Part shown: positions 1 through 64,000 of the stretch, piece after piece
How the letters are laid out: each line of letters begins with the position of its first letter
Numbering within the stretch: the stretch's first letter is position 1
Source: Alphaproteobacteria bacterium
GTDB lineage: Bacteria > Pseudomonadota > Alphaproteobacteria > UBA8366 > Aestuariispiraceae
Length of the DNA: 64,000 nucleotides
Direction: 5' to 3'
Assembly: GCA_033344895.1 (NCBI GenBank)
Contig: JAWPMN010000001.1
Span: 496,001 to 560,000, forward strand
Notes under the pieces: generated by a model
Told to the model about the DNA's origin: nothing
Databases searched by the model: none
What the model saw: the letters and a program-made list of their open reading frames with translations, nothing else
Position numbers and translations under genes: made by a program

Positions 1-385
1 GCACCTCCGGCGGCTCCACCGCCAGCAGGATCTTCGTACCGGTCTTCAGGATTTCGATCTGTTCCGGCGAGAACAGCAGGGTCATCAGGTCCAGGACCAG
101 GTCGCTGGCCTCCAGGGCGGAGATCGCAGCCTTGTTGCCGGTCAGCGGCGTCTCGCCCAGATAGGCCAGCGCGTCGCGGCTCAACGCCTTTTCCCCGTTC
201 ACCGGGGGCAGATCGATCTGACAGACGATGGCCCCCATCGACTGGGCGGCGATCTTGGCCGTCGACAGGTTTTGCGGGTGGGTATTCACGCTGGTCAGAA
301 TGGTCACGGTCTGCCCGGCTTCCAATCTGGACAGGCGCAACACCTCCTTCCAGGCCTCGATCATCTGAAAATCGGCTATCGGCAT
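1..385 (-). CDS. nicX: 2,5-dihydroxypyridine 5,6-dioxygenase, N-terminal part (cut by window edge)
   Basis: Only the first 128 codons lie in the window; the C-terminus with the iron-ligand region is off the left edge. NicX opens the ring of 2,5-dihydroxypyridine to N-formylmaleamate in the aerobic nicotinate (maleamate) pathway. The visible part starts MPIADFQMIEAWKEVLRLSR and contains KTGTKILLAVEPPEV, which I recognise as very close to Pseudomonas putida NicX. The ATG at 385 is preceded by GGGAGG. It is the last visible gene of a minus-strand operon behind nicE and nicD, 21 bases after nicD. The assignment rests on recalled similarity plus the exact nicD-nicE context. Confidence 0.88.
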   Translation of the reverse strand, partial: MPIADFQMIEAWKEVLRLSRLEAGQTVTILTSVNTHPQNLSTAKIAAQSMGAIVCQIDLPPVNGEKALSRDALAYLGETPLTGNKAAISALEASDLVLDLMTLLFSPEQIEILKTGTKILLAVEPPEV

Positions 386-406
386 CTCTCACGCCTCCCG
401 TTCGTT

Positions 407-1228
407 TCAGGCGACCGCCGCGCCGAGGAAATCGCCCAGCGCCCGGTACAGCCCTTCTTCGTCATCCCATGGAATCATGTGCCCGGCGTCGGTCACGGTC
501 GCGGATTGCAGGGACGGCATCAGCCCTCGCAATTCGGCTTCGTCCTCATCCAGGATCACCCCGCCCTTGCCCGCTCGAATCAGCAGGGTCGGCTGATCCA
601 CATGCGGAAAATCGCTGTGGAAATCGGTGGTATGGAACTCCTCGAAACTCTGGCGGATCGCCCGTGCGTCGCAGGTATGCAGCCATTCCGCCCGCAGCCG
701 CAGTTGCTCCTCCGTCCAGGTCGGGCAATAGGCGCGCATCGCGTCATGATCCATGCCCAGGACCGCCTCTGCGATACTGTCCATGTACCAGGGCAGCTTC
801 GACGGATACTCGCGACGGCCCGGTCCGGAAACCGGCGGGTCGACCAGCACCAGCCGCGTCGGATGCCCGGGGTGACGGCGGGCCGCCCGCATCGCGATGC
901 GCCCCCCCATCGAATGACCCAGAATGCTATAGCGCTTTAGACCAAGGGCCTCGGCAAAGGCGACGACATCGTCCGCCTGGGCATCCAGCCCATAGTCCAG
1001 ATCATCCGACGCTTCCGACAGACCGCGGCCGCGGACATCCAGGATATAGGTGTCGAAGGTCCGGCCCAGTCTTTCGCCGACGAAGCCCCAGGTTATGGCC
1101 GGGCTGGTAATGCCCGGCACCAGAACGATCGGATCCAGATCCGAACGGACGCTTTCGTCGGCATAGCGCAGATAGTGCTGCCGGATGCCGTTTGCGCGGA
1201 CATTGCCGCCATATCGGTAATTGCTCAT
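407..1228 (-). CDS. nicD: N-formylmaleamate deformylase (alpha/beta hydrolase)
   Basis: 273 residues. The enzyme removes formate from N-formylmaleamate to give maleamate, the step after NicX. The sequence has an alpha/beta-hydrolase core: oxyanion region LVPGITSPAITWGF (residues 36-49), nucleophile elbow GHSMGG with Ser106, Asp130 in LVLVDPPVSGPGRR, and His250 in DAGHMIPWDD. These blocks match P. putida NicD as I know it almost word for word, so this is a specific call rather than a generic hydrolase. The ATG at 1228 follows GGGGAGA. It lies 16 bases behind nicE and just before nicX, in one transcription unit. Confidence 0.92.
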   Translation of the reverse strand: MSNYRYGGNVRANGIRQHYLRYADESVRSDLDPIVLVPGITSPAITWGFVGERLGRTFDTYILDVRGRGLSEASDDLDYGLDAQADDVVAFAEALGLKRYSILGHSMGGRIAMRAARRHPGHPTRLVLVDPPVSGPGRREYPSKLPWYMDSIAEAVLGMDHDAMRAYCPTWTEEQLRLRAEWLHTCDARAIRQSFEEFHTTDFHSDFPHVDQPTLLIRAGKGGVILDEDEAELRGLMPSLQSATVTDAGHMIPWDDEEGLYRALGDFLGAAVA

Positions 1229-1244
1229 TTAACGTCTCCCCAAA

Positions 1245-1997
1245 TCAGTAGGCGCCGGACAACAGCGCCCCGCCCCCCGGCGCGCGGCGTTCCAGGCCCA
1301 GTTCCTTCAGCATCGCGTAGGTCGTGGCGATGGCGGCGGTCACGACCGGCTTGCCGGTACGCGCCTCAACCTCCTCAACCGCGGCCAGGGACGGCATCTG
1401 CACGCAGGCCGACAGGACGACGGCATCGACGTCCGCGGTCTTCAGACCGGACACGATTTCCGGCAGGTTCGACGGGTCATGGCGCCCGACATCCAGATTG
1501 TTCGGGATCTCCAGCGCCCGCCAGTCGCTGACTTCATAGCCTTCGTTTTCGATATAGCCGACCACGGTCTCGGTCAGGGGCTTCATATAGGGGGCGACCA
1601 GCGCGACCTTCTTCGCGCCCAGCACGCCGAGCGCGTCGCATAACGCCCCGGCCGACGTGACAACCGGCGCCGCCCCGCCATTGTCTACGGTCGCCTGGTG
1701 CAGGCGCGCCTGCGATTCCCGGTGATAGCCGTGCCCCATGGACATGATCGCCACGAGGCAGGCGTAACCCATGACGTCGACCCGTGCGTCCGATAGTTCC
1801 AGCGCGCAACGGTCCGACTGCGCATCCATCGCGGCCAGTTCCTCCTTCTTCACCGTCATCATGCGCATGCGGCTGGAATGGAAGGTAAAGCGCTCCGGCA
1901 GAATGACCTGGCGTGCATTCAGGATTGCCGGGATTTCGGTTTCCATGGTGGTGTTGGAGCTCGGGACGATCTGCCCGATCCGGTAGGATTTCTTCAT
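1245..1997 (-). CDS. nicE: maleate cis-trans isomerase
   Basis: 250 residues, the usual length. The enzyme isomerises maleate to fumarate, the last step of nicotinate degradation. It belongs to the Asp/Glu racemase superfamily and uses two cysteines: here Cys80 (GYACLVAIMSMG) and Cys198 (VVLSACVQMPS), at the same positions reported for the Serratia enzyme. The N-terminus YRIGQIVPSSNTTMETEIPA and the end ATTYAMLKELGLE are family hallmarks. The ATG at 1997 is preceded by GAGGACC. The maleamate amidase gene nicF, needed between NicD and NicE, is not in the window and must lie elsewhere. Confidence 0.94.
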   Translation of the reverse strand: MKKSYRIGQIVPSSNTTMETEIPAILNARQVILPERFTFHSSRMRMMTVKKEELAAMDAQSDRCALELSDARVDVMGYACLVAIMSMGHGYHRESQARLHQATVDNGGAAPVVTSAGALCDALGVLGAKKVALVAPYMKPLTETVVGYIENEGYEVSDWRALEIPNNLDVGRHDPSNLPEIVSGLKTADVDAVVLSACVQMPSLAAVEEVEARTGKPVVTAAIATTYAMLKELGLERRAPGGGALLSGAY

Positions 1998-2012
1998 GAT
2001 GGTCCTCAGGTG

Positions 2013-2966
2013 TCAGATCTTGAACAGCCGAACGGCGTTGTCCCGGCCGATCATCTGGCGGGTGGCATCGTCCAGTGGCGCCGTGTCGAGGAACTCGACG
2101 GCCAGTTCGGTGCTTTCATAGGGGTAGTCGACGGAGAACAGCACATTCTCCGCGCCCATTTCCCCGATGGCGCCGATCAGGGCGTGATGTGAACACACAC
2201 CCGACGTGGTGATCAGGATGTTGCTGCCGAAATATTCTGACGGCTTCCGCTTCAGGGAGACGCCGCAGGGATAGGCCTCGAACCGGCTGTCGAACCGCCA
2301 GCGCAGGAAGGGCAGGCCTTCCCCCATATGCCCCAGCACCAGCTTGACGCCCGGATAGCGGTCGAACACCCCGCCGAACAGAAGCCTTAGCGCATGGCTG
2401 CCGGTCTCTACCCCCCAACCCCATGTCGCACCCAGCAGTTCCGGGTGGTCAGCAAAGCTGTAGGGGTGATGCTTGGCATTTGTCGGGTGCAGATAGAACG
2501 GTACGTCGAGCGACTGCACCCTGTCCCAGACCACATCGAACTTCGGATCATCGTAATAGACGCCGTCGGTATGCCCGTTGACCATCGCCCCTTTGAACCC
2601 GAGGTCACGCACGCAGCGTTCCAGCTCGTCAGCCGCTTCCTCGGGCGATTGCATGGGCAGCATGGCAAAACCGGCAAGACGGCCGGAATGGTGTGCAACC
2701 CGCTCCGCAAGGTAGTCGTTGGACTTCCGCGCGTGATCAATCGCGCTTTGCAGGTCCGGCTCTCCCTGCACACCGGGTCCGGTCTGGGACAGGATCGTCA
2801 ACTCGATCCCGTGCCGGTCCATGATATCGATCCGCTCTTCATCGATATCGGCGAGCCGACGGGTCAAAACCCGGGCGGTCTCATGGTCGATCAGGCTGAT
2901 GAAGGATTTCGAATAGGATTCGAAACCCGGCGTCATGAAATGTTCTTCGAAGGCTATCTTTCCCAT
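2013..2966 (-). CDS. amidohydrolase-family protein, decarboxylase-like (ACMSD / gamma-resorcylate decarboxylase group)
   Basis: About 317 residues from the ATG at 2966; the longer frame would need a TTG start. Metal-site motifs of the amidohydrolase-2 family are visible: EEHF near the N-terminus, HPTNAKHHPYSF, LGHMGEGLPFLRWRFDSR and FSVDYPYES. Members of this group are metal-dependent decarboxylases or hydrolases acting on aromatic or semialdehyde acids. It is the first gene of the nicE-nicD-nicX unit, 15 bases before nicE. A role on a pyridine carboxylate or a ring-cleavage product is therefore plausible, but this gene is not part of the classic Pseudomonas nic set. The substrate cannot be told from sequence. 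Confidence 0.75.
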   Translation of the reverse strand: MGKIAFEEHFMTPGFESYSKSFISLIDHETARVLTRRLADIDEERIDIMDRHGIELTILSQTGPGVQGEPDLQSAIDHARKSNDYLAERVAHHSGRLAGFAMLPMQSPEEAADELERCVRDLGFKGAMVNGHTDGVYYDDPKFDVVWDRVQSLDVPFYLHPTNAKHHPYSFADHPELLGATWGWGVETGSHALRLLFGGVFDRYPGVKLVLGHMGEGLPFLRWRFDSRFEAYPCGVSLKRKPSEYFGSNILITTSGVCSHHALIGAIGEMGAENVLFSVDYPYESTELAVEFLDTAPLDDATRQMIGRDNAVRLFKI

Positions 2967-3006
2967 GTCCCGACAAATCTCCAATATTCGTTTTGCCGCA
3001 GTTTAT

Positions 3007-3018
3007 TCAGTATACTGA
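3007..3018. promoter_or_regulatory. perfect 12-bp palindrome upstream of the nicotinate operon
   Basis: TCAGTATACTGA is a perfect palindrome about 40 bases upstream of the amidohydrolase ATG, next to an AT-rich stretch (ACTATATG). The position suits an operator over a promoter. The binding protein is unknown; no regulator gene is adjacent. Confidence 0.45.
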
Positions 3019-3088
3019 CTATATGCAAGTTCTGCAGTCGCTCTGAGGTTCTGATACAAGACCATGAATCAGTGAGTATTGTTTAATT

Positions 3089-3104
3089 TCCCAGAATTCT
3101 GGGA
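3089..3104. promoter_or_regulatory. perfect 16-bp palindrome between two minus-strand operons
   Basis: TCCCAGAATTCTGGGA is fully self-complementary. It lies about 120 bases upstream of the amidohydrolase start and 78 bases downstream of the aldolase stop. No T-run follows on either strand, so an operator is more likely than an intrinsic terminator. Confidence 0.4.
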
Positions 3105-3181
3105 CTGACGAAACGGGTCGGAAACGACAATTTTAATCAGTACAGCGCGCGAAAAACTCTCCACTCCCGATGCACCAGGGT

Positions 3182-3823
3182 CTATGGGCGCCGCGTGATC
3201 CGGGCGGCACGCTCCGTGACGGCGTCCCAGTTGCCGGTTTGCAGATCGTTTTCGGTTACCAGCCACGATCCGCCGGCGCAGACGACGTTTCGCAGACTCA
3301 GGTAATCGTGGAGAGTCTGCTCCCGGATACCGCCGGTCGGGCAGAAAGAAACTTCGGGAAAGGGACCGGCGAAGCCGGAAAGCGCGTCGAGCCCCCCGGA
3401 AGCCGCAGCCGGAAAGAACTTCAGAAAGCGGAACCCGTATTCCCGTGCCCGCATGATTTCCGACGCCGTCGCCACACCAGGCAGGAACGGCATGCCGTCC
3501 GCGATGATCGCCGCCGCAAGGTCCGGGGTCAGTCCCGGACTCACACCGAATACGGCCCCCGCCTCCCGAACCCGTTGAAGGTCGACTTCTCGGAGAATGG
3601 TTCCCGCCCCCGGTATGGCCTCCGGCACCCTGTCACGGATCTGTCGAATGGCAGCGATCGCACTGTCGCTGCGCAGCGTCACCTCGATCACGGGTAGGCC
3701 GCCACGCACAAGAGCCTGCGCGAGCGGTACGGCATCCTCGACACGCCGGATCGTCACGACAGGAATGACCGGCGCCGTTCGGAGAATCTCTTCAAGAACG
3801 CCTGGTGTCGAGTATGCGGTCAT
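3182..3823 (-). CDS. eda: 2-keto-3-deoxy-6-phosphogluconate (KDPG) aldolase
   Basis: 213 residues. It cleaves KDPG to pyruvate and glyceraldehyde 3-phosphate. Class I aldolase motifs are clear: EVTLRSD (catalytic Glu), GAGTIL, FLKFFPAAASGG with the Schiff-base Lys, and PTGGI (phosphate binding). The ATG at 3823 overlaps the stop of the upstream kinase gene as ATGA, so I reject the 360-residue longer frame. It is the last gene of the dctPQM-dehydratase-kinase-aldolase operon, completing a dehydratase, kinase and aldolase route for a six-carbon sugar acid. Confidence 0.9.
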   Translation of the reverse strand: MTAYSTPGVLEEILRTAPVIPVVTIRRVEDAVPLAQALVRGGLPVIEVTLRSDSAIAAIRQIRDRVPEAIPGAGTILREVDLQRVREAGAVFGVSPGLTPDLAAAIIADGMPFLPGVATASEIMRAREYGFRFLKFFPAAASGGLDALSGFAGPFPEVSFCPTGGIREQTLHDYLSLRNVVCAGGSWLVTENDLQTGNWDAVTERAARITRRP

Positions 3824-4806
3824 TTGATTGCCCCTGCCGATGCCAGGGCGTTCCGCAGACCGGACGCCTCCAGGATGGACTTTGGTATGATCGCGCCCGG
3901 ATGCTGGATCACAGTGGATGCCAGTTGATGCCCGAGCAGGGCGGCCTCGGCCGGAGAGTTGCCTGTGAGACGGGACGCAAGATAGCCGGCGTTGAAGGAA
4001 TCGCCGGCAGCCGTTGTGTCCACAGGCCGGGGCACCCGTTCCGCCTCCACCTGGATCACTTCGCCCTCCGTGGCGATAGTACAGCAATGCTTGCCGTCCT
4101 TTATGACGACCTCCCGGATGCCGTAATCGCGATAGCGTTCTACCGTATCGGAAACCTTCCCATCCCCGAACAGGACATGGTCGTCGTCGAAGGTCGGCAG
4201 AACGATGTCGGTTCTCTTCAGGGCCTGCTGAAAGATGGCCCGTGCCCTGTCGCGGTCTGGCCACCCTTTGGCGCGGAAATTCCCGTCGAAAGCCACCTCG
4301 GCGCCGGATTTGCGGGCTGCATCCAGCCCTTCGAACAGCACATCCAGGGCCCTATCCGAGAAGAGCGAAAGCGTAATGCCGGACAGATAAATCATGTCGT
4401 AGCTCGGCAGGGCGGCAATGACGCGGCCCCCGAACTCATGATCGAACAGGTCGCGAACCGGCGAACGGTCCCGCCAGTAATGGAACGTCCGTTCACCCGT
4501 GCTGTCGGTTTCGATCACATAGAGCCCGGCGCTGCGTCCGGGCAGGCGACCGATGAGGCCGGTCCCAACCCCTTCCGACTGACACGTGGCGTTGATCGCA
4601 TCACTGAAGGGATCGTCGCCAAGCAGGGTAACGAAATCAGAGGCGACGCCGAGACGACACAAATAGACCGCCGTGTTGAACGTATCCCCGCCATAAGCGA
4701 GATCGAAACGACCATCGGCGCCTCGCCTGAACTCCGCCATGCATTCGCCGATCGAGGCCAGGCGACTCACGCTCCCGGTCCTATCGGCATGGGACGTTCT
4801 GCTCAC
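3820..4806 (-). CDS. kdgK: 2-keto-3-deoxygluconate kinase (PfkB family)
   Basis: About 328 residues. It phosphorylates KDG to KDPG for the adjacent aldolase. PfkB motifs are visible: IGECMAEF and GGDTFNTAVYLCRLG near the N-terminus, and the anion-hole signature DTTAAGDSFNAGYLASRL with the catalytic Asp near the C-terminus. I chose the GTG at 4806 because GGAGG lies 8 bases in front of it. An ATG at 4851 is possible but adds residues with no family match. It starts 58 bases after the dehydratase stop and overlaps the aldolase start as ATGA. Confidence 0.87.
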   Translation of the reverse strand: MSRTSHADRTGSVSRLASIGECMAEFRRGADGRFDLAYGGDTFNTAVYLCRLGVASDFVTLLGDDPFSDAINATCQSEGVGTGLIGRLPGRSAGLYVIETDSTGERTFHYWRDRSPVRDLFDHEFGGRVIAALPSYDMIYLSGITLSLFSDRALDVLFEGLDAARKSGAEVAFDGNFRAKGWPDRDRARAIFQQALKRTDIVLPTFDDDHVLFGDGKVSDTVERYRDYGIREVVIKDGKHCCTIATEGEVIQVEAERVPRPVDTTAAGDSFNAGYLASRLTGNSPAEAALLGHQLASTVIQHPGAIIPKSILEASGLRNALASAGAIK

Positions 4807-4864
4807 GGACAATTCCTCCGAAAGCGAAGCCGCGCTGGCACCAACCCGCATCGACCCCACCGTT

Positions 4865-6658
4865 CTAGTGATTGTGACGCGGAAGGCCCTTGGACTCCGC
4901 AATGCGCTGATACTTGACCGCCGGCTCCAGCACCATGCCCTGCGCCAGTTGCCCCACGCAGCCGCGCTGCAGTTCCTGCCAGGGCGTCTGGGACCCCGGA
5001 TAGGGATAGCCTCCCTCGGCCTCAAGTACCTTCCGGCGATCCGCCCATTCCGCCTCCGGGACCATGGCATCCACGGTCCCGCGTCCCAGGTCGATGCGAA
5101 CCCTGTCCCCGGTTTTGAGCAGCGCCAGCCCGCCCCCGACAGCGGCCTCCGGCGACGCATTCAGAATGCTGGGCGACCCTGAAGTGCCGGACTGGCGGCC
5201 GTCGCCGACGCAGGGAAGCGATTCCACTCCGGCGCGGATCAGGTAATCCGGGGGCCGCATATTGACGACTTCCGATGCACCGGGATAGCCGATCGGACCC
5301 GTTCCTCGCATGAACAGAATGCAGTTCTCATCGATCCCGAGCGAGGGATCGTCGATGCGGGCATGGTAGTCCTCCGGTCCGTCGAACACGATGGCCCGGC
5401 CTTCAAATGCGTCCGGATCCTGAGGATTCGAAAGGTAACGCCTGCGGAAGTCCGGTGTCACCGCGGACACCTTCATCACCGCCTCGTCGAACAGGTTGCC
5501 CGACAGCAGCTTGAACCCGGCCGCCACCATAAACGGCGTATCGGGCGCCGCGATGACCTGCCGGTCCCGCGACCGCATCCCCATGCAGTTTTCGCCGATG
5601 GTCTTGCCGGTTACGGTCGGCGCATCGGAATGAATCAGGCCTGCCCCCATCATTTCCCCGATCACCGCCGGCACGCCGCCGGCGCGATGGAAATCCTCTG
5701 CCAGGTAATCCCCGATCGGCTGCATGTCGACGATCCGCGGAACGTCGCCGCCGACCTCCTCCCACTTTCGCCAGCTCAGTTCCACACCGGCATGCCGCGC
5801 GATGGCCTGAAGATGGATCGGCGCATTGGACGATCCGCCCAGCGCGGACGTCACGCGAATGGCATTTTCAAAGGCTTCCGTCGTCAGGATGTCGGAGGGT
5901 TTCAATTCTTCGTTGACGAGTTCCACCGCCCGGCGGCCGGTCTCATAGGCGATCTTGCCCCGTTCGCGGTACGGCGCCGGAATGGCGGCGCAGCCCGGAA
6001 GAGACATGCCCAGCGTCTCCATCAGGGCGTTCATCGTCATGGCGGTTCCCATCGTGTTGCAGAAACCGGGGCTTGGCGCGGACGCCGTGGCCATTTCCAT
6101 GAAGGTCTCGTGATCGATCTTGCCTTCAGCCAGCAATTCCCTGGCCTTCCAGATGATGGCGCCGCTGCCGACACGCCGGCCGTCGTACCAGCCGTTCAAC
6201 ATCGGCCCGCCGGTCAGGACGATGGCGGGGATGTCGACGGTCGCGGCTGCCATGAGGCAGGCCGGAGTCGTCTTGTCGCACCCGGTCGTCAGAACGACAC
6301 CGTCCAAGGGATAGCCATAGAGCACTTCCACCAGACCGAGATACGCCAGGTTCCGGTCGAGCGACGCAGTCGGGCGCTTGCCGGTTTCCTGAATGGGATG
6401 GACCGGAAACTCGATGGCAATGCCGCCGGCATCACGAATGCCGTCCTTCACGCGCGCAGCAAGCTCTACCAGCGGCCGGTTACAGGGCGACAGGTCGCTG
6501 CCGGTCTGGGCAATCCCGATGATCGGCCGGCCCGCCTGCAACTCCGCCCGCGTCAGGCCGTAATTCAGATAGCGTTCGAGGTAGAGCGCCGTCATCCCCG
6601 GGTCCGCGGGATTGTCGAACCAGCTTTGGGAACGAAGACCTTTGCGCTTCTTATCCAT
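4865..6658 (-). CDS. sugar-acid dehydratase, IlvD/Edd family, xylonate-dehydratase-like
   Basis: 597 residues, the expected length. It probably dehydrates an aldonic acid to a 2-keto-3-deoxy acid with an Fe-S cluster. Cluster cysteines are seen in [15 protein letters not shown] and GFCNTMGTA. The N-terminus [20 protein letters not shown] and the C-terminus [18 protein letters not shown] closely resemble Caulobacter XylD. However, the downstream KDG kinase and KDPG aldolase fit a hexonate such as gluconate or galactonate better than xylonate. I therefore call the family with confidence and leave the substrate open. The ATG at 6658 follows GAAGGAAG. Confidence 0.85.
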
Positions 6659-6673
6659 GGGAACTCTCTTCCT

Positions 6674-7999
6674 TCATCGTCCCGTGATTCCGGGAAACAC
6701 AATCAGCAACCCGACGGCAAGAACCTGCATGCCGATGAACGGCAGCAAGGATCGGAATATGGTCCCGAGCGAGATGTCGGGTGGGGCCACACTCTTGAGA
6801 TAGAACGCGGCCGGGCCGAAAGGCGGCGTGAGAAACGACACCTGCATGTTCATGGCGAAGAGGACACCGAACCAGACAGGGTCTAGGCCGAGACTGATCA
6901 CGACCGGCACGAAAATCGGCATGGTCAGAAGGGCGATCCCGACCCAATCGAGGAACATGCCGAGCAGGAACAGGATTGCCATCATGACCAGGATAACGAC
7001 CTTCGGCTCCTCTGAAATCCCGGTCAGCAGGCTGGACACGAAGTCGATGCCCCCCATCAGGTTGAACACGCCGACCAGGGCGCTGGCGCCGATACCGATC
7101 CACACGATCATGCCGCAGGTCGAGAGGGTCTGTAACGCGGCGCCCTTCAGCATCGAGAGGCTGAACTCCCCGCGGACCACGGTCGACAGCAACACCCCCA
7201 GGACCCCGACGGCGGAGGCTTCGGTCACAGAGGCGATTCCGCCATAGATCGAGCCCAGCACGAAGGCGACGACGCAGATTGGCAGGATGATCCCCTTAAG
7301 CAGTTTCAGATGCTCTGAGAACGGTCGATCATCGGGTTCCGGGGCCGGCGCGAGGCTGGGGTTGAGACGGCAGCGGATGATCACATAGGCGACGTAGAAC
7401 CCGGCCAACATGAATCCCGGGATGAATGCCGAAGTGAAGAGATCGCCGATCGATACATTGGCGGTGAGGCCATAGATGATGAGAACGATTGACGGCGGGA
7501 TCATGGTTCCAAGGGAACCGCCGGCGCAGATCACCCCGATAGCGAGTTTCTTGTCGTAGCCGAGGCGCAGCATCTGGGGCAGCGCCAACAGTCCCAGCAA
7601 CACGATCTCTCCGCCGATAATGCCACTCATGGCCGCCAGGATGACGGCAACGAAGATCGTCTGAACCGCGACCGCCCCCCGTAACCGGCGCCCGGCCAAC
7701 TTCATCGCGTCGAACAGATCCGCCGCGATTCCGGAACGGTCCAACAATGCCGCCATCAGCACGAACATCGGAACGGAAACGAAGACGAAGGAAGAAACGA
7801 AGGAATAGACCCGGCTCGTGATCAGGGGAACGGCAGCGGGACCGAACCAGCCGACCGCAAAGATCAGCGCGACCAGCAGGGTCACATAAGCCAGCGGAAT
7901 GCCCAGCAGCAGCAACGCGAACAGAAGTCCGAACATCAGCAGCGTGCCGTACTCAATCCCCAGCGCCTTGAGATTGAAGGAAATGTCGAGCAGTTCCAT
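6674..7999 (-). CDS. TRAP transporter large permease (DctM)
   Basis: About 441 residues from the ATG at 7999 (MELLDISF); the upstream extension overlaps dctQ and lacks membrane character. There are about twelve hydrophobic segments with typical DctM blocks: VPMFVLMAALLDRSGIA, GGSLGTMIPPSIVLIIYG and FLTPPFGPAAFYLKSVAP. It moves the substrate delivered by the binding protein using a sodium gradient (family knowledge). It is encoded 4 bases behind dctQ and 15 bases before the dehydratase gene, so it presumably imports the sugar acid used by that pathway. Confidence 0.92.
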   Translation of the reverse strand: MELLDISFNLKALGIEYGTLLMFGLLFALLLLGIPLAYVTLLVALIFAVGWFGPAAVPLITSRVYSFVSSFVFVSVPMFVLMAALLDRSGIAADLFDAMKLAGRRLRGAVAVQTIFVAVILAAMSGIIGGEIVLLGLLALPQMLRLGYDKKLAIGVICAGGSLGTMIPPSIVLIIYGLTANVSIGDLFTSAFIPGFMLAGFYVAYVIIRCRLNPSLAPAPEPDDRPFSEHLKLLKGIILPICVVAFVLGSIYGGIASVTEASAVGVLGVLLSTVVRGEFSLSMLKGAALQTLSTCGMIVWIGIGASALVGVFNLMGGIDFVSSLLTGISEEPKVVILVMMAILFLLGMFLDWVGIALLTMPIFVPVVISLGLDPVWFGVLFAMNMQVSFLTPPFGPAAFYLKSVAPPDISLGTIFRSLLPFIGMQVLAVGLLIVFPGITGR

Positions 8000-8003
8000 C
8001 CGG

Positions 8004-8585
8004 CTATTCCTGCTTACCGAACGCGGCGCGGGCGAAGTTGAAGGCAAGCACCAGAAACTGCAGTGACAACAGCACCAGCACGACGAAGAGGAATATCTTC
8101 AAGCCCGCAGGAAAGGCCGGATCCCAGGCACTGCCGGATGTCTCCAGCCGGATGCCGCCCCCGGGGCGAAACACCGCGCGTTCGACGATCATCCAGGCCG
8201 CCCAGGAGAAGAAGACCGTGGCGCCCATGCAGATCAGCGAGATGAGAAGGTCCAGAACCGACTTCGCCCGCCCCTTGGCAAGGTCATAAAGCAGGACGAC
8301 CCGAATGTGACTGTTGTGCGAGGTGCAGTAGAGGCCACCGAAGAGGAAGGCGATTGCACAGAGAAAGACCGTGGTCTCATGGGCCCAGATCGTTGGCGCA
8401 TTGAAGACATAGCGCAGCAGCACTTCCTGATTGAGGACCAGGGCGGAGGCCAGAATTCCGATTGCGAAAACAATCGCCGCCCTGTCGACCATTCGGCCGA
8501 GGAGCCCCGCCTCCTGGATCGGACCGCGACGATCTTCAGCCTTCGGCCGATCGGTCGCCTCTGTCTTATCCTGCTGCATGTTCAT
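8004..8585 (-). CDS. TRAP transporter small permease (DctQ)
   Basis: About 193 residues with four predicted membrane segments and the DctQ block VLLRYVFNAPTIWAHETTVF (EVxxRY plus W-E). I chose the ATG at 8585; the ATG at 8579 is equally possible and sits behind a run of seven G. The N-terminal 25 residues are charged and cytoplasmic. It pairs with DctM and stabilises the transporter in the membrane. It is separated from dctP by 166 bases that contain a strong hairpin. Confidence 0.87.
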   Translation of the reverse strand: MNMQQDKTEATDRPKAEDRRGPIQEAGLLGRMVDRAAIVFAIGILASALVLNQEVLLRYVFNAPTIWAHETTVFLCAIAFLFGGLYCTSHNSHIRVVLLYDLAKGRAKSVLDLLISLICMGATVFFSWAAWMIVERAVFRPGGGIRLETSGSAWDPAFPAGLKIFLFVVLVLLSLQFLVLAFNFARAAFGKQE

Positions 8586-8672
8586 GCCCCCCCAAATCAT
8601 CGAAGAACCCGGTCTCTTCCTATCATGAAACGGGTTGCCTCGGGCCGCATCGCGACCTCCGGGAGAGACGGC

Positions 8673-8702
8673 GCGGAGTGTGCCGATACCGCCACACTCC
8701 GC
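8673..8702 (-). promoter_or_regulatory. intercistronic hairpin between dctP and dctQ
   Basis: A 10-bp perfect stem (GCGGAGTGTG with CACACTCCGC) and a 10-base loop lie 50 bases after the dctP stop. There is no T-run. It probably protects the dctP message end or partly reduces read-through, giving excess binding protein. The same arrangement occurs at 30982 and 44316. Confidence 0.6.
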
Positions 8703-8751
8703 CGGGCCGACCCGGGCAAGCCCGATGCCGCCCCACACCGTCTCGGATGGA

Positions 8752-9768
8752 TCAGTGCACGAGGCCCTTTTCCGTCAGATATTCCGTCAGGACCTTGTAG
8801 ACCTTCATGGCGTTATCCGACTTCGCGGCGACCTTTTCCCATTCGCCGATCGCGATCTTCCGGAATTTGGCCCGTTCTTCGGCCGACCAGTCATGTACGG
8901 TGATTTCGCCACCGGCCTTGGCCTGCTCGACCGCCTCGCGATCGCGTTCCGCAAGCGCGGCGACCTGGCTTTGTGCGAACTCGGCAACCGTTTCCTCGAA
9001 GGCCCGCTGCACATCAGACGGCAGGGAATCCCAGATTTCCTTGTTGATCGATACCTCAACCAGCGGCATCGAATGGAAACCCGGATAGATCGGGTGCGGC
9101 GCGATCTTGTTCAGCCCCTGTGCCTGGTTCGTCGAAAACACCGTGTAGTCGGCCGCCTCGATGACGCCCTTGTCCAGCGCCGTGAAGACTTCCGAACCGG
9201 GCAAATTGACCGGAGCGGCGCCCGCGGCGGCGAACACCTGCTGCACCAGCCCTTCGGGGGCGCGCATCTTCAGATTCTTAAGGTCATCGACGCCCTTCAG
9301 CGGAACCGCCGAGACAAATGCCTCCAGGCCCGGGGTCGTCGCACCGATGAAATGCAGCCCGTAGGGTGCCAGCATCTCATTCATCAGGGCCGCGCCCTTC
9401 GCGTCCATGAAATCGAACATCTGCTGAGGGTCGGACCAGGCGCCGACCGGATTCGCGATCAGGCTGAAAGCCGCGTCCTTGCCGGCGAAATAGGACGTAT
9501 CGGTTATATGTCCGTCGAGGATTCCCGCCGCGATCGCGTCCTGCGTCTCCCGGTGCTCGACAACCGATCCTACCGGCAGCAGTTCAACCTTGACCCGACC
9601 GCCGGTACGCTCGGCCAGTGCTTCGGTCCATCCGGTCTGGAGCTGGAAATTCGGGTTCCCTGCCGGGTCACTCGACTGGAACTTGAAACTGTACTCCTGC
9701 GCATGCGCACCGCCCGACAGCATGATCACCGCCGCGGCCGCCAGTACGGTCTTAAGGTTCGATTTCAT
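8752..9768 (-). CDS. TRAP transporter substrate-binding protein (DctP)
   Basis: About 338 residues. A signal peptide is clear (MKSNLKTVLAAAAVIMLSGG, cleavage after AHA). The periplasmic protein binds the substrate and hands it to DctQM. The DctP core is visible: DGHITDTSYFAGKDAAF, LKNLKMRAPEG (the conserved Arg that binds the carboxylate) and PGSEVFTALDKGVIEAADY. The ATG at 9768 has AAGGAG 8 bases upstream; the frame's first codon at 9777 is a GTG without support. It is the first gene of the sugar-acid operon, directly downstream of the LacI-type operator. Confidence 0.92.
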   Translation of the reverse strand: MKSNLKTVLAAAAVIMLSGGAHAQEYSFKFQSSDPAGNPNFQLQTGWTEALAERTGGRVKVELLPVGSVVEHRETQDAIAAGILDGHITDTSYFAGKDAAFSLIANPVGAWSDPQQMFDFMDAKGAALMNEMLAPYGLHFIGATTPGLEAFVSAVPLKGVDDLKNLKMRAPEGLVQQVFAAAGAAPVNLPGSEVFTALDKGVIEAADYTVFSTNQAQGLNKIAPHPIYPGFHSMPLVEVSINKEIWDSLPSDVQRAFEETVAEFAQSQVAALAERDREAVEQAKAGGEITVHDWSAEERAKFRKIAIGEWEKVAAKSDNAMKVYKVLTEYLTEKGLVH

Positions 9769-10122
9769 AATCTGCACTCCTTGTCTTCACGAACGGGATC
9801 GTTCGTCGGTGTTGGTCAGGAAGAGAGGAGCACCGTTTCCGACACTGTTCTGCGCGCCATGCCGTCGTCACGCATTGCGAGAACCCCCGCCCGGTCTGCC
9901 GGCGCGCAACCATGCCGTTGCGGTCAGGCGTCCGGATTGTTGCGGAAGCTGTCACGTCCTCCCAGTTACGGCTGGATTGTCGGGCTCCCCGTTCCAGCTT
10001 CAAATGTTAGCGCTAACATATTTAATATTTCTGGCGTGTGTCAACCGGATTTCGTAACATCCAACCCTGTCTGAAGAACATCGATCTGGTTTCATTTTCA
10101 TGCATAAATTCAGGATGATAAG
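9769..10122. other. divergent intergenic region of the sugar-acid operon
   Basis: These 354 bases separate dctP (minus) from the LacI-family gene (plus). They hold the palindromic operator at 10004-10019 and an AT-rich stretch (ATATTTAATATTTC) beside it, suitable for promoters in both directions. The minus-strand open frame here has no recognisable protein. Nothing else is seen. Confidence 0.6.
10004..10019. promoter_or_regulatory. LacI-family operator
   Basis: ATGTTAGCGCTAACAT is a perfect 16-bp palindrome with the central AGCGCT core typical of LacI/GntR-family operators. It lies about 105 bases before the LacI-type start and 235 bases before dctP. The likely binder is the adjacent regulator. 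Confidence 0.75.
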
Positions 10123-11148
10123 ATGAGCGCGCGAAAGAATGCCAAGCTTTCGGACGTGGCGGCACGCGTTGGTGTTAGCGCGATCACCGTATCCCGGGCG
10201 CTCAGAACCCCTGAAAAGGTCTCGCCGCAGCTTCGGAAGGAAATCGCACGGGCGGTGGCCGAACTCGGATACGTCCCTAACCCCGCAGCGCGCGCGCTCG
10301 CGTCGCGACAATCGGATGTGATCGGGGTCGTCATTCCATCCGTTACGAACAACGTCTTCGCCGAGGTTGTTCAGGGCATCCATTCGGAGATGGAACATCA
10401 CCCGTTCAACATGCAGTTGGCCTATACGCGGTATTCGCCGCGCACGGAAGAGAACCTGCTGAAAGTCTTCCTGAGCCAGAACCCGGCCGGTCTGATCGTG
10501 ACGGGGATCGACCAGTCGGACGCCGCCCGCGCCATGCTGAAGGCCGCCCCCTGTCCGGTCGTGCAGATCATGGAAACCGCAGAGGACCCGATCGACCTGA
10601 TGATCGGCTTCTCGCATTACGATGCGGCGCGCGCCGCCGCGACGCATCTGCTGGAACAGGGATACCGTCGACTCGCGTTTCTGGGCGCGCGCATGGACCC
10701 CCGCTCGCAGCGCCGCTTTCAGGGGTTTCGCGACGGGGCCATGGCCGGTGACGCGTATTCGGAAGCACGGGTCGTCACCTCCCCCGCCCCTTCCTCGGTA
10801 TCGCTGGGCGCGGAATTCCTGGGCGAGCTGCTGACCAGTGCACCGGATTTCGATGCCATCTTCTGCAACAATGACGACCTTGCGCTTGGCGTCATGTTCG
10901 AAGCACAGCGAAGGAGAATTCAGATCCCGGACCAGATTGGCCTGTGCGGATTCAACGACCTGGATATGATGGCGGTCGCGGAGCCGGCCATCACCAGCGT
11001 TAAGACGTTTCGCCACGAAATGGGGCGGCAGGCTGTGGAAATGCTTGTCGCCAGAATCGCCGGGGAGGACGGGCCGTCGCAGACCGTCGTCGATCTGGGA
11101 TTCGAGGTTCGCGCGAGGCGCAGCACCCGTCGGCCGTCGCGAGGTTAA
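10123..11148 (+). CDS. LacI-family transcriptional regulator (gluconate-regulator GntR-like)
   Basis: 341 residues. The N-terminal helix-turn-helix reads LSDVAARVGVSAITVSRALR, followed by the hinge helix NPAARALASRQSD and a periplasmic-binding-like sensor domain (VIGVVIPSVTNNVFAEVVQG; FCNNDDLALGVMFEA; LCGFNDLDM). It resembles gluconate-operon regulators of Pseudomonas. It presumably represses the divergent dctPQM-dehydratase-kdgK-eda operon by binding 10004-10019 and releases in the presence of a sugar acid or its derivative. This supports a hexonate as the substrate of the operon. Confidence 0.9.
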   Translation: MSARKNAKLSDVAARVGVSAITVSRALRTPEKVSPQLRKEIARAVAELGYVPNPAARALASRQSDVIGVVIPSVTNNVFAEVVQGIHSEMEHHPFNMQLAYTRYSPRTEENLLKVFLSQNPAGLIVTGIDQSDAARAMLKAAPCPVVQIMETAEDPIDLMIGFSHYDAARAAATHLLEQGYRRLAFLGARMDPRSQRRFQGFRDGAMAGDAYSEARVVTSPAPSSVSLGAEFLGELLTSAPDFDAIFCNNDDLALGVMFEAQRRRIQIPDQIGLCGFNDLDMMAVAEPAITSVKTFRHEMGRQAVEMLVARIAGEDGPSQTVVDLGFEVRARRSTRRPSRG

Positions 11149-11182
11149 GGCGCCACGGACCAAAGGGGGGCCCATACCCGGC

Positions 11183-12538
11183 ATGCAGCACACAACGATA
11201 CAGAACGTCAGGGCATTGTGCGCCGGCCGGAAGTTCCCGGGAATGCGATCCTGTCGGCAGGTATTGCTGATCTGGTGTGCTTGTGCGCTGAACCTCTTGG
11301 GTTTGTCGGCGGCAGAGGGACAGGGCCTGCCGACGACTGACGACGGATGGGCCGAACAGGCGATCGAGTCGCTCTGTCCTTTAGGACATCTCTCGGGCAT
11401 CGAGGCACAGAGCCAACTGCCCGGGACCTGGCTGGTCAGTGAATCGCGACATCCGACAGAGGGCGACCCCAATATCGTTTCCATTCGGCTGCTGCTGCCC
11501 GGCGCAGACGAGCTTGCCATTGAGCGGCGCCAGGTATCCGGACGATTGCGGCAGTTCCGTGTCGCCTATTTCTCGAGATCGGGCGAAGAACTGGTCCCCC
11601 GCCTGTTGGCAATTGCCGACGGTGGTTGCACGACACAGTCCGGCCGGCGAATTCGTCGGGAAGGTGAAGTGTGGCGCTACCTTGATCAACTGGACGGCGA
11701 TCTCACCACCCTGCGCTGGTCGGAGACCCTGCAGGCGCCCTGGCCGGAAGGACACGATCCCGGGGGCATCCGCGTCGCGCTGGTGGATTCCGGTCTCGCC
11801 TACGACATGGACCTGTTTCGCGACCGGTTGGCGCGCGGCCCGGACGGTGTCCCCCTAGGCTACGATTACTGGGATCTCGACCCATGGCCCTATGACGGCG
11901 ATGTATCCCGCAGCCCGTTCCTGCCCATTCGCCATGGCACCGCGGTCGCGTCGGTTCTGGTTCGCGAAGCCCCCAACGTGACATTGATCCCGTTCCGCTA
12001 TCCCCGTCCCGACATGGCCCGCATGGCGGATATCGTTTCCGACGCCGCACGCGCCGGCGCACGCATACTGGCCATGCCACTCGGCAGCAATCGGACAACC
12101 GACTGGGATGCCTTTGCGACCGCCCTCGCGCAGCATGACATTCTGGCCATCGTGTCAGCCGGCAACAATGGGCGGGATATCGACCGCAACCCGCTCTGGC
12201 CGGCGGTCCTTCCTTTGAAAAACATGATTGTCGTCACCTCGTCCGACGGCTTCGGTCGCCTGGCACAAGGGTCCAACTGGGGCCGCGAAAGTGTCGACAT
12301 CATGCTGCCGGCCGAGAACGTTCCGATCGTCGACTTTCGCGGCGCCAGCGGAACGGCCTCGGGCTCCAGCTACGCCGTCCCGCGGTTGGCAGCCCTGGCG
12401 GCGCGCCTGCTGCATCAGGAACCGTCCCTCACCATTGACCAGTTGCGGGATCGGTTACTCGCACGCGCGGCCCCATCGCCATTCGAAACCTCACCGGTCG
12501 TCTCCGCCGGCTGGATCCCCGATCCCCTCTCCGACTAG
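11183..12538 (+). CDS. subtilisin-like serine protease (S8 family), secreted
   Basis: About 451 residues from the ATG at 11183; the ATG at 11243 is an alternative that begins just before the hydrophobic signal segment (LLIWCACALNLLGLSA). An N-terminal region of about 190 residues has no recognisable domain. The S8 domain follows, with Asp202 (VALVDSGLAYD), His251 (RHGTAVASVL), the oxyanion Asn in SAGNNG, and Ser396 in GSSYAVP. The triad is intact. It is convergent with the double trypsin-like protease gene, 7 bases apart, and next to a third peptidase. The role is unknown. Confidence 0.85.
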   Translation: MQHTTIQNVRALCAGRKFPGMRSCRQVLLIWCACALNLLGLSAAEGQGLPTTDDGWAEQAIESLCPLGHLSGIEAQSQLPGTWLVSESRHPTEGDPNIVSIRLLLPGADELAIERRQVSGRLRQFRVAYFSRSGEELVPRLLAIADGGCTTQSGRRIRREGEVWRYLDQLDGDLTTLRWSETLQAPWPEGHDPGGIRVALVDSGLAYDMDLFRDRLARGPDGVPLGYDYWDLDPWPYDGDVSRSPFLPIRHGTAVASVLVREAPNVTLIPFRYPRPDMARMADIVSDAARAGARILAMPLGSNRTTDWDAFATALAQHDILAIVSAGNNGRDIDRNPLWPAVLPLKNMIVVTSSDGFGRLAQGSNWGRESVDIMLPAENVPIVDFRGASGTASGSSYAVPRLAALAARLLHQEPSLTIDQLRDRLLARAAPSPFETSPVVSAGWIPDPLSD

Positions 12539-12545
12539 CCGGAAA

Positions 12546-14603
12546 TCATCGCCGAGGCGGCGCCGGGGGTGGGTCGTCGAGGAACCGCCGCGCTGCCTCT
12601 GCCTGCCTTGGATCGGCGATACGCAAGAGCTCGTACGCTTTTTCCGCGAGCGCCGGCTCTCCCCCCCAAATCCCGGATTGGATGGCGAAACGCAGCGCCT
12701 GCGGATCTTTAGGCGCCAATTCCATAAGCCAGCGGGCATGGTCCGTCATCTCAGCGAACCGGCCGGCGATCTGGAGCGACACCAGTAGCGAAATCCGCGC
12801 ATTTATCGAATTCGGAACCTGGCGAACCGCTTGACCATGCATCGCGATCGCTCCGTCGAAATCGCCTGATTGTCCAAGCACCCGCCCCGCATCCAGCAGT
12901 TGGCCATGGTTGTCGGCCGCACCGCACTGGACCGCTAGTTTCTGAAGCAGGTCGTTGTCCGACGCCCCCCTGTGACTGGCCTCCAGTGCATCTGCGCAGG
13001 CCCTGAAAGCCGCCCCGAGCTCACCATGCCGGGCAGCCGCGTCCGGATGGTCGCGAAGTTCCAGAAGCTTTCGAACATCGGCCAGCGGAATGGCTTCATA
13101 TCGACCGTCTCCCCCGCCGACGGCGATCGCCACCAGATCGCCATCGCCGTCGACCAGTGCACCGCCGCTGACACCGGGCTGCATCTGGGCGGACACGTGA
13201 AGGCGTCCCAGCGCCGCCCCCGTTGCGGGAAGCGCAATCAGGTCGCCCGCATCAAAGACCCGGACCAGTTGGCGTGCCACATCCGCCCCGATTGCGTGGA
13301 AGGTTTCTTCGGGGTCCGCTGCATCCTGATCAAGTGGCGGGATGAAACCGGCCTCAGGCAGCCCCGCCACCTGGAGCAAAACCAAGTCTCCCGCATAGGC
13401 GGTAGGGATAACCACACCTTTCAACGGACCACCCGGCGCGTGCACCACGACGTCCATGCGATCCGCGACGACATGACGGTTGGTCACCAGAAGCGTGTCG
13501 CCGATCCGTGTTGCACTAGCGATGGGATCGAAGCTGGAAATCGGGAACACCGCCTGACGCATGCGGCAGACCGCCGCTGCATAGGGGCAATCACCGCTGG
13601 TCGATTGAGGCGACGGTTCCTGCGCAGTGTTCGGCGGCGTGTCGCTGAACGCGAGGCCGATGCTTAGTTCGGTGCCGTTGCGCTCAATCAGTACCGGGAC
13701 GGCTTCCGCGTCGTCGGCGATGAGGGCAAGTGCGGCGACCGCGTCCCTCGGCGTGCGGATACGCCGGACTCCGATTCGAAGGATCAGGTCGCCGCTCTGA
13801 AATCCGGCGCGCGCCGCCGCGCCGTCGGGCGCCAACGATGCCACGACCGGGGCCGCGATTCGGGTCAGCTGCTCGGCATCCGGCGGCAACAGGCGCCAGC
13901 CTGGTGAGCGGTAGGAGACGGTGCCGTCTGAAATCAGGGCGTCCGCCACACGGTCCAGCAACGCAGTGGAGACCGCGAAATTGATCCCGATATTGGTGTC
14001 GGCTCCGGATGCGAAAATGGCCGACAGCATGCCCACCAGCCGCCCTTCGGAATTCACCAGGGCGCCGCCGGACATGCCGGGATTGGTCGCGGCATCCGTC
14101 TGAATGAAATCTTCGACCGGATTGAAACCGGCATTCGTGACCGCCAGCGCCGAGACCACACCGCAGGTGATCGATGTCCCCAGGCCATAGGCGTTGCCGA
14201 TGGCACAAACCGGTTCGGCAAGGGCCGTATCCTGCGCAATCTCAAACGCCGGAAGGTCGGCATTCACTTCCAGGATCGCAATGTCGCTGGCAGCATCGCC
14301 GGCGATCAGACGTGCCGGCAGGATACGGCCGTCATGCAGGCGGACGTCGATCCGCTGAGCCGGTTCCACCACATGCCAGGCCGTCGCGACGATGCCCGGC
14401 CGAACGACCACACCGCTGCCCTCCGGCACGGTACCGGGCGGCGCCCCCGTTCCGCCCTGCGCCCGCCCCGGCCAGACCGGCAGGACCGACACCACGGAGT
14501 CCAGAACCGTTTCCGGTGCCGCCTGAACCGCCGGAATGGAAAACGACACAGGCCAAAGGCCGGCCAGTAGCAGGACAACAATGAAAAATCTCAGTGCCCG
14601 CAT
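12546..14603 (-). CDS. double trypsin-like serine protease with PDZ and TPR regions
   Basis: 685 residues from the ATG at 14603 (GAGGG 7 bases upstream). Order: signal peptide or anchor (about 1-28); first HtrA-type protease domain with His77 (TAWHVV), Asp107 (SDIAIL) and Ser178 (NPGMSGGAL); a PDZ-like region (about 245-320); a second trypsin-like domain with His377 (TNRHVV), Asp406 (DLVLLQV) and Ser479 (QPGVSGGAL); then a helical TPR-like tail (about 560-670). Both triads look complete. Two catalytic domains around one PDZ is not the DegP/DegS layout. It is probably a periplasmic quality-control or processing protease; the substrate is unknown. Confidence 0.82.
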   Translation of the reverse strand: MRALRFFIVVLLLAGLWPVSFSIPAVQAAPETVLDSVVSVLPVWPGRAQGGTGAPPGTVPEGSGVVVRPGIVATAWHVVEPAQRIDVRLHDGRILPARLIAGDAASDIAILEVNADLPAFEIAQDTALAEPVCAIGNAYGLGTSITCGVVSALAVTNAGFNPVEDFIQTDAATNPGMSGGALVNSEGRLVGMLSAIFASGADTNIGINFAVSTALLDRVADALISDGTVSYRSPGWRLLPPDAEQLTRIAAPVVASLAPDGAAARAGFQSGDLILRIGVRRIRTPRDAVAALALIADDAEAVPVLIERNGTELSIGLAFSDTPPNTAQEPSPQSTSGDCPYAAAVCRMRQAVFPISSFDPIASATRIGDTLLVTNRHVVADRMDVVVHAPGGPLKGVVIPTAYAGDLVLLQVAGLPEAGFIPPLDQDAADPEETFHAIGADVARQLVRVFDAGDLIALPATGAALGRLHVSAQMQPGVSGGALVDGDGDLVAIAVGGGDGRYEAIPLADVRKLLELRDHPDAAARHGELGAAFRACADALEASHRGASDNDLLQKLAVQCGAADNHGQLLDAGRVLGQSGDFDGAIAMHGQAVRQVPNSINARISLLVSLQIAGRFAEMTDHARWLMELAPKDPQALRFAIQSGIWGGEPALAEKAYELLRIADPRQAEAARRFLDDPPPAPPRR

Positions 14604-14745
14604 GACAATCCCTCGCGGCGATCCGGACGCCATCACGGCGCCATTCCCTGCATATTCGACATCATGGCTCAGGGATAGCGCAAGGACGGGAAAAAGGGAT
14701 GCGCCTCCCGACCGCCATTCGTCACAGGCACGCAGAACAGCGCCA

Positions 14746-15861
14746 TTAGAACGCCACGACGAACGCGGCTAGCACACCCAGCCAGTAATGAAGCACCGTC
14801 ACGCCGATCAAATTCTTCTGCGCCTGATAGACGTAACCGAAGATGATGCTGGCAAAGAAGGTGATGATGACCGCATCGATTCCGAACGCCAAATGCAGGG
14901 AGGCGAAGACGGTACTGGTCAGCAGGATCGCACGATGCCCCCTGGTGTCGGCCAGGAACTTCTGGAAGAGCCCCTGCAGGAGGCCGCGCGACCCCACCTC
15001 CTGAAAGACGGTATGCGCGAAGTACTGAAGCAGAAAGAGTCCGTCGACTCTTGCGCCTTCCGGGGCCGGGCCCGCTGTCCCGGTCTGCTTGAAGAAGATC
15101 AGATAGATCGCCGCCGGTATCGTGATGACCACGCAGGCCGCAACGGACTGTAGCAGCGCGCGCCAGAAACCTTCCCGCCGAATGCCGAGATCGGCGAGCG
15201 GAATCTTCATTACCTTGATCACCAGGAGACATGGCACCGCCAGGAAGAGGATCGCCTGCCACGAGAAGCCCGGGTCATAAACGTCCTTCACATATTCTTC
15301 GGCGACCAGATAGAACAGCGCCGTTGAAATCAGGAAGATCGCGATCGTGAAAACCAGGAAGTGTCCGAACTGGTTCTGTAACGTCTTGATTTCGAGTTCC
15401 CGCCGGAGCGACGCAAGCATATCATCGCTCATCCGGCGCGCCCGGGTCACGACGACGCCGGCAAGCGCCCCCTTGAGCGCACCGAGAACCGCGGCTCCAC
15501 CCTCGGCGGATTCCAGCGCCTTGGTCGAAATCTCGATCAACCTGCAGGGACTTTCTGCGCGAACGGACGACGTTCGCGTCCCGCCGTCCAGGAAGGCCAG
15601 TTCCCCGACAAATTCCCCGGCCGGCACTCCATTGAGCCGAACGTCACGCTCGTCGCCCGCCCGTCGCACCGCAACGGCATCGCCGGAGAGCAACAGATAG
15701 AGGGCGTCGCTTTTCGCACCCTCCCGGACGATGTAGTCGCCGGATCCGAGTTCCAGACGACGGGCCGCCCTGGCAATGGAAAGGATGGTTTCGTCCGACA
15801 GCTTCTCAAGAGCGGACTGCTCCCGCAGGATTTCCGCAATTGTCCGGGTATTGTCAGCCAT
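14746..15861 (-). CDS. cyclic-nucleotide-binding domain fused to CPBP membrane protease-like domain
   Basis: 371 residues. Residues 15-135 form a cNMP-binding beta-roll (GDYIVREGAKSDALYLLLSG; GEFVGELAFLDGGTRTSSV). Residues 165-371 hold about seven membrane segments of the CPBP (Rce1/CAAX-like) family: motif 1 is QEVGSR at 287-292 with Gln in place of the first Glu of EExxxR; His323 is in FASLHLAFG and His358 in LHYWLG. The altered motif leaves catalytic activity uncertain. The fusion suggests a membrane protein gated by a nucleotide or another small ligand. It is the third peptidase-like gene in a row. Confidence 0.82.
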   Translation of the reverse strand: MADNTRTIAEILREQSALEKLSDETILSIARAARRLELGSGDYIVREGAKSDALYLLLSGDAVAVRRAGDERDVRLNGVPAGEFVGELAFLDGGTRTSSVRAESPCRLIEISTKALESAEGGAAVLGALKGALAGVVVTRARRMSDDMLASLRRELEIKTLQNQFGHFLVFTIAIFLISTALFYLVAEEYVKDVYDPGFSWQAILFLAVPCLLVIKVMKIPLADLGIRREGFWRALLQSVAACVVITIPAAIYLIFFKQTGTAGPAPEGARVDGLFLLQYFAHTVFQEVGSRGLLQGLFQKFLADTRGHRAILLTSTVFASLHLAFGIDAVIITFFASIIFGYVYQAQKNLIGVTVLHYWLGVLAAFVVAF

Positions 15862-15928
15862 AACATTCCGAGATCAAAGGTGGCGGGGCACTTCAGTTCG
15901 GTGTACCAGACTAGTGAGGGTGAGACCA

Positions 15929-17515
15929 ATGTCTTGCCTATTGGGCCGCCAGGCAACACGCGCGATGCGCCCTGTAACGAGGATCCAGACGCTGGCCCCC
16001 AAAAAAACCGTTCTGATCATCAACGCCTATTTCGACCCATGGCGTTCCGCCACGCCGACCCGCTGGTTCGTGCCCCGTGCGATGGCGCCCTTCTTCCTGG
16101 CCGGCCATTTCAACCGCGAGCGTGTCGAGATACGCGTATGGGATGAGGTGTTTCACGGCCCCTTGTTGGACACCCGCATGCTGGAATGGCCGGATCTGGT
16201 CGTTTTCACCGGATTGACCGCGTCGTTCGACCGGGCACATCAGCTCTCCGCCTATTACCGGCACGCAAGGCCGTCCGGCATCACCGTGATCGGGGGGCCG
16301 ATCGCCCGCGCCCTGCCCGGCCTGTGCGCCGAAATCTTCGACTATGTCGCCCAAGGCGACGTCGAAGACATGGCGGCGATCGTCGCGGACCTGTTCGGGG
16401 CCGATCACATCGTAGAGGAAGGGGCGCCACGCTTCGATTTGGCCCGCCCGACCATGGGCCTCGGCTATCTGGAGACCACGAAGAACTGCAATTTTGCCTG
16501 CTCCTTCTGCTCGCTGACGGCGGAAGGCCGGTCCTACATGCCGCATTCCGACGCCTCGATCACCCGCCAGCTCGACGCGATGGGTCGGGTGATGGGGGTC
16601 ATGGTTCTGGACAACAATTTCTACGGCAACAGCCGCGAAAGCTTTCGACACCGCACGGAACTGATTGGGGAGCGGTGGCGACGCGGCCAGTTCAGGGCCT
16701 GGGGGGCCCTGGTGACCGGCGACTTCTTCAAACGGCCGGAGAATCTGGAACTGGTGGCGAGGAACGGGTGCAAGGCGCTGTTCTCCGGTGTGGAATCCCT
16801 CGACCCGGACGTTCTGAAACACTTCAACAAGAAGCACAGCATCGCATCGGACCCTCGGACACTGACCGAGCTCTGCGCCGCTCACGGCATGACCTTCGAT
16901 TACGGCATGATCGCGGACTTCACGGAACAGACGGTGCAGGAGGTCGCCGATCAGGTGGACGGCATTCTGGCCGACCATCGGATTCCCCTGCCGGGTCTGC
17001 TGTCCATACCGATCCCGATCCTGGGCACACCACAGTTCGAAACGTCGGCCCGCGCGGGCCGGATGATGCCCGATCTGATGCTGAGCGACATGGACGGCAT
17101 GAAGTTGGTCGAATGGCCGAAAGAACCGCTGGAGACCGTGCGTCTCTTCCTGGCCGACCTTCTGCAATTCCGTGGGCGGAAAGCGGCACTGGCCCGTCAC
17201 GCGGTCCGGCACGCCTGGCACTGGCGGCGGCATGTCGGCTGGGACCAGACGGCACTTGCCTTGGTCCGTCCCCTTCACCGCTTCGGCGGGCGCATCGACA
17301 TTGGCGCGCCCCGCCGCATGTTGGAGACCTATCGCGAACCGTCCCGCACCTTTTCCGCCATGAGCGATCCGCTGCGCAATGCCTACAGACCGCGCGTCAA
17401 TCTCCCGGCCCGCTTCGAGAAATGCTTCGAGCCGTTGCGGATCACCGACCCGGAAGGCGGCCTGAGCGAGGCCTATCTGCGAGCCCGGCCTCATCCCCGC
17501 GTGGCGGCGGAGTAA
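15929..17515 (+). CDS. cobalamin-binding-type radical SAM protein
   Basis: About 528 residues from the ATG at 15929 (GAGGGTGAG upstream); the ATG at 15965 is possible. The N-terminal half resembles a B12-binding domain (VVFTGLTASFDRAH; VIGGPIARALPG). The radical SAM core starts with CNFACSFC, giving Cys187, Cys191 and Cys194 for the 4Fe-4S cluster. Family members perform methylations, cyclisations or lipid and cofactor modifications. The next two genes on the other strand are a lipid-type glycosyltransferase and an LpxH-like enzyme, so a lipid role is possible but unproven. Its last 74 bases overlap the end of the convergent glycosyltransferase gene. Confidence 0.82.
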   Translation: MSCLLGRQATRAMRPVTRIQTLAPKKTVLIINAYFDPWRSATPTRWFVPRAMAPFFLAGHFNRERVEIRVWDEVFHGPLLDTRMLEWPDLVVFTGLTASFDRAHQLSAYYRHARPSGITVIGGPIARALPGLCAEIFDYVAQGDVEDMAAIVADLFGADHIVEEGAPRFDLARPTMGLGYLETTKNCNFACSFCSLTAEGRSYMPHSDASITRQLDAMGRVMGVMVLDNNFYGNSRESFRHRTELIGERWRRGQFRAWGALVTGDFFKRPENLELVARNGCKALFSGVESLDPDVLKHFNKKHSIASDPRTLTELCAAHGMTFDYGMIADFTEQTVQEVADQVDGILADHRIPLPGLLSIPIPILGTPQFETSARAGRMMPDLMLSDMDGMKLVEWPKEPLETVRLFLADLLQFRGRKAALARHAVRHAWHWRRHVGWDQTALALVRPLHRFGGRIDIGAPRRMLETYREPSRTFSAMSDPLRNAYRPRVNLPARFEKCFEPLRITDPEGGLSEAYLRARPHPRVAAE

Positions 17516-18581
17516 CCGCTGCCGGCCGAACGGACAGCACATGCGTCAGGAATTGCCGCGCGCTGGCTTCCCAGCTGTAGCGCAGCGCATGCGCTCGGCA
17601 CCGGTCGGCCGGAATCCCGCACGCGTCGAGGGCGGCCTGGCGCAGATCCTCCGACAACACGCCAACCCTGTCGGGACCTTCCGCGTAAGGGCCGAGCACG
17701 TCGCGCGGTCCCATGACCGGATAGGCGGCCACCGGTACGCCGCAGGCCAGTGCCTCCAGCAAGACCAGACCGAAGGTATCTGTGCGCGAAGGGAAGACGA
17801 AAACGTCCGCGCTTGCATAGTGGCGGGCGAGATCTTCTCCCGTCTTGACCCCGGTGAAATGGACCGCGGGATAGTCACGGCGCAGACGCGCGAGGTCCGG
17901 GCCGTCGCCGACCACCACCTTGGTGCCCGGCAGATCGAGCTCCAGGAATTCCGGTATGCTCTTCTCGACCGCCACGCGGCCGACATAAAGGAAGATCGGG
18001 CGCGGCAGATCGGCGGGCAGGATCGTGCCGTCGACCGGACGGAAGAGCGTCGTGTCGACGCCTCGCGACCAGGGCAGCAGACGTTCGAACCCACGGGCGG
18101 CGAGGTCCCGGCTCAATGTCTCCGTCGCAACCATGCAGCCGCCGCCGGCGTTGTGAAAGCGGCGGAACCAGCCGTAGAAACACGCGGCCGGCAGAGGCAC
18201 ACGGGCGGCAGCGTATTCCGGAAAGCGGGAATGGTAGGCTGTCGTATAGGGCCAGCCCATTCGCCGCGCCACGCTTGCCGCCATCAGACCGAGGGGGCCT
18301 TCGGTCGCAATATGCAGATGCGCGCAACCGGCCGCGATCATGCGCCGCCGAACGGTGCCGCGATGGGTCAGTGCGAGGCGAATGTCGGGATAACTCGGGC
18401 ATGGCAGGGTTCGGAAGTCTCGGGGGGACAGGATGTCGACGCGAAACCCCATGCGGCCAAGTTCATCCTCCATGTATTCCAGGGACCGAACGACGCCATT
18501 GGTCTGAGGGCGATAGGCATCGGTGACGATGAGAATCGCCTTGTCGTCCGCCTCAAACCGCCCCTCGCCCGCGTCGGTCAC
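17442..18581 (-). CDS. GT4-family glycosyltransferase
   Basis: 379 residues from a GTG at 18581, which overlaps the stop of the upstream phosphoesterase as GTGA. The longer frame is a shadow of that gene. GT4 features: N-terminal VTDAYRPQTNGVVRSLEYM (acceptor domain), FLYVGRVAVEKSIPEFLEL, VVGDGPDLARLRRDYP, and the donor site PSRTDTFGLVLLEALACGVP with the conserved Glu. This resembles sulfoquinovosyl/mannosyl lipid glycosyltransferases often paired with LpxH-like phosphatases in alphaproteobacteria. It probably glycosylates a membrane lipid at the cytoplasmic face. Confidence 0.85.
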   Translation of the reverse strand: MTDAGEGRFEADDKAILIVTDAYRPQTNGVVRSLEYMEDELGRMGFRVDILSPRDFRTLPCPSYPDIRLALTHRGTVRRRMIAAGCAHLHIATEGPLGLMAASVARRMGWPYTTAYHSRFPEYAAARVPLPAACFYGWFRRFHNAGGGCMVATETLSRDLAARGFERLLPWSRGVDTTLFRPVDGTILPADLPRPIFLYVGRVAVEKSIPEFLELDLPGTKVVVGDGPDLARLRRDYPAVHFTGVKTGEDLARHYASADVFVFPSRTDTFGLVLLEALACGVPVAAYPVMGPRDVLGPYAEGPDRVGVLSEDLRQAALDACGIPADRCRAHALRYSWEASARQFLTHVLSVRPAAVTPPPRGDEAGLADRPRSGRLPGR

Positions 18582-19408
18582 AGGACGGGGCCGCCCGGAC
18601 TTGGCCCGGGCGCCCCGACCGGCGTGTTGACGATCGCGCCAGTCGGCGCCGCCTGACGCGCACCCTCGGTCCAGCGGACCACTTCCAGGCGGCCGTCCAG
18701 ATGTTCGATGATCGCGGTGCAGCTCTCCACCCAGTCGCCTGCATTCAGATAGTGGATGCCGCCCATCTCTCGGCCGACGGCATGGTGAATATGGCCGCAT
18801 ATGACCCCGTGCAGCCCGCGCCGCCGAACATCCTCCGCAACCACCGTCTCGAACTGGCCGATGATCCCGATGAATGTCTTCACATGGCGCTTGGCAAAGG
18901 CGCCGAGCGACCAGTAGCCCAGGCCCAGCCGGCGCCGCCCCCAGTTGACGACCGTGTTGCTGGTCAGTGCCAGTTCGTAGAACCAGTCCCCGAGATGGGC
19001 GAGCCACTTCGCCCTTTGCATCACGGGATCGTACTGATCGCCATGTGTGACGAGATACTGTCGACCGTCCGCCGTCTGGTGCACCACGTGGTCGCGCACC
19101 GCCACCTTCGCGACCATTCGACCGGCATAGACACGGGCGAATTCGTCGTGATTTCCGGGAACGAAGTAGACCGTTGTGCCGCGGGACGCCGATTTCAGCA
19201 GTCGCTGGATCACCGCTTCATGGGTCTGGGGCCAGTACCAGGACCGCTTCAGGCGCCAGCCATCGATGATGTCGCCGATCAGGTAAATCGTCTCGGCCTC
19301 ATGCGCGTCCAGAAAATCCGCGACCAGTTCCGCCTGACAATGCCGCGTCCCCAGATGGATGTCCGAGACAAAGACTGTCCGGACCTTACGGCATGATGGC
19401 ATCGCCAT
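18578..19408 (-). CDS. UDP-2,3-diacylglucosamine diphosphatase-like metallophosphoesterase
   Basis: 276 residues from the ATG at 19408 (AAGGA 8 bases upstream). Calcineurin-like motifs are in order: FVSDIHLGTRH (DxH), GDIIDGW (GDxxD), FVPGNHDE (GNHD), VTHGDQYD (H-GD) and CGHIHHAV (GHxH). This is the LpxH-like branch common in alphaproteobacteria. True LpxH acts in lipid A synthesis, but this branch often sits with a GT4 enzyme, as here, and may act on another lipid pyrophosphate. Cytoplasmic or membrane-peripheral. Confidence 0.85.
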   Translation of the reverse strand: MAMPSCRKVRTVFVSDIHLGTRHCQAELVADFLDAHEAETIYLIGDIIDGWRLKRSWYWPQTHEAVIQRLLKSASRGTTVYFVPGNHDEFARVYAGRMVAKVAVRDHVVHQTADGRQYLVTHGDQYDPVMQRAKWLAHLGDWFYELALTSNTVVNWGRRRLGLGYWSLGAFAKRHVKTFIGIIGQFETVVAEDVRRRGLHGVICGHIHHAVGREMGGIHYLNAGDWVESCTAIIEHLDGRLEVVRWTEGARQAAPTGAIVNTPVGAPGPSPGGPVL

Positions 19409-20123
19409 TCCCAATTCCTTCAACCGTTGCCGTCCCCGCAACGAGAAGGCCCCCTGCCGGCGCGTCCCCACCGCTTGCAGGTTGAAAATACCCCGGACTT
19501 TCGACGACATCCAGCCCGGATCGAACAGATCACACCTTCCGCGCGAAACCGGGACGAGCCCCGAGGTCGCAGTCCAGGAACAATTGCCCTGACCGGAGCC
19601 CTGAAACGTCCTCCAAGAATGGGAACCTCCGCTTCAGCGCAGATTGTGAGCCTCGTCCGTCCTCTCCCGCATCGACGGCCGTTAGCCAGAAGCGAACGCT
19701 ACCGAAATCTGGAACAAGCTTGACGGCGCACGCCAACCGCCTCACCTGGTGACCAGGCGTTGGGGCCAAGAGCTTGCAAGCGGTAGCCGCCCGCCTCAGT
19801 TGAAACTCCCATGACAGAGCCGCCAAATACGGGCGAAGCCACACTCCGCTACTACATAGGGAATACGCTGGTCCGTTCCGCATCAGGGGCAGGCCAGGCA
19901 TCTCTCACCGGCAATTCCGGCGTATGGCCCCGGGGCAGGCTATCCCCGGAAACGACTACCGGCCCTGGGCGGACTCTCTCAAGCATTGGCAAGCGCGGAG
20001 GGCGCAGGTCACGCGAAAGAACCAACGGCCCGTCTGTTCGCGGCCCCATCTCCCCGTCGACCATGAGCTGGGAGCTGGGAGCTGGAAGCTGTTGAGTTTC
20101 CATAATGCGCTTGTTCTCGAGAT
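19409..20123. other. intergenic region with no convincing gene
   Basis: About 715 bases. The open frames have no recognisable protein and shadow each other. It holds one copy of a dispersed repeat at 19678-19699 and a short slippage tract, GAGCTGGGAGCTGGGAGCTG, near 20065. Base composition becomes AT-richer towards the GNAT gene. No RNA gene was seen. Confidence 0.5.
19678..19699. repeat. dispersed repeat copy (CCGTTAGCCAGAAGCGAACG type)
   Basis: GCCGTTAGCCAGAAGCGAACG matches, with few changes, sequences at 47726, 54830 and, more loosely, 51327. All copies are intergenic. The consensus is close to CCGWTAGCCAGAARCGGACG. Confidence 0.6.
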
Positions 20124-20609
20124 TCACACCGTCTCGAGACGATACTTGAGAAAACACTCGCCATCGTAATCAATTGAGCCAACGTATTTTGCACCAAGTC
20201 GGTCGAGAGCGCCCAATTTCTTTCGAGACGGCGGCAGAAGAAACGTCACGAACGATATTCGTTCGTCTGCAAGGGCGAATTCGATCGCTTTCTTTGTGAT
20301 CCGTCTGCCAAGACCAAACGCTTCAGGTCTTAGGACCAAACCAAAGTCCCACTCTTCGCCTTCCTTCTGGAAACCACCCCATCCAACATATTCACCGTTT
20401 ACGAGGAACGCCCAATGCCCGAGTCCATCTCCGATCCAGGATTGTTCTTTCCGAGCAACAAAACTCTCGACAACGTCAGTGTCCCATTTCGTTACGAGCA
20501 GGGGCATGTGCTCGGCCAACCGCGGGTCGGACATATGACGGGCTATCTCCGTCGGCTCAATTTCTGTTAACCGAACGAAGGAGACTTCATCTTTCATAAC
20601 AGCCATCAT
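20124..20609 (-). CDS. GNAT-family N-acetyltransferase
   Basis: About 161 residues. A GNAT fold is suggested by GHWAFLVNGEYVGWGGFQ (beta 2-4), WDFGLVLRPEAFGLGRRITKKAIEFAL (acetyl-CoA loop and alpha 3; the usual Q/RxxGxG is here FGLGRR) and FLLPPSRKKLGALDRLGAKYVG. Substrate unknown. The start is uncertain: ATGs at 20642, 20609, 20606 and 20597 are in frame, and no clear ribosome site decides. It is visibly AT-richer than the nitrate genes upstream and begins shortly after the cysG-like stop, so it may be a later arrival or an independent gene. Confidence 0.7.
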   Translation of the reverse strand: MMAVMKDEVSFVRLTEIEPTEIARHMSDPRLAEHMPLLVTKWDTDVVESFVARKEQSWIGDGLGHWAFLVNGEYVGWGGFQKEGEEWDFGLVLRPEAFGLGRRITKKAIEFALADERISFVTFLLPPSRKKLGALDRLGAKYVGSIDYDGECFLKYRLETV

Positions 20610-20671
20610 TTTTATTGGATCGGAGGCCAATCTGCCTCCCATTTTGGGAAGAAGGCGTCTAGCCCGCTCAG

Positions 20672-21793
20672 TTATGCGGGTCCTCCTTCAAGAGAGCAAG
20701 CTAGGTCAATGTAGGGCCGAGCAGCCGGAATGGGGCGGGCGCCGGGAGAAGGTGACGCATCGCTGGGGCCGACAAGGTCCAGCCGGTCAAGATTGGACGC
20801 TGACAGAAACTCAAAGGCGGCCTTTCCTACGGCACGGGAGAGGAAGACAAGTCCGTCCAGGTGATCCGCCAGACCGTCCTGGTCCAACAGGATCACAATT
20901 CTGCTCCCCGCGCGCACCGAGACAGAGATGGCATCCATGTGCGCCTTCCAACGCGGGTCTTCCAGACCGAGCTCAATTCGGCACGCATCGCGACGGGCAA
21001 ATTCTAGAATCGTTGATTCAACCTTGGTGCAGTGCAGGATTTCATCTGCTTCCTGCAGATGCTGCACGGCCCGGACGGAAATCAGGTCCGGGTGTCCCGA
21101 TGGCGGTGTCGCAACCACGGTCACCCGGCCTTTGCCGTCACCTCCTGCCTCACCAACCACCCTACCATTGGAGTCCAGGGCATACTCGATCATCCGGCGC
21201 GCGCCGGCCTCGTCCCCCGTCGCAAGGGCGATGCCCGGTGCCCCATCGAAAACCCAGGCCCAAAAATCGCGACGGTCCCGGCGCGCCACCTGCGCGGCGA
21301 CCCGACCGCGCAACCGGCCCGCCAGCGCGGCAAGCCGCCCGATCCGGATATCCAGCAGGGTTTCGATCCGTGATTTGATCCGGCGCCCCAGAAGCGGCGC
21401 AGTGCCTTCCGTGCCGATCGCGATCACCACCGGATCGCGGTCGACGATGGACGGTGTATAGGCCATGGACGCATCCGGATCATCGACCACATTGACCAGC
21501 GCCCCCATCTCCGCCGCCAGCCGTGCGAAGGTCCGGTTCGCCCCGGCGCACCGCGTCGCAACAAAGGCCATTCGGAATCCCGACAGATCGGCGGCGTCCG
21601 GCCATCGGGTCAGATGCGCGACCCTGCTTGCCGAAACCAGCCGTGTCAGATCAGGGTCGAGATCCAGTGCGAAAAGAACGATCGCCGCATCGGTCTTCAG
21701 AAGCAGCCGCAATTTTGCCGCGGCCGCTTCGCTGTTGCCGACGATCGCAACGCGTTGCCCGGTTGTCTTGATGAACATCGGAAATGTCTTCAT
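20672..21793 (-). CDS. cysG: CysG-like precorrin-2 dehydrogenase/ferrochelatase with degenerate methyltransferase part
   Basis: 373 residues from the ATG at 21793, which overlaps the upstream stop as ATGA and has AAGGAA in front. The N-terminal 210 residues match the siroheme synthase dehydrogenase/ferrochelatase domain (FPMFIKTTGQRVAIVGNSEAAAAK; AFVATRC; VNVVDDPDASMAYTPSIVDR; GTEGTAPLLGRRIKSRIE). Siroheme is the NirB cofactor. The C-terminal part (VTVVATPPSGHPDLISVRAV, then LQEADEIL) echoes the start of the CobA methyltransferase domain, but the glycine motif is changed and the domain is short. Precorrin-2 would then be made by another enzyme. It closes the nitrate operon. Confidence 0.8.
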   Translation of the reverse strand: MKTFPMFIKTTGQRVAIVGNSEAAAAKLRLLLKTDAAIVLFALDLDPDLTRLVSASRVAHLTRWPDAADLSGFRMAFVATRCAGANRTFARLAAEMGALVNVVDDPDASMAYTPSIVDRDPVVIAIGTEGTAPLLGRRIKSRIETLLDIRIGRLAALAGRLRGRVAAQVARRDRRDFWAWVFDGAPGIALATGDEAGARRMIEYALDSNGRVVGEAGGDGKGRVTVVATPPSGHPDLISVRAVQHLQEADEILHCTKVESTILEFARRDACRIELGLEDPRWKAHMDAISVSVRAGSRIVILLDQDGLADHLDGLVFLSRAVGKAAFEFLSASNLDRLDLVGPSDASPSPGARPIPAARPYIDLACSLEGGPA

Positions 21794-22782
21794 GCACATT
21801 TCCTTTCCGGACCGGCGCGGTTCCGCCAAAGCCGGGCCGCCTCACGCTGCGCCAAGGCCATATCGCCGGCATGACCGGCGGCGAGAAGGGCCGCCGCCGC
21901 GGTGCCGGTTACCACCGCCTCCGCGAAAGGATCGTCCAAATCGCCGCGCCACAATGCGGGCAGATCGCGTGCGTCGGGTGCCGTATCCGCCAGTCGGCGC
22001 TTGTACGCCGTCAGGGGCATCGCGGTTTCGGACACCGCGACACCGTCCAGCACGCCGTAGAGCTCGACCGATTTCGACGGGTGGCGTTCGAACTCTCCGC
22101 CGCCGCCTTTCAGGATCATCACCCGCGGCTGGCCGAGAAGCAGCGCCGCTTCCTGCTGCAGATCCCGGTAGGGCGGATGAAAGACCCCCTGGACGCCCGC
22201 CGTCGCCCGGCACGGGTTCAGAACGCGCAGCACCGTATTGACCGCCGACCGCAAGCCCAGACTGTCCCGCAGGCGCAACAGGTCGAACAGATCCGGTGAC
22301 AGCGCCTCCAACGGCAGATAGGCGATCCGGCTGCCGTCCAGGGCGTTCGCCAGGGCCGCCGGCGTGTCCGCGACGGGGATATCAAGCCCGGCCAGCGCCG
22401 CCCGCACATCGGCGCCGGTCCCTTGATGCGAGTTCCAGCCATGCAGCACGGTTCGATAGCCGGCCCCGGCCACCAGTTTCGCCGACAGCAGGAACCAGGG
22501 CAGGCCGCGCGACCGCCCGGCGGCATAGCTGGGCCAGTCCAGATCGGCCGATACCTGAGACCAATCGCCAAGGCCCGCACGGCCCGCATCAACGAAACCG
22601 GCGATCTCCGCCGCCGTCTCGCCGCGATACCGCATCAGCATCAGAAGCGCGCCCACCGCCTCACGTTCCGCCGCGCCGGACAGGATCAGCGTCATGGCCT
22701 CCCGCGCCTCGTCCCGGGTCAGGCTGCGCGCCCGCGACGGACCGCGTCCCAGGATGCGCACGAAGTCGGCCAGCCGGCTCAT
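21790..22782 (-). CDS. TrpD2-like (anthranilate phosphoribosyltransferase-related) protein
   Basis: 330 residues from the ATG at 22782; both ends overlap neighbours as ATGA. The sequence follows the phosphoribosyltransferase class of TrpD2/YbiB: EAREAMTLILSGAAEREAVGALLMLMRYRGET, FLLSAKLVAGAG, VLNPCRATAGVQGVFHPPYR and LILKGGGGEFERHPSK-like text. YbiB proteins bind nucleic acid and lack normal TrpD activity (family knowledge). It sits inside the nitrate assimilation operon between nasA and cysG, so it is co-expressed. A link to molybdenum cofactor or siroheme supply is only a guess. The longer open frame to 23211 is a shadow of nasA. Confidence 0.75.
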   Translation of the reverse strand: MSRLADFVRILGRGPSRARSLTRDEAREAMTLILSGAAEREAVGALLMLMRYRGETAAEIAGFVDAGRAGLGDWSQVSADLDWPSYAAGRSRGLPWFLLSAKLVAGAGYRTVLHGWNSHQGTGADVRAALAGLDIPVADTPAALANALDGSRIAYLPLEALSPDLFDLLRLRDSLGLRSAVNTVLRVLNPCRATAGVQGVFHPPYRDLQQEAALLLGQPRVMILKGGGGEFERHPSKSVELYGVLDGVAVSETAMPLTAYKRRLADTAPDARDLPALWRGDLDDPFAEAVVTGTAAAALLAAGHAGDMALAQREAARLWRNRAGPERKCA

Positions 22783-25403
22783 TCCGCCGCCACCCGGCTG
22801 GGGCCGCTGCGCATCAGAAGCCCGGAGAGTTCGGGACGGCAGGACCCGCAATTCGTGCCCGCCCCCAATGCCGCGCCGATGGCGTCGATATCGACCAGCC
22901 CGCGATCGGCGATGGCGGCCAGGATGGTGTTCACCCCGACATCGAAACAGCTGCAGACAATCGGGCCGGAATCCGGCCTTCCGGCACCGGGGCGCCCGGC
23001 CAATACATCGGCGGGCCGGGCCGGGCCCTTCAAGGCATCCGCCACGAAACTGCGCGACACCGCGACCGGTTCCGGCGCCGCGAACAAGGCCGCCTGGACC
23101 CGCCCCTCGGTATGGAAGGCGACACGGGCCGTGCCGCGCGTCGCGTCCATGGCGCTCAGCACCGAAACATCCTTGTGCAGACCGAAAAGCGCCCGGGCAT
23201 AGCCGATCCAATCATCCGGCGTTTCGGTGCCCGCCAGTTCCGCCTGCCAGCCGCCGCCGGACCGTGCCCGGGCCCAATAGGCGGAGGCCGGGTCAAAGTG
23301 GCTGTGGCAGACCGCGAAACCGTACCAGGCGACCGCCAGCTTTTCGATCCGGGCGACCGATGCTTTCAGGGCGGGTTGCCCCGAATGCGGATCCGTATCG
23401 CCGGGCACCAACGCGTCCGTCCGTCCCGCGCTGGCCCAATGGCCATTCCAGTGCATCGGTAGGAAGATGCTGCCGCGCGGGGTGTTTTCCGAAATCAGTG
23501 CCCGCGCCACGACCCGGCCATACGGATTGTCGACCTGCACCAGATCGGCCGGCGCAATGGCCTTTTCCGACGCGTCGTCGGGATGAATTTCGACATAGGG
23601 TTCGGCGGTGTGCCGGTTCAGCCGCGGCGATTTCGCGCTGCGCGTCATGGTATGCCACTGATCCCGGACACGGCCGGTGTTGAGGCGCATCGGAAACGCC
23701 GTGCTTGTGGCCCGTGCGAAGGGGGTCGCGACACTGGGGATCATCCGCGCCCGCCGGTCGGGCGTGAAGAACCCGCCTTCGGCAAAGAACCGCCCCCCGC
23801 CGCCGTCACCGCCCTCACGCCGGGGCCATTGCACGGGCTCGAGGGCGTCATAATCCGCCTCGACCAGTCCGGTCAGGTCCAGGTCGCGTCCGAACCGGGC
23901 GGACAGACCGGTCAGGGCGGCATATTCGCGAAAGATATCCGCCGGCCGGTCATAGGCAAAGGCCTCCCCCCAGCCCATGGCGGCCGCGACATCGCATAGG
24001 ATCCGCCAGTCAGGCCGCGCGGCGCCGGGCACCGGCAGGAAAGCCCGTTGGCGGCTGATGCGGCGTTCCGAATTCGTGACGGTCCCGGACTTCTCCCCCC
24101 AGCCGGCGGCCGGGAACAGAACATCGGCAAGCGGCGCCGTATCGGTCTCGGCGGTAATGTCCGACACCGCGACGAAGGGACAGGCGCGGATCGCGTCGCG
24201 CACCGAATCCGCCTCCGGCAAGGTCACCGCCGGGTTGGTGGAGATGATCCAAAGCGCCTTGATTTTGCCCTTTCGGCAGGCCCGGAACAGGTCTACCGCC
24301 TTCAGGCCCGGCGTGGAGGCCATGGCAGGGGATTGCCAGAAATTCTGCAAGGCCGCGCAATGTTCCGGATTGGCGATATCCATATGGGCGGCCAGCATGG
24401 TCGCAAGCCCGCCGACCTCTCGGCCACCCATCGCGTTCGGCTGACCGGTGACGGAAAACGGCCCCATGCCGGGCCGGCCGATCCGTCCGGTCGCCAGATG
24501 GACATTCAGGATGGCATTGACCTTGTCGGTGCCGTCGATCGCCTGATTGACGCCCTGGCTGAAGACGGTCACGACCTTTTCCGTCCCCGCCCACAAGTCG
24601 TAGAACGCCTGCAATTCCGGCGCGGTCAGACCGGTTTGGGACAGGTCGATTTCCGATGCCGCCGCCAAGGCTTCCGTCAGGCCGGAAACATGATCGCGGC
24701 AGTAATCGGCATCGATACGCCCGGTCCGTGCCAGATGGTCCAGCAGCCCGGCGAACAGGGCAAGATCCCCACCGGGCGCGATGGACAGGCTGATATCCGC
24801 CAGATCGGATGTCGCGGTCCGGCGCGGGTCTATGTTGACCACCCGCATGCCGGGCCGCGCCTGTTTGGCCGCCGTGATGCGCTGATAGAGGACCGGATGA
24901 CACCAGGCGAGGTTCGATCCGACCAGCACGACCAGGTCCGCCAGTTCCAGATCCTCATAGACGCCGGGCACCGTATCGGACCCGAAGGCCCGGATATGCC
25001 CGGCGACGGTGGACGCCATGCACAGGCGCGAATTCGTGTCGATATTGGCGCTGCCGATGAAACCCTTCATCAGCTTGTTGGCGACATAATAATCCTCGGT
25101 CAGCATCTGGCCGGACGCATAGATCGCGACACTGTCGGGACCGTGCGCGTCGATGGCCTCGCGAAATGCCCGCGCGGTCTTTTCGATCGCCGACTCCCAG
25201 GTCGCGGGTTTGCCGTCGACCATCGGGGTCAGCAGCCGGCCTTCCAGATCCAGGGTTTCGCCCAGCGCCGCCCCTTTGGAACACAGGCGCCCAAAATTCG
25301 CCGGATGGTCGGGATCGCCCTTGACCGTGACCTTACCGTCGCGGGCCTCCGCCAGGATACCGCAGCCGACGCCGCAATAAGGGCAAACGGTCTTCACCGC
25401 CAT
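22779..25403 (-). CDS. nasA: assimilatory nitrate reductase, catalytic subunit
   Basis: 874 residues. It reduces nitrate to nitrite in the cytoplasm using molybdopterin and Fe-S clusters. The N-terminal 4Fe-4S site is CPYCGVGC (Cys7, Cys10, Cys14) with Cys41 in GRLCSKG. Molybdopterin-domain text follows (YASGQMLTEDYYVANKLMKG; FGSDTVPGVYEDLELADLVV). A C-terminal BFD-like 2Fe-2S domain (IVCSCFDVGVNTI and GTNCGSCRPEL, about 815-865) is present, as in many NasA proteins. It lies 2 bases after nirD and overlaps the next gene as ATGA. Confidence 0.95.
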   Translation of the reverse strand: MAVKTVCPYCGVGCGILAEARDGKVTVKGDPDHPANFGRLCSKGAALGETLDLEGRLLTPMVDGKPATWESAIEKTARAFREAIDAHGPDSVAIYASGQMLTEDYYVANKLMKGFIGSANIDTNSRLCMASTVAGHIRAFGSDTVPGVYEDLELADLVVLVGSNLAWCHPVLYQRITAAKQARPGMRVVNIDPRRTATSDLADISLSIAPGGDLALFAGLLDHLARTGRIDADYCRDHVSGLTEALAAASEIDLSQTGLTAPELQAFYDLWAGTEKVVTVFSQGVNQAIDGTDKVNAILNVHLATGRIGRPGMGPFSVTGQPNAMGGREVGGLATMLAAHMDIANPEHCAALQNFWQSPAMASTPGLKAVDLFRACRKGKIKALWIISTNPAVTLPEADSVRDAIRACPFVAVSDITAETDTAPLADVLFPAAGWGEKSGTVTNSERRISRQRAFLPVPGAARPDWRILCDVAAAMGWGEAFAYDRPADIFREYAALTGLSARFGRDLDLTGLVEADYDALEPVQWPRREGGDGGGGRFFAEGGFFTPDRRARMIPSVATPFARATSTAFPMRLNTGRVRDQWHTMTRSAKSPRLNRHTAEPYVEIHPDDASEKAIAPADLVQVDNPYGRVVARALISENTPRGSIFLPMHWNGHWASAGRTDALVPGDTDPHSGQPALKASVARIEKLAVAWYGFAVCHSHFDPASAYWARARSGGGWQAELAGTETPDDWIGYARALFGLHKDVSVLSAMDATRGTARVAFHTEGRVQAALFAAPEPVAVSRSFVADALKGPARPADVLAGRPGAGRPDSGPIVCSCFDVGVNTILAAIADRGLVDIDAIGAALGAGTNCGSCRPELSGLLMRSGPSRVAAE

Positions 25404-25405
25404 GG

Positions 25406-25747
25406 TCAGGCCGCCTCGCCGATCCGGCCCCGCAGGCGGGCGGCATCGATCAGGATACGCCCGTTCTCGACCCGGACCGGATACACCGCCACCGCGCCTT
25501 CATCGGGCCCTGTGCAGCGACCGGTATCGAAATCGAAGACCCAGTTGTGCAGCGGGCAGGTTACCGATTTGCCGTGCACGATCCCGTCGCTCAACGGCCC
25601 GCCCTTATGCGGACAGCGATCGTCCAGCGCGAAGACCTCGTCCGCCTCGGTCCGGAAAATCGCGACGCAGGCGGCCGCCGTCTTCACCACGCGGGCGCCG
25701 CGGCGGGGGATTGCATCCATTTCCCCGATATCGATCCATTCGCTCAT
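25406..25747 (-). CDS. nirD: nitrite reductase small subunit (Rieske type)
   Basis: 113 residues from the ATG at 25747, which overlaps the nirB stop as ATGA. Rieske-like 2Fe-2S ligands are seen in CPHKGG and CPLHNWVFD (Cys-x-His and Cys-x-x-His). NirD assembles with NirB to reduce nitrite to ammonium using NADH. In some organisms NirD lacks the cluster ligands; here they are present. Confidence 0.93.
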   Translation of the reverse strand: MSEWIDIGEMDAIPRRGARVVKTAAACVAIFRTEADEVFALDDRCPHKGGPLSDGIVHGKSVTCPLHNWVFDFDTGRCTGPDEGAVAVYPVRVENGRILIDAARLRGRIGEAA

Positions 25748-28182
25748 TCCGCCGCCTCCAGTGTCAGATCCGCCAGCGGGCGGTAGGATGGGCGCATCCG
25801 CGGCGCGGCGTGTTCCGCCCAGGGATCCTTTTGATAAACCGACTGCGACAGGTCGAAGCGCCGCACCAGGTCGGCCCGGTTCTCCGCGTCCTCGACGACC
25901 CGTTCGCGCACCCAATCCATCCCGACCTTCGCGACCCATTTGTAGGGCCGGTCGAGGTATTTCGCGTTTTCGCGGTAGAGTTGGACAAAGGCGACGATCA
26001 GTTCCATCGCCTCTTCTTCCGTCGCAACCTTCGCCAGGGGTTCGGTCGCCTTCACATCCATGCCCGCCGCGCCGGCCACGCCGATCTCGAAGCCGCTGTC
26101 GACACAGATGATGCCAACATCCTTGCAGGTCGCTTCGGCGCAGTTCCGCGGGCAGCCGGACACGGCCATCTTGACCTTGTGCGGTGTCCAGGAACCCCAG
26201 AGCCGGCGTTCGAGCTTGATGCCCAGCCCGGTCGAATCCTGCGTCCCGAACCGGCAATGGTCGGTCCCGACGCAGGTCTTCACCGTCCGCAACCCCTTGG
26301 CATAGGCATGACCCGACACCAGTCCGGCAGCATTCAGATCCGCCCACATGCCGGGCAGGTCCTCCTTGCGCACGCCCAGCAGATCGATGCGCTGCCCGCC
26401 GGTCACTTTCACTGTCGGCACGCTGTATTTATCGGCCGCATCGGCGATGGCGCGCAGTTCGTTCGGGGTCGTGATACCGCCCCACATGCGCGGCACCACG
26501 CTGAAGGTGCCGTCCTTCTGAATGTTGGCGTGATGCCGTTCGTTGACGAAACGGCTTTGCGGATCGTCGCGGTATTCCAAAGGCCAATCGGACAGCAGGT
26601 AATAGTTCAGGGCGGGGCGGCAGATATGGCAGCCGCAGGACGTTTTCCAGCCACAGGCCTGCATCACGGCCGGCATGGTCTTCAGGTCCTGCGACTTGAT
26701 CAGCCGCCGAACTTCCTCATGGGTCAGGTCGGTACAGCCGCAGACCGGCCGGGCCGCTGGCGCCTGGAACGCGTCCCCCAGGGTGAGGGCCAGCACCTGT
26801 TCGACCAGACCGGTACAGGTCCCGCAGGACCCGGAGGCCTTGGTTACCGTCCGGACGGCATCCAGATCGGTCGCCCCGGCCCCGATGGCCTGGACGATGG
26901 TTCCCTTGCAAACGCCGTTACAGCCGCAGATTTCCGCATCATCCGGCAAGGCTGCAACGGCCGCCATAGGGTCCAGCGGCGATCCCCCCGCATAGGCCGG
27001 ACCGAAGATCAGCGTGTCGCGCATGTCGGAAATGTCGGTGCCGTCCTTCAACAGGCCGAAGAACCAGCCGCCATCGGCCGTATCGCCGTAGAGCACGATC
27101 CCGACGATCCGGTTTTCGACCAGGACCAAGCGCTTGTAGACACCCGCGCCGGGATCGCGATAGACGATCTCCTCCCGACCTTCGCCATCGGAAAAGTCGC
27201 CGCCGGAGAACAAGTCGATCCCGGTCACCTTCAGCTTGGTTGACGTGATGCTGCCGCGATAGGCCGCATCCTGGCCCAGAAGCGTCTGTGCCGCGACCCG
27301 CGCCATGTCATAGAGCGGCGCGACGAGGCCATAGCACGTGCCGCCATGTTCGACGCATTCGCCGACCGCCAGGATATCGGCGTCCGATGTAACCATCGCA
27401 TCGTCGACATGCAGGCCCCGGCCGCACGCCAGCCCGGCCGATTTGGCTAATTCGACATTGGGACGAATCCCGACCGCCATGACCACGATATCGGCGGGAT
27501 AGACCGTGCCGTCGTCCAGCCGGACGCCGGTGACCCGGCCTTCGCCCTGGATCTCATGGGTGTTGGCCAGGACATGGACGCGAATGCCGCGCCGTTCCAA
27601 CTCGGCTTTCAACAGGTATCCGGCGGCTTCGTCCAGCTGACGTTCCATCAGATGGCCCATCAGGTGCAGGACGGTGACATCCATGCCGCGCGCCTTCAGT
27701 CCGGCGGCTGCCTCCAGACCCAGCAGCCCGCCGCCGATCACCACCGCCTTGCGGCCCGACCCGGCCGCCGCGATCATGGCGTTGGTGTCATCCAGATCGC
27801 GATAGGTCACGACCCCGTCCAACTTGCTGCCCGGCACCGGAATGACGAAGGGGCTGGACCCAGTCGCGATCAGCAGCTTGTCATAAGGCGTTTCGCCGGA
27901 CGCGCTGACGACCACCTTCCGGTCCCGGTCGATCCGGCTCACCGCCTCGCCGAAGCGGCAATCGACCCGGTTTGCCGCGTACCAGTCGGCATCATGGGTG
28001 ACGATCTCCTCGTAGGTCTTCTCCCCCGACAGGACGGGCGACAGCATGATCCGGTTGTAGTTGCCGCGCGGCTCCTCGCCGAACAGGGTCACCGAATAGC
28101 GGTCCGGATCGCCCTCGAAGAGATGCTCCAGCATCCGGCCGGACGCCATCCCGGCGCCGATGACGACAAGTTTCTCGGCCAT
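25744..28182 (-). CDS. nirB: nitrite reductase (NADH) large subunit
   Basis: 812 residues from the ATG at 28182, overlapping the stop of the ATPase gene; the preceding GTG is not needed. Domain order: FAD/NAD(P) reductase (VVIGAGMASGRMLEHL; VVIGGGLLGLEAAAGL), BFD-type 2Fe-2S segment (CGCNGVCKGTI; SGSCGTCTGLVEQVL), and the C-terminal sulfite/nitrite reductase half with siroheme-4Fe-4S cysteines in TCVGTDHCRFG and SGCPRNCAEATCKD. It reduces nitrite to ammonium in the cytoplasm. All cofactor motifs look intact. Confidence 0.96.
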   Translation of the reverse strand: MAEKLVVIGAGMASGRMLEHLFEGDPDRYSVTLFGEEPRGNYNRIMLSPVLSGEKTYEEIVTHDADWYAANRVDCRFGEAVSRIDRDRKVVVSASGETPYDKLLIATGSSPFVIPVPGSKLDGVVTYRDLDDTNAMIAAAGSGRKAVVIGGGLLGLEAAAGLKARGMDVTVLHLMGHLMERQLDEAAGYLLKAELERRGIRVHVLANTHEIQGEGRVTGVRLDDGTVYPADIVVMAVGIRPNVELAKSAGLACGRGLHVDDAMVTSDADILAVGECVEHGGTCYGLVAPLYDMARVAAQTLLGQDAAYRGSITSTKLKVTGIDLFSGGDFSDGEGREEIVYRDPGAGVYKRLVLVENRIVGIVLYGDTADGGWFFGLLKDGTDISDMRDTLIFGPAYAGGSPLDPMAAVAALPDDAEICGCNGVCKGTIVQAIGAGATDLDAVRTVTKASGSCGTCTGLVEQVLALTLGDAFQAPAARPVCGCTDLTHEEVRRLIKSQDLKTMPAVMQACGWKTSCGCHICRPALNYYLLSDWPLEYRDDPQSRFVNERHHANIQKDGTFSVVPRMWGGITTPNELRAIADAADKYSVPTVKVTGGQRIDLLGVRKEDLPGMWADLNAAGLVSGHAYAKGLRTVKTCVGTDHCRFGTQDSTGLGIKLERRLWGSWTPHKVKMAVSGCPRNCAEATCKDVGIICVDSGFEIGVAGAAGMDVKATEPLAKVATEEEAMELIVAFVQLYRENAKYLDRPYKWVAKVGMDWVRERVVEDAENRADLVRRFDLSQSVYQKDPWAEHAAPRMRPSYRPLADLTLEAAE

Positions 28183-29840
28183 CACGCCGCCTCCTTCTTC
28201 TCGGCGCCGTGCTCATACTCCTCCAAAAAAGTCAGGAGCTCTTCGCGGTAGGCGTAGTAGTCGGGGTGTTCCAGCAGATGCTTGCGGCTGCGCGGGCGCG
28301 GCAGGGTCACATCCATGATCTTGCCGATCCGGGCGCGCGGCCCGTTGGTCATCATCACCACGCGGTCGGCCAGCAGGATCGCCTCGTCGACATCATGGGT
28401 GACACAGACCGCCGTCACCTGCGTGCGGGACCAGACCTCCATCAGGACTTCCTGCAACTCCCATCGGGTCAGGCTGTCGAGCATCCCGAAGGGTTCGTCC
28501 AGCAGCAGCAGTTTCGGCGACAGGGCGAAGGCCCGGGCAATCCCGACACGCTGTTTCATCCCGTTCGACAGTTCGGCCGCCGGCTTGTCCATTGAGTCGG
28601 CCAGGCCGACCCGTTCCAGATAGTATTCGACGACGTCCTGGCGTTCCTCCTGCGACGCTTTCGGATAGACCCGGTCGACGCCGACCGCACAGTTTTCCCG
28701 GGCGGTCAGCCAGGGGAACAGGCTCGGCGACTGAAAGACGACGGCCCGTTCCGGATCGGCCTCGGTCACATGGGTTCCGTCCAGAATGATGGCGCCCTTG
28801 GAGATATCGTTCAGGCCGGCTGTCATGGTCAGGACCGTCGACTTGCCGCAGCCCGAATGCCCGATCAGGGATACGAACTCGCCCTTCTTCATGGTCAGTT
28901 CGAAATCCTCGACCACCGTCAGGGGACCTTTCGGCGTCGGATAGACCTTATGAAGCTGCGAGAACTGCAGATAGCGCTCGTCGTTAAAGGAATGGGCCGC
29001 CTCGGCCACCGCCTTCGGCACGCCGTGGATCGGAACGACATCGGGCAGCAGACGCGTGCCGTCGATCTTCGAGGCGATACCGACCGCCATCAGGTATTGG
29101 GTGACCTTCGCACGCAGCGCCTTGAAGGCCGGATTGTGATTCATCGCCGCCCGGTCGCGCGGACGGGGCAGCGAGACCGTGAACTGATCGCCGATGGTGC
29201 CATCGGGGGTCAGGGTCACGATCCGGTCGGCCAGCAGCAGCGCCTCGTCGACATCGTTGGTGATCAGGACCACCGTCTTGCGGTCGGCCTCCCAGATCCG
29301 TTCGATCTCATCCTGCAGATTCGCGCGGGTCAGTGCGTCCAGCGCCGACAACGGCTCGTCCAGCAGCAGCACTTCCGGGTTCATCGCCAGGGCGCGGGCC
29401 ACGGCGACGCGCTGGCGCATGCCGCCGGACAATTCCGCCGGCCGCCGGTCCGCCGCGTGGTTCAGACCGACCATGGCGATGTACTTCGCCGCGATCTCCT
29501 GGCGATCCGTCCTGGACAGTCCTTTGTGAACCGCATCCACGGCCAGCATGATATTGCCGCGGACCGTCAGCCAGGGCATCAGCGAATAGGACTGGAACAC
29601 CAATCCCCGCTCCGGCCCCGGCCCTTGGATCCGGTCCCCCTTGAACAGGGCCTCGCCGCTGTCCGGCAGGACCAGACCGCTCATCAGGTTGATCAGCGTC
29701 GATTTCCCCGTACCGGAAAAGCCGAGGATCGCGACGAATTCTCCCTCACGCACCGACAGGTCGATATCCGTCAGCACATCCTCGCGCGCGGCACCGTCGC
29801 CGAAGCTCTTGCTGCACTTTTTCAGTTCCAGAATAGCCAT
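28182..29840 (-). CDS. nitrate ABC transporter ATPase: two ATPase domains fused in one chain (NrtC/NrtD-like)
   Basis: 552 residues from the ATG at 29840. Domain 1 (about 1-250): Walker A GFSGTGKST (40-48), signature LSGGMRQR (137-144), Walker B LLLDEP (158-163). Domain 2 (about 290-540): Walker A GHSGCGKST (about 327-335), signature LSNGMKQR, Walker B LLLDEP. The H-loop of domain 1 reads ITNDVDEA, with Asn in place of the switch His, while domain 2 has VTHDVDEA. It therefore appears to be one polypeptide supplying both, unequal, ATPase sites for the NrtB permease. It starts 5 bases after nrtB and overlaps nirB as ATGA. Confidence 0.9.
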   Translation of the reverse strand: MAILELKKCSKSFGDGAAREDVLTDIDLSVREGEFVAILGFSGTGKSTLINLMSGLVLPDSGEALFKGDRIQGPGPERGLVFQSYSLMPWLTVRGNIMLAVDAVHKGLSRTDRQEIAAKYIAMVGLNHAADRRPAELSGGMRQRVAVARALAMNPEVLLLDEPLSALDALTRANLQDEIERIWEADRKTVVLITNDVDEALLLADRIVTLTPDGTIGDQFTVSLPRPRDRAAMNHNPAFKALRAKVTQYLMAVGIASKIDGTRLLPDVVPIHGVPKAVAEAAHSFNDERYLQFSQLHKVYPTPKGPLTVVEDFELTMKKGEFVSLIGHSGCGKSTVLTMTAGLNDISKGAIILDGTHVTEADPERAVVFQSPSLFPWLTARENCAVGVDRVYPKASQEERQDVVEYYLERVGLADSMDKPAAELSNGMKQRVGIARAFALSPKLLLLDEPFGMLDSLTRWELQEVLMEVWSRTQVTAVCVTHDVDEAILLADRVVMMTNGPRARIGKIMDVTLPRPRSRKHLLEHPDYYAYREELLTFLEEYEHGAEKKEAA

Positions 29841-29845
29841 GACGA

Positions 29846-30931
29846 TCACCGATTGTTGGTGTGGGTCAGAAGGGTCTGGATCGCGTACATCATCCGGTCC
29901 AACAGGAAGCCGATGACCCCGATGGTGAAGACCGCGACCATGATCTTGGCGAGGCTCTGGGACGAACCGTTCTGGAATTCGTCCCAGACGAATTTCCCGA
30001 GGCCCGGATTCTGCGCCAGCATTTCGGCGGCGATCAGGACCATCCAGCCCACGCCCAGGCTGAGGCGCAGCCCGGTGAAGATCAGCGGCTGGGCCGACGG
30101 CAGGACCAGACGCGTGATCTTGGACCAGGTCGACATCTTCAGAACCCGGGAGACGTTCACCAGATCCTTGTCGATGCTGGCAACGCCATGGGCCGTGTTG
30201 ATCAGCGTCGGCCACAGGGAACACAACGTCACCGTGATGGCGGAGTTCAGGAAGGATTTCGAGAACAGCCCGTCATTGGTCACATAGACCGCCGAGACGA
30301 CCATGGTGACGATCGGCAGCCAGGCCAGCGGCGAGACCGGTTTGAAGATCTGGATCAGCGGATTGAACGCCGCGCTGGCCGTCGGGGACAGGCCGCAGAT
30401 GATGCCGATCGGCACCGCGACCACGGTCGCCAGCAGGAAGCCGAAAAACACCGTTTGGATCGACGTCCAGATCTGATCGTAATAGCTGGGCGCCCCGGTG
30501 AACTCGCGCCATTTGACGCGGTCTTCCTTACCGGCGGCGATCAGCTTCTCGTTGCGCTCTTCCTGGCGTTCGTAGAATGCGGATTCCTTCTCGGCCTTGC
30601 GGGTCGCGTCCTCGTGGAGGGAGAGCATCTGCTCCCAGACCTGCGCCGGGCCGGGCACGGCGCCCAGCGATGTCTGAACCTGCGGGGCAAGATGAGCCCA
30701 GAGCATCAGGAAGGCCAGAATCGCGGCCAGCGGCACACCCAGCTGGCGCAGCACTTCGCGACCCTGGGCTTTCGGATTGTCCCCGGCGGCGGCACGCAGG
30801 ATCGGCGTGCCCCAGCCGAGACCGAGAACTTTCAGATAGGTATCGATCTTGTTGATGCGGGCGAACAGCTTTTCCCTGCGGGCCTGTTTCCCGGCTGCGT
30901 CGGCGAAATCTTCGTCGGCGATGGCGGACAT
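29846..30931 (-). CDS. nrtB: nitrate ABC transporter permease
   Basis: 361 residues. An N-terminal cytoplasmic tail of about 65 residues and a periplasmic, charged insertion (about 110-165, rich in Glu/Lys/Arg) flank the BPD-transporter core. The core contains the EAA-type loop (INTAHGVASIDKDLVNVSRVLKMSTW then KITRLVLPSAQPLIFTGLRL). About six to seven membrane segments are visible. NrtB forms the channel for nitrate/nitrite brought by NrtA. It follows nrtA after a 90-base gap with a strong hairpin. Confidence 0.92.
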   Translation of the reverse strand: MSAIADEDFADAAGKQARREKLFARINKIDTYLKVLGLGWGTPILRAAAGDNPKAQGREVLRQLGVPLAAILAFLMLWAHLAPQVQTSLGAVPGPAQVWEQMLSLHEDATRKAEKESAFYERQEERNEKLIAAGKEDRVKWREFTGAPSYYDQIWTSIQTVFFGFLLATVVAVPIGIICGLSPTASAAFNPLIQIFKPVSPLAWLPIVTMVVSAVYVTNDGLFSKSFLNSAITVTLCSLWPTLINTAHGVASIDKDLVNVSRVLKMSTWSKITRLVLPSAQPLIFTGLRLSLGVGWMVLIAAEMLAQNPGLGKFVWDEFQNGSSQSLAKIMVAVFTIGVIGFLLDRMMYAIQTLLTHTNNR

Positions 30932-30981
30932 GGGTTCTTCCTCAAGCGCTGGAATTTGGAGCGTTGAAACGAAAGGCGGAT

Positions 30982-31013
30982 GCCCGGCCGGCCCCGTATC
31001 TGGCCGGCCGGGC
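30982..31013 (-). promoter_or_regulatory. intercistronic hairpin between nrtA and nrtB
   Basis: A 12-bp perfect stem (GCCCGGCCGGCC with GGCCGGCCGGGC) with an 8-base loop sits 9 bases after the nrtA stop. It has no T-run. It is probably an mRNA-stabilising or partial-termination element that keeps NrtA in excess over the membrane subunits. Confidence 0.65.
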
Positions 31014-31021
31014 GGTCGGGC

Positions 31022-32386
<1,365 letters not shown>

Positions 32387-32439
32387 AACGCTCTCCTGGT
32401 TTCGGGCCCGCGCTTCCCTGCGCCGAGCCAATGAAAATG

Positions 32440-32486
32440 AAAAAGCCGCACGTCTTCCGCGACACCTGTCGCGGTGGACGAGCAGC
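32440..32486 (-). terminator. leader terminator upstream of nrtA
   Basis: Read on the minus strand, GCTGCTCGTC (32477-32486) pairs with GACGTGCGGC (32445-32454; one G-U and one mismatch) around an inner perfect hairpin CCGCGACAGGTGTCGCGG (32457-32474), followed by TTTTTC. This is a strong intrinsic terminator 54 bases before the nrtA ATG. Its 5' arm shares bases with the second ANTAR hairpin, so the two cannot form together. Confidence 0.8.
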
Positions 32487-32513
32487 TTTGCTCAATCATT
32501 CTCAGCGTAGAGA
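32480..32513 (-). promoter_or_regulatory. ANTAR-target two-hexaloop antiterminator
   Basis: Two hairpins lie 6 bases apart on the minus strand: TCTC-TACGCT-GAGA (32500-32513) and GAGC-AAAGCT-GCTC (32480-32493). Each has a 4-bp stem and a six-base loop with G at loop position 4; the second also has A at position 1. This is the known ANTAR-protein recognition layout. The 3' arm of the second hairpin overlaps the terminator's 5' arm. NasT is encoded 1.3 kb upstream. Confidence 0.78.
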
Positions 32514-32596
32514 TTGGACCCGGACACCTTTGCCCGAACCGTTCGATCACCGTATCATGTTGCAGTGCGAAATCAACTGGAAAATTCGGAACCGCC

Positions 32597-33778
32597 TCAG
32601 ACCGAAATGACGATCGGGTCGAAAACGCGCCCGTCAAAGAACAGATCCGGCCCCAGATACATCTCGCCGGTCGACGACGCGACGGGGGAGCGCATGTCCA
32701 AAGCGCCTTCCAGTTTTTCCGACGCGCCGGGCATGTCGGCGCCCGCAGAATCCAGGCAGGTCCGGTACAGGTCCGGGCGGAAACAACCCCGCGCCACCGC
32801 CGCCGCCTCTTCCAGATCAAGCCCGTTCCGACGCGCCAGCCGGCTGGCAATCCAGACCGCCTGACTGCGCCAGGGGAAAGTTGCCGCACCGTCGAAGAAT
32901 TCGATGAAGCGGGGTGTCACCCTTTCTTCCCCCGAGGCGTTGACGAGCAGCCGCCCCTGCAGCGTGCGTTCGATCATTTCCGAAGAAAGGTTGAGATAGT
33001 CGGCGCCGGACATGATCTCCGCCGCCGTCATGATATTGGCGGAATCGCCCAGCCAGCGTGCCGCGCGCCACACCGCTCGCATCAGACCGGACGTCGCCTC
33101 AATCTCGCGCTCCGCCCAGCCCTTGCGCACCGCCAGCACCTTCTCAGGCGCGAAGTTCCAGATCGCGGCACCGGGCAGAATCAGCTCTGCGTAGCCTCGC
33201 GCGACCGCAACGGATCCCCAGGGCTCCCCGACGCAGAACGCCTCGATCGTGCCCGCTTCGATGGCCTCCGCCATCTGGGGCGGCGGCACGGTCCGGACAA
33301 TCAGATCCTGCGGCGCTTTCAGACCCAGCGCGCCGAGCCAGTAATACAGCAGTTCCGCATGCATTGAGAACGGGAACGGCACTCCGACGGTCAGCGGCTT
33401 GTCACAGACCCGGATCAGGGCGCGGCCGATTTCCGCTGCAGAGCTGAAATCGCCGGGCGCGCCCGCATCGGCCATGCGGCGCGCCAGTCTTCTGGAGACG
33501 CCGACGACATTGCCGTTCATCGACAGGACGGACAGCGCATCGAGCGCCAGCGCCATGCCGCCCAGCCCCATCGACATCGCGATCGGCACCGGGGCCAGCA
33601 GATGCGCTGCATCCAGCCGGCCGAGCGCCAGCTTGTCGCGCACCGCGGACCAGGACGGCTGCGCCCGGAGCTGCAGGTCCAGCCCCTCCTCCCGCGCGAA
33701 GCCCAGTTCGCGCGCGATGACCAGTGGCGCACTGTCGATCAACGGAATGAAGCCGCATTCCAGTCGCCGCAAACTCAT
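32597..33778 (-). CDS. nasS: nitrate/nitrite sensor NasS
   Basis: 393 residues from the ATG at 33778, overlapping the nasT stop as ATGA. It is an NrtA-like protein (CGFIPLIDSAPLVIARELGFA; RLDAAHLLAPVPIAMSMGLG; TVPPPQMAEAIEAGTIEAFCVGEPWG) without a signal peptide, so it stays in the cytoplasm. In the family, NasS binds NasT without nitrate and releases it when nitrate is present. It lies directly upstream of the leader and nrtA on the same strand. Confidence 0.92.
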   Translation of the reverse strand: MSLRRLECGFIPLIDSAPLVIARELGFAREEGLDLQLRAQPSWSAVRDKLALGRLDAAHLLAPVPIAMSMGLGGMALALDALSVLSMNGNVVGVSRRLARRMADAGAPGDFSSAAEIGRALIRVCDKPLTVGVPFPFSMHAELLYYWLGALGLKAPQDLIVRTVPPPQMAEAIEAGTIEAFCVGEPWGSVAVARGYAELILPGAAIWNFAPEKVLAVRKGWAEREIEATSGLMRAVWRAARWLGDSANIMTAAEIMSGADYLNLSSEMIERTLQGRLLVNASGEERVTPRFIEFFDGAATFPWRSQAVWIASRLARRNGLDLEEAAAVARGCFRPDLYRTCLDSAGADMPGASEKLEGALDMRSPVASSTGEMYLGPDLFFDGRVFDPIVISV

Positions 33779-34371
33779 CGCAGCAACTCCGCCGCGGTGA
33801 CGATGGCACTCGCCACATCGCCGATCTTGCGGCCTTGATCCATCGCCGTCCGACGCAGCAGGGTATAGGCCTCCTCCTCCGACAGGCCGCGGGCGCGCAT
33901 CAGGATTCCCTTGGCGCGATCGATGGTCTTGCGTTCCGCCAGGGCCGCCTTGGTCGCATCCAGCTCCTTGCGCATCCGGCTGATCATGCCGAAACGCGCG
34001 ATCGCCGCGTCCAGCACGGGTTTGATGCGTTCCTTGCGCAAGCCGTCGACGATATAGGCGCTGACCCCGGCTTCGATCGCCGCGCGGGTCAGTTGCGTAT
34101 CGCTGCGGTCGACGAATATCGCCACCGGCCGGTCCAGCGGTGTGGAGGCCAGCGCCAACCCTTCCAGCACGTCGCGGCTGGGATTCTCCAGGTCGATCAG
34201 GACGACATCCGGTTTCAGGTCTTCGATGCGCCGGGCGAAACCGGATTCCTCGCCGATGACCGAAACTTCGTATTCTCCGGCCTCGCGCAGCCCGTCCACG
34301 ATCATCATGGCCCGGTCGCGATCTTTCTCGATTACGGCGATGCGCAATCTGCTGGTTTCGGCGTTGGTCAT
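33775..34371 (-). CDS. nasT: ANTAR-domain antiterminator NasT
   Basis: 198 residues. The N-terminal receiver-like domain (RIAVIEKDRDRAMMIVDGLREAG; DVVLIDLENPSRDVLEGLAL) is followed by a coiled linker and a C-terminal ANTAR RNA-binding domain (ERKTIDRAKGILMRARGLSEEEAY then TLLRRTAMDQGRKIGDVASAIV). NasT binds two-hexaloop RNA and prevents leader termination. The usual phospho-Asp position appears as LIDLENPS, fitting its control by NasS rather than phosphorylation. The target is most likely the leader before nrtA. Confidence 0.93.
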   Translation of the reverse strand: MTNAETSRLRIAVIEKDRDRAMMIVDGLREAGEYEVSVIGEESGFARRIEDLKPDVVLIDLENPSRDVLEGLALASTPLDRPVAIFVDRSDTQLTRAAIEAGVSAYIVDGLRKERIKPVLDAAIARFGMISRMRKELDATKAALAERKTIDRAKGILMRARGLSEEEAYTLLRRTAMDQGRKIGDVASAIVTAAELLR

Positions 34372-34376
34372 GCCTA

Positions 34377-34393
34377 ATGTTGCGATGCAACAT
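34377..34393. promoter_or_regulatory. inverted repeat immediately before the nasT start
   Basis: ATGTTGC-GAT-GCAACAT has 7-bp perfect arms and a 3-base spacer. It ends 5 bases before the nasT ATG and covers the place where a ribosome site would be. It could be an operator or a message hairpin limiting NasT synthesis. Confidence 0.4.
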
Positions 34394-34599
34394 AGCCGTT
34401 GGCAATTGATTCTTTAACGGAGGCTGCTCGCCTGGTCGATGACGCCCAGGCCACTCTCAGAAACCAACGGGATAGGCAAATTCCCATCAGGCTGCCACGT
34501 TGGTCTCTGTCCGCCTCCTTACCTCGCAGCCAGAACACCATGACCCGTCTCCTACTGGAAAGAAGTTGCGCTTGGGTAACATGCCCCTGCATTTCTCCC

Positions 34600-35508
34600 T
34601 TAGGACGACATCAATGACGAAGGTACCGTCCGCACACAGGACTTCACTTCGTTCGACAACCAGTGAGAAAACAATTCTGGGATTGCGTCTGAACGACGGT
34701 TCCTGACTGCCATGTGGTATCCGTCCCGCGCAGGCGCCGACCGATCGTACGCGACCACGAGGCTGCCATCTGCGAGACAGGGGGCAGCCAGAATCGCGCT
34801 TGTCAGGGCTACCCCTGCCCCACAGCGCGCCATATCGACCGCCAGACCATAGGAATCTACGAGCTGCGCAATTTCAACGGGTGCCTCCAGCCCATTGTGT
34901 TCTGCCCAGGAGTGCCAAGAGTCCGACGTACCAACGGCCTGAATAAGCCGCAATCCCCGTACCTCTTCCCAGGTCAAGGAACCAGTTAACAGTTTCGGCG
35001 TGCATACCGGCACCAAACGGTCCTCCAGAAATGGTACGGCCCCTTCCCCGACAAGTTCCTTTGATCCAAACCGGATATCCACGTCGGCGTCCGACAAGAC
35101 AAAGTCATCCGGCCAGAGGGTGCTGCGTATTCTGATCTGGACGCCCGGATGGGCGTCGAGAAAGGCCGACATGCGGGGGGCCAGATACCATTGGGCGAAG
35201 CTGAGGCTGGTCGCGACAGTCAGCACACCATCCGGCCGAACCGGTTCGAATACCGCCGTGGCGGCCGTCAGACTGCTGATCGCCTTGGTCGCATAGGGCA
35301 GCAGACGGCGGCCAGCATCCGTCAAGGCCAGGCCGCGCGGCTTGCGCAGGAACAACGGCACCCCGAACCGCATTTCCAACGACCGAACATGCTGACTGAC
35401 CGCCGATTGCGTCAGTCCCAATTCGTCAGCCGCCGCCGTGAAGTTCAGATGCCTTGCCGCGCATTCAAACGCGCGGAACCAGGTCAGCGGCGGAAGTGCG
35501 CGCGCCAT
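34600..35508 (-). CDS. LysR-family transcriptional regulator (GcvA-like)
   Basis: 302 residues from the ATG at 35508. Its start MARALPPLTWFRAFECAARH followed by NFTAAADELGLTQSAVSQHVRSLE is the typical GcvA-type winged helix-turn-helix; a LysR substrate-binding domain follows (VLTVATSLSFAQWYLAPRMS; DADVDIRFG; DRLVPVCTPKLL). It is divergent from the DUF1185/LLM monooxygenase cluster and probably activates it. A LysR-type box at 35522-35540 lies 13 bases upstream of its start, which also suggests autoregulation. Confidence 0.88.
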   Translation of the reverse strand: MARALPPLTWFRAFECAARHLNFTAAADELGLTQSAVSQHVRSLEMRFGVPLFLRKPRGLALTDAGRRLLPYATKAISSLTAATAVFEPVRPDGVLTVATSLSFAQWYLAPRMSAFLDAHPGVQIRIRSTLWPDDFVLSDADVDIRFGSKELVGEGAVPFLEDRLVPVCTPKLLTGSLTWEEVRGLRLIQAVGTSDSWHSWAEHNGLEAPVEIAQLVDSYGLAVDMARCGAGVALTSAILAAPCLADGSLVVAYDRSAPARDGYHMAVRNRRSDAIPELFSHWLSNEVKSCVRTVPSSLMSS

Positions 35509-35521
35509 AGCCTCAACCTCA

Positions 35522-35540
35522 CCATTAGATTCATTAATGG
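35522..35540. promoter_or_regulatory. LysR-type operator (T-N11-A box)
   Basis: CCATTAGATTCATTAATGG has perfect 6-bp arms around a 7-base spacer and contains the T-N11-A pattern. It lies in the divergent region between the LysR gene and the catabolic cluster. Confidence 0.6.
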
Positions 35541-35627
35541 CAATGGCCGCAAATACGTCGTTTGTCAATTGAACGGGTTCCTTCGATCCTCTGCCGCAAC
35601 GGAATCAGCGGCGCGAAGCCGCGAAAC

Positions 35628-35643
35628 CCCGGGATTTCCCGGG
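35628..35643 (+). promoter_or_regulatory. GC-rich hairpin in the leader of the LLM cluster
   Basis: CCCGGGATTTCCCGGG has 7-bp perfect arms with a 2-base centre. It ends 24 bases before the first gene of the cluster. Its role is unknown; it could affect transcription or translation of the first gene. Confidence 0.35.
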
Positions 35644-35667
35644 CCAAGGTCGGGATGGAAACGCCGC

Positions 35668-36267
35668 ATGAAACCGGAAATCCGAAAACTGGTCACCGTC
35701 GAAGAGGAAACCTGGATCGAGGGCTTCAAGCCGGCGTCGCAGCCCTGGCGCATGTTCGCCGTCGCCGCCGTGGTACGGAACCCCTGGGCCGGACGCTATG
35801 TCGAGGACCTTTCACCGGAGATTCAGGCCTTTGGTCCGGTTCTCGGCGAGTTGCTGACCGACCGGATCACGCGGTTGGCGGGCGGTGCCGATGCCATCGA
35901 AGCCTATGGCAAGGCCGCGGTGGCGGGGCTCGACGGTGAGATCGAACACGCATCCGGGCTGATCCATACCCTGCGCTTCGGGAACCACTACCGCCAGGCG
36001 GTTTGTGCGAAGTCCTATCTTGCCTTCACCAACACGCGGGGCCCGGCGAATGCGCCGATCGCGGTGCCGCTGATGGATATCAACGATGCCGGTCGACGCT
36101 CCCACTACCTGACCGTTCAGTTCGCTATCCCCGACGCCCCGCGCAGCGACGAGATCGTTGTCGTCCTGGGCGGCGCGACCGGTGGGCGGCCGCACCACCG
36201 CATCGGTGACCGATACAAGGATCTGGAGGCGATGGGCCATGACGTCGACAATCCCGCTTCGGTCTGA
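35668..36267 (+). CDS. DUF1185 'amino acid synthesis' family protein
   Basis: 199 residues from the ATG at 35668. I recognise the DUF1185 family by EIRKLVTVEEETWIEGFKPA, AVAAVVRNPWAGRYVEDL, GKAAVAGLDGEIEHASGLIHT and DIVVVL-like DEIVVVLGGATGGRPHHRIG near the end. The biochemical activity of the family is not established as far as I know, and the name 'amino acid synthesis' is historical. It heads a five-gene cluster with a monooxygenase and is translationally overlapped with the next gene. Its GGATGGRPHHR end is strongly conserved in relatives and may be catalytic or ligand-binding. Confidence 0.78.
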   Translation: MKPEIRKLVTVEEETWIEGFKPASQPWRMFAVAAVVRNPWAGRYVEDLSPEIQAFGPVLGELLTDRITRLAGGADAIEAYGKAAVAGLDGEIEHASGLIHTLRFGNHYRQAVCAKSYLAFTNTRGPANAPIAVPLMDINDAGRRSHYLTVQFAIPDAPRSDEIVVVLGGATGGRPHHRIGDRYKDLEAMGHDVDNPASV

Positions 36268-37063
36268 GACCCGGCAGGGCATTGCCTATCTTCGGGCAGG
36301 CACCGGCATGCCGGTGATCCTGCTCCACGGGGTGGGTCTGCGTGCGGAGGCTTGGCAATCCCAGTTCGAAGGACTGTCCGCCGGCCACGAACTGATTGCC
36401 CCGGACCTGCCCGGCCATGGCGGCAGCGCGCCGATCAGCGTCCCTGCTCCGGACCTCCGGGGTTTTGCCGACCGCATCGGGGAGGCCATTGCGGAGACAG
36501 CCCGGGTCCCCGCCCTTATCGCCGGTCATTCCATGGGCGCGATGATCGCGCTGGACCTCGCGATCCGCCGTCCCGATCTGTGCTGCGGTGTCGTTGCATT
36601 GAACGCGATCTTCCAACGGCCAGACGCGGCACGTCAGGCGGTACTGGCGCGGGCCGAGGCACTGGCGAAATCTGACGATAGCGGGGTCGAGGCACCGTTG
36701 CGCCGTTGGTTCGGCGATTGTCCCGATGGCCGCAACCGGGCGGCAGCGGACGCCTGCCGCAATTGGCTCAGCACCGTCGACCGCACGGGGTATGCCGCCG
36801 CCTATGGCGCCTTCGCTCGGCATGACGGTCCTTCACCGGTGGCCTTGCGCGGCCTGAGCGTGCCGGCCCTGTTCTTAACCGGCGCACAGGATCCCAATTC
36901 GACCCCGGCGATGTCCGAAGCCATGGCGGCGCTCGTGCCGGATGGGCGACTGCGGATCGTCGACGGGGCCGCGCATATGGTTCCTATGACCCATTGCGAG
37001 ACCGTCAACGCTGCGCTGGCAGAGTTCTTCGCGGAATGCCGCGGCACGGAGGGGGCGGCATGA
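36239..37063 (+). CDS. alpha/beta hydrolase
   Basis: About 274 residues from the ATG at 36239, inside the end of the DUF1185 gene. The hydrolase core is complete: VILLHGVG (oxyanion), nucleophile elbow AGHSMGAM, acid in FLTGAQDPNSTPA and His in DGAAHMVPMTH. The family resembles 3-oxoadipate enol-lactonase/PcaD-like and C-C or amide hydrolases of catabolic pathways. In this cluster it most likely hydrolyses a ring-opened or lactone intermediate produced by the LLM monooxygenase. The true substrate is unknown. Confidence 0.82.
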   Translation: MTSTIPLRSETRQGIAYLRAGTGMPVILLHGVGLRAEAWQSQFEGLSAGHELIAPDLPGHGGSAPISVPAPDLRGFADRIGEAIAETARVPALIAGHSMGAMIALDLAIRRPDLCCGVVALNAIFQRPDAARQAVLARAEALAKSDDSGVEAPLRRWFGDCPDGRNRAAADACRNWLSTVDRTGYAAAYGAFARHDGPSPVALRGLSVPALFLTGAQDPNSTPAMSEAMAALVPDGRLRIVDGAAHMVPMTHCETVNAALAEFFAECRGTEGAA

Positions 37064-37995
37064 GCGCAATCGACGGCCACGCCCTGCGCCGGGCCTTCGG
37101 CGCCTTTCCCACCGGGGTGACGGTCGTCACCGCCCGTGCCGACGACGGAACGCCGGTCGGCTTCACCGCCAACTCTTTCTGTTCCGTCTCGCTGGACCCG
37201 CCCTTGCTGCTGGTCTGCCCGGGACGGAGTCTGAACAGCTTCCCTGTGTTCGAGACCTGCCGCCATTTCGCGGTCAATGTCCTGTCGGAAGGACAGGAAG
37301 CCGTTTCGAACACCTTTGCCGGTTTCAAGGGGGATCGCTTCGCGGCAGTTACCTGGCAGGATGACGCGGTGTGCTGTCCGCTGATCGATGGCGCCGCGGC
37401 CCAATTCTCCTGCAGCGCGCACGAACGGGTCGACGCAGGCGATCACATGATCCTGATCGGCCAAATCGACACTTTCACCCATGCCGGCACGCGTGGATTG
37501 GGCTATGCCGCCGGCGGCTATTTCAGCCTGGGCCTAGAACGCCGGGCGGAGGCCGCGCCGCCGCCCGGCCGTCGTGCCTTCGCCGGGGCCATTCTGGAGC
37601 ACGGGGACAACCTTCTGCTGGAAGAAACCCCGAATGGCTTCCGGCCGCTGCAGATCGCCCTGGATTCCCGGGTCGGCGCCCGCGAGGCGATCCGCCGACA
37701 TCTCACCGAAACCGGAATCGAGGCGGAGGTCGGGCCCGTCTATTCGATCTTCGACGATCGCGGCAGCGGCGAATCCTTCACCTATTTCCGAGCGGTCTTG
37801 GCCGGCCCGGCGCCTTATCGCACGGGGCGCTGGGTCCCGGCCGAGGCGATCGGCGGGCTGCGCCACATATCATCCGCCCATGCAGACATGCTGCGCCGCT
37901 ATGCGCTGGAACGACAGACCCGGTGCTTCGGCCTCTATGTCGGCGATGAGGCGGCCGGCGACATCCACGCATTTCCACAGGAGGCACTCCGATGA
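37060..37995 (+). CDS. flavin reductase fused to a NUDIX-like domain
   Basis: 311 residues; the ATG at 37060 overlaps the hydrolase stop as ATGA. Residues 1-165 are a flavin-reductase-like domain (RRAFGAFPTGVTVVTARADDG; GFTANSFCSVSLDPPLLLVC; GYFSLGLE). Residues about 170-300 look like a NUDIX fold (FAGAILEHGDNLLLEETPNG, with REAIRRHLTETGIEAEVGPVYSIFDD). The strict NUDIX box GxxxxxEx7REUxEExGU is only partly kept, so hydrolase activity is doubtful. The reductase would supply reduced flavin to the LLM monooxygenase encoded next. Confidence 0.82.
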   Translation: MSAIDGHALRRAFGAFPTGVTVVTARADDGTPVGFTANSFCSVSLDPPLLLVCPGRSLNSFPVFETCRHFAVNVLSEGQEAVSNTFAGFKGDRFAAVTWQDDAVCCPLIDGAAAQFSCSAHERVDAGDHMILIGQIDTFTHAGTRGLGYAAGGYFSLGLERRAEAAPPPGRRAFAGAILEHGDNLLLEETPNGFRPLQIALDSRVGAREAIRRHLTETGIEAEVGPVYSIFDDRGSGESFTYFRAVLAGPAPYRTGRWVPAEAIGGLRHISSAHADMLRRYALERQTRCFGLYVGDEAAGDIHAFPQEALR

Positions 37996-39023
37996 AGTTC
38001 TCATTGTTCGCCCATATGGAACGGATCACCCCCGACCAGCCGCATGAGGTTCTGTATCAGGAGTTTCTGGATCTGTGCCGCATGGCCGACGAAGGCGGCA
38101 TGCACGCGATCTGGACCGGCGAGCATCACGGCATGGAATTCACCATCGCGCCCAACCCCTTTATCAGTCTGGTCGATCTGGCCAGCCGGACGAAGAATGT
38201 GCGTCTGGGCACCGGCACGATCGTCGCGCCCTTCTGGCACCCGATAAAACTGGCCGGCGAGGCAGCGATGGCGGATCTGATCACCGGCGGCCGGCTGGAG
38301 CTGGGTATCGCGCGCGGTGCCTATTCCTACGAATACGAACGGCTGTCCCCGGGCCTCGACGCCTGGGATGCCGGTCAACGCATGCGCGAGACGGCACCGC
38401 TGCTTCGTCAGCTGTGGTCCGGCGACTGTGCTCATGAAGGCATCTACTACAATTTCCCCAGCACCACCGCCTCGCCGAAGCCGGTGCAGAAGGACGGCCC
38501 GCCGATCTGGGTCGCCGCGCGGGATCCGAACAGCCATCAATTCGCCGTCGACAACGGCTTCAACGTTCAAGTCACCCCGCTGTGGCAGGGCATGGATGAG
38601 ATCGAAAGCCTGATGGACAAGTTCAACGGCGCCTGTAACGGCCGCAATGACCGCCCGAAGATCATGTTGCTGCAGCACGCCTACGTCGCGGGGTCGCGGG
38701 CGGATGCCGAGGAAGCGGCCCAGGCGTTCAGTCGGTTCTATTGCTATTTCGGCGCCTGGTTCAAGAACGAGAAACCGGTTCGCCAGGGATTGATCGAGAC
38801 CCTGTCGGAGGAGGAGATCGCGTCGAACGAGATGATGGCACCCGCCAAAATGCGCGCCAATCTGGCAATCGGTACGGCTCAAGAGGTAACAGACCGGCTA
38901 AAGCGGTACGAAGATCTCGGCTATGACGAGTTCTCGTTCTGGATCGACAGCGGGATGAGCGCGGAGCGCAAACGGGCCTCGCTGGCGCGTTTCATCGACG
39001 ACGTCATGCCGGCCTTTGCGTAA
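37992..39023 (+). CDS. LLM-class flavin-dependent monooxygenase
   Basis: 343 residues; ATGA overlap with the reductase gene. Luciferase-like TIM-barrel features: MADEGGMHAIWTGEHHGMEF, SRTKNVRLGTGTIVAPFWHP, AEAAMADLITGGRLELGIARG-type text and GPPIWVAARDPNSHQFAVDNG. It uses reduced FMN from the partner reductase to insert oxygen into a substrate. Two-component LLM enzymes of catabolic operons oxidise or cleave N-heterocycles, alkanesulfonates, chelators and ketones. Substrate unknown here. Confidence 0.87.
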   Translation: MKFSLFAHMERITPDQPHEVLYQEFLDLCRMADEGGMHAIWTGEHHGMEFTIAPNPFISLVDLASRTKNVRLGTGTIVAPFWHPIKLAGEAAMADLITGGRLELGIARGAYSYEYERLSPGLDAWDAGQRMRETAPLLRQLWSGDCAHEGIYYNFPSTTASPKPVQKDGPPIWVAARDPNSHQFAVDNGFNVQVTPLWQGMDEIESLMDKFNGACNGRNDRPKIMLLQHAYVAGSRADAEEAAQAFSRFYCYFGAWFKNEKPVRQGLIETLSEEEIASNEMMAPAKMRANLAIGTAQEVTDRLKRYEDLGYDEFSFWIDSGMSAERKRASLARFIDDVMPAFA

Positions 39024-39038
39024 GGGGGGATCGAGCGG

Positions 39039-40523
39039 ATGAGCGAACAGCCCGATTACCGCCTCTACATTGACGGCACCTGGACCGACGGCGCGACCGG
39101 TCAGGTGATGGAGACCGTCAATCCCGCCACCGGCGATGCCTGGGCGCGATTTGCCTGCGCGGCACCGGCGGATATCGACCGTGCCGTTGCGGCGGCGACC
39201 CGCGCGCTGACCGACGGCGCGTGGCCGGCGATGACCGCGACCCAGCGCGGCAAACTGATCGCCCGCCTGGCCGATCTGGTCGAGGCCAATGCCGAGCGGA
39301 TCGGCCGGATCGAAACGACCGACAGCGGGAAGCTGGCCACCGAAACCATCGGACAAACCCGTTATGTCGCCGACTACTACCGGTACTACGCCGGACTAGC
39401 AGACAAGATCGAAGGGGCGGTGCTGCCGATCGACAAGCCGGACATGCATGTCTACACCAGCCGCGAGCCGATCGGCGTGGTCGCCGCCATTGTGCCGTGG
39501 AACGCCCAGATGTTCCTGACCGCGACCAAGCTGGGTCCGGCCCTCGCTGCCGGATGCACGGTGATCCTGAAGGCGTCGGAGGTTGCGCCGGCGGCCCTGT
39601 TCGAACTGGCCCGTCTGGTCGAGGAGGCAGGTTTCCCGCCCGGCGTCGTTCAGGTCGTAAGCGGCGATGCGGAGAATTGTGCGATTCCGCTGACCTCGCA
39701 TCCCGACATCGACCGTATCGCCTTCACCGGCGGCCCGGAGACAGCCCGCCACGTCATTCGCAACTCCGCCGCCAATTTTGCCGTTACGACGCTGGAGCTT
39801 GGTGGCAAATCGCCGATCCTGGTTTTCGACGACGCCGACCTGGAAGGTGCTGCCAATGGATTGATCGCGGGGAATTTCGGGGCGTCCGGACAATCCTGTG
39901 TGGCGGGAACACGAGGCCTGATCCATCGTCCGGTTCTAAACGAGTTGATCGCGAGGATAGAAGAGAAGGCCAAGACCATCGTCGTCGGCGATCCGCTCCA
40001 GCCAACGACGCATGTCGGACCGCTCTGCACCCCGACCCAGATCGTACGGATCGAAGCAACACTCGCCCAGTCGGTCGAACAGGGGGCTCGGATTCGGTTC
40101 GGCGGAACGCGGCCGTCCGGAATGGACGGCGGCAACTACTTTCTGCCCACCCTGGTGGAATGCCCGGACGCGCGGACCGCGACACTGTCGGTCGAGATGT
40201 TCGGGCCGGTGATGTCGCTGCTGCCCTTCGACACCGAAGTGGAAGCCGTCGCATTGGCGAATGACAGCGTCTTCGGACTTGGCTCCGGCGTGTTCACCCG
40301 CGACATTGCCCGGGCACACCGGGTTTCGAAGCGCATCCGGGCCGGCATTTGCTGGGTCAATACCTACCGCGCGATCTCGCCAATCGCCCCATTCGGCGGC
40401 TTCAATCAGTCGGGTTACGGCCGCGAAGCCGGTCTGGAAGCGGTGCTGGACTACACCCGCACCAAGACGACCTGGATAAACCTGTCGGACATGCCGATGG
40501 CGAACCCTTTCGTGATGCGCTAG
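39039..40523 (+). CDS. aldehyde dehydrogenase (NAD(P)-dependent), catabolic cluster
   Basis: 494 residues. ALDH motifs are intact: PWNAQMFLTATKLGPALAAG, FTGGPETARHVI, LELGGKSPILVFDDADLE (catalytic Glu) and GQSCVAGTR (catalytic Cys). It is the last gene of the DUF1185-hydrolase-reductase-LLM cluster and presumably oxidises an aldehyde or semialdehyde produced by the pathway. It starts 15 bases after the LLM stop. It ends convergent with quiC. Confidence 0.88.
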   Translation: MSEQPDYRLYIDGTWTDGATGQVMETVNPATGDAWARFACAAPADIDRAVAAATRALTDGAWPAMTATQRGKLIARLADLVEANAERIGRIETTDSGKLATETIGQTRYVADYYRYYAGLADKIEGAVLPIDKPDMHVYTSREPIGVVAAIVPWNAQMFLTATKLGPALAAGCTVILKASEVAPAALFELARLVEEAGFPPGVVQVVSGDAENCAIPLTSHPDIDRIAFTGGPETARHVIRNSAANFAVTTLELGGKSPILVFDDADLEGAANGLIAGNFGASGQSCVAGTRGLIHRPVLNELIARIEEKAKTIVVGDPLQPTTHVGPLCTPTQIVRIEATLAQSVEQGARIRFGGTRPSGMDGGNYFLPTLVECPDARTATLSVEMFGPVMSLLPFDTEVEAVALANDSVFGLGSGVFTRDIARAHRVSKRIRAGICWVNTYRAISPIAPFGGFNQSGYGREAGLEAVLDYTRTKTTWINLSDMPMANPFVMR

Positions 40524-40579
40524 GGGTCGCAGGCTTGGTCCATCTTTCCTTGATTGGCGGCCGAGGCCCGTCCCATCCG

Positions 40580-42475
40580 CTATCTGCGCGGCATTCCTTT
40601 GGGTCGCATAAATCGTTTCTGTGCGGCAATGCGGAACGGCGCGTTTGGGGCGCCGTAGCCATTGTATCCGTTCCGCCGTTGAACGATCTCGAAGAACATG
40701 CCGTTTTCGAGCGGCCTCGAGTAAATCTGGAAAAAGTCACCCTGCTGGTCCCGGTCATAAAGAATGTTCGATGCACGCATTGCTTCCATAAGGTCTGCGT
40801 CCAAATCGAAGCGCGCAGCAAGATCGTCGTAATAATTCGGAGGCATGGGGAGCGGCTGAAATCCCAGATCATGCAACTTGTCAGCAGTATGGAAGATGTC
40901 CGCTGTCAGCAGCGCAATATGCTGCACCGATGCGCCGAAGCTTTCCGCAAGGAACTCTCCCGCCAGCGTTCGATGCGTTTCCGCGCCGTTCAGCGTAATC
41001 CGAAGCGCACCTGTATCCGACTCGATGGCCTGGCTTCGGATCAACCCATCCGGATCGATTACATCCACCATCGGCGCCTTGGTCATTCGGAACAGGGCAA
41101 TATAGAACAGCGACCAGCTTAGCATGTCCTGATAGGACATCGTCTGCGCGATATGGTCCACGGCAAGCAAACGTGCGTCGGACGTGTCGCTCGCACTGTC
41201 TCCCGACGGTCGAAACTCCACGTTCCAGACGTCTGCCAGCCCTGTCTTACGATCGATGAAATGCAAAACACTGCCGCTCAGCCCCCGAATGGCCGGGATA
41301 TCCAATTCACCGGGTCCGAGCGGCTGGCTGAACGGCTTTGACCCGAGCGCCACCGCCCGCTCGATGGTCGACGCCGCGTCCGATACCTCGATACCGATAT
41401 CGCAGACCGTGGTGCCGTGCAGGGCGTAGGCGCTCCCCGCATACCCCGACGTCTCTCGGTTTATCAGGATCCGGATCTCGCCCTGCTGCCAAAGTGCGAC
41501 ATTCTTCGAGATGTGCTCGCCAGCCTTACGGAATCCCAGCGTTGAGAGAAGACTTTCAAGCTTATCCGCTTCACCACCGCGGCTACAGAACTCGAGGAAG
41601 GAGGTACCCTGAATTTCACTTGGCTCGGGCAGTGCCGGCAGATCGATGGGGACGTCTTCCTGGCGACGGCGCACCCGGTCCAACAGGAAGATGAGCGACC
41701 GATACCCGTCACGGGCAACTGCGCCTGCATCGCCGCCGCGAAACTGATCGTTAAAGATTTCGAGACTGACGGGCCCTTCATATCCGGTTGAAACAACTGC
41801 AGCCATGAAATCCGTTACCGGCAGGTCGCCTTCACCTGGCATGTTCCGGAAATGACGCGACCAGTACAGCAGATCCATCGGTATGGCCGGCGCATCGGCC
41901 AGTTGAACGAAAAATATCCGATCGCCTGGAATCTGTCGGATCGTGTCCGGGTCGATTCCCCGACCCAGAGTATGAAAACTGTCGAGTATCAGGCCGACAT
42001 TGGGATGATCGGCGCGGCGTACGATTTCCCAAGCGTCGCGATGATCGTTCACGTGGCGTCCCCAGGCCAGGGCTTCGAATCCGATCCGAAGCCCTCGCGT
42101 CCGTGCCCGCTCACCCAGTTCCGCCAGATCGTCGGCCGCACGATCGATGCCCCCCAAGGCATGCGGCGAAACGTTTGAACAAATCAGCATGAGATCGGTT
42201 CCCAAGGCCTGCATCAGGTCGAACTTGTGCTCCGCCCGATCGAACGCTTTGTCGCGCATTGCTGATGGCAGGCCTTCAAAGTCTCTGAAGGGCTGAAACA
42301 GCAATATCTCCAGACCGCTGTCGCGGATCATGCGGCCGACCTCGTTCGGGCCGGCATCGTGGGCAATGAAGTCCTGCTCGAAAATCTCCAATCCATCGAA
42401 TCCGGCCCCCCGGATCGCCGCCAGTTTTTCCTCCAGATTTCCAGCAATGGATACGGTCGCTATCGATGTTTTCAT
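40580..42475 (-). CDS. quiC: 3-dehydroshikimate dehydratase, two-domain type
   Basis: 631 residues. It converts 3-dehydroshikimate to protocatechuate. The N-terminal half (1-270) is a xylose-isomerase-like TIM barrel with the metal ligands visible in FEALAWGRHVNDHRD (Glu), LILDSFHTLG (Asp), FFVQLADAP (Gln) and SLEIFNDQF (Glu). The C-terminal half (about 290-625) is HPPD/VOC-like (LAVDHIAQTMSYQDMLSW; HIALLTADIF; GMFFEIVQRRNGYNGYG). This matches P. putida QuiC1. It ends the quinate/shikimate operon and feeds the pcaHG genes 16 kb away. Confidence 0.92.
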   Translation of the reverse strand: MKTSIATVSIAGNLEEKLAAIRGAGFDGLEIFEQDFIAHDAGPNEVGRMIRDSGLEILLFQPFRDFEGLPSAMRDKAFDRAEHKFDLMQALGTDLMLICSNVSPHALGGIDRAADDLAELGERARTRGLRIGFEALAWGRHVNDHRDAWEIVRRADHPNVGLILDSFHTLGRGIDPDTIRQIPGDRIFFVQLADAPAIPMDLLYWSRHFRNMPGEGDLPVTDFMAAVVSTGYEGPVSLEIFNDQFRGGDAGAVARDGYRSLIFLLDRVRRRQEDVPIDLPALPEPSEIQGTSFLEFCSRGGEADKLESLLSTLGFRKAGEHISKNVALWQQGEIRILINRETSGYAGSAYALHGTTVCDIGIEVSDAASTIERAVALGSKPFSQPLGPGELDIPAIRGLSGSVLHFIDRKTGLADVWNVEFRPSGDSASDTSDARLLAVDHIAQTMSYQDMLSWSLFYIALFRMTKAPMVDVIDPDGLIRSQAIESDTGALRITLNGAETHRTLAGEFLAESFGASVQHIALLTADIFHTADKLHDLGFQPLPMPPNYYDDLAARFDLDADLMEAMRASNILYDRDQQGDFFQIYSRPLENGMFFEIVQRRNGYNGYGAPNAPFRIAAQKRFMRPKGMPRR

Positions 42476-42478
42476 CGC

Positions 42479-43756
42479 TCAGTATCCAAAGAGGCGCGGT
42501 AGAAACGTCACGATATCCGGGACGAAAACCAGAATCATGAGCACCGCGACCTCAACCAGAAACAGCGGCATGATGGATCGTGTCAGTCTTATCAAACCGA
42601 CTTTGGCAATGCTTTCCGCCACAAATAGACACAGCCCCATCGGTGGCGTGATTAGGCCGATCATTAGGTTGAAAATCACGACGATGCCGAAATGCACCGG
42701 GTCAATACCAAGCGAAACCGCGATCGGATGCATGATGGGCACCAGAACCAGCATCGCAGCGATCCCCTCCAGAAACAGCCCGATGAAAAGGAACAGGAAG
42801 ACCGACACGATCAGAAAAGCAGTCTTGCTGTCGACATTCGACAGTGCCCAGTCGGTTAGCAGGTTCGGAACGCGGTTATAGGTCAGCAGCCAGTTCGCAG
42901 CGGCAACGACGGAGATGATGATCATGATCACGGCGCTGTCCCGCATCGCATGGGCAAAAAGCCTCGGCAGCGCATTGAGCCTGATGTTGCGATAGACAAC
43001 GACGCCGAGAATCAGAGCATAGGCGGTGGCGAAGCTTGCCGCTTCGGTCGGCGTCACAATCCCCATCAGGATCGATCCAACCACAAAGACGGGCATCAAT
43101 AGTGGCAGGATGCCACCGACAAGTGCGCCTCGGCGGCTCTCCCCTGACAGTTCTCGTGCTTCAGAAATCGGGACCTTCCTGAACCGGACGACGACATAGG
43201 CGGATAGGAACCCCGCAAGAAGCAGGCCGGGCACGATCCCGGCCAGGAACAGCGACGGAACCGACACGCCCGTTACGATCAGCGCGTAGATGATGACCGG
43301 GATAGAAGGTGGAATTATTGGCCCGATCACAGATGACGCCGCCGTTAGCGCGGCCGCGAAGGACCGGTCGTAACCGTGTTTTTCCATCTCCGGGATGAAC
43401 ACACGACCGATCGCCGAGGTATCTGCGACGGCCGACCCCGACAGACCGGCGAAGATCACGGAGGCCCAGATGTTGACATGGGCGAGCCCGGCGCGAAAAC
43501 CACCGACGATGACATTTGCGAAGGCGATGATCCTGCGGGTAATCCCGCTCTCGTTCATCAACTCTCCAGCAAGAACAAACAATGGGATCGCCAGCAATGG
43601 ATAGGAGTTCAACCCCTTGAACATCTCGGAAGCGACCAGTCGGATGTGATAGGGAAACTCCCCCGACGCCATGAAGTACAGCAGCGCCGCTGCCACCGCG
43701 AAGGCGACTGGTACGCCAAGGATCAGGAGCACAATGAGGACGGCGTATACCATCAT
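42479..43756 (-). CDS. TRAP transporter large permease (DctM), quinate/shikimate operon
   Basis: 425 residues from the ATG at 43756, overlapping the dctQ stop as ATGA. DctM blocks are visible: IPLFVLAGELMNESGI, VIFAGLSGSAVADTSAIGRV, SSVIGPIIPPSIPVIIYA and GLITPPMGLCLFVAESIA. About twelve membrane segments. It lies 3 bases before quiC. The neighbouring shikimate dehydrogenase and QuiC make quinate, shikimate or dehydroshikimate the likely cargo. Confidence 0.92.
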   Translation of the reverse strand: MMVYAVLIVLLILGVPVAFAVAAALLYFMASGEFPYHIRLVASEMFKGLNSYPLLAIPLFVLAGELMNESGITRRIIAFANVIVGGFRAGLAHVNIWASVIFAGLSGSAVADTSAIGRVFIPEMEKHGYDRSFAAALTAASSVIGPIIPPSIPVIIYALIVTGVSVPSLFLAGIVPGLLLAGFLSAYVVVRFRKVPISEARELSGESRRGALVGGILPLLMPVFVVGSILMGIVTPTEAASFATAYALILGVVVYRNIRLNALPRLFAHAMRDSAVIMIIISVVAAANWLLTYNRVPNLLTDWALSNVDSKTAFLIVSVFLFLFIGLFLEGIAAMLVLVPIMHPIAVSLGIDPVHFGIVVIFNLMIGLITPPMGLCLFVAESIAKVGLIRLTRSIMPLFLVEVAVLMILVFVPDIVTFLPRLFGY

Positions 43757-44274
43757 GGTTTCTCCGCCACGCGCGTCGCGAGGCGCACGAACGCCGCGGC
43801 CAACAAGATGCCGCCGCCCACTGCGATCGAGGCCTGATAGGTTCCCATCCTGCCGAACCAGACGATCCACTCTGCGCCCATCGATTCCGAAAGCGCTTTC
43901 GCGTTTCCGATAAGTCCGGATGCATCGACGCCGCCGCGACGCTCGGAAAAGGCAATCCCGGACCAAACCAACATGCCGCCGACCGCGGCGACCGCAACGT
44001 CCCCCACCAAGAGAACAGCCTTGCGGACACTGTCGGGCAGGAGGTCGGTAAGAATGGTGAAACGGATGTGGCGGTCCTGGAGATAGGCAAGCCCCAGCCC
44101 GAACATCACGCCATAGGCCGCGAGGTAGATCGGGAGTTCCTCGCCCCATTCGAACGACTTGCCTAAGGTGTATCGGCGCAGTGAGTTTATGAAAACGATG
44201 CCGAAAACCAGCCCGAGAGACAGCGCCGAGGCCGCCGCCAGAAAGCGCTCCAAGGCACGACGCATCAACGGCAT
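43753..44274 (-). CDS. TRAP transporter small permease (DctQ), quinate/shikimate operon
   Basis: 173 residues from the ATG at 44274 (GGAGAA about 9 bases upstream). Four membrane segments; the DctQ hallmark is INSLRRYTLGKSFEWGEELPIY. It works with the DctM encoded next and the DctP encoded upstream. The longer open frame carries a non-membrane N-terminal extension that overlaps the intercistronic hairpin and is rejected. Confidence 0.88.
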   Translation of the reverse strand: MPLMRRALERFLAAASALSLGLVFGIVFINSLRRYTLGKSFEWGEELPIYLAAYGVMFGLGLAYLQDRHIRFTILTDLLPDSVRKAVLLVGDVAVAAVGGMLVWSGIAFSERRGGVDASGLIGNAKALSESMGAEWIVWFGRMGTYQASIAVGGGILLAAAFVRLATRVAEKP

Positions 44275-44315
44275 CTTCAGGGTTCTCCCGGTCGAGCACA
44301 TTGCGATAGGCGGTA

Positions 44316-44342
44316 TGCGGACGGCACAGAACGCCGTCCGCA
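44316..44342 (-). promoter_or_regulatory. intercistronic hairpin between dctP and dctQ (quinate operon)
   Basis: A 10-bp perfect stem (TGCGGACGGC with GCCGTCCGCA) and a 7-base loop lie 12 bases after the dctP stop. There is no T-run. It is the third binding-protein gene in the window followed by such a structure. Confidence 0.65.
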
Positions 44343-44353
44343 CTCGCACGACA

Positions 44354-45364
44354 TTACTTCATCGCATCGGCGATCGCGGCGTCCAACTTCTCGATCCATG
44401 CCGCATCGTCGCCCAGTTCCCCGGCAAGCCAGTTCTTAACCGCAGGCTGCGCTTTTTCACGGAACATCGCGAGTTCCTCCGCCGTCGGAGAATACACCTG
44501 CATGCCTTCCGCCTGAACACTGTTTACGCCCGAAGCGGTATTCCACTGCTGGATGGCCCGGCCCATCGTGCCGGCAACCTGCGCGGCTTTGGCAACGACA
44601 GCCTGCGTGGCCGGGTCAAGGGACTGGAACCATTCGTCACTGACTGCCAGGAAATCGGCCGCATATACGTGACCGTCCAACGTCATGTACTTCTGCAGCT
44701 TGTGCAGACCGTTATTGTAGATCACCCCGACCGGGTTCTCCTGACCGTCGACAACACCGGTCGTCAATGCGTTGGGGAGTTCTGTCCAGGCGATCGGCGT
44801 CGGTTCGCCACCCAGCCCCTTCACCATTTCCACGTAGAGCGGAATCGGCTGCACACGGAACTTCAGCCCTTCCATATCGGCCGGCGTACGGATCTCCCGT
44901 GTGTTGTTGGTGAAGTTCCTAAAGCCAGTCTCTCCGAAGGCCAAGGTGCGCAGGCCGGTCTCGGCCAGGCAATGTTCGGCCAATGCCGAACCGAAAGGCC
45001 CGTCCAGTACTTCCCAGGCCACCGGCGCCGACGGGAAGGTATAAGGAATATCAAGGACCGACGCGGCCTTGCACACCTTCGACATGGCACCGGAGACCAT
45101 GACAACCTGGGTCACGCCCTCCTGTGCCTGTGACACCAGTTCCTCTTCATTGCCGAGCGCGCCGGCCGGGAAAATCTCCACCGTCAGATCGGTCTCGCCT
45201 TCGACGATGTTCTTGAACACTTTCGCCGCAGCCCCTTTCTTGGAGTTCTGCCAGTCGTCGGGATCGACATGGGCGAACCGGACGGTTTGAGCGGAAGCAC
45301 TGCCCGCCACGAAAGAGAATGCGACGGCCGTCACCGCCGCCAGCCTGGTAAGAGAATTGAGCAT
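44354..45364 (-). CDS. TRAP transporter substrate-binding protein (DctP), quinate/shikimate operon
   Basis: 336 residues from the ATG at 45364 with GGAGGA 6 bases upstream. The signal peptide is MLNSLTRLAAVTAVAFSFVA, cleaved after ASA. DctP features: VTQVVMVSGAMSKVCKAASVLD, MEGLKFRVQPIPLYVEMVKGLG (with the carboxylate-binding Arg) and TPIAWTELPNALTTGVVDGQENP. It captures a carboxylate in the periplasm, likely quinate or shikimate given its operon. Confidence 0.92.
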   Translation of the reverse strand: MLNSLTRLAAVTAVAFSFVAGSASAQTVRFAHVDPDDWQNSKKGAAAKVFKNIVEGETDLTVEIFPAGALGNEEELVSQAQEGVTQVVMVSGAMSKVCKAASVLDIPYTFPSAPVAWEVLDGPFGSALAEHCLAETGLRTLAFGETGFRNFTNNTREIRTPADMEGLKFRVQPIPLYVEMVKGLGGEPTPIAWTELPNALTTGVVDGQENPVGVIYNNGLHKLQKYMTLDGHVYAADFLAVSDEWFQSLDPATQAVVAKAAQVAGTMGRAIQQWNTASGVNSVQAEGMQVYSPTAEELAMFREKAQPAVKNWLAGELGDDAAWIEKLDAAIADAMK

Positions 45365-45421
45365 TGTGGTCCTCCCTATTCGGATTGGCGCCATCGTTTT
45401 TCGACGGCAGTTGTCTCGGCA

Positions 45422-46327
45422 TTAGTCGTCGAGAGATTCGAATGTCCTCTTCATGCGATCGGGATTCGGGGCCCGACCGGTAAACAGCTCGAACGCGCGA
45501 ACGGCCTGAAACACGGCCATGCCGGACCCCGACAAAACCGGGCAACCGGCAGCGCGGGCGTCCGACAACAATTGCGTTTCGAGCGGGAAGTAGACGATGT
45601 CGGCCACCCAGAGCCCCGCATGCAGGCACTGTCTTGGAACCGGGCTGCCTGGCAGTTTCGACATGCCGACCGGCGTCGCGTTAACGATCCCGGTGAGACC
45701 GGGCGGCAATCGGCTCAGCGTCTCGGCCTGTTCGACCCGAGAATGTCCGAAGGTCCCGACCAGAGACCCGGCGAGGGTTTCTGCGCGGCTCTCTTCTATG
45801 TCAAAGAGCCAGAGTGTTCCGACCCCCAACTCCAGAAGTGCATGCGCGACGGCGTAGCCGGCACCCCCCGCTCCGACCAGAAGTACCTCCGACAGGTCGG
45901 CGCCGGGCATGCCGGTGCGGAATCCTTCGGCGAACCCCCAGAGATCTGTGTTATGGCCATAGCGTCGGCCATCTCGAAAAACGATCGTGTTCACTGCTCC
46001 GACTGTTTCGGCGTTCCGGGACAGAGCATGAGTGAGGGACATCGCGTCGATCTTAAACGGAAAGGTGATGTTGAGCCCGGCATAGCCCTGGCGTTCAGCC
46101 ATCTCCACAATGTCTGCCAAAGCTGACTGGGCGAATTCCGGGTCGTCCAGATCGAAGAGCCGGTAGCACAAATCCACCCCTTGGGCCTTGCCCTCCGCCT
46201 CATGCATGGCCGGAGAGCGCGAAAGCGTGATGCCCCGCCCAACCAAGCCGGCTTTCACCGTCCCAGTCTCTACGCCAGTCTCCGACCCCTGGGGGCGAGC
46301 AGCCTTGATGGCCCTTTTCGGGTCCAT
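45422..46327 (-). CDS. shikimate/quinate dehydrogenase (AroE family, catabolic)
   Basis: 301 residues. The ATG at 46327 has GGAGGA 7 bases upstream. AroE-family motifs: substrate site LSRSPAMHEAEG (SxS), catalytic Lys in GLNITFPFK, HNTDLWGF (catalytic Asp), nucleotide site VGAGGAGYAVAHALLE, and SGSGMAVFQAVRAFELF. It oxidises shikimate (or quinate) to the 3-dehydro form; in this operon with a TRAP uptake system and QuiC the direction is degradative. The 25-residue N-terminal extension before the core is unusual for biosynthetic AroE. It is divergent from the TetR gene. Confidence 0.88.
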   Translation of the reverse strand: MDPKRAIKAARPQGSETGVETGTVKAGLVGRGITLSRSPAMHEAEGKAQGVDLCYRLFDLDDPEFAQSALADIVEMAERQGYAGLNITFPFKIDAMSLTHALSRNAETVGAVNTIVFRDGRRYGHNTDLWGFAEGFRTGMPGADLSEVLLVGAGGAGYAVAHALLELGVGTLWLFDIEESRAETLAGSLVGTFGHSRVEQAETLSRLPPGLTGIVNATPVGMSKLPGSPVPRQCLHAGLWVADIVYFPLETQLLSDARAAGCPVLSGSGMAVFQAVRAFELFTGRAPNPDRMKRTFESLDD

Positions 46328-46349
46328 ATCATCTCCTCCATGCCGGCAA

Positions 46350-46404
46350 ATTGTACCAATCAGTTAATTTGGTCAAGCGAATTGTACGACCCGGTTAAAT
46401 CGGT
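46350..46404. promoter_or_regulatory. two tandem operator-like repeats for the TetR regulator
   Basis: Two 24-base direct repeats, ATTGTAC-N4-C-N-GTTAA-W-T-Y-GGT, lie at 46350-46373 and 46381-46404, exactly 31 bases apart (about three DNA turns). They sit between the divergent aroE-type and tetR starts, 22 and 27 bases from the respective ATGs. Confidence 0.65.
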
Positions 46405-46431
46405 AAAACTATCCGGCACCGGGAGGATCGA

Positions 46432-47097
46432 ATGACGAAGGCCAAGCAGACCGCGAAAACGCCGGATCGGCGCAGTGGATGGAAGCAGAATCCGGCTGCG
46501 GTTCAGGAGAATATCCTACGCGTCGCACAACAGGTTTTTGCCAGGAACGGACTTTCAGGAGCCCGTGTGGACGAGATCGCCGCGCTGACCGAAACATCCA
46601 AACGAATGGTCTACTATTATTTCGGCGATAAGGAGGGTTTGTACCGCCATACGCTCGAGCAGGCCTACAGGAAGGTCCGCCGGAAGGAACTTGACCTGGA
46701 CCTTGAACACCTGGAACCGATACCGGCCTTGGAGAAGCTCGTTCGCTTCACTTTCCAGCATCATCGAGATAATCCGGACTTCATCCGCCTGGTGATGATC
46801 GAGAACATTCATCACGGCACCTTCCTCGCCCAGTCCGACACGATCCGGGAGTTGAACAAAGGCGCAATCTCCCAGTTGGAGGAGATCTTGAAGCGCGGCA
46901 AGGCAATGGGACTCTTCGAACAGGATGCTGACCCGCTCACGGTCCATTGGCAGATCAGCGCAATGAGCTTTTTCAACGTGTCAAACCACGCGACCTTTTC
47001 ACTGATCTTCGGCGATCAGTTCGATACGGAAGAAGGTCAGCGTTCGCTTGAGAACTGGATCGTGAAATCAATACTGAGATCGATTATTGCACGATAA
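46432..47097 (+). CDS. TetR-family transcriptional regulator
   Basis: 221 residues; GGGAGG precedes the ATG. The N-terminal helix-turn-helix reads ILRVAQQVFARNGLSGARVD followed by EIAALTETSKRMVYYYFGDKEGLY. The ligand domain contains VMIENIHHGTFLAQS and a C-terminal helical part. It is divergent from the shikimate dehydrogenase-TRAP-quiC operon and probably represses it through the tandem repeats at 46350-46404. An aromatic or cyclohexane carboxylate is a likely inducer (inference from context). Confidence 0.9.
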   Translation: MTKAKQTAKTPDRRSGWKQNPAAVQENILRVAQQVFARNGLSGARVDEIAALTETSKRMVYYYFGDKEGLYRHTLEQAYRKVRRKELDLDLEHLEPIPALEKLVRFTFQHHRDNPDFIRLVMIENIHHGTFLAQSDTIRELNKGAISQLEEILKRGKAMGLFEQDADPLTVHWQISAMSFFNVSNHATFSLIFGDQFDTEEGQRSLENWIVKSILRSIIAR

Positions 47098-47499
47098 GGA
47101 TCGATGGCCCGCTCCACACCAATGATCCAGTCAATTCGATAAGAATAAGCCGCTTCCATGCGTCCGATCAGGGCGCAGGTATGGCAGTTTTAGATGTTCG
47201 CCACGGATCAGGGACAGAAGCCGATCGCGGCAACACCGAATTGACCGGTCCATGAAGCAAGGCGGATATTTCCTGATAGGCTGCCGTGTCCGGAAACTTT
47301 CTCAGATATCAATTGCCTCAGCCTTCGGCGCCCAAGATCACTCCGAACGCAGAACTTGTCGCAGAATCTGGATTCTCAAAAATGCCGCCTTTCTTGGCAG
47401 CACCTCGTAAAACTAAGAAACCATAATTTTGATCGCGACCTGACGATCTCAATAATAGAACAAGTCGCCAAATAAATAGAACCTATTGCCATTTGCGCA

Positions 47500-47638
47500 G
47501 AGTTTCTGAGACTCGTGCGCATCAACGATGAGGTTCGACAAGTGTCGGTTCTCAATAACGCTGCCTGTCACGACGTCAGTATATCAATCACTTAATGGAA
47601 ATCGTCTCATCTGATTAATCGCCGCGTCTCAGAAACTC
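47500..47638. repeat. 139-bp segment bounded by 13-bp inverted repeats
   Basis: GAGTTTCTGAGAC at 47500-47512 is the exact reverse complement of GTCTCAGAAACTC at 47626-47638. The interior has no gene. It could be a small non-autonomous element or a scar of one; no target duplication was identified. Confidence 0.4.
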
Positions 47639-47725
47639 CGAACTTTTTGGCTTCCCCCGAAACTGCCGAGAACATAACGGGATTTCAGAAGACCTGTCCT
47701 AATTCATTCGGGTTTGATTAAGTCT

Positions 47726-47748
47726 GCCGATAGCCAGAAGCGGACGTT
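47726..47748. repeat. dispersed repeat copy (CCGATAGCCAGAAGCGGACG type)
   Basis: GCCGATAGCCAGAAGCGGACG matches copies at 19678, 54830 and, loosely, 51327. It begins 21 bases downstream of the vapB stop. Confidence 0.6.
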
Positions 47749-47769
47749 TTAAGGTGGCTGCACGCGCCT

Positions 47770-48000
47770 TCAGAGACCTTCGCGCACCTGTTGCCCAGGT
47801 TGATCGCGCGTGGCCATGAAGTCCGAGGTCGCCCGGTCGCCTTCGAAGAAAGTTCTCCACGTTGCGCCTTGTGGGTAAATCACAAGCGCGTTTCCAACGG
47901 CCAGGACTTCAACCTTTTTGATGTGATCCGGAAACGCCAATGCCTTTGGGATCCGAACGGCCTGGGTTCGGTTGCTGTAAAAGACTGTAGATTTTGTCAT
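47770..48000 (-). CDS. vapB: VapB-type antitoxin without a partner toxin
   Basis: 76 residues, the normal VapB length. The text MTKSTVFYSNRTQAVRIPKA and DFMATRDQPGQQVREGL follows the AbrB-fold VapB antitoxins. The ATG at 48000 is preceded by a strong GGGAGGG site. In such pairs the PIN-domain toxin gene vapC normally overlaps or directly follows the antitoxin stop. Here the stop is followed by the dispersed repeat and a gene-free stretch with no PIN protein on either strand. It is an orphan or a remnant of a toxin-antitoxin module. Confidence 0.82.
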   Translation of the reverse strand: MTKSTVFYSNRTQAVRIPKALAFPDHIKKVEVLAVGNALVIYPQGATWRTFFEGDRATSDFMATRDQPGQQVREGL

Positions 48001-48148
48001 CGCCTTCCCTCCCAGGGCTTATGGGGAAACAAGTTTGGCCCCGCTGCATATGCCGATCTTGTTCAGGTTAGCAGGGGTTGGCAATTCGGTCGTTTCATCT
48101 ACCGACCGCATACTGCTCTCTTCCATCCATCTTCTGAGGAGAGCTCCG

Positions 48149-48784
48149 ATGGTACATTTAACCATTAACTGCGCCCCAAGCAGACGCCGTGTGCCCTGGA
48201 ACAAGGGAAAGTTCACTGGCCCGAAGCCACCTTTGAAAGCGAAACATGTATGGGCCATTCGAGCGCATCTTGGGTTGTCAAGGAAGGTTCGGGATCTCGC
48301 CCTCTTCAATGTGGCGATCGACAGCAAACTGCGTGGTTGTGATGTCGTCGCTTTGAAGGTGAACGACATAGCCCCGAATGGCTGTACGGCGAATCGAGCG
48401 ACGGTCCGTCAGCGGAAAACCGGCAGACCGGTCAAGTTCGAGCTAACCGAACCAACACGGGAAGCCGTCGATGCCTATCTCGAGTCACCCCGGCGGCCAC
48501 TGGGAGAGTATTTGTTCCCTGGGAACCGCGGTAGAGATGAGCATCTAACAACTAGGCAATACGCGCGACTGGTCGGCAACTGGGTCACATACATTGGTCT
48601 CGACCGGGCCTTGTACGGGACACATTCGCTGAGGCGTACAAAGGCGACGCTGATCTACCGAAAAACCGGAAACCTGCGTGCCGTCCAGCTGTTGCTGGGC
48701 CATACAAAAATCGAGAGCACCGTTCGTTATCTAGGAATAGAAGTCGATGATGCGCTCGAAATTGCTGAACAAGTTGAAGTCTGA
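48149..48784 (+). CDS. small tyrosine recombinase/integrase
   Basis: 211 residues from the ATG at 48149 (GAGGAGA 8 bases upstream). The catalytic half of a tyrosine recombinase is present: Arg in SKLRGCDVVALKVNDI, HSLRRTKATLIYRKTG (HxxR), LLGHTKIESTVRYLG (His and nucleophile Tyr). The N-terminal arm-binding and SAM-like core domains of phage integrases are missing, but near-identical short forms are common in alphaproteobacterial genomes, so I read it as full length for its family. No attachment site or tRNA gene is seen nearby. It lies next to the IS element. Confidence 0.85.
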   Translation: MVHLTINCAPSRRRVPWNKGKFTGPKPPLKAKHVWAIRAHLGLSRKVRDLALFNVAIDSKLRGCDVVALKVNDIAPNGCTANRATVRQRKTGRPVKFELTEPTREAVDAYLESPRRPLGEYLFPGNRGRDEHLTTRQYARLVGNWVTYIGLDRALYGTHSLRRTKATLIYRKTGNLRAVQLLLGHTKIESTVRYLGIEVDDALEIAEQVEV

Positions 48785-48830
48785 CCCTTAGGGCGGAGCG
48801 GATTTGGTCCGCTCTGCCTCCTCTAGTGGA

Positions 48831-48838
48831 ACGTAGCC
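48831..48838. repeat. left half of an interrupted palindromic repeat (IS target site)
   Basis: ACGTAGCC abuts the inferred left end of the IS. Joined to ATTAACGGAT at 50219-50228 it rebuilds ACGTAGCCATTAACGGAT, which matches the intact repeat at 51327-51347 (GTTAGCCATTAACGGAC) almost base for base. Confidence 0.65.
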
Positions 48839-48858
48839 AGGATGTATGGACCGGCTGC

Positions 48859-49079
48859 AGTGTGCAATTGAGTTTGTGCATTTCCTGGGACGTCGCAAAT
48901 ATGTATCCGGCCTGTTGGATCGGCTCGTGGGCCGTGGCCTTGATGGGAATACGCACGCGCCATTGATCTCTTTAGCGGACAGGTCGATTTCGACCATCCT
49001 GGCTAACAGATTTTGGGTGCGTTTCTTGGTCCGTTCCATGCAGTTTTCTCAATCGCGAACGTGTTCCTGTACCGTCATT
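48859..49079 (-). ncRNA. candidate seekRNA/bridge-RNA region of the IS1111-type element
   Basis: The 220 bases between the transposase stop and the inverted repeat carry no credible gene. In IS1111-group elements the guide RNA that selects the target is encoded downstream of the transposase, as established for this family. The location and length fit; I did not derive a secondary structure or guide loops, so the exact ends are unknown. Confidence 0.4.
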
Positions 49080-50144
49080 TCAGATCGCGGCGGCCTCAAC
49101 GTGGTGAGCGTCGAACCTGTTGCCCTTGTGCAGAACAGACCAGGCGATCCGTGCAAGCTTGTTGGCGAGCGCCGAGGCAAGCTTGTTCTTGTGCATCCGC
49201 TGTGACGCCCGCTTCAGCCACGGCCCGAAGCTGAACTTCTCCCAGTTCTTCGGTCGCATCAGGATGATGTGGGCGGCCTGAATGAACAGTGTGCGCAGGT
49301 ATCTGTTGCCACGCTTCGATATCTTACCCAGGATCGGTTTGCCGCCGGTCGAGTACTGCCGGGGTACGAGACCAAGCCATGCACCGAAGTCACGGCCTCG
49401 GTCGAACGCCTCGCCCGTGCCGATGGCCGCCACCATGGCCGTCGAGATGATCGGGCCGATACCGGGAACGCTCATCAGCCGCTGGCAGTCGCCATCGCGT
49501 TTGGAGATCAACTCGATCTCCTCCGTCGTGCTCTCGATGCGCTCGTCGAGCCACAGCCAGTCCTCGTATAGGCCGATGATGATCGTCTCCATGCGCGGTG
49601 AAATCTCATCAGCCCTGTTCTCGAGAATCGTGAACAGGGAGTTGCGCAACGATCGCGCCCCCGTGCGCACGGCGATCCCCTGTTCGATCAGAAACGCCCG
49701 GATCTGGTTGATCGTCGCCGTGCGCCGCGAGACCAGGCGTGCCCGAACACGGTGCAACGCTTGTAGATCGAGCTGGTCTTGCGTCTTCTCCGGGACGACC
49801 TTCAGATTCGGACGGAGTACGGCTTCGGCGATCGCCTCGGCATCGTTGTAGTCGTTCTTCTGCCCCTTGATGAACGGCTTCGTGTACTTTGCCGGAATGA
49901 TCCGCGGTTCGAACCCCATGCCACGCAGGGTTCGGCTGACGAAATGGGCGCTCAGACAGGCCTCCATGCCAACGATACAGCGTGGGAAACGTGAAAACTC
50001 CTTCTCGAGATCCAACCGCTTGATCTTGCGGCGCAGGACGACAGAGCCGTTCGGCTCAAAGCCCACAAGGTGGAAAACGTCCTTGCCTATATCGATGCCG
50101 ACAGAAGAGAGGGCACCGATCGTCTGTTGAGATGTCGTTACCAT
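49080..50144 (-). CDS. IS110-family transposase (DEDD/Ser recombinase)
   Basis: 354 residues. The N-terminal RuvC-like DEDD domain is visible: VGIDIGKDVFHLVGF (first Asp), VGMEACLSAHFVSRTL (Glu), KNDYNDAEAIAEAVLRP (last Asp pair). The C-terminal Tnp2 domain has LMSVPGIGPIISTAMVAAIG, GAWLGLVPRQYSTGGKPILG and KISKRGNRYLRTLF with the catalytic Ser. The frame is intact, so the element may be active. It is directed against the small recombinase gene. Confidence 0.95.
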   Translation of the reverse strand: MVTTSQQTIGALSSVGIDIGKDVFHLVGFEPNGSVVLRRKIKRLDLEKEFSRFPRCIVGMEACLSAHFVSRTLRGMGFEPRIIPAKYTKPFIKGQKNDYNDAEAIAEAVLRPNLKVVPEKTQDQLDLQALHRVRARLVSRRTATINQIRAFLIEQGIAVRTGARSLRNSLFTILENRADEISPRMETIIIGLYEDWLWLDERIESTTEEIELISKRDGDCQRLMSVPGIGPIISTAMVAAIGTGEAFDRGRDFGAWLGLVPRQYSTGGKPILGKISKRGNRYLRTLFIQAAHIILMRPKNWEKFSFGPWLKRASQRMHKNKLASALANKLARIAWSVLHKGNRFDAHHVEAAAI

Positions 50145-50218
50145 GGAATGCTGCTCCTTTCATGTACGGATTGAAGTCTTTACAGACTAACCCGCTGGGG
50201 AAGCAGCCGGTCCATCCC

Positions 50219-50228
50219 ATTAACGGAT
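50219..50228. repeat. right half of the interrupted palindromic repeat (IS target site)
   Basis: ATTAACGGAT follows the inferred right end of the IS and completes the palindromic repeat begun at 48831-48838. Confidence 0.65.
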
Positions 50229-50422
50229 GTGCGTTGGAAATTAGGTTGGTACTCAAAGCTCGCTGAATCTGTGCCGGTTACTATTCTTCGTTGACGCTAT
50301 TTCTGTTCCTAGTTGCCTGAAAGTAAACACCTGAGTTTATAATGAATGGGGCCGCATCAATTCCATTTGATCGCGCGGCGCATGGAGGAAAATTGAAAGA
50401 GCACCAAGAAGGCGAACCGCAA

Positions 50423-51274
50423 ATGGATTCATCGGCGATGTTTGCTGTACTTCGGGGGCGAAGTTTGTTGCTGATGTTATTGCTGGCAACGGCGCTTCCA
50501 CTCTTGAGTGCTAGATTCATTTGGCCTGAATTTTTTGTAGCTGAGGTACGGTCGCTTCCGGACGCGATTGTCGGGTGTGCGGTGTATGTTCTCTTAGCCA
50601 GCTTAATTTGGGTTGCTTGTAAGAAAGCGGGCATTGCAGATCAAATTTCGTTTGGGCACCGGCTAAATGCAAAACAGGTTTGGATTTACAGTCTTCTTGG
50701 CATCCCGCTAGTTGGCGTTTCGGTTTTTGGCTTATACTCAGTTTATTTGCCACTATCATACGCTTGGCCGGATTTCGTGGTTTTTTGGGTATTGGACGTT
50801 CCGCCTCTTATCTGGTGGGAACCACGAATTGAAGCTGTTCTTGCGAGTGGGGTTAATGCGATTGTCCTCGTGGCTATCGCGCCTGTAGTCGAAGAATTAT
50901 TTTTCAGGGGCTTTCTGCTTAATAGGTGGCACCAACAATATGGGCCCGCCAAGGCGGTAGTGTTCTCGTCCATGATATTCGCCTTGTTTCATGTTGACGT
51001 TGTTGGCGGGTTAATTTTTGGAGCTGTTCTCTCAGCAATTTACATGAAAACAAAATCTCTTTTTGGGCCCATAGTCATCCACATGTCGAACAATGCGATT
51101 GTGTTCGTGTTGCTATTAGTCGAAGGGACAGTTTATAGCGGGACACAGAATTGGACCTTGGATGAGTTTCGAGCCTTTTGGTGGTTGGGGCCCCTTGGCG
51201 CTGTAATAGGCATTCCGTGGATCGTTTGGTTTTTCCGAAAATCGCTTCATCATAGACAAGCGCCCTCAACCTGA
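50423..51274 (+). CDS. CPBP-family intramembrane metalloprotease
   Basis: 283 residues from the ATG at 50423; the frame also allows an ATG at 50342, but the extra 27 residues are hydrophilic and unlike the family. Seven or eight membrane segments. All three CPBP motifs are intact: VVEELFFRGFLLNRW (EExxxR), ALFHVDVVGGL (FxxxH) and HMSNNAIVFV (HxxxN). The gene is markedly AT-richer than its surroundings and lies between the IS and the Gabija-like pair, so it was probably acquired horizontally. CPBP proteins include bacteriocin-immunity and Abi-type proteins; an immunity role is possible but not shown. Confidence 0.85.
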   Translation: MDSSAMFAVLRGRSLLLMLLLATALPLLSARFIWPEFFVAEVRSLPDAIVGCAVYVLLASLIWVACKKAGIADQISFGHRLNAKQVWIYSLLGIPLVGVSVFGLYSVYLPLSYAWPDFVVFWVLDVPPLIWWEPRIEAVLASGVNAIVLVAIAPVVEELFFRGFLLNRWHQQYGPAKAVVFSSMIFALFHVDVVGGLIFGAVLSAIYMKTKSLFGPIVIHMSNNAIVFVLLLVEGTVYSGTQNWTLDEFRAFWWLGPLGAVIGIPWIVWFFRKSLHHRQAPST

Positions 51275-51326
51275 ATGTCCGTCACGGGGCCATTAGTGAG
51301 GCAGGCCCCCTGGCTCCTTCGCCGGC

Positions 51327-51347
51327 GTCCGTTAGCCATTAACGGAC
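51327..51347. repeat. intact REP-like palindrome GTCCGTTA-GCCAT-TAACGGAC
   Basis: Perfect 8-bp arms and a 5-base loop, between the convergent CPBP and helicase genes. It matches the target site rebuilt around the IS and is related to the dispersed repeats at 19678, 47726 and 54830. It may also serve as a weak two-way transcription stop. Confidence 0.65.
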
Positions 51348-51395
51348 TCTCTCGAAATGTGGAGGAACCTCCAGAGTCCATGTCAGTCCGAGTAA

Positions 51396-52925
51396 CTAAC
51401 TAAGCCTGATAAGAGGGCTGGGGTTGGTGCGCGGTACCACAAGTCTCAACGAATGTTTCGCTCGGGTTAAAGCGACATACAACATGCACCGTTTGTAGGG
51501 AGTATCTCTAAAATTCTGATCGTCACACGGTATGAGCATGGAGTGATCACACTCCAGACCCTTTGCCTTGTGAATACTGCTGATTGTTTTCGATGGAGGT
51601 GAGGGGCGGACATAGGCCCGTTTGCGAGAAATCTCTGCAAATGCGCCCTGAGCGCTCGGATATCTATCCAGTTGCTTCGCTTCGTTGAACTCGGTGCGGT
51701 AGTCAATATACACTGCATCGAATCCTGCGGCTCTTTGATTGATTAACTCGCCGATAAGGCGGATGGCGGCGCTCGCTCCTCTGTGATCCGGAAATTCGAG
51801 AACGCACTTGGCAATGAGTTGGATATTGGCCGGCTTGCCAGTCGTCGATTTGGCGCAGCCGTTTCGGACCTCCTGGATCAGCCTCCTACCATGACTGCTC
51901 TCGCTAAAGCCCTTGGCGGTAGTACTAACGAAGGCAGCCAACGCTGCGGCTATGGCTTCAGCATTTCCCGCGCGCTCGTCTAAGGCAGAGACGAAATCGG
52001 CCAAAGCATTGCGGGTATGCCCTTCCCATATCGGGATGGAACGATTCCAGAAACTTCGCAGTCCACGGGCAAGATCGGTCTGGGCCGTGAGGATCATGAG
52101 TTGAGATTGAGATTGTACATTCTGATCGATTTGGCGCCGATCTTCTTGTGAAAGCATATAGAGGCCGTGTGTTTGAGCGGTGTTGTCGGCTCGTATGATT
52201 TGCACGGAGCGAGGCACATTGCTCGTGAGATCGATGGGATTCCCGTTTTCAAGATTCTCACGCGCTTTCCGGAGCCAATGCCCCAGTTCCCGATCTCCGT
52301 CCTCCCACCGATGTGGATGGTCGAGACGATCCCACGCTGCTTCGGATTTCAAGGTTTCCCAGCGCTCTCGATTGGCCCTGGCGGCTTTTGCTGATTTTGT
52401 GTCGTAGATGCTCTGTAATGGGTCGCCGAACACACGCAGCATGGCTCCGCTTCGGTGTAGTGCCATCACGACCGCATGCTGGTCGGGAGAGGAATCCTGG
52501 TGCTCGTCACAGACGATGAAGGGATATCGGCAGGCGAGGGCGCGCGCCACCATTGGCCTATTGCCGAGGAAGGAAGCGACCTTAGACGCCATGATGCCGA
52601 AGCCTTTGCCTTCGTCTTGCCAAGCCCACGCTGACACATCGGCGGGTAAATCGAGCACGGCATGGTAGGCGGTAGCGATCTGAGCGATGAGCGCGTCGAT
52701 GGTCTTGATCTCGACGGAGCGTCCTGCTCCTGCGGTACGTTCCGCGAATACGGTGCATGCTGCATGGGTGTGAGTGAGGATTAACAGTCGGCCCGATCCA
52801 AGGGTCACTGCGAGATCACGAGCGTATGCTGCACCCTGGTATGTCTTCCCCGCGCCTGCTGCCGCTTCAATCACGACAAGAGGCTCGTCGGATCTCAGGA
52901 GTGCGGCCACGCTTTCATCGCTCAT
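51396..52925 (-). CDS. UvrD-like SF1 helicase, GajB-like (Gabija defence)
   Basis: 509 residues, close to GajB. SF1 motifs: Walker A IEAAAGAGKTYQGAAYA; motif II VCDEHQDSSPDQ; motif III region FGDPLQSIYD; motif V SSIHKAKGLECDHSM; motif VI LYVALTRAKHSLRL. The ATG overlaps the stop of the OLD-nuclease gene as ATGA, so the two are translationally coupled. In Gabija, GajB senses nucleotide/DNA state and activates the GajA nuclease against phage (family knowledge). The call rests on gene pairing, sizes and motifs. Confidence 0.75.
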   Translation of the reverse strand: MSDESVAALLRSDEPLVVIEAAAGAGKTYQGAAYARDLAVTLGSGRLLILTHTHAACTVFAERTAGAGRSVEIKTIDALIAQIATAYHAVLDLPADVSAWAWQDEGKGFGIMASKVASFLGNRPMVARALACRYPFIVCDEHQDSSPDQHAVVMALHRSGAMLRVFGDPLQSIYDTKSAKAARANRERWETLKSEAAWDRLDHPHRWEDGDRELGHWLRKARENLENGNPIDLTSNVPRSVQIIRADNTAQTHGLYMLSQEDRRQIDQNVQSQSQLMILTAQTDLARGLRSFWNRSIPIWEGHTRNALADFVSALDERAGNAEAIAAALAAFVSTTAKGFSESSHGRRLIQEVRNGCAKSTTGKPANIQLIAKCVLEFPDHRGASAAIRLIGELINQRAAGFDAVYIDYRTEFNEAKQLDRYPSAQGAFAEISRKRAYVRPSPPSKTISSIHKAKGLECDHSMLIPCDDQNFRDTPYKRCMLYVALTRAKHSLRLVVPRTNPSPLIRLS

Positions 52926-54682
52926 GGCTGAAGGTCGTCGCGTTCTTGCATCTCCGAAGCTCGCAAGACCGCATTGATCAGAGGCATCAACGACGGACGC
53001 AGGTTAGGCCATGCGCCACCGGACAACATCCTCTTGGCCAACTCACGTCCACCAGCCTCGGATTTGAACCAGCACCGGGCATGTGCTTTCCACTCCTTCT
53101 CTGAACCTTCAGGAGCGCCGTCTTTGTCGCCGGTTGCCGCGGCGATGATGAGCGTGCGCAGGCTTGTTCCTGTCGCATCTAACGCTTGTCGGATTTTGTC
53201 CAGGCTCTTGTCCTGCGAACCGAGCCGATCGGCTAGTGTCCGCAGACGCAGACCATCTTCGGCACCGTCTGTGTCAGTGACCAACTTGCCCAGTTGATCG
53301 TCCGGTATGTTGGCGATCACCTGCTCTTCCGTGCATCCCGTCGGCCATTGGAGCAGTGCATCGCCAAGTTGATCCTTTAGCGCCTTCCATCGTTCAGGAT
53401 TTCGACCTTCGTTGTCAGCAAGCCCGCAGAAAAGAAGGCCGCTGGAGGAGAGCGCTTCGAGTAGGCCGAGAGTCGCGTCATTGCCCTGCCCGTCGCAGAC
53501 CCGAACGCCACGGTCTAGTGGCTCGCCTGAAAAAGCACATTCTAGAAGATATCGAAGGAACCCTACTTCGGTTGCGCCTTCAGCGATCACGGCAACCCGT
53601 GAAAGGAAAGTTTCTGGATCACGACGCTGTTGCTGCTCGATCTTATGACGGGGCAGCGGTCCAATTTGCCCACAGCTATCGAGATACCAGAGATCTGCCT
53701 TTTCGGTGCAGGCGATCGCGACTGCGCTGTGTGTTGTGACAAAAGACTGGCAGAAGGAACCGATTACACTGCCTATGAGCTTGCGCAGGCGATACGGCTC
53801 TAAGCCACGCTCAATTTCGTCGATCGCAGCTATGCTGGTGTTAGTCCGATTCACCGACGCTGTTTCAAGGGCGGCCATTCGGCGTGTCCCTGCTCCCCAG
53901 CTGGATAAGGGAAGGTCGGTATCGTCTTTCTCGGCGTGAAGCCCGATAAGCGCGCCGATTGATAGGCCGTGGGTTGTCGTCAACCCGAGTGACAAACCGT
54001 GCGGGAGCGAGGCCTTCTCGAAGCGCGCGCTTAGGTCGTCAATGCTTTCTCTGCCGTCATCCCCCAACGGCGCGTTCAGATCGATCTTTGAGACCTCCTT
54101 GCCGATACGCGCGCGAAGGGACACATCTGAGAACAACCGATCTAATGCGGATCCGTAAACTAGGCGTAGATCGCGGTCATTGCGATCATCCCCACTCAGT
54201 CTAACAAGACCAACCGCGCGCCGGATTCCGGTCGTGAGAGAGTCCGCATCGCCGTTCGGCTGGACTAACTCCCACAACAGTTCAAGCTCAGTTGTCCCAC
54301 GGAGTCGGAACCAATACACGGGATTGTCTGGGGGCGCATCGGCATCGCCCCCCACGTCTGTTGGCAACACCGCATTCTGACCGTCCCAGTTCCATGGCCA
54401 TGCGAATTTCGGCTGTGTGCTCATTTCCGATGATTCCGGAAGAGAGAAAACGCCGTCGATGCAGAATTCCTCGGAAGCGTCACGCTGCCAATAGTCGGAC
54501 TCGGAGACGATGGTTGAGTTAGAAGGGCTCAGGAGAAGGCCGATCGCCTCGAGAATGGTCGTTTTGCCGGTGTCTCCGCCCCCAATTATGACGTTCATAC
54601 CGTTTGCAGGTTGCCAACAGAAGTCCTTCAATCCCCGAAAACGGCTGATAGAGAGCTTTCGTAGGATAGGTGCTTCCGTCAT
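52922..54682 (-). CDS. OLD-family ATPase-TOPRIM nuclease, GajA-like (Gabija defence)
   Basis: 586 residues from the ATG at 54682; the frame's earlier codon is TTG. N-terminal ABC/SMC-type ATPase: LSISRFRGLKDFCW, Walker A IIGGGDTGKTTILEAIGLLL, signature-like SSWGAGTRRM, Walker B SIAAIDEIERGLEP and the His loop SFVTTHSAVAIACTE. A C-terminal TOPRIM domain starts with VIAEGATEVGFLRYLL (catalytic Glu) and continues GVRVCDGQGND and GLADNEGRNPE. GajA is a sequence-specific nickase in known systems. Size and partner fit Gabija, but other class-2 OLD systems pair with helicases too. Confidence 0.75.
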   Translation of the reverse strand: MTEAPILRKLSISRFRGLKDFCWQPANGMNVIIGGGDTGKTTILEAIGLLLSPSNSTIVSESDYWQRDASEEFCIDGVFSLPESSEMSTQPKFAWPWNWDGQNAVLPTDVGGDADAPPDNPVYWFRLRGTTELELLWELVQPNGDADSLTTGIRRAVGLVRLSGDDRNDRDLRLVYGSALDRLFSDVSLRARIGKEVSKIDLNAPLGDDGRESIDDLSARFEKASLPHGLSLGLTTTHGLSIGALIGLHAEKDDTDLPLSSWGAGTRRMAALETASVNRTNTSIAAIDEIERGLEPYRLRKLIGSVIGSFCQSFVTTHSAVAIACTEKADLWYLDSCGQIGPLPRHKIEQQQRRDPETFLSRVAVIAEGATEVGFLRYLLECAFSGEPLDRGVRVCDGQGNDATLGLLEALSSSGLLFCGLADNEGRNPERWKALKDQLGDALLQWPTGCTEEQVIANIPDDQLGKLVTDTDGAEDGLRLRTLADRLGSQDKSLDKIRQALDATGTSLRTLIIAAATGDKDGAPEGSEKEWKAHARCWFKSEAGGRELAKRMLSGGAWPNLRPSLMPLINAVLRASEMQERDDLQP

Positions 54683-55031
54683 CGAGCAATCTTTCAATTA
54701 GTCTCATACTGTTTCACAGTTCACTGGTATCACGTTTTGATTGAAATTTAATCCACCTTGCTCTTGGTGTCGCCAAAGAGTCCGCTCCGAGTCAGCTGTG
54801 AGCCTGGTTCCGACCGCCCCTCGCCGACGACCGATAGCCAGGAACGGACGATCCGGACAATAGTAACAACACAGGCGCCCGTCAGACGAATTCTTGGGGC
54901 CGTACTTTATGGAACTGATTGCATGCGGGCCCATTTCTGGGGGAACGGTTGAAGGGACGCCGAGAGCAACAAAACCGGGCGGGGAACCGTCAAGTGTATG
55001 CCTCACCTCATCATTTTAGCATTTCCTGACG
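54683..55031. other. promoter-side gap upstream of the Gabija-like pair
   Basis: 349 bases with no credible gene. It holds the promoter side of the GajA-like gene (AT-rich near 54690-54760) and a copy of the dispersed repeat at 54830-54850. It marks the right edge of the accessory island. Confidence 0.5.
54830..54850. repeat. dispersed repeat copy (CCGATAGCCAGGAACGGACG type)
   Basis: ACCGATAGCCAGGAACGGACG differs by a few bases from the copy at 47726-47748. The two copies bracket the vapB-recombinase-IS-CPBP-Gabija stretch. Confidence 0.6.
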
Positions 55032-55400
55032 CTAGTCCCGGCCGGACGGAGCTTGGTTTTGCAGCCTCGACAACCAGACCATCAAAATCAGGCATCCCAG
55101 CACGCCAAAGGGTGCAAGAGCATTGCCGAACTGTCTGTGAAACAGAAGTGTCGCCGCGGCAGCGGTCATAACCGCACCGCCGACGACACACCCGACGAGG
55201 CGTGTCGCGGGTAGAAGTAGCAGAACGGCAACGCTCCATTCCATTGCCCCCGTGACATAGTGGAACCAGGCCGGGTACCCCCATCTCTTGTAGTCAGCCA
55301 GTACCGCCGCGGAAGGGAAGAGGTTCAGGGTCCCTCCAAGTACAAAGAAGGCCGAGAGCAATACGGCCAGGACGTGATGCCAGGGGAACTTCTTCATCAT
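55032..55400 (-). CDS. DoxX-like small membrane protein
   Basis: 122 residues with four hydrophobic segments (VLAVLLSAFFVLGGTLNLF; GAMEWSVAVLLLLPA; CVVGGAVMTAAAATLLF; LGCLILMVWLSRL). The pattern and length fit the DoxX/DoxD-like membrane family. Function unknown. The start may be the ATG at 55400 or the one at 55397. It follows the DMT transporter gene on the same strand. Confidence 0.65.
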   Translation of the reverse strand: MMKKFPWHHVLAVLLSAFFVLGGTLNLFPSAAVLADYKRWGYPAWFHYVTGAMEWSVAVLLLLPATRLVGCVVGGAVMTAAAATLLFHRQFGNALAPFGVLGCLILMVWLSRLQNQAPSGRD

Positions 55401-55527
55401 GGATACCTCTTCCGTGTTGATACCAGGCGCACCTGATTTACAGGCTGTTGGTTATGGCGCGGGTGTCTGCCCCGCACGAACCAGCAAGAATGAGCAAGCG
55501 GGCTCCAGCCCCGGTCTCCAACCTCAT

Positions 55528-56439
55528 TTACCCAAGAGCGACAAGGGAGACGCCGATACTGGCCAGGATTGTCGCTGCCACGATGTAACGACCGGGACGA
55601 GGCTCCGTTTTCAGCAAAAAGGCGGCAAGGTAGATCCCAACGAAAATCTCTGTCGTACCGATTATCGCCACAACGGCCACGGCGGTGTACTTCAGAGCAA
55701 AGAAAAGCAACAACTGGCCCAGGGACATTGAGATTGCCGCTATCCATTGCCAGGTGCCCGTATCGCTCAGAACCCGGAACAGGCTGTTACGAAATCCTCT
55801 GCTGAATGGCGCGGCACCGACGTACCAAACAACCCCAGTCGCCGCGCCGACCATCGCACCGAACGCAGCATCCGGGACATGCTCCATCGCTAGTTTTCGC
55901 GCCACATAGGCCAGGGCATAGAACAGGGCACACAATGCGCCGAGCATCGCCCCTGTCCGAATGCGGCCTTGGGTGAGCTGGGCGAAACCTCCGAAGTCTG
56001 CAGGCGCCTTCTCCCGCAATGTCAGCGCGACACTGACGAGTATGAGACCCATGCCGACTGCGGGGATCAGGCCATAGCGCTCCCCCAGAATCACGACCGC
56101 GAGTATCGTTGAAAACACAGGAATGAGCCGTCGCAGCAACCCGGCGCGAATGGCACCGGCGAGGGCGATCGACTTGAAATTCGTCAGACGCCCGAGCACC
56201 GTCGCCAGCACCCCCGACGCCACGAAGAAGGCAACGCCTGATATCAGGGCGTCCCCGTGCACAGGCAATCCTTCGACAGATCCACCGGCAAGCCAGACAA
56301 TCGCGGCAAACAGCAATGTTAGCACGATCGACAGGAAGGCGCCGTTGTCACCCCGTGCTTGCGGCGCCCCTTTCGCTATCGCAGCACCAGCCAACCCGAA
56401 GAAAGCCGCCGATAGAAGGGCGAAGGCTTCACCTATCAT
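55528..56439 (-). CDS. EamA/DMT-family transporter
   Basis: 303 residues from the ATG at 56439 (an in-frame start at 56478 is possible). About ten membrane segments arranged as two EamA repeats (EAFALLSAAFFGLAGAAIAKG; then GAMLGALCALFYALAYVARK). End-of-repeat motifs such as PVFSTILAVVILGERYG and EIFVGIYLAAFLLKTEPRP are typical. Substrate unknown; it lies 174 bases downstream of pcaJ and may export or import a small metabolite. Confidence 0.85.
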   Translation of the reverse strand: MIGEAFALLSAAFFGLAGAAIAKGAPQARGDNGAFLSIVLTLLFAAIVWLAGGSVEGLPVHGDALISGVAFFVASGVLATVLGRLTNFKSIALAGAIRAGLLRRLIPVFSTILAVVILGERYGLIPAVGMGLILVSVALTLREKAPADFGGFAQLTQGRIRTGAMLGALCALFYALAYVARKLAMEHVPDAAFGAMVGAATGVVWYVGAAPFSRGFRNSLFRVLSDTGTWQWIAAISMSLGQLLLFFALKYTAVAVVAIIGTTEIFVGIYLAAFLLKTEPRPGRYIVAATILASIGVSLVALG

Positions 56440-56613
56440 CGATACCCGACGTTCTGATCCTGCTCTCTTGCAGAGCAATCCGTCAGTGACCCTGTCCTCT
56501 GCATAGGCCGCAGCATCGATTTGCCCGACATAGCGGGGAAAGAGGTTCTATTCCCCTTGGGATAAGCATGGAGTGGGACGGTTGCTTCCATTGTTTGGAA
56601 AGGCATCTATGGC

Positions 56614-57285
56614 TTAAACGTCAGCCGCGATAAGATCGCCCACCACGCCGTCGGTATGGAGCGTTGCGCCGGTCTGCGCCTGAAGATCTGTCAAAGAGAT
56701 ATCCGGAAGCTTCTCACGTAGAACAAAATGGCCGTCTTCGATATCGACGACGGCTAGGCTGGTATAAACCCGGGTAATACAGCCGACACCGGTCAATGGG
56801 AAGGTGCAGCGTTCAACCAGCTTGGGCTGACCATCCTTAGTGACATGTTCGGTGATCACGGCAACCCGTTTCGCGCCATGCACAAGGTCCATCGCACCGC
56901 CGACGGCCGGTACACCCTTGGAGCCGACACGCCAATTCGCGAGGTCCCCGTTTTGCGCGACCTGATAGGCGCCCAGAATGGCGACATCCAAATGCCCGCC
57001 CCGTACCATCGCGAAACTGTCGGCATGGTGAAAGAAGCTGGCACCCGGTTTCAGGGTCACCGCCTTCTTACCGGCATTGATAAGGTCCCAGTCCTCCTGC
57101 CCTTCCGGCGGCGCCTCGCCGAAGCCCAGGATGCCGTTCTCGGTGTGATAGACGGCCTGACGACCCGGCGCCTGATACTTCGCCACCATCTCCGGGAATC
57201 CGATACCCAGATTGACATAGGCGCCGTCTTCGATGTCCTGGGCCGCGCGCCAGGCGATCTGGGCGCTTGTCAGTTTCGCCGTCAT
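56614..57285 (-). CDS. pcaJ: 3-oxoadipate CoA-transferase, subunit B
   Basis: 223 residues. With PcaI it moves CoA from succinyl-CoA to 3-oxoadipate, the next-to-last step of the beta-ketoadipate pathway. The catalytic Glu is in YHTENGILGFG; other conserved text is YVNLGIGFPEMVAKY and GGHLDVAILGAYQVAQNGDL. The ATG at 57285 overlaps the pcaI stop. Succinyl-CoA:3-ketoacid transferase is the alternative reading, but location behind pcaHG favours PcaJ. Confidence 0.9.
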   Translation of the reverse strand: MTAKLTSAQIAWRAAQDIEDGAYVNLGIGFPEMVAKYQAPGRQAVYHTENGILGFGEAPPEGQEDWDLINAGKKAVTLKPGASFFHHADSFAMVRGGHLDVAILGAYQVAQNGDLANWRVGSKGVPAVGGAMDLVHGAKRVAVITEHVTKDGQPKLVERCTFPLTGVGCITRVYTSLAVVDIEDGHFVLREKLPDISLTDLQAQTGATLHTDGVVGDLIAADV

Positions 57286-58004
57286 TCGTATCTCACTCCC
57301 GCCCGAATCAGGGCCTCTTCCTGTCCCGGATCGGGCACTTCGACTACCGCATCGACGAACAATCCCGGTGTAACGACGGTCTCAGGATCGAGTTCGCCCG
57401 GTTCCATAATCCGGCTTGCCTGCACGATGGTCCGGGCCGAAGCCATACACATGATCGGGCCGAAATTTCTGGCGGCGTGGCGATAAGTCAGGTTGCCGTG
57501 CCGGTCCGCGCATTCCGCCTTCACCAGAGCGAAGTCCCCCTTCAGCCAGCGTTCCTGAACACACATCTTGCCGTCGAACTCCGCCGTCGGCTTCCCTTCG
57601 CCCACCTCCGTCCCGTAGGATGTCGGCGTATAGAAGGCGGGAATGCCGGCACCGCCGGCGCGAATCCGCTCTGCCAGTGTGCCCTGCGGGATTAGTTCCA
57701 ACTCGATCTCGCCGGCAAGGTACTTCTCGGTAAAGGCACGCGGGTCCGATGATCGCGGGAAGGAACAGATCAGCCGCCGCACCATGCCTGCATCGATCAT
57801 AGCGGCGAGGCCGACACGTCCGTTGCCGGCATTGTTGTTCACGACGACCAGATCGCCAGGGCTCCCGGTCGCCTTGTAACGGTCGATCAGCGCATGAATC
57901 AATTCAATCGGCGCGCCCGAACCGCCGAATCCGCCGATCATGACGGTCGCGCCGTCGGGAATGTCGGCGACCGCAGCCGCCAGACTTTCAATGCTTTTGT
58001 CCAT
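57282..58004 (-). CDS. pcaI: 3-oxoadipate CoA-transferase, subunit A
   Basis: 240 residues from the ATG at 58004; the longer frame shadows pcaG. The glycine-rich CoA site is GATVMIGGFGGSGAPIELIHAL; further family text is VVVNNNAGNGRVGLAAMIDAG, ELIPQGTLAERIRAGGAGIPAFYTP and GNLTYRHAARNFGPIM. It pairs with pcaJ by overlap and lies 55 bases after pcaG in the same direction. Confidence 0.9.
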   Translation of the reverse strand: MDKSIESLAAAVADIPDGATVMIGGFGGSGAPIELIHALIDRYKATGSPGDLVVVNNNAGNGRVGLAAMIDAGMVRRLICSFPRSSDPRAFTEKYLAGEIELELIPQGTLAERIRAGGAGIPAFYTPTSYGTEVGEGKPTAEFDGKMCVQERWLKGDFALVKAECADRHGNLTYRHAARNFGPIMCMASARTIVQASRIMEPGELDPETVVTPGLFVDAVVEVPDPGQEEALIRAGVRYE

Positions 58005-58059
58005 ATCTACGCCCGGATTGTAATTCGATTTCGGCTTTGGGAGACTGGAAGGTACTCCG

Positions 58060-58659
58060 TCACAGGTCGAAGAACACCGTTTCCCCGTCACCTTGCAGAC
58101 GGATATCGAACGCGTAAACACCGTTCGACAGTTTGGTGGCGATCAATGTCGCGACCCGGTGCTTGTGTTCGATGCGCGACAGGATCGGGTCCGAGGTATT
58201 GTCTTCGTCATCGAAGTAAATCCGGGATTGAAGACCGGTATTGATGCCGCGGGCGACGATCCATACAGCGATATGCGGTGCCTGCCGCTTTCCATCCCGG
58301 TTCTTAGTGGACCCCGGCTTGATGGTCTTTAGGGTCCACTTCCCGCTTTCGGGATCGGCACAGACACGGGCCCATCCTGTGACCTTCGGATCGGCACCGT
58401 GCTGTCCGGGATAAAGACCGCGGGCGTCGGCCTGCCAGACTTCGAACATCGCGTCGCGAACGACCCCGCCGGTACCGTCGATCACCGTCCCGCTGATTTC
58501 AATCACCTCGCCACCGGCCCCGTCGTCGAAGGTCGACTGACCCAAGTCGTGTTGGTAGATGCCCGTCAATCCGGCATAGCCGGGCACGGTTCCAATGTGA
58601 ACGAAGGGTCCTGCCGTTTGCGAAGACGTTTCCCGAAGCGTCGTCAGTTGCTGAACCAT
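58060..58659 (-). CDS. pcaG: protocatechuate 3,4-dioxygenase, alpha subunit
   Basis: 199 residues from the ATG at 58659. Intradiol dioxygenase text: SQTAGPFVHIG, FEVWQADARGLYPG, GWARVCADPESGKWTLKTIKPG and APHIAVWIVARGINTGLQ. The alpha subunit lacks the iron ligands and shapes the active site together with PcaH. It lies one base after the pcaH stop. Confidence 0.93.
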   Translation of the reverse strand: MVQQLTTLRETSSQTAGPFVHIGTVPGYAGLTGIYQHDLGQSTFDDGAGGEVIEISGTVIDGTGGVVRDAMFEVWQADARGLYPGQHGADPKVTGWARVCADPESGKWTLKTIKPGSTKNRDGKRQAPHIAVWIVARGINTGLQSRIYFDDEDNTSDPILSRIEHKHRVATLIATKLSNGVYAFDIRLQGDGETVFFDL

Positions 58660-58660
58660 G

Positions 58661-59410
58661 TCACATACCTTCGGGCTTGTTGTCGAACAGGGTCTGACGC
58701 CGCCCGCGCAGCACGATATCGAACTTGTAAGCCAAGAAATCATGCGGTCTGGAATGTGCAAAATCGAGCGGCGCGACCAATTGGTCGATCCGGCCCCGAT
58801 CCTTAACGGTCGCCACGATCGGGCAGCGGGCAATCAGAGGGTCGCCTTCGAAATACATTTGCGAGATTAGGCGCTGACCGAAGGCGGTTCCGAAGATCGA
58901 AAAATGAATGTGCATCGGCCGCCAGTCGTTGCCCCGGTTCGGCCAGGGATAGGCTCCCGGCCGCACCGTGAGGAACTGGTACCGCCCCTCGGCATCCGTC
59001 AACGTTCTGCCGCAGCCGCCGAAATTCGGATCCAGCGGCGCGAAATAGGTATCTTTGATGTGCCGGTAACGGCCACCGGCATTGGCCTGCCATATCTCGA
59101 CCAGCGTATTAGGGACCGGTCTGGCATTTTCGTCCAGTACGCGGCCATGCACCAGAATCCGCTCCCCAACGGCGGGTGCCCCACCGCCGGTGAAGTTAAC
59201 AATCAGATTATTGTCAAGCGGCCCGATACAATTGTGACCGAAAACCGGCCCAGTCTCCTCGGTAATTGTGCTCTCCATCGCCAATAGGGGCAAAGACGGG
59301 GAGCGCGTCACACTGGTTTTGTAATCCGGGTCATAGGCAACCGGATGAACCGACCTATCGCGCGGGATAAGTGGCCCGTCGGAGCAAGCGGAGGGTTGCT
59401 GCACCATCAT
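58661..59410 (-). CDS. pcaH: protocatechuate 3,4-dioxygenase, beta subunit
   Basis: 249 residues from the ATG at 59410, sharing a base with the TRAP gene stop (TAATG) and preceded by GGAGGA. Non-haem Fe(III) ligands can be read as Tyr115 (GGRYRH), Tyr154 (GAYPWPN), His167 and His169 (MHIHFS), matching the Tyr2His2 site of the family. It cleaves protocatechuate between the hydroxyls to 3-carboxy-cis,cis-muconate. It completes the route from QuiC. pcaB, pcaC and pcaD are not in the window. Confidence 0.94.
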   Translation of the reverse strand: MMVQQPSACSDGPLIPRDRSVHPVAYDPDYKTSVTRSPSLPLLAMESTITEETGPVFGHNCIGPLDNNLIVNFTGGGAPAVGERILVHGRVLDENARPVPNTLVEIWQANAGGRYRHIKDTYFAPLDPNFGGCGRTLTDAEGRYQFLTVRPGAYPWPNRGNDWRPMHIHFSIFGTAFGQRLISQMYFEGDPLIARCPIVATVKDRGRIDQLVAPLDFAHSRPHDFLAYKFDIVLRGRRQTLFDNKPEGM

Positions 59411-61335
59411 TATTCCTCCTTCAGGACGGCTTTTGTGCCCGTCTGGCCGCGCCGGGAATGGAGATAGGTCGTAGCCAGAAGGAAGGCCGTGCCTGCCATC
59501 CCGGCCACCGCGATCATTGGCTGCGGAGTGACGGCCGCTACTGCGCATACGAACAGCGCGATCCGCATCGGCCAAGCCATGGCGCCGCCACCGGGAAACT
59601 TTGCCCATTCCAACGCCACCGCGATCGCGGAGACAGCCGAAATCCCGCCCAGGATCGTCAAGGTGACGGCAAATGCGTCCCCCTGCCCCAAAATCGCCGG
59701 GTTCCAAAGGAACACGAATGGGATCAGGAACCCGACAACGGCGAGACGTACCGCGTCCAGCGCAATGATGATCGGGTCTTCCTCCGCAATCGCCGCCGCC
59801 GCCAGGGCCGCCACCGCAATCGGCGGGGTGAGCGCCGACAGGATCGCGAAGTAGAGCAGGAACATGTGGCTTTCCAGGTCGGGATACCCGATCTTCGCCA
59901 AGGCCGGCCCAACCAGGACCGCCGCGAGGATATAGGCGGATGGTGTCGGCATCCCTAGGCCGAGGATGATCGTAACCGCAGCCGCGACGAGCAGCGTGAT
60001 GACCTCGACACCCGCGGAGACTTCCAGAATTACATTCGCGGCCTTCATACCCAGCCCGGTCATCGACAGACCGCCGATCACCAGCCCCGCCGCCGCGCAG
60101 GCGCCTGCGACGGGAAGGATGCGCAATGTCGTCTCGGCCAGGCCTTCGACCACATCGCGCAGAGACATCCGCGTTCGCTTTGTAAACAGACTGGCGACGA
60201 TCACCGCCATCGCCCCGGCCCCTGCGGTAAAGACCGGCGAGTATCCCGCAACCAGCACTACGACAATAATCGCGATGGGGACCAGGTAGGGCCACCCATC
60301 CTTCAACGTCTTCGCCAGCGGCGGGACCGCGTCTTCATACGGGCGGTAACTGTAGCGCACCGAACGGAAATGAACCTGCAGGAAGACGCCGAAATAGTAC
60401 AGCAGCGCCGGGATGATGGCGGCGAACACGATCTCGCGATAAGGAGTGCCGGTGTATTCGGCGAGGATAAACGCAGCCGACCCCATGATCGGCGGCATTG
60501 CACTGCCACCGGTGGAGGCCGCGACTTCGACAGCGCCGGCGAAGCGTTTTGTGTATCCCAGACGCCGCATGATCGGAATTGTGATCGATCCGGTCGCGAC
60601 AACGTCCGAAGTCGGGCTGCCGGACATTGTGCCGTACAGGCCCGATGAGATGATCGCGACTTTCGCAGGACCGCCCGCGCTCTTACCGGTTAACGAAGCA
60701 GCGAGGTTGAAGAAGAAATCGCCGCCGCCCGCCTTGGCCAGAAGCGTCCCGAACAGGACGAACAGGAAGACATAGCTGGCCACGACCTGCACCGGCACGC
60801 CGAAAAGACCGTCGGTGGTGAAAACCAGAATATCCAGAAGATAGCTGAAATCTGATATGCCGTGCCCGAATGGCGGTGGCAGCATGTAACCGAACTGATT
60901 GTACAAAAGGAAAACGCCGACCACGGCTGTAAGTCCAAGCCCCGTCGTCCGGCGGGTCGCCTCCAAAGTCAGCGCCAGCAAGGACGCGCCGAAGAAGAAT
61001 TGTGCCGGGGTAAAGGGATCCAGCAGTGTGATCCGGTCCGAGATTTCCTTGGCATTAATGAAGAAAAACACACCGGCTGCTAGGCTAAGGGCCGATAGTC
61101 CCCAATCCAGGACCGTCGGCCTGTCCGATGCATTCGGCGAATGGCCGATGACGATAAACAGAAGCGTATAGATACTGGAGACAAATAGAATTCCAAGCAC
61201 CAGCGGGTCGGATATCACGAAGATATTCGCGTAGATGACCCAGCAGGCAAACGCCGCCGCCACGAGGCTTAGCAGCGTAAGCGGCGCACCTTTGAAGGTG
61301 CGCCGCCGACCCGTTGCGAGGAGGGAAATCCTCAT
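59410..61335 (-). CDS. TRAP transporter fused permease (DctQ-DctM), TAXI type
   Basis: 641 residues. The small and large permease domains are fused, as usual for TAXI-type TRAP systems: about four N-terminal membrane segments, then the twelve-segment M domain (VAIISSGLYGTMSGSPTSDVV; GGSAMPPIMGSAAFILAEYTG; ILGLGMPTPSAYILAAVLVG). The ATG overlaps the TAXI gene stop as ATGA. It is directly upstream of pcaH, so it probably imports an aromatic acid feeding protocatechuate. Confidence 0.92.
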   Translation of the reverse strand: MRISLLATGRRRTFKGAPLTLLSLVAAAFACWVIYANIFVISDPLVLGILFVSSIYTLLFIVIGHSPNASDRPTVLDWGLSALSLAAGVFFFINAKEISDRITLLDPFTPAQFFFGASLLALTLEATRRTTGLGLTAVVGVFLLYNQFGYMLPPPFGHGISDFSYLLDILVFTTDGLFGVPVQVVASYVFLFVLFGTLLAKAGGGDFFFNLAASLTGKSAGGPAKVAIISSGLYGTMSGSPTSDVVATGSITIPIMRRLGYTKRFAGAVEVAASTGGSAMPPIMGSAAFILAEYTGTPYREIVFAAIIPALLYYFGVFLQVHFRSVRYSYRPYEDAVPPLAKTLKDGWPYLVPIAIIVVVLVAGYSPVFTAGAGAMAVIVASLFTKRTRMSLRDVVEGLAETTLRILPVAGACAAAGLVIGGLSMTGLGMKAANVILEVSAGVEVITLLVAAAVTIILGLGMPTPSAYILAAVLVGPALAKIGYPDLESHMFLLYFAILSALTPPIAVAALAAAAIAEEDPIIIALDAVRLAVVGFLIPFVFLWNPAILGQGDAFAVTLTILGGISAVSAIAVALEWAKFPGGGAMAWPMRIALFVCAVAAVTPQPMIAVAGMAGTAFLLATTYLHSRRGQTGTKAVLKEE

Positions 61336-62315
61336 TTAATTAGGCCCGCTTCTTTGTAGGCGCGCTCTGCGCCGGGGTGGAACGGAAGAACGGTCTGACT
61401 GACCATCAACGCCGGATTCAGCTGCTGCATCGCCTTATGCACGCCCCGGATTTCATCGATATTCTCGGCAAAAGACTTCGCCAGCGAATAGGCGGTGTCA
61501 TCCGACATGCTGTCGGTCGTGACCACCATCGCGCCGAGCGCCATGGTCTTCACATCGCCTTCCTGCTTCGAATAGCTGCCGGACGGGATCGTATAGGCGG
61601 ATGTGCCGAATTCTTCGTTCGTCGCATCGATCACGTCTTGCGGAATCTGCAGCAGAATGACGTCGACATTCTCGTCAATCGCCCGGAACGAGGAATGGCC
61701 GATGAAGATCCCGTTGGTCGCCATGCCAATGCGGCCGTCCTTCATCAAGTCGCCCTGTTCGTTGGCACCGGCGCGAACGAAGCTGCCACCGTTTTCAGTC
61801 AGCTTGGCTTCACTTAGCCCCGCCTTCTCCAGCATGAACAGTGCCACGTTCCCGGTGATATTCCCCGACCGGTTGATACCGATGGAAATCGGCGCGCCGG
61901 AGGTCGCGATATCGTCCAGGCTGTCGATGTTGTACTGCTCGGCCAGATCCTTCCGCAGGAAGAAATGCATTGGCGCCCAGTTATACATGTAGCCGATGGC
62001 CATCATGTTCGTGACCGGCGCATTGAACGGTTCCTGTCCGGTCAGCGCGAGTTTGACCTCGGCGTCATGGACCAGCCCAAGATCGGTGCGGTTGGCACCC
62101 AGAAGACCGATATTGGCAAACCCCCCCCCGGTCGCCTGGTAGGTGATCACGGAATCCCCATCGGACACCTTGACCGCCCGATCCATACCGGCACCCAGCA
62201 GCGACCAAAGGCCGCCGGGGTTTCCGCCGGACAGGGTCAGGTTGACCGGCTCCGCCTGGGCCGCCCCGGCCGTCAGGCCAATACAGGCGGCAATTACAAA
62301 TGCCTTAAGTTTCAT
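61332..62315 (-). CDS. TAXI-family TRAP solute-binding protein
   Basis: 327 residues with signal peptide MKLKAFVIAACIGLTAGAAQA; GGAAGGGAG precedes the ATG. TAXI features: LSGGNPGGLWSLLGAGMDRA, ATGGGFANIGLLGANRTDLGLV, GINRSGNITGNVALFML and LPFHPGAERAYKEAG at the end. It captures the substrate in the periplasm for the fused permease. Unlike the DctP genes, no hairpin separates it from its permease gene. Confidence 0.93.
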   Translation of the reverse strand: MKLKAFVIAACIGLTAGAAQAEPVNLTLSGGNPGGLWSLLGAGMDRAVKVSDGDSVITYQATGGGFANIGLLGANRTDLGLVHDAEVKLALTGQEPFNAPVTNMMAIGYMYNWAPMHFFLRKDLAEQYNIDSLDDIATSGAPISIGINRSGNITGNVALFMLEKAGLSEAKLTENGGSFVRAGANEQGDLMKDGRIGMATNGIFIGHSSFRAIDENVDVILLQIPQDVIDATNEEFGTSAYTIPSGSYSKQEGDVKTMALGAMVVTTDSMSDDTAYSLAKSFAENIDEIRGVHKAMQQLNPALMVSQTVLPFHPGAERAYKEAGLIK

Positions 62316-62337
62316 CGAACGTCTCCCTTCCTCACCA

Positions 62338-63825
62338 TCATGGGTGTTTTGATTGTTTCGGAACGATCGTGACCGTCTTCTGCTCGGTGTAGGCGAGAAG
62401 CTCCTCCAGACACTCTTCGCGTCCGATTCCGGAACTCTTCACGCCGCCGAACGGTGCGCCGAGGTAATGGTCACTCGAATCGTTGACCCAGACGTATCCA
62501 GCCTGGATGCGATCCGTCAGGCGCATTGCGGTATCGAGGTCCCGGGTCCAAACAGACGCGGTCAGTCCGACATCCAAGCCATTGACGACGTCGAGCATCT
62601 CGTCTTCGTCTTGCCAGGAAAGGACGGACAGAACCGGCCCGAACACCTCTTCACGCGCAATTCTCATTTGCGGCTTCAAACCGGTCACCAGCGTCGGACG
62701 GACGAAGTATCCGCCCTTCGGTACGCTGGACGGCTCTCCGCCAGCGGCAAGAACGGCGCCTTCCGACACCGCCTGCTCAATGAAGCCGCACACTTTCTCG
62801 TATTGCCGGGCCGTCGAAAGACAGCCCATCTCCGTAGCGTCGTCGGTCGGATCGCCGACCCGAACCTTGTCGAAAGCCTGCGCGATACCGTCGACGACGC
62901 GGTCATGCAGAGATTGATGTACGAGAACCCGGCTCGTGGAACCGCAGGACTGTCCGGCGGTCCAACCCAGATTCATGCCCTTAACAGCACCAGCGATCGC
63001 CGCGTCGATATCGGCGTCCGGGCAAATCACCAGGGCATTCTTGCCACCGAGTTCTAGCTGTGTGCGTTTCAGCGTATCGGCACCGCCACGCAGCACGGCC
63101 TTGCCGGTCTGCACACTGCCGATCAGGCTGACCGCGGAAATACAACGGTGCCCACAGATGGCCGAACCAAGCTCCGCGCCCCCCGTCAGCACAGACAGTA
63201 TTCCGGGCGGGAAGATATCGGCGATCAACTCCGCCATGCGCAGCGCAGAGAGCGGCGTTTCTTCCGAAGGTTTCACGATGACCGCGTTTCCAGCGGCCAA
63301 TGGCGCCGCCATCTTTGCGGCCGCGAAGAGAAGCGGGTGATTGAAGGCCACCAGCCTGGCAACGACGCCCAACGGTTCCCGCGTCACATAAGTGATTTTC
63401 CCATCGCGCTGCGGAATCGTCTCGCCCTTGGCTTCCGTCGCGATGCCCGCAAAATAGTCGATCAGTGTCGCTCCAAGACCGACGTCGAACCGCATACCGG
63501 TGATGGGATTTCCGCTATCCAGCGCATCGATAAGCGCCAATTCCTCCGCATGATCCCTGAGACGTGCCGCAGCCTGACGCAGTGCCGCCCCTCGCGCGCC
63601 GGGACCGGCGCGGCGCCAAGCGGACTGAGCCGCCTTAGCGGCATCGACTGCGGAACTGAGGTCGGATAGGTCGGCATCGCGAATGGTGGCCAGCACCGTT
63701 CCGTCACTGGGAGAGCGAATGTCTCGTTCGCGGCCCGCCCCTTGGCGCCATACCCCGCCGACGAACAGTTCCGTTCGTACGACCGGCAGACTCCGCGCGG
63801 GTGCTTCCTTGGCGTAACCAGGCAC
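62338..63825 (-). CDS. aldehyde dehydrogenase (aromatic catabolism operon)
   Basis: 495 residues from a GTG at 63825 with GGAGG 6 bases in front. ALDH motifs are intact: FNHPLLFAAAKMAAPLAAGN, VSLIGSVQTGKAVL, LELGGKNALVICPDADID (Glu) and AGQSCGSTSRVLV (Cys). It heads the TAXI-TRAP-pcaHGIJ run. An aromatic aldehyde such as 4-hydroxybenzaldehyde or vanillin would fit the context, but the family covers many substrates. Confidence 0.88.
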   Translation of the reverse strand: MPGYAKEAPARSLPVVRTELFVGGVWRQGAGRERDIRSPSDGTVLATIRDADLSDLSSAVDAAKAAQSAWRRAGPGARGAALRQAAARLRDHAEELALIDALDSGNPITGMRFDVGLGATLIDYFAGIATEAKGETIPQRDGKITYVTREPLGVVARLVAFNHPLLFAAAKMAAPLAAGNAVIVKPSEETPLSALRMAELIADIFPPGILSVLTGGAELGSAICGHRCISAVSLIGSVQTGKAVLRGGADTLKRTQLELGGKNALVICPDADIDAAIAGAVKGMNLGWTAGQSCGSTSRVLVHQSLHDRVVDGIAQAFDKVRVGDPTDDATEMGCLSTARQYEKVCGFIEQAVSEGAVLAAGGEPSSVPKGGYFVRPTLVTGLKPQMRIAREEVFGPVLSVLSWQDEDEMLDVVNGLDVGLTASVWTRDLDTAMRLTDRIQAGYVWVNDSSDHYLGAPFGGVKSSGIGREECLEELLAYTEQKTVTIVPKQSKHP

Positions 63826-63946
63826 TGTACCCTCCCATCGAACGGGCCCAGGGGCCCCACGTCTTTTCGACGCTTTTTAATCGTTGCATCGCGGTGACTG
63901 GCACCGCACGGCCGCGCGTTCGTTGACGGCGGCCGCTATCTTTCCG

Positions 63947-64000
63947 TTACTCGGCGGCGTCCGCCGGTCTTTCCTGACCCAGGCTCCGCCAATCGATTTC
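63947..64000 (-). CDS. C-terminal end of a further minus-strand gene (cut by window edge)
   Basis: An open frame enters from the right edge and reads EIDWRSLGQERPADAAE followed by TAA at 63947-63949. It is 121 bases upstream of the aldehyde dehydrogenase GTG on the same strand. Seventeen residues are too few to name a family. Confidence 0.4.
   Translation of the reverse strand, partial: EIDWRSLGQERPADAAE

What the first reader, a model, noticed from the sequence alone, without database searches (positions are those of the whole stretch)
48831..50228. IS1111-type element sits inside a REP-like palindrome, with an empty copy 1.1 kb away
Seen: 13-bp inverted repeats at 48846 and 50203 around an intact IS110-family transposase; removing 48839-50218 joins ACGTAGCC to ATTAACGGAT, nearly identical to the intact palindrome at 51327-51347. 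Known: IS1111-group elements have asymmetric sub-terminal repeats, make no target duplication and choose palindromic targets. Inference: this element targets the spacer of a dispersed repeat of this genome.
Basis: partly seen in the sequence, partly recalled or inferred. Interest (0 to 1): 0.7.

Follow-up and report, generated by a model that had tools for sequence, protein, structure and literature searches.

The report
RNA-guided insertion element in repeat palindrome
A jumping gene of a known RNA-guided family sits in a scattered palindromic repeat of a bacterial chromosome; an untouched twin of the same spot, elsewhere in the chromosome, shows exactly where it went in, and its predicted guide RNA matches that spot.

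Summary
The element is real: an IS1111-type insertion sequence, but its ends were misplaced by 4 bp. A 2.2-kb duplicate of the flanks without the IS lies at 4.61 Mb in the same chromosome and gives the true junction, TAGCCAGGA|ACGGAT, so the IS is 48843-50222. TAGCCATTAACGGA at 51333 is another copy of the repeat, not the empty form of this target. A predicted guide RNA downstream of the transposase (minus strand, about 49041-48934) carries TAGCCAGGA, matching its right flank 9 of 9. Over 73 related copies both guides match their own flanks better than any of 2,000 shuffles. The target is one half of a composite REP-like palindrome. Six of the eight closest relatives carry guides with the GGGTCA core of the other half, so this copy looks naturally re-aimed. 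This is established IS1111/seekRNA biology. Less expected: the duplicated unit, which carries a small tyrosine recombinase, starts and ends at TAGCCA of such palindromes. Draft contigs of a second genome show TAGCCA ends too, and a palindrome-like motif follows related recombinase genes (5 of 27, against 1 of 476 control windows). The repeats may also be recombination sites.

The parts
48843..50222 (-). IS1111-type element, 1380 bp (1-bp ambiguity: 48842-50221)
   Evidence: Comparison with the IS-free duplicate; fits the 7-bp/3-bp extension rule in PMC11187229
49080..50144 (-). DEDD transposase, 354 aa
   Evidence: Pfam DEDD_Tnp_IS110 8e-18 and Transposase_20 1.3e-24; NCBIfam IS110 RNA-guided transposase 312.6 bits, cutoff 140
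50203..50215 (-). left sub-terminal inverted repeat; 7-bp extension TAATGGG at 50216-50222
   Evidence: same extension in 65 of 73 copies
48846..48858 (-). right sub-terminal inverted repeat; 3-bp extension ACA at 48843-48845
   Evidence: same extension in 69 of 73 copies
48934..49041 (-). predicted guide RNA (seekRNA) core
   Evidence: Alignment of 30 copies chosen from 76; consensus fold with 7 of 16 pairs kept through changes on both sides
48996..49006 (-). guide 1 (TTAGCCAGGAT): 9 of 9 match to the right flank
   Evidence: 11-nt perfect match over the junction (pair I11)
48982..48995 (-). hairpin between the two guides
   Evidence: Alignment columns 49-52/61-64; two of its pairs changed on both sides in 9 of 30 sequences
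48975..48981 (-). guide 2 (TGTCCGC): 4 of 7 match to the left flank here
48834..48842 (+). left part of the interrupted palindrome (TAGCCAGGA); continues at 50223 (ACGGATG)
51331..51347 (+). another copy of the repeat (GTTAGCCATTAACGGAC); right end of the duplicated unit falls after TAGCCA (51338)
47731..47745 (+). repeat copy (TAGCCAGAAGCGGAC); left end of the duplicated unit
54835..54849 (+). repeat copy TAGCCAGGAACGGAC, same 14-base core as the empty target
48035..48784 (+). small tyrosine recombinase (open frame of 249 aa; true start probably later)
   Evidence: Pfam Phage_integrase 1.3e-17; residues 84-236 match the second half of XerD

Best explanation
This is an IS1111-family insertion sequence. 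Its transposase is inferred to work with an RNA made from the non-coding DNA downstream of its gene. Two short guide segments of that RNA pair with the two sides of the target, so the element enters a chosen site in one orientation without duplicating it. The target here is one half of a composite, dispersed REP-like palindrome (core TAGCCA followed by NNARCGGAC). Shown from sequence: family, ends, empty site, guide-to-flank match, conserved RNA fold. Inferred: RNA expression, RNA-guided transposition, and re-aiming from the GGGTCA core (guides of most of the closest relatives) to the TAGCCA core.
For: The IS-free duplicate gives the junction. Guide 1 matches its own right flank 7.2 of 9 on average over 73 copies, against 5.4 (highest 5.8) in 2,000 shuffles; guide 2 against left flank 4.7 of 7 (n=71), against 3.4 (highest 4.0). 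The result holds with one copy per distinct guide (n=42 and n=20). The consensus RNA puts both guides in one internal loop. The repeat is enriched: 40 hits in 11 of 385 genomes of the class (19 of them in one genome, 3 in the own) against 4 reversed-pattern hits; 11 against 1 in the own genome with a looser pattern, of which 3 lie in long open frames and may be chance. Order of guides (top-strand complement first) is that reported for IS1111 (PMC11187229).
Against: Guide 2 matches the window's own left flank only 4 of 7. There is a single copy in this genome, so specificity within the genome cannot be tested. Some relatives match poorly: L022, L065, L074 and L079 have right-flank scores of 5 or less, besides five whose register was misplaced. 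No expression data. The shuffles do not fully remove shared ancestry.
Confidence: 0.92

Rival explanations
1. The transposase or the palindromic shape alone selects the site; the guide match is a by-product of the element carrying target-like sequence.
For: REP targeting was earlier put down to transposases (PMC1525189, passages).
Against: Guides differ between copies and follow their own flanks, including unusual ones: L023, L034 and L092 each 9 of 9.
Confidence: 0.05
2. The first reader's junction (48839-50218, TAGCC|ATTAACGGAT) is right and 51333 is the empty form.
For: TAGCCATTAACGGA occurs 3 times in the genome.
Against: The duplicate has TAGCCAGGA|ACGGAT; TAATGGG and ACA are nearly constant parts of the element in relatives (65 and 69 of 73).
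Confidence: 0.02
3. The palindromes are attachment sites of the small tyrosine recombinase beside the IS, and the IS merely exploits them, as IS1111-attC elements exploit integron attC sites. This adds to the main explanation and does not replace it.
For: The duplicated 2.2-kb unit starts and ends at TAGCCA. In genome G327 two copies of a related recombinase's 3' end diverge exactly after TAGCCA. Motif GCCANNARCGGNCNTT (at least 11 of 12 letters) after the recombinase gene in 5 of 27 loci against 1 of 476 control windows.
Against: One clear duplication only. G327 copies are on draft contigs, two of the three longer ones are cut by contig ends, and their left ends are in the opposite sense to the window's. 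The motif was relaxed after looking at some loci, and L150 (G327) is among the 5. 22 of 27 loci do not reach the threshold; with the shorter motif the contrast is 5 of 27 against 21 of 476.
Confidence: 0.3

Closest known systems
IS1111-family elements with seekRNA: ISEc11, ISPa11, ISKpn4, ISPst6 (PMC11187229; abstract, sections 6, 9, 13 and passages read)
   Same: DEDD transposase, sub-terminal repeats, 7/3-bp extensions, non-coding region downstream of the gene, two guides in the same order
   Different: Target sequence; no experiment here
ISPpu9, ISPpu10, ISPa11, ISRm19: IS110-family elements in REP sequences (PMC1525189; abstract and passages read)
   Same: Insertion inside a dispersed extragenic palindrome
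   Different: Different repeat; only one copy here; guide identified here
ISXne4 against ISEc11, natural reprogramming (PMC11187229, passage read)
   Same: Close relatives with changed guides and changed target
   Different: Here the change appears to be between the two halves of one composite repeat
IS621 bridge RNA (PMC11208160; passages read)
   Same: Guide-target covariation, REP target, RNA internal loop with both guides
   Different: IS110 group, RNA upstream; a donor-binding loop was not sought here
IS1111-attC elements (Post & Hall 2009; known only through its title in the reference lists of PMC11187229 and PMC11208160, and recall)
   Same: Hit a possible recombination site of another system
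   Different: The site here does not fit the attC core consensus

Membership tests
IS1111 family | DEDD transposase with Transposase_20 domain | tested here: met
IS1111 family | sub-terminal inverted repeats, usually 11-13 bp | tested here: met
   13 of 13 bp
IS1111 family | asymmetric extensions, 7 bp left and 3 bp right | tested here: met
   IS-free duplicate, up to the 1-bp ambiguity
IS1111 family | long non-coding region downstream of the transposase gene | tested here: met
   224 bp between the last codon and the right repeat
IS1111 family | no target duplication | tested here: met
   (1 shared base)
IS1111 family | guide RNA with top-strand complement before bottom-strand match | tested here: met
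   by sequence
IS1111 family | RNA is made and needed for transposition | not testable with these tools
   needs an experiment
REP sequence | palindromic, dispersed | tested here: met
REP sequence | usually more than 100 copies per genome (PMC2817692, start of abstract in the listing) | tested here: inconclusive
   11 hits in the own genome with one pattern for the TAGCCA half, 3 of them in long open frames; looser members and the other half were not counted
REP sequence | linked RAYT transposase | not tested
integron attC site | R' core GTTRRRY and R'' core RYYYAAC (recalled consensus) | tested here: not met
   GTTAGCC has C at the sixth position; by reading the sites printed
integron | IntI integrase | tested here: inconclusive
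   the nearby recombinase is not IntI (21.3 bits, cutoff 265); the whole genome was not searched for IntI

The most novel reading that the evidence does not exclude
The dispersed TAGCCA palindromes are attachment sites of a small tyrosine recombinase, apparently reduced to the catalytic domain, that moves palindrome-bounded gene units (recombinase, CPBP protease, and perhaps the Gabija and mercury-resistance units) in an integron-like but non-attC way. The RNA-guided IS1111 element has re-aimed its guide to these sites.
Probability: 0.25. Interest if true: 0.72.

Novelty: new member of a known kind. Interest (0 to 1): 0.38.

Why it matters
The IS itself adds a well-resolved case: exact ends from an intragenomic empty twin, guides read from sequence, and an apparent natural change of guide between two halves of one composite repeat. 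If the side result holds, a class of palindromes found in several alphaproteobacteria would gain a function as recombination sites that move defence and metal-resistance genes.

Tried and rejected
Classic integron array (attC cores not matched; recombinase not IntI). General cassette array in other genomes: the 30 repeat copies examined look like composite palindromes, so the cassette reading rests on few cases. Ancestral empty site of the island in the genus: 2 of 13 other family genomes keep the left flank, but tblastn found neither the EamA gene nor the island genes in the two 12-kb stretches fetched there, so this gave nothing. A first count of half-palindromes near recombinase genes (8 near, 5 far) was weak, and two of the near hits are a terminator-like stem of the gene itself. 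An empty site for a Phaeobacter recombinase copy was not found. Rfam gave no match in the window at gathering scores. Papers: the listings showed no paper whose title or abstract start links small tyrosine recombinases with REP palindromes; one search did not bring up the palindrome family. These are limited searches of open papers.

Rows dropped: of 93 entries (window copy and L006-L097) 3 had no element end (L014, L015, L055) and 14 failed filters (8 distant, 6 truncated or without a right end); of the remaining 76, L006 (same locus as L019) and L046, L057 (short flank) were dropped. Five guide-1 registers (L028, L033, L043, L048, L052) were visibly misplaced and left in, which lowers the observed mean. 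Only the best 80 of 184 relatives were returned. Guide-2 counts use 71 of 73. The motif count used 27 of 28 loci (L148 is cut too short); two genomes (G327, G292) give two loci each.

Full report
Observation. The window holds one IS transposase gene of this kind on the minus strand (49080-50144, 354 aa) with both Pfam domains of the IS110/IS1111 group (NCBIfam 'IS110 family RNA-guided transposase', 312.6 bits against a cutoff of 140). Perfect 13-bp inverted repeats lie at 48846-48858 and 50203-50215. A DNA search of the own genome (4.64 Mb, one contig) finds a single copy of the element.

Exact ends. Window 47726-48842 and 50222-51338 are present without the IS at G000:C1 4616216-4613984 on the minus strand (1117 bp at 99.91% and 1117 bp at 100%; the two pieces share one A). 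The unit 47731-48842 plus 50223-51338, 2228 bp, is found there letter for letter. The empty site is TAGCCAGGA|ACGGATG. The element is therefore 48843-50222, 1380 bp, with TAATGGG outside the left repeat and ACA outside the right repeat. This is the 7-bp/3-bp rule given for IS1111 elements in PMC11187229 (passage). The site at 51333 (TAGCCATTAACGGA) is another member of the repeat family. The 14-base core of the empty site (TAGCCAGGAACGGA) recurs at 54835 and at 4620163.

Guide RNA. A scan of genome contigs gave 80 related loci, the best of 184. After the filters listed under Tried and rejected, 73 copies remain, the window's included. The left extension is TAATGGG in 65 of 73 and the right one ACA in 69 of 73. 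The non-coding region downstream of the gene holds a conserved RNA-like core. RNAalifold on 30 copies, chosen by me for variety from 76, places an internal loop between a stem (alignment columns 33-38 with 75-80) and a hairpin (49-52 with 61-64); 7 of 16 pairs have changes on both sides. The two sides of that loop are the guides. In the window, guide 1 (TTAGCCAGGAT, 49006-48996 on the minus strand) matches the right flank 9 of 9, and with two bases of the element forms an 11-nt perfect match (pair I11). Guide 2 (TGTCCGC) matches the left flank 4 of 7. Over the set, guide 1 matches its own flank 7.2 of 9 against a shuffled mean of 5.4 and maximum of 5.8. Guide 2 (71 copies) matches 4.7 of 7 against 3.4 and 4.0 (2,000 shuffles each). 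With one copy per distinct guide the gap remains (42 copies: 7.1 against 5.1; 20 copies: 4.5 against 3.0). Counter-examples exist: L022, L065, L074 and L079 match poorly on the right.

Target. TAGCCANNARCGGACRTT occurs 40 times in 11 of 385 genomes of the class (own genome 3, G049 19); the reversed pattern occurs 4 times. In the 30 loci retrieved the repeat often reads roughly ATGTCCGCTT-A-TAGCCA-NNARCGGACATT. Upstream within 15-85 bp a second palindrome with a GGGT.A core is found, at up to 6 substitutions, in 16 of 30 loci, against 0 of 30 downstream; the reverse strand of the same upstream stretch matches in 9 of 30, as one expects of a palindrome. The exact letters GGGTCA stand upstream in 6 of 30 and downstream in 2 of 30; other copies read GGGTAA or similar. 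So the repeat is composite, like a BIME, and GGGTCA is one version of its first half. Of the eight relatives with at least 79% identity to the transposase (L018-L022, L024, L025, L055), six carry the guide TGACCC (complement of GGGTCA), L020 carries TGGCAC and L055 GCAGAG. Of the 90 copies with both ends placed, only the window's non-coding region contains TAGCCAGG. The simplest account is a natural change of guide from one half of the composite repeat to the other. That is an inference from sequence.

Side result. The duplicated unit is bounded on both sides by TAGCCA. At the left, window and duplicate differ just before TAGCCA; at the right they diverge just after it. The unit holds a small tyrosine recombinase and a CPBP protease. 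The next repeat-bounded stretch (51339-54840) holds GajB- and GajA-like genes (PADLOC 2e-56 and 5e-66). Beside the duplicate, between repeat copies at 4610813 and 4613975, lie mercury-resistance genes (MerA 528 bits, cutoff 454; MerT and MerP-like domains; a MerR-family regulator). In genome G327, two copies of a related recombinase's 3' end (C129 and C80, 96% over 375 bp) diverge exactly after TAGCCA, and the other end begins with the inverted form (T)GGCTA. Downstream of 27 recombinase genes other than the own ones, a relaxed motif is met in 5, against 1 of 476 control windows; the motif was relaxed after seeing part of the data. In L069 (Tateyamaria) an IS1111 relative sits 32 bp after the stop codon of a 58%-identical recombinase, next to the same side of the gene as in the window, where the distance is 58 bp. 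These facts fit recombination sites, but they do not prove them.

Comparison. Mechanism and family are established (PMC11187229, PMC11208160), and REP targeting by IS110-family elements has been reported (PMC1525189). I therefore file the IS as a new member of a known kind and keep the recombinase-palindrome link as the most novel open reading.

Noticed in passing
window 51396-54697: Gabija-like defence pair (GajB 51396-52925, GajA 52922-54697, minus strand) between repeat copies at 51333 and 54835.
   Followed up: partly
window 47731-51338 and G000:C1 4613984-4616216: 2.2-kb identical duplication bounded by TAGCCA at both ends, with the IS in only one copy.
   Followed up: yes
L138 8041-10973 (C1 4611041-4613973): Mercury-resistance genes between two repeat copies next to the duplicate (MerA above its NCBIfam cutoff; MerT, MerP-like and MerR-like genes by Pfam or below NCBIfam cutoffs).
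   Followed up: partly
L150 1405-2213 (G327): Recombinase unit whose ends read TGGCTAACAATC and GATTGTTAGCCA, i.e. inverted terminal repeats.
   Followed up: partly
L032: Bradyrhizobium copy of the IS that lacks the whole guide 2 segment.
   Followed up: no
L030: Copy of the IS in Chenggangzhangella methanolivorans whose RNA region breaks off just after guide 1 and is followed by different DNA.
   Followed up: no
L065: Copy of the IS whose right side abuts sequence like another IS end (TATGTACCGGCTGCC) instead of the usual target.
   Followed up: no
window 47731-54849 and C1 4613975-4622077: Within each locus the repeat copies listed all point the same way as the recombinase gene.
   Followed up: no
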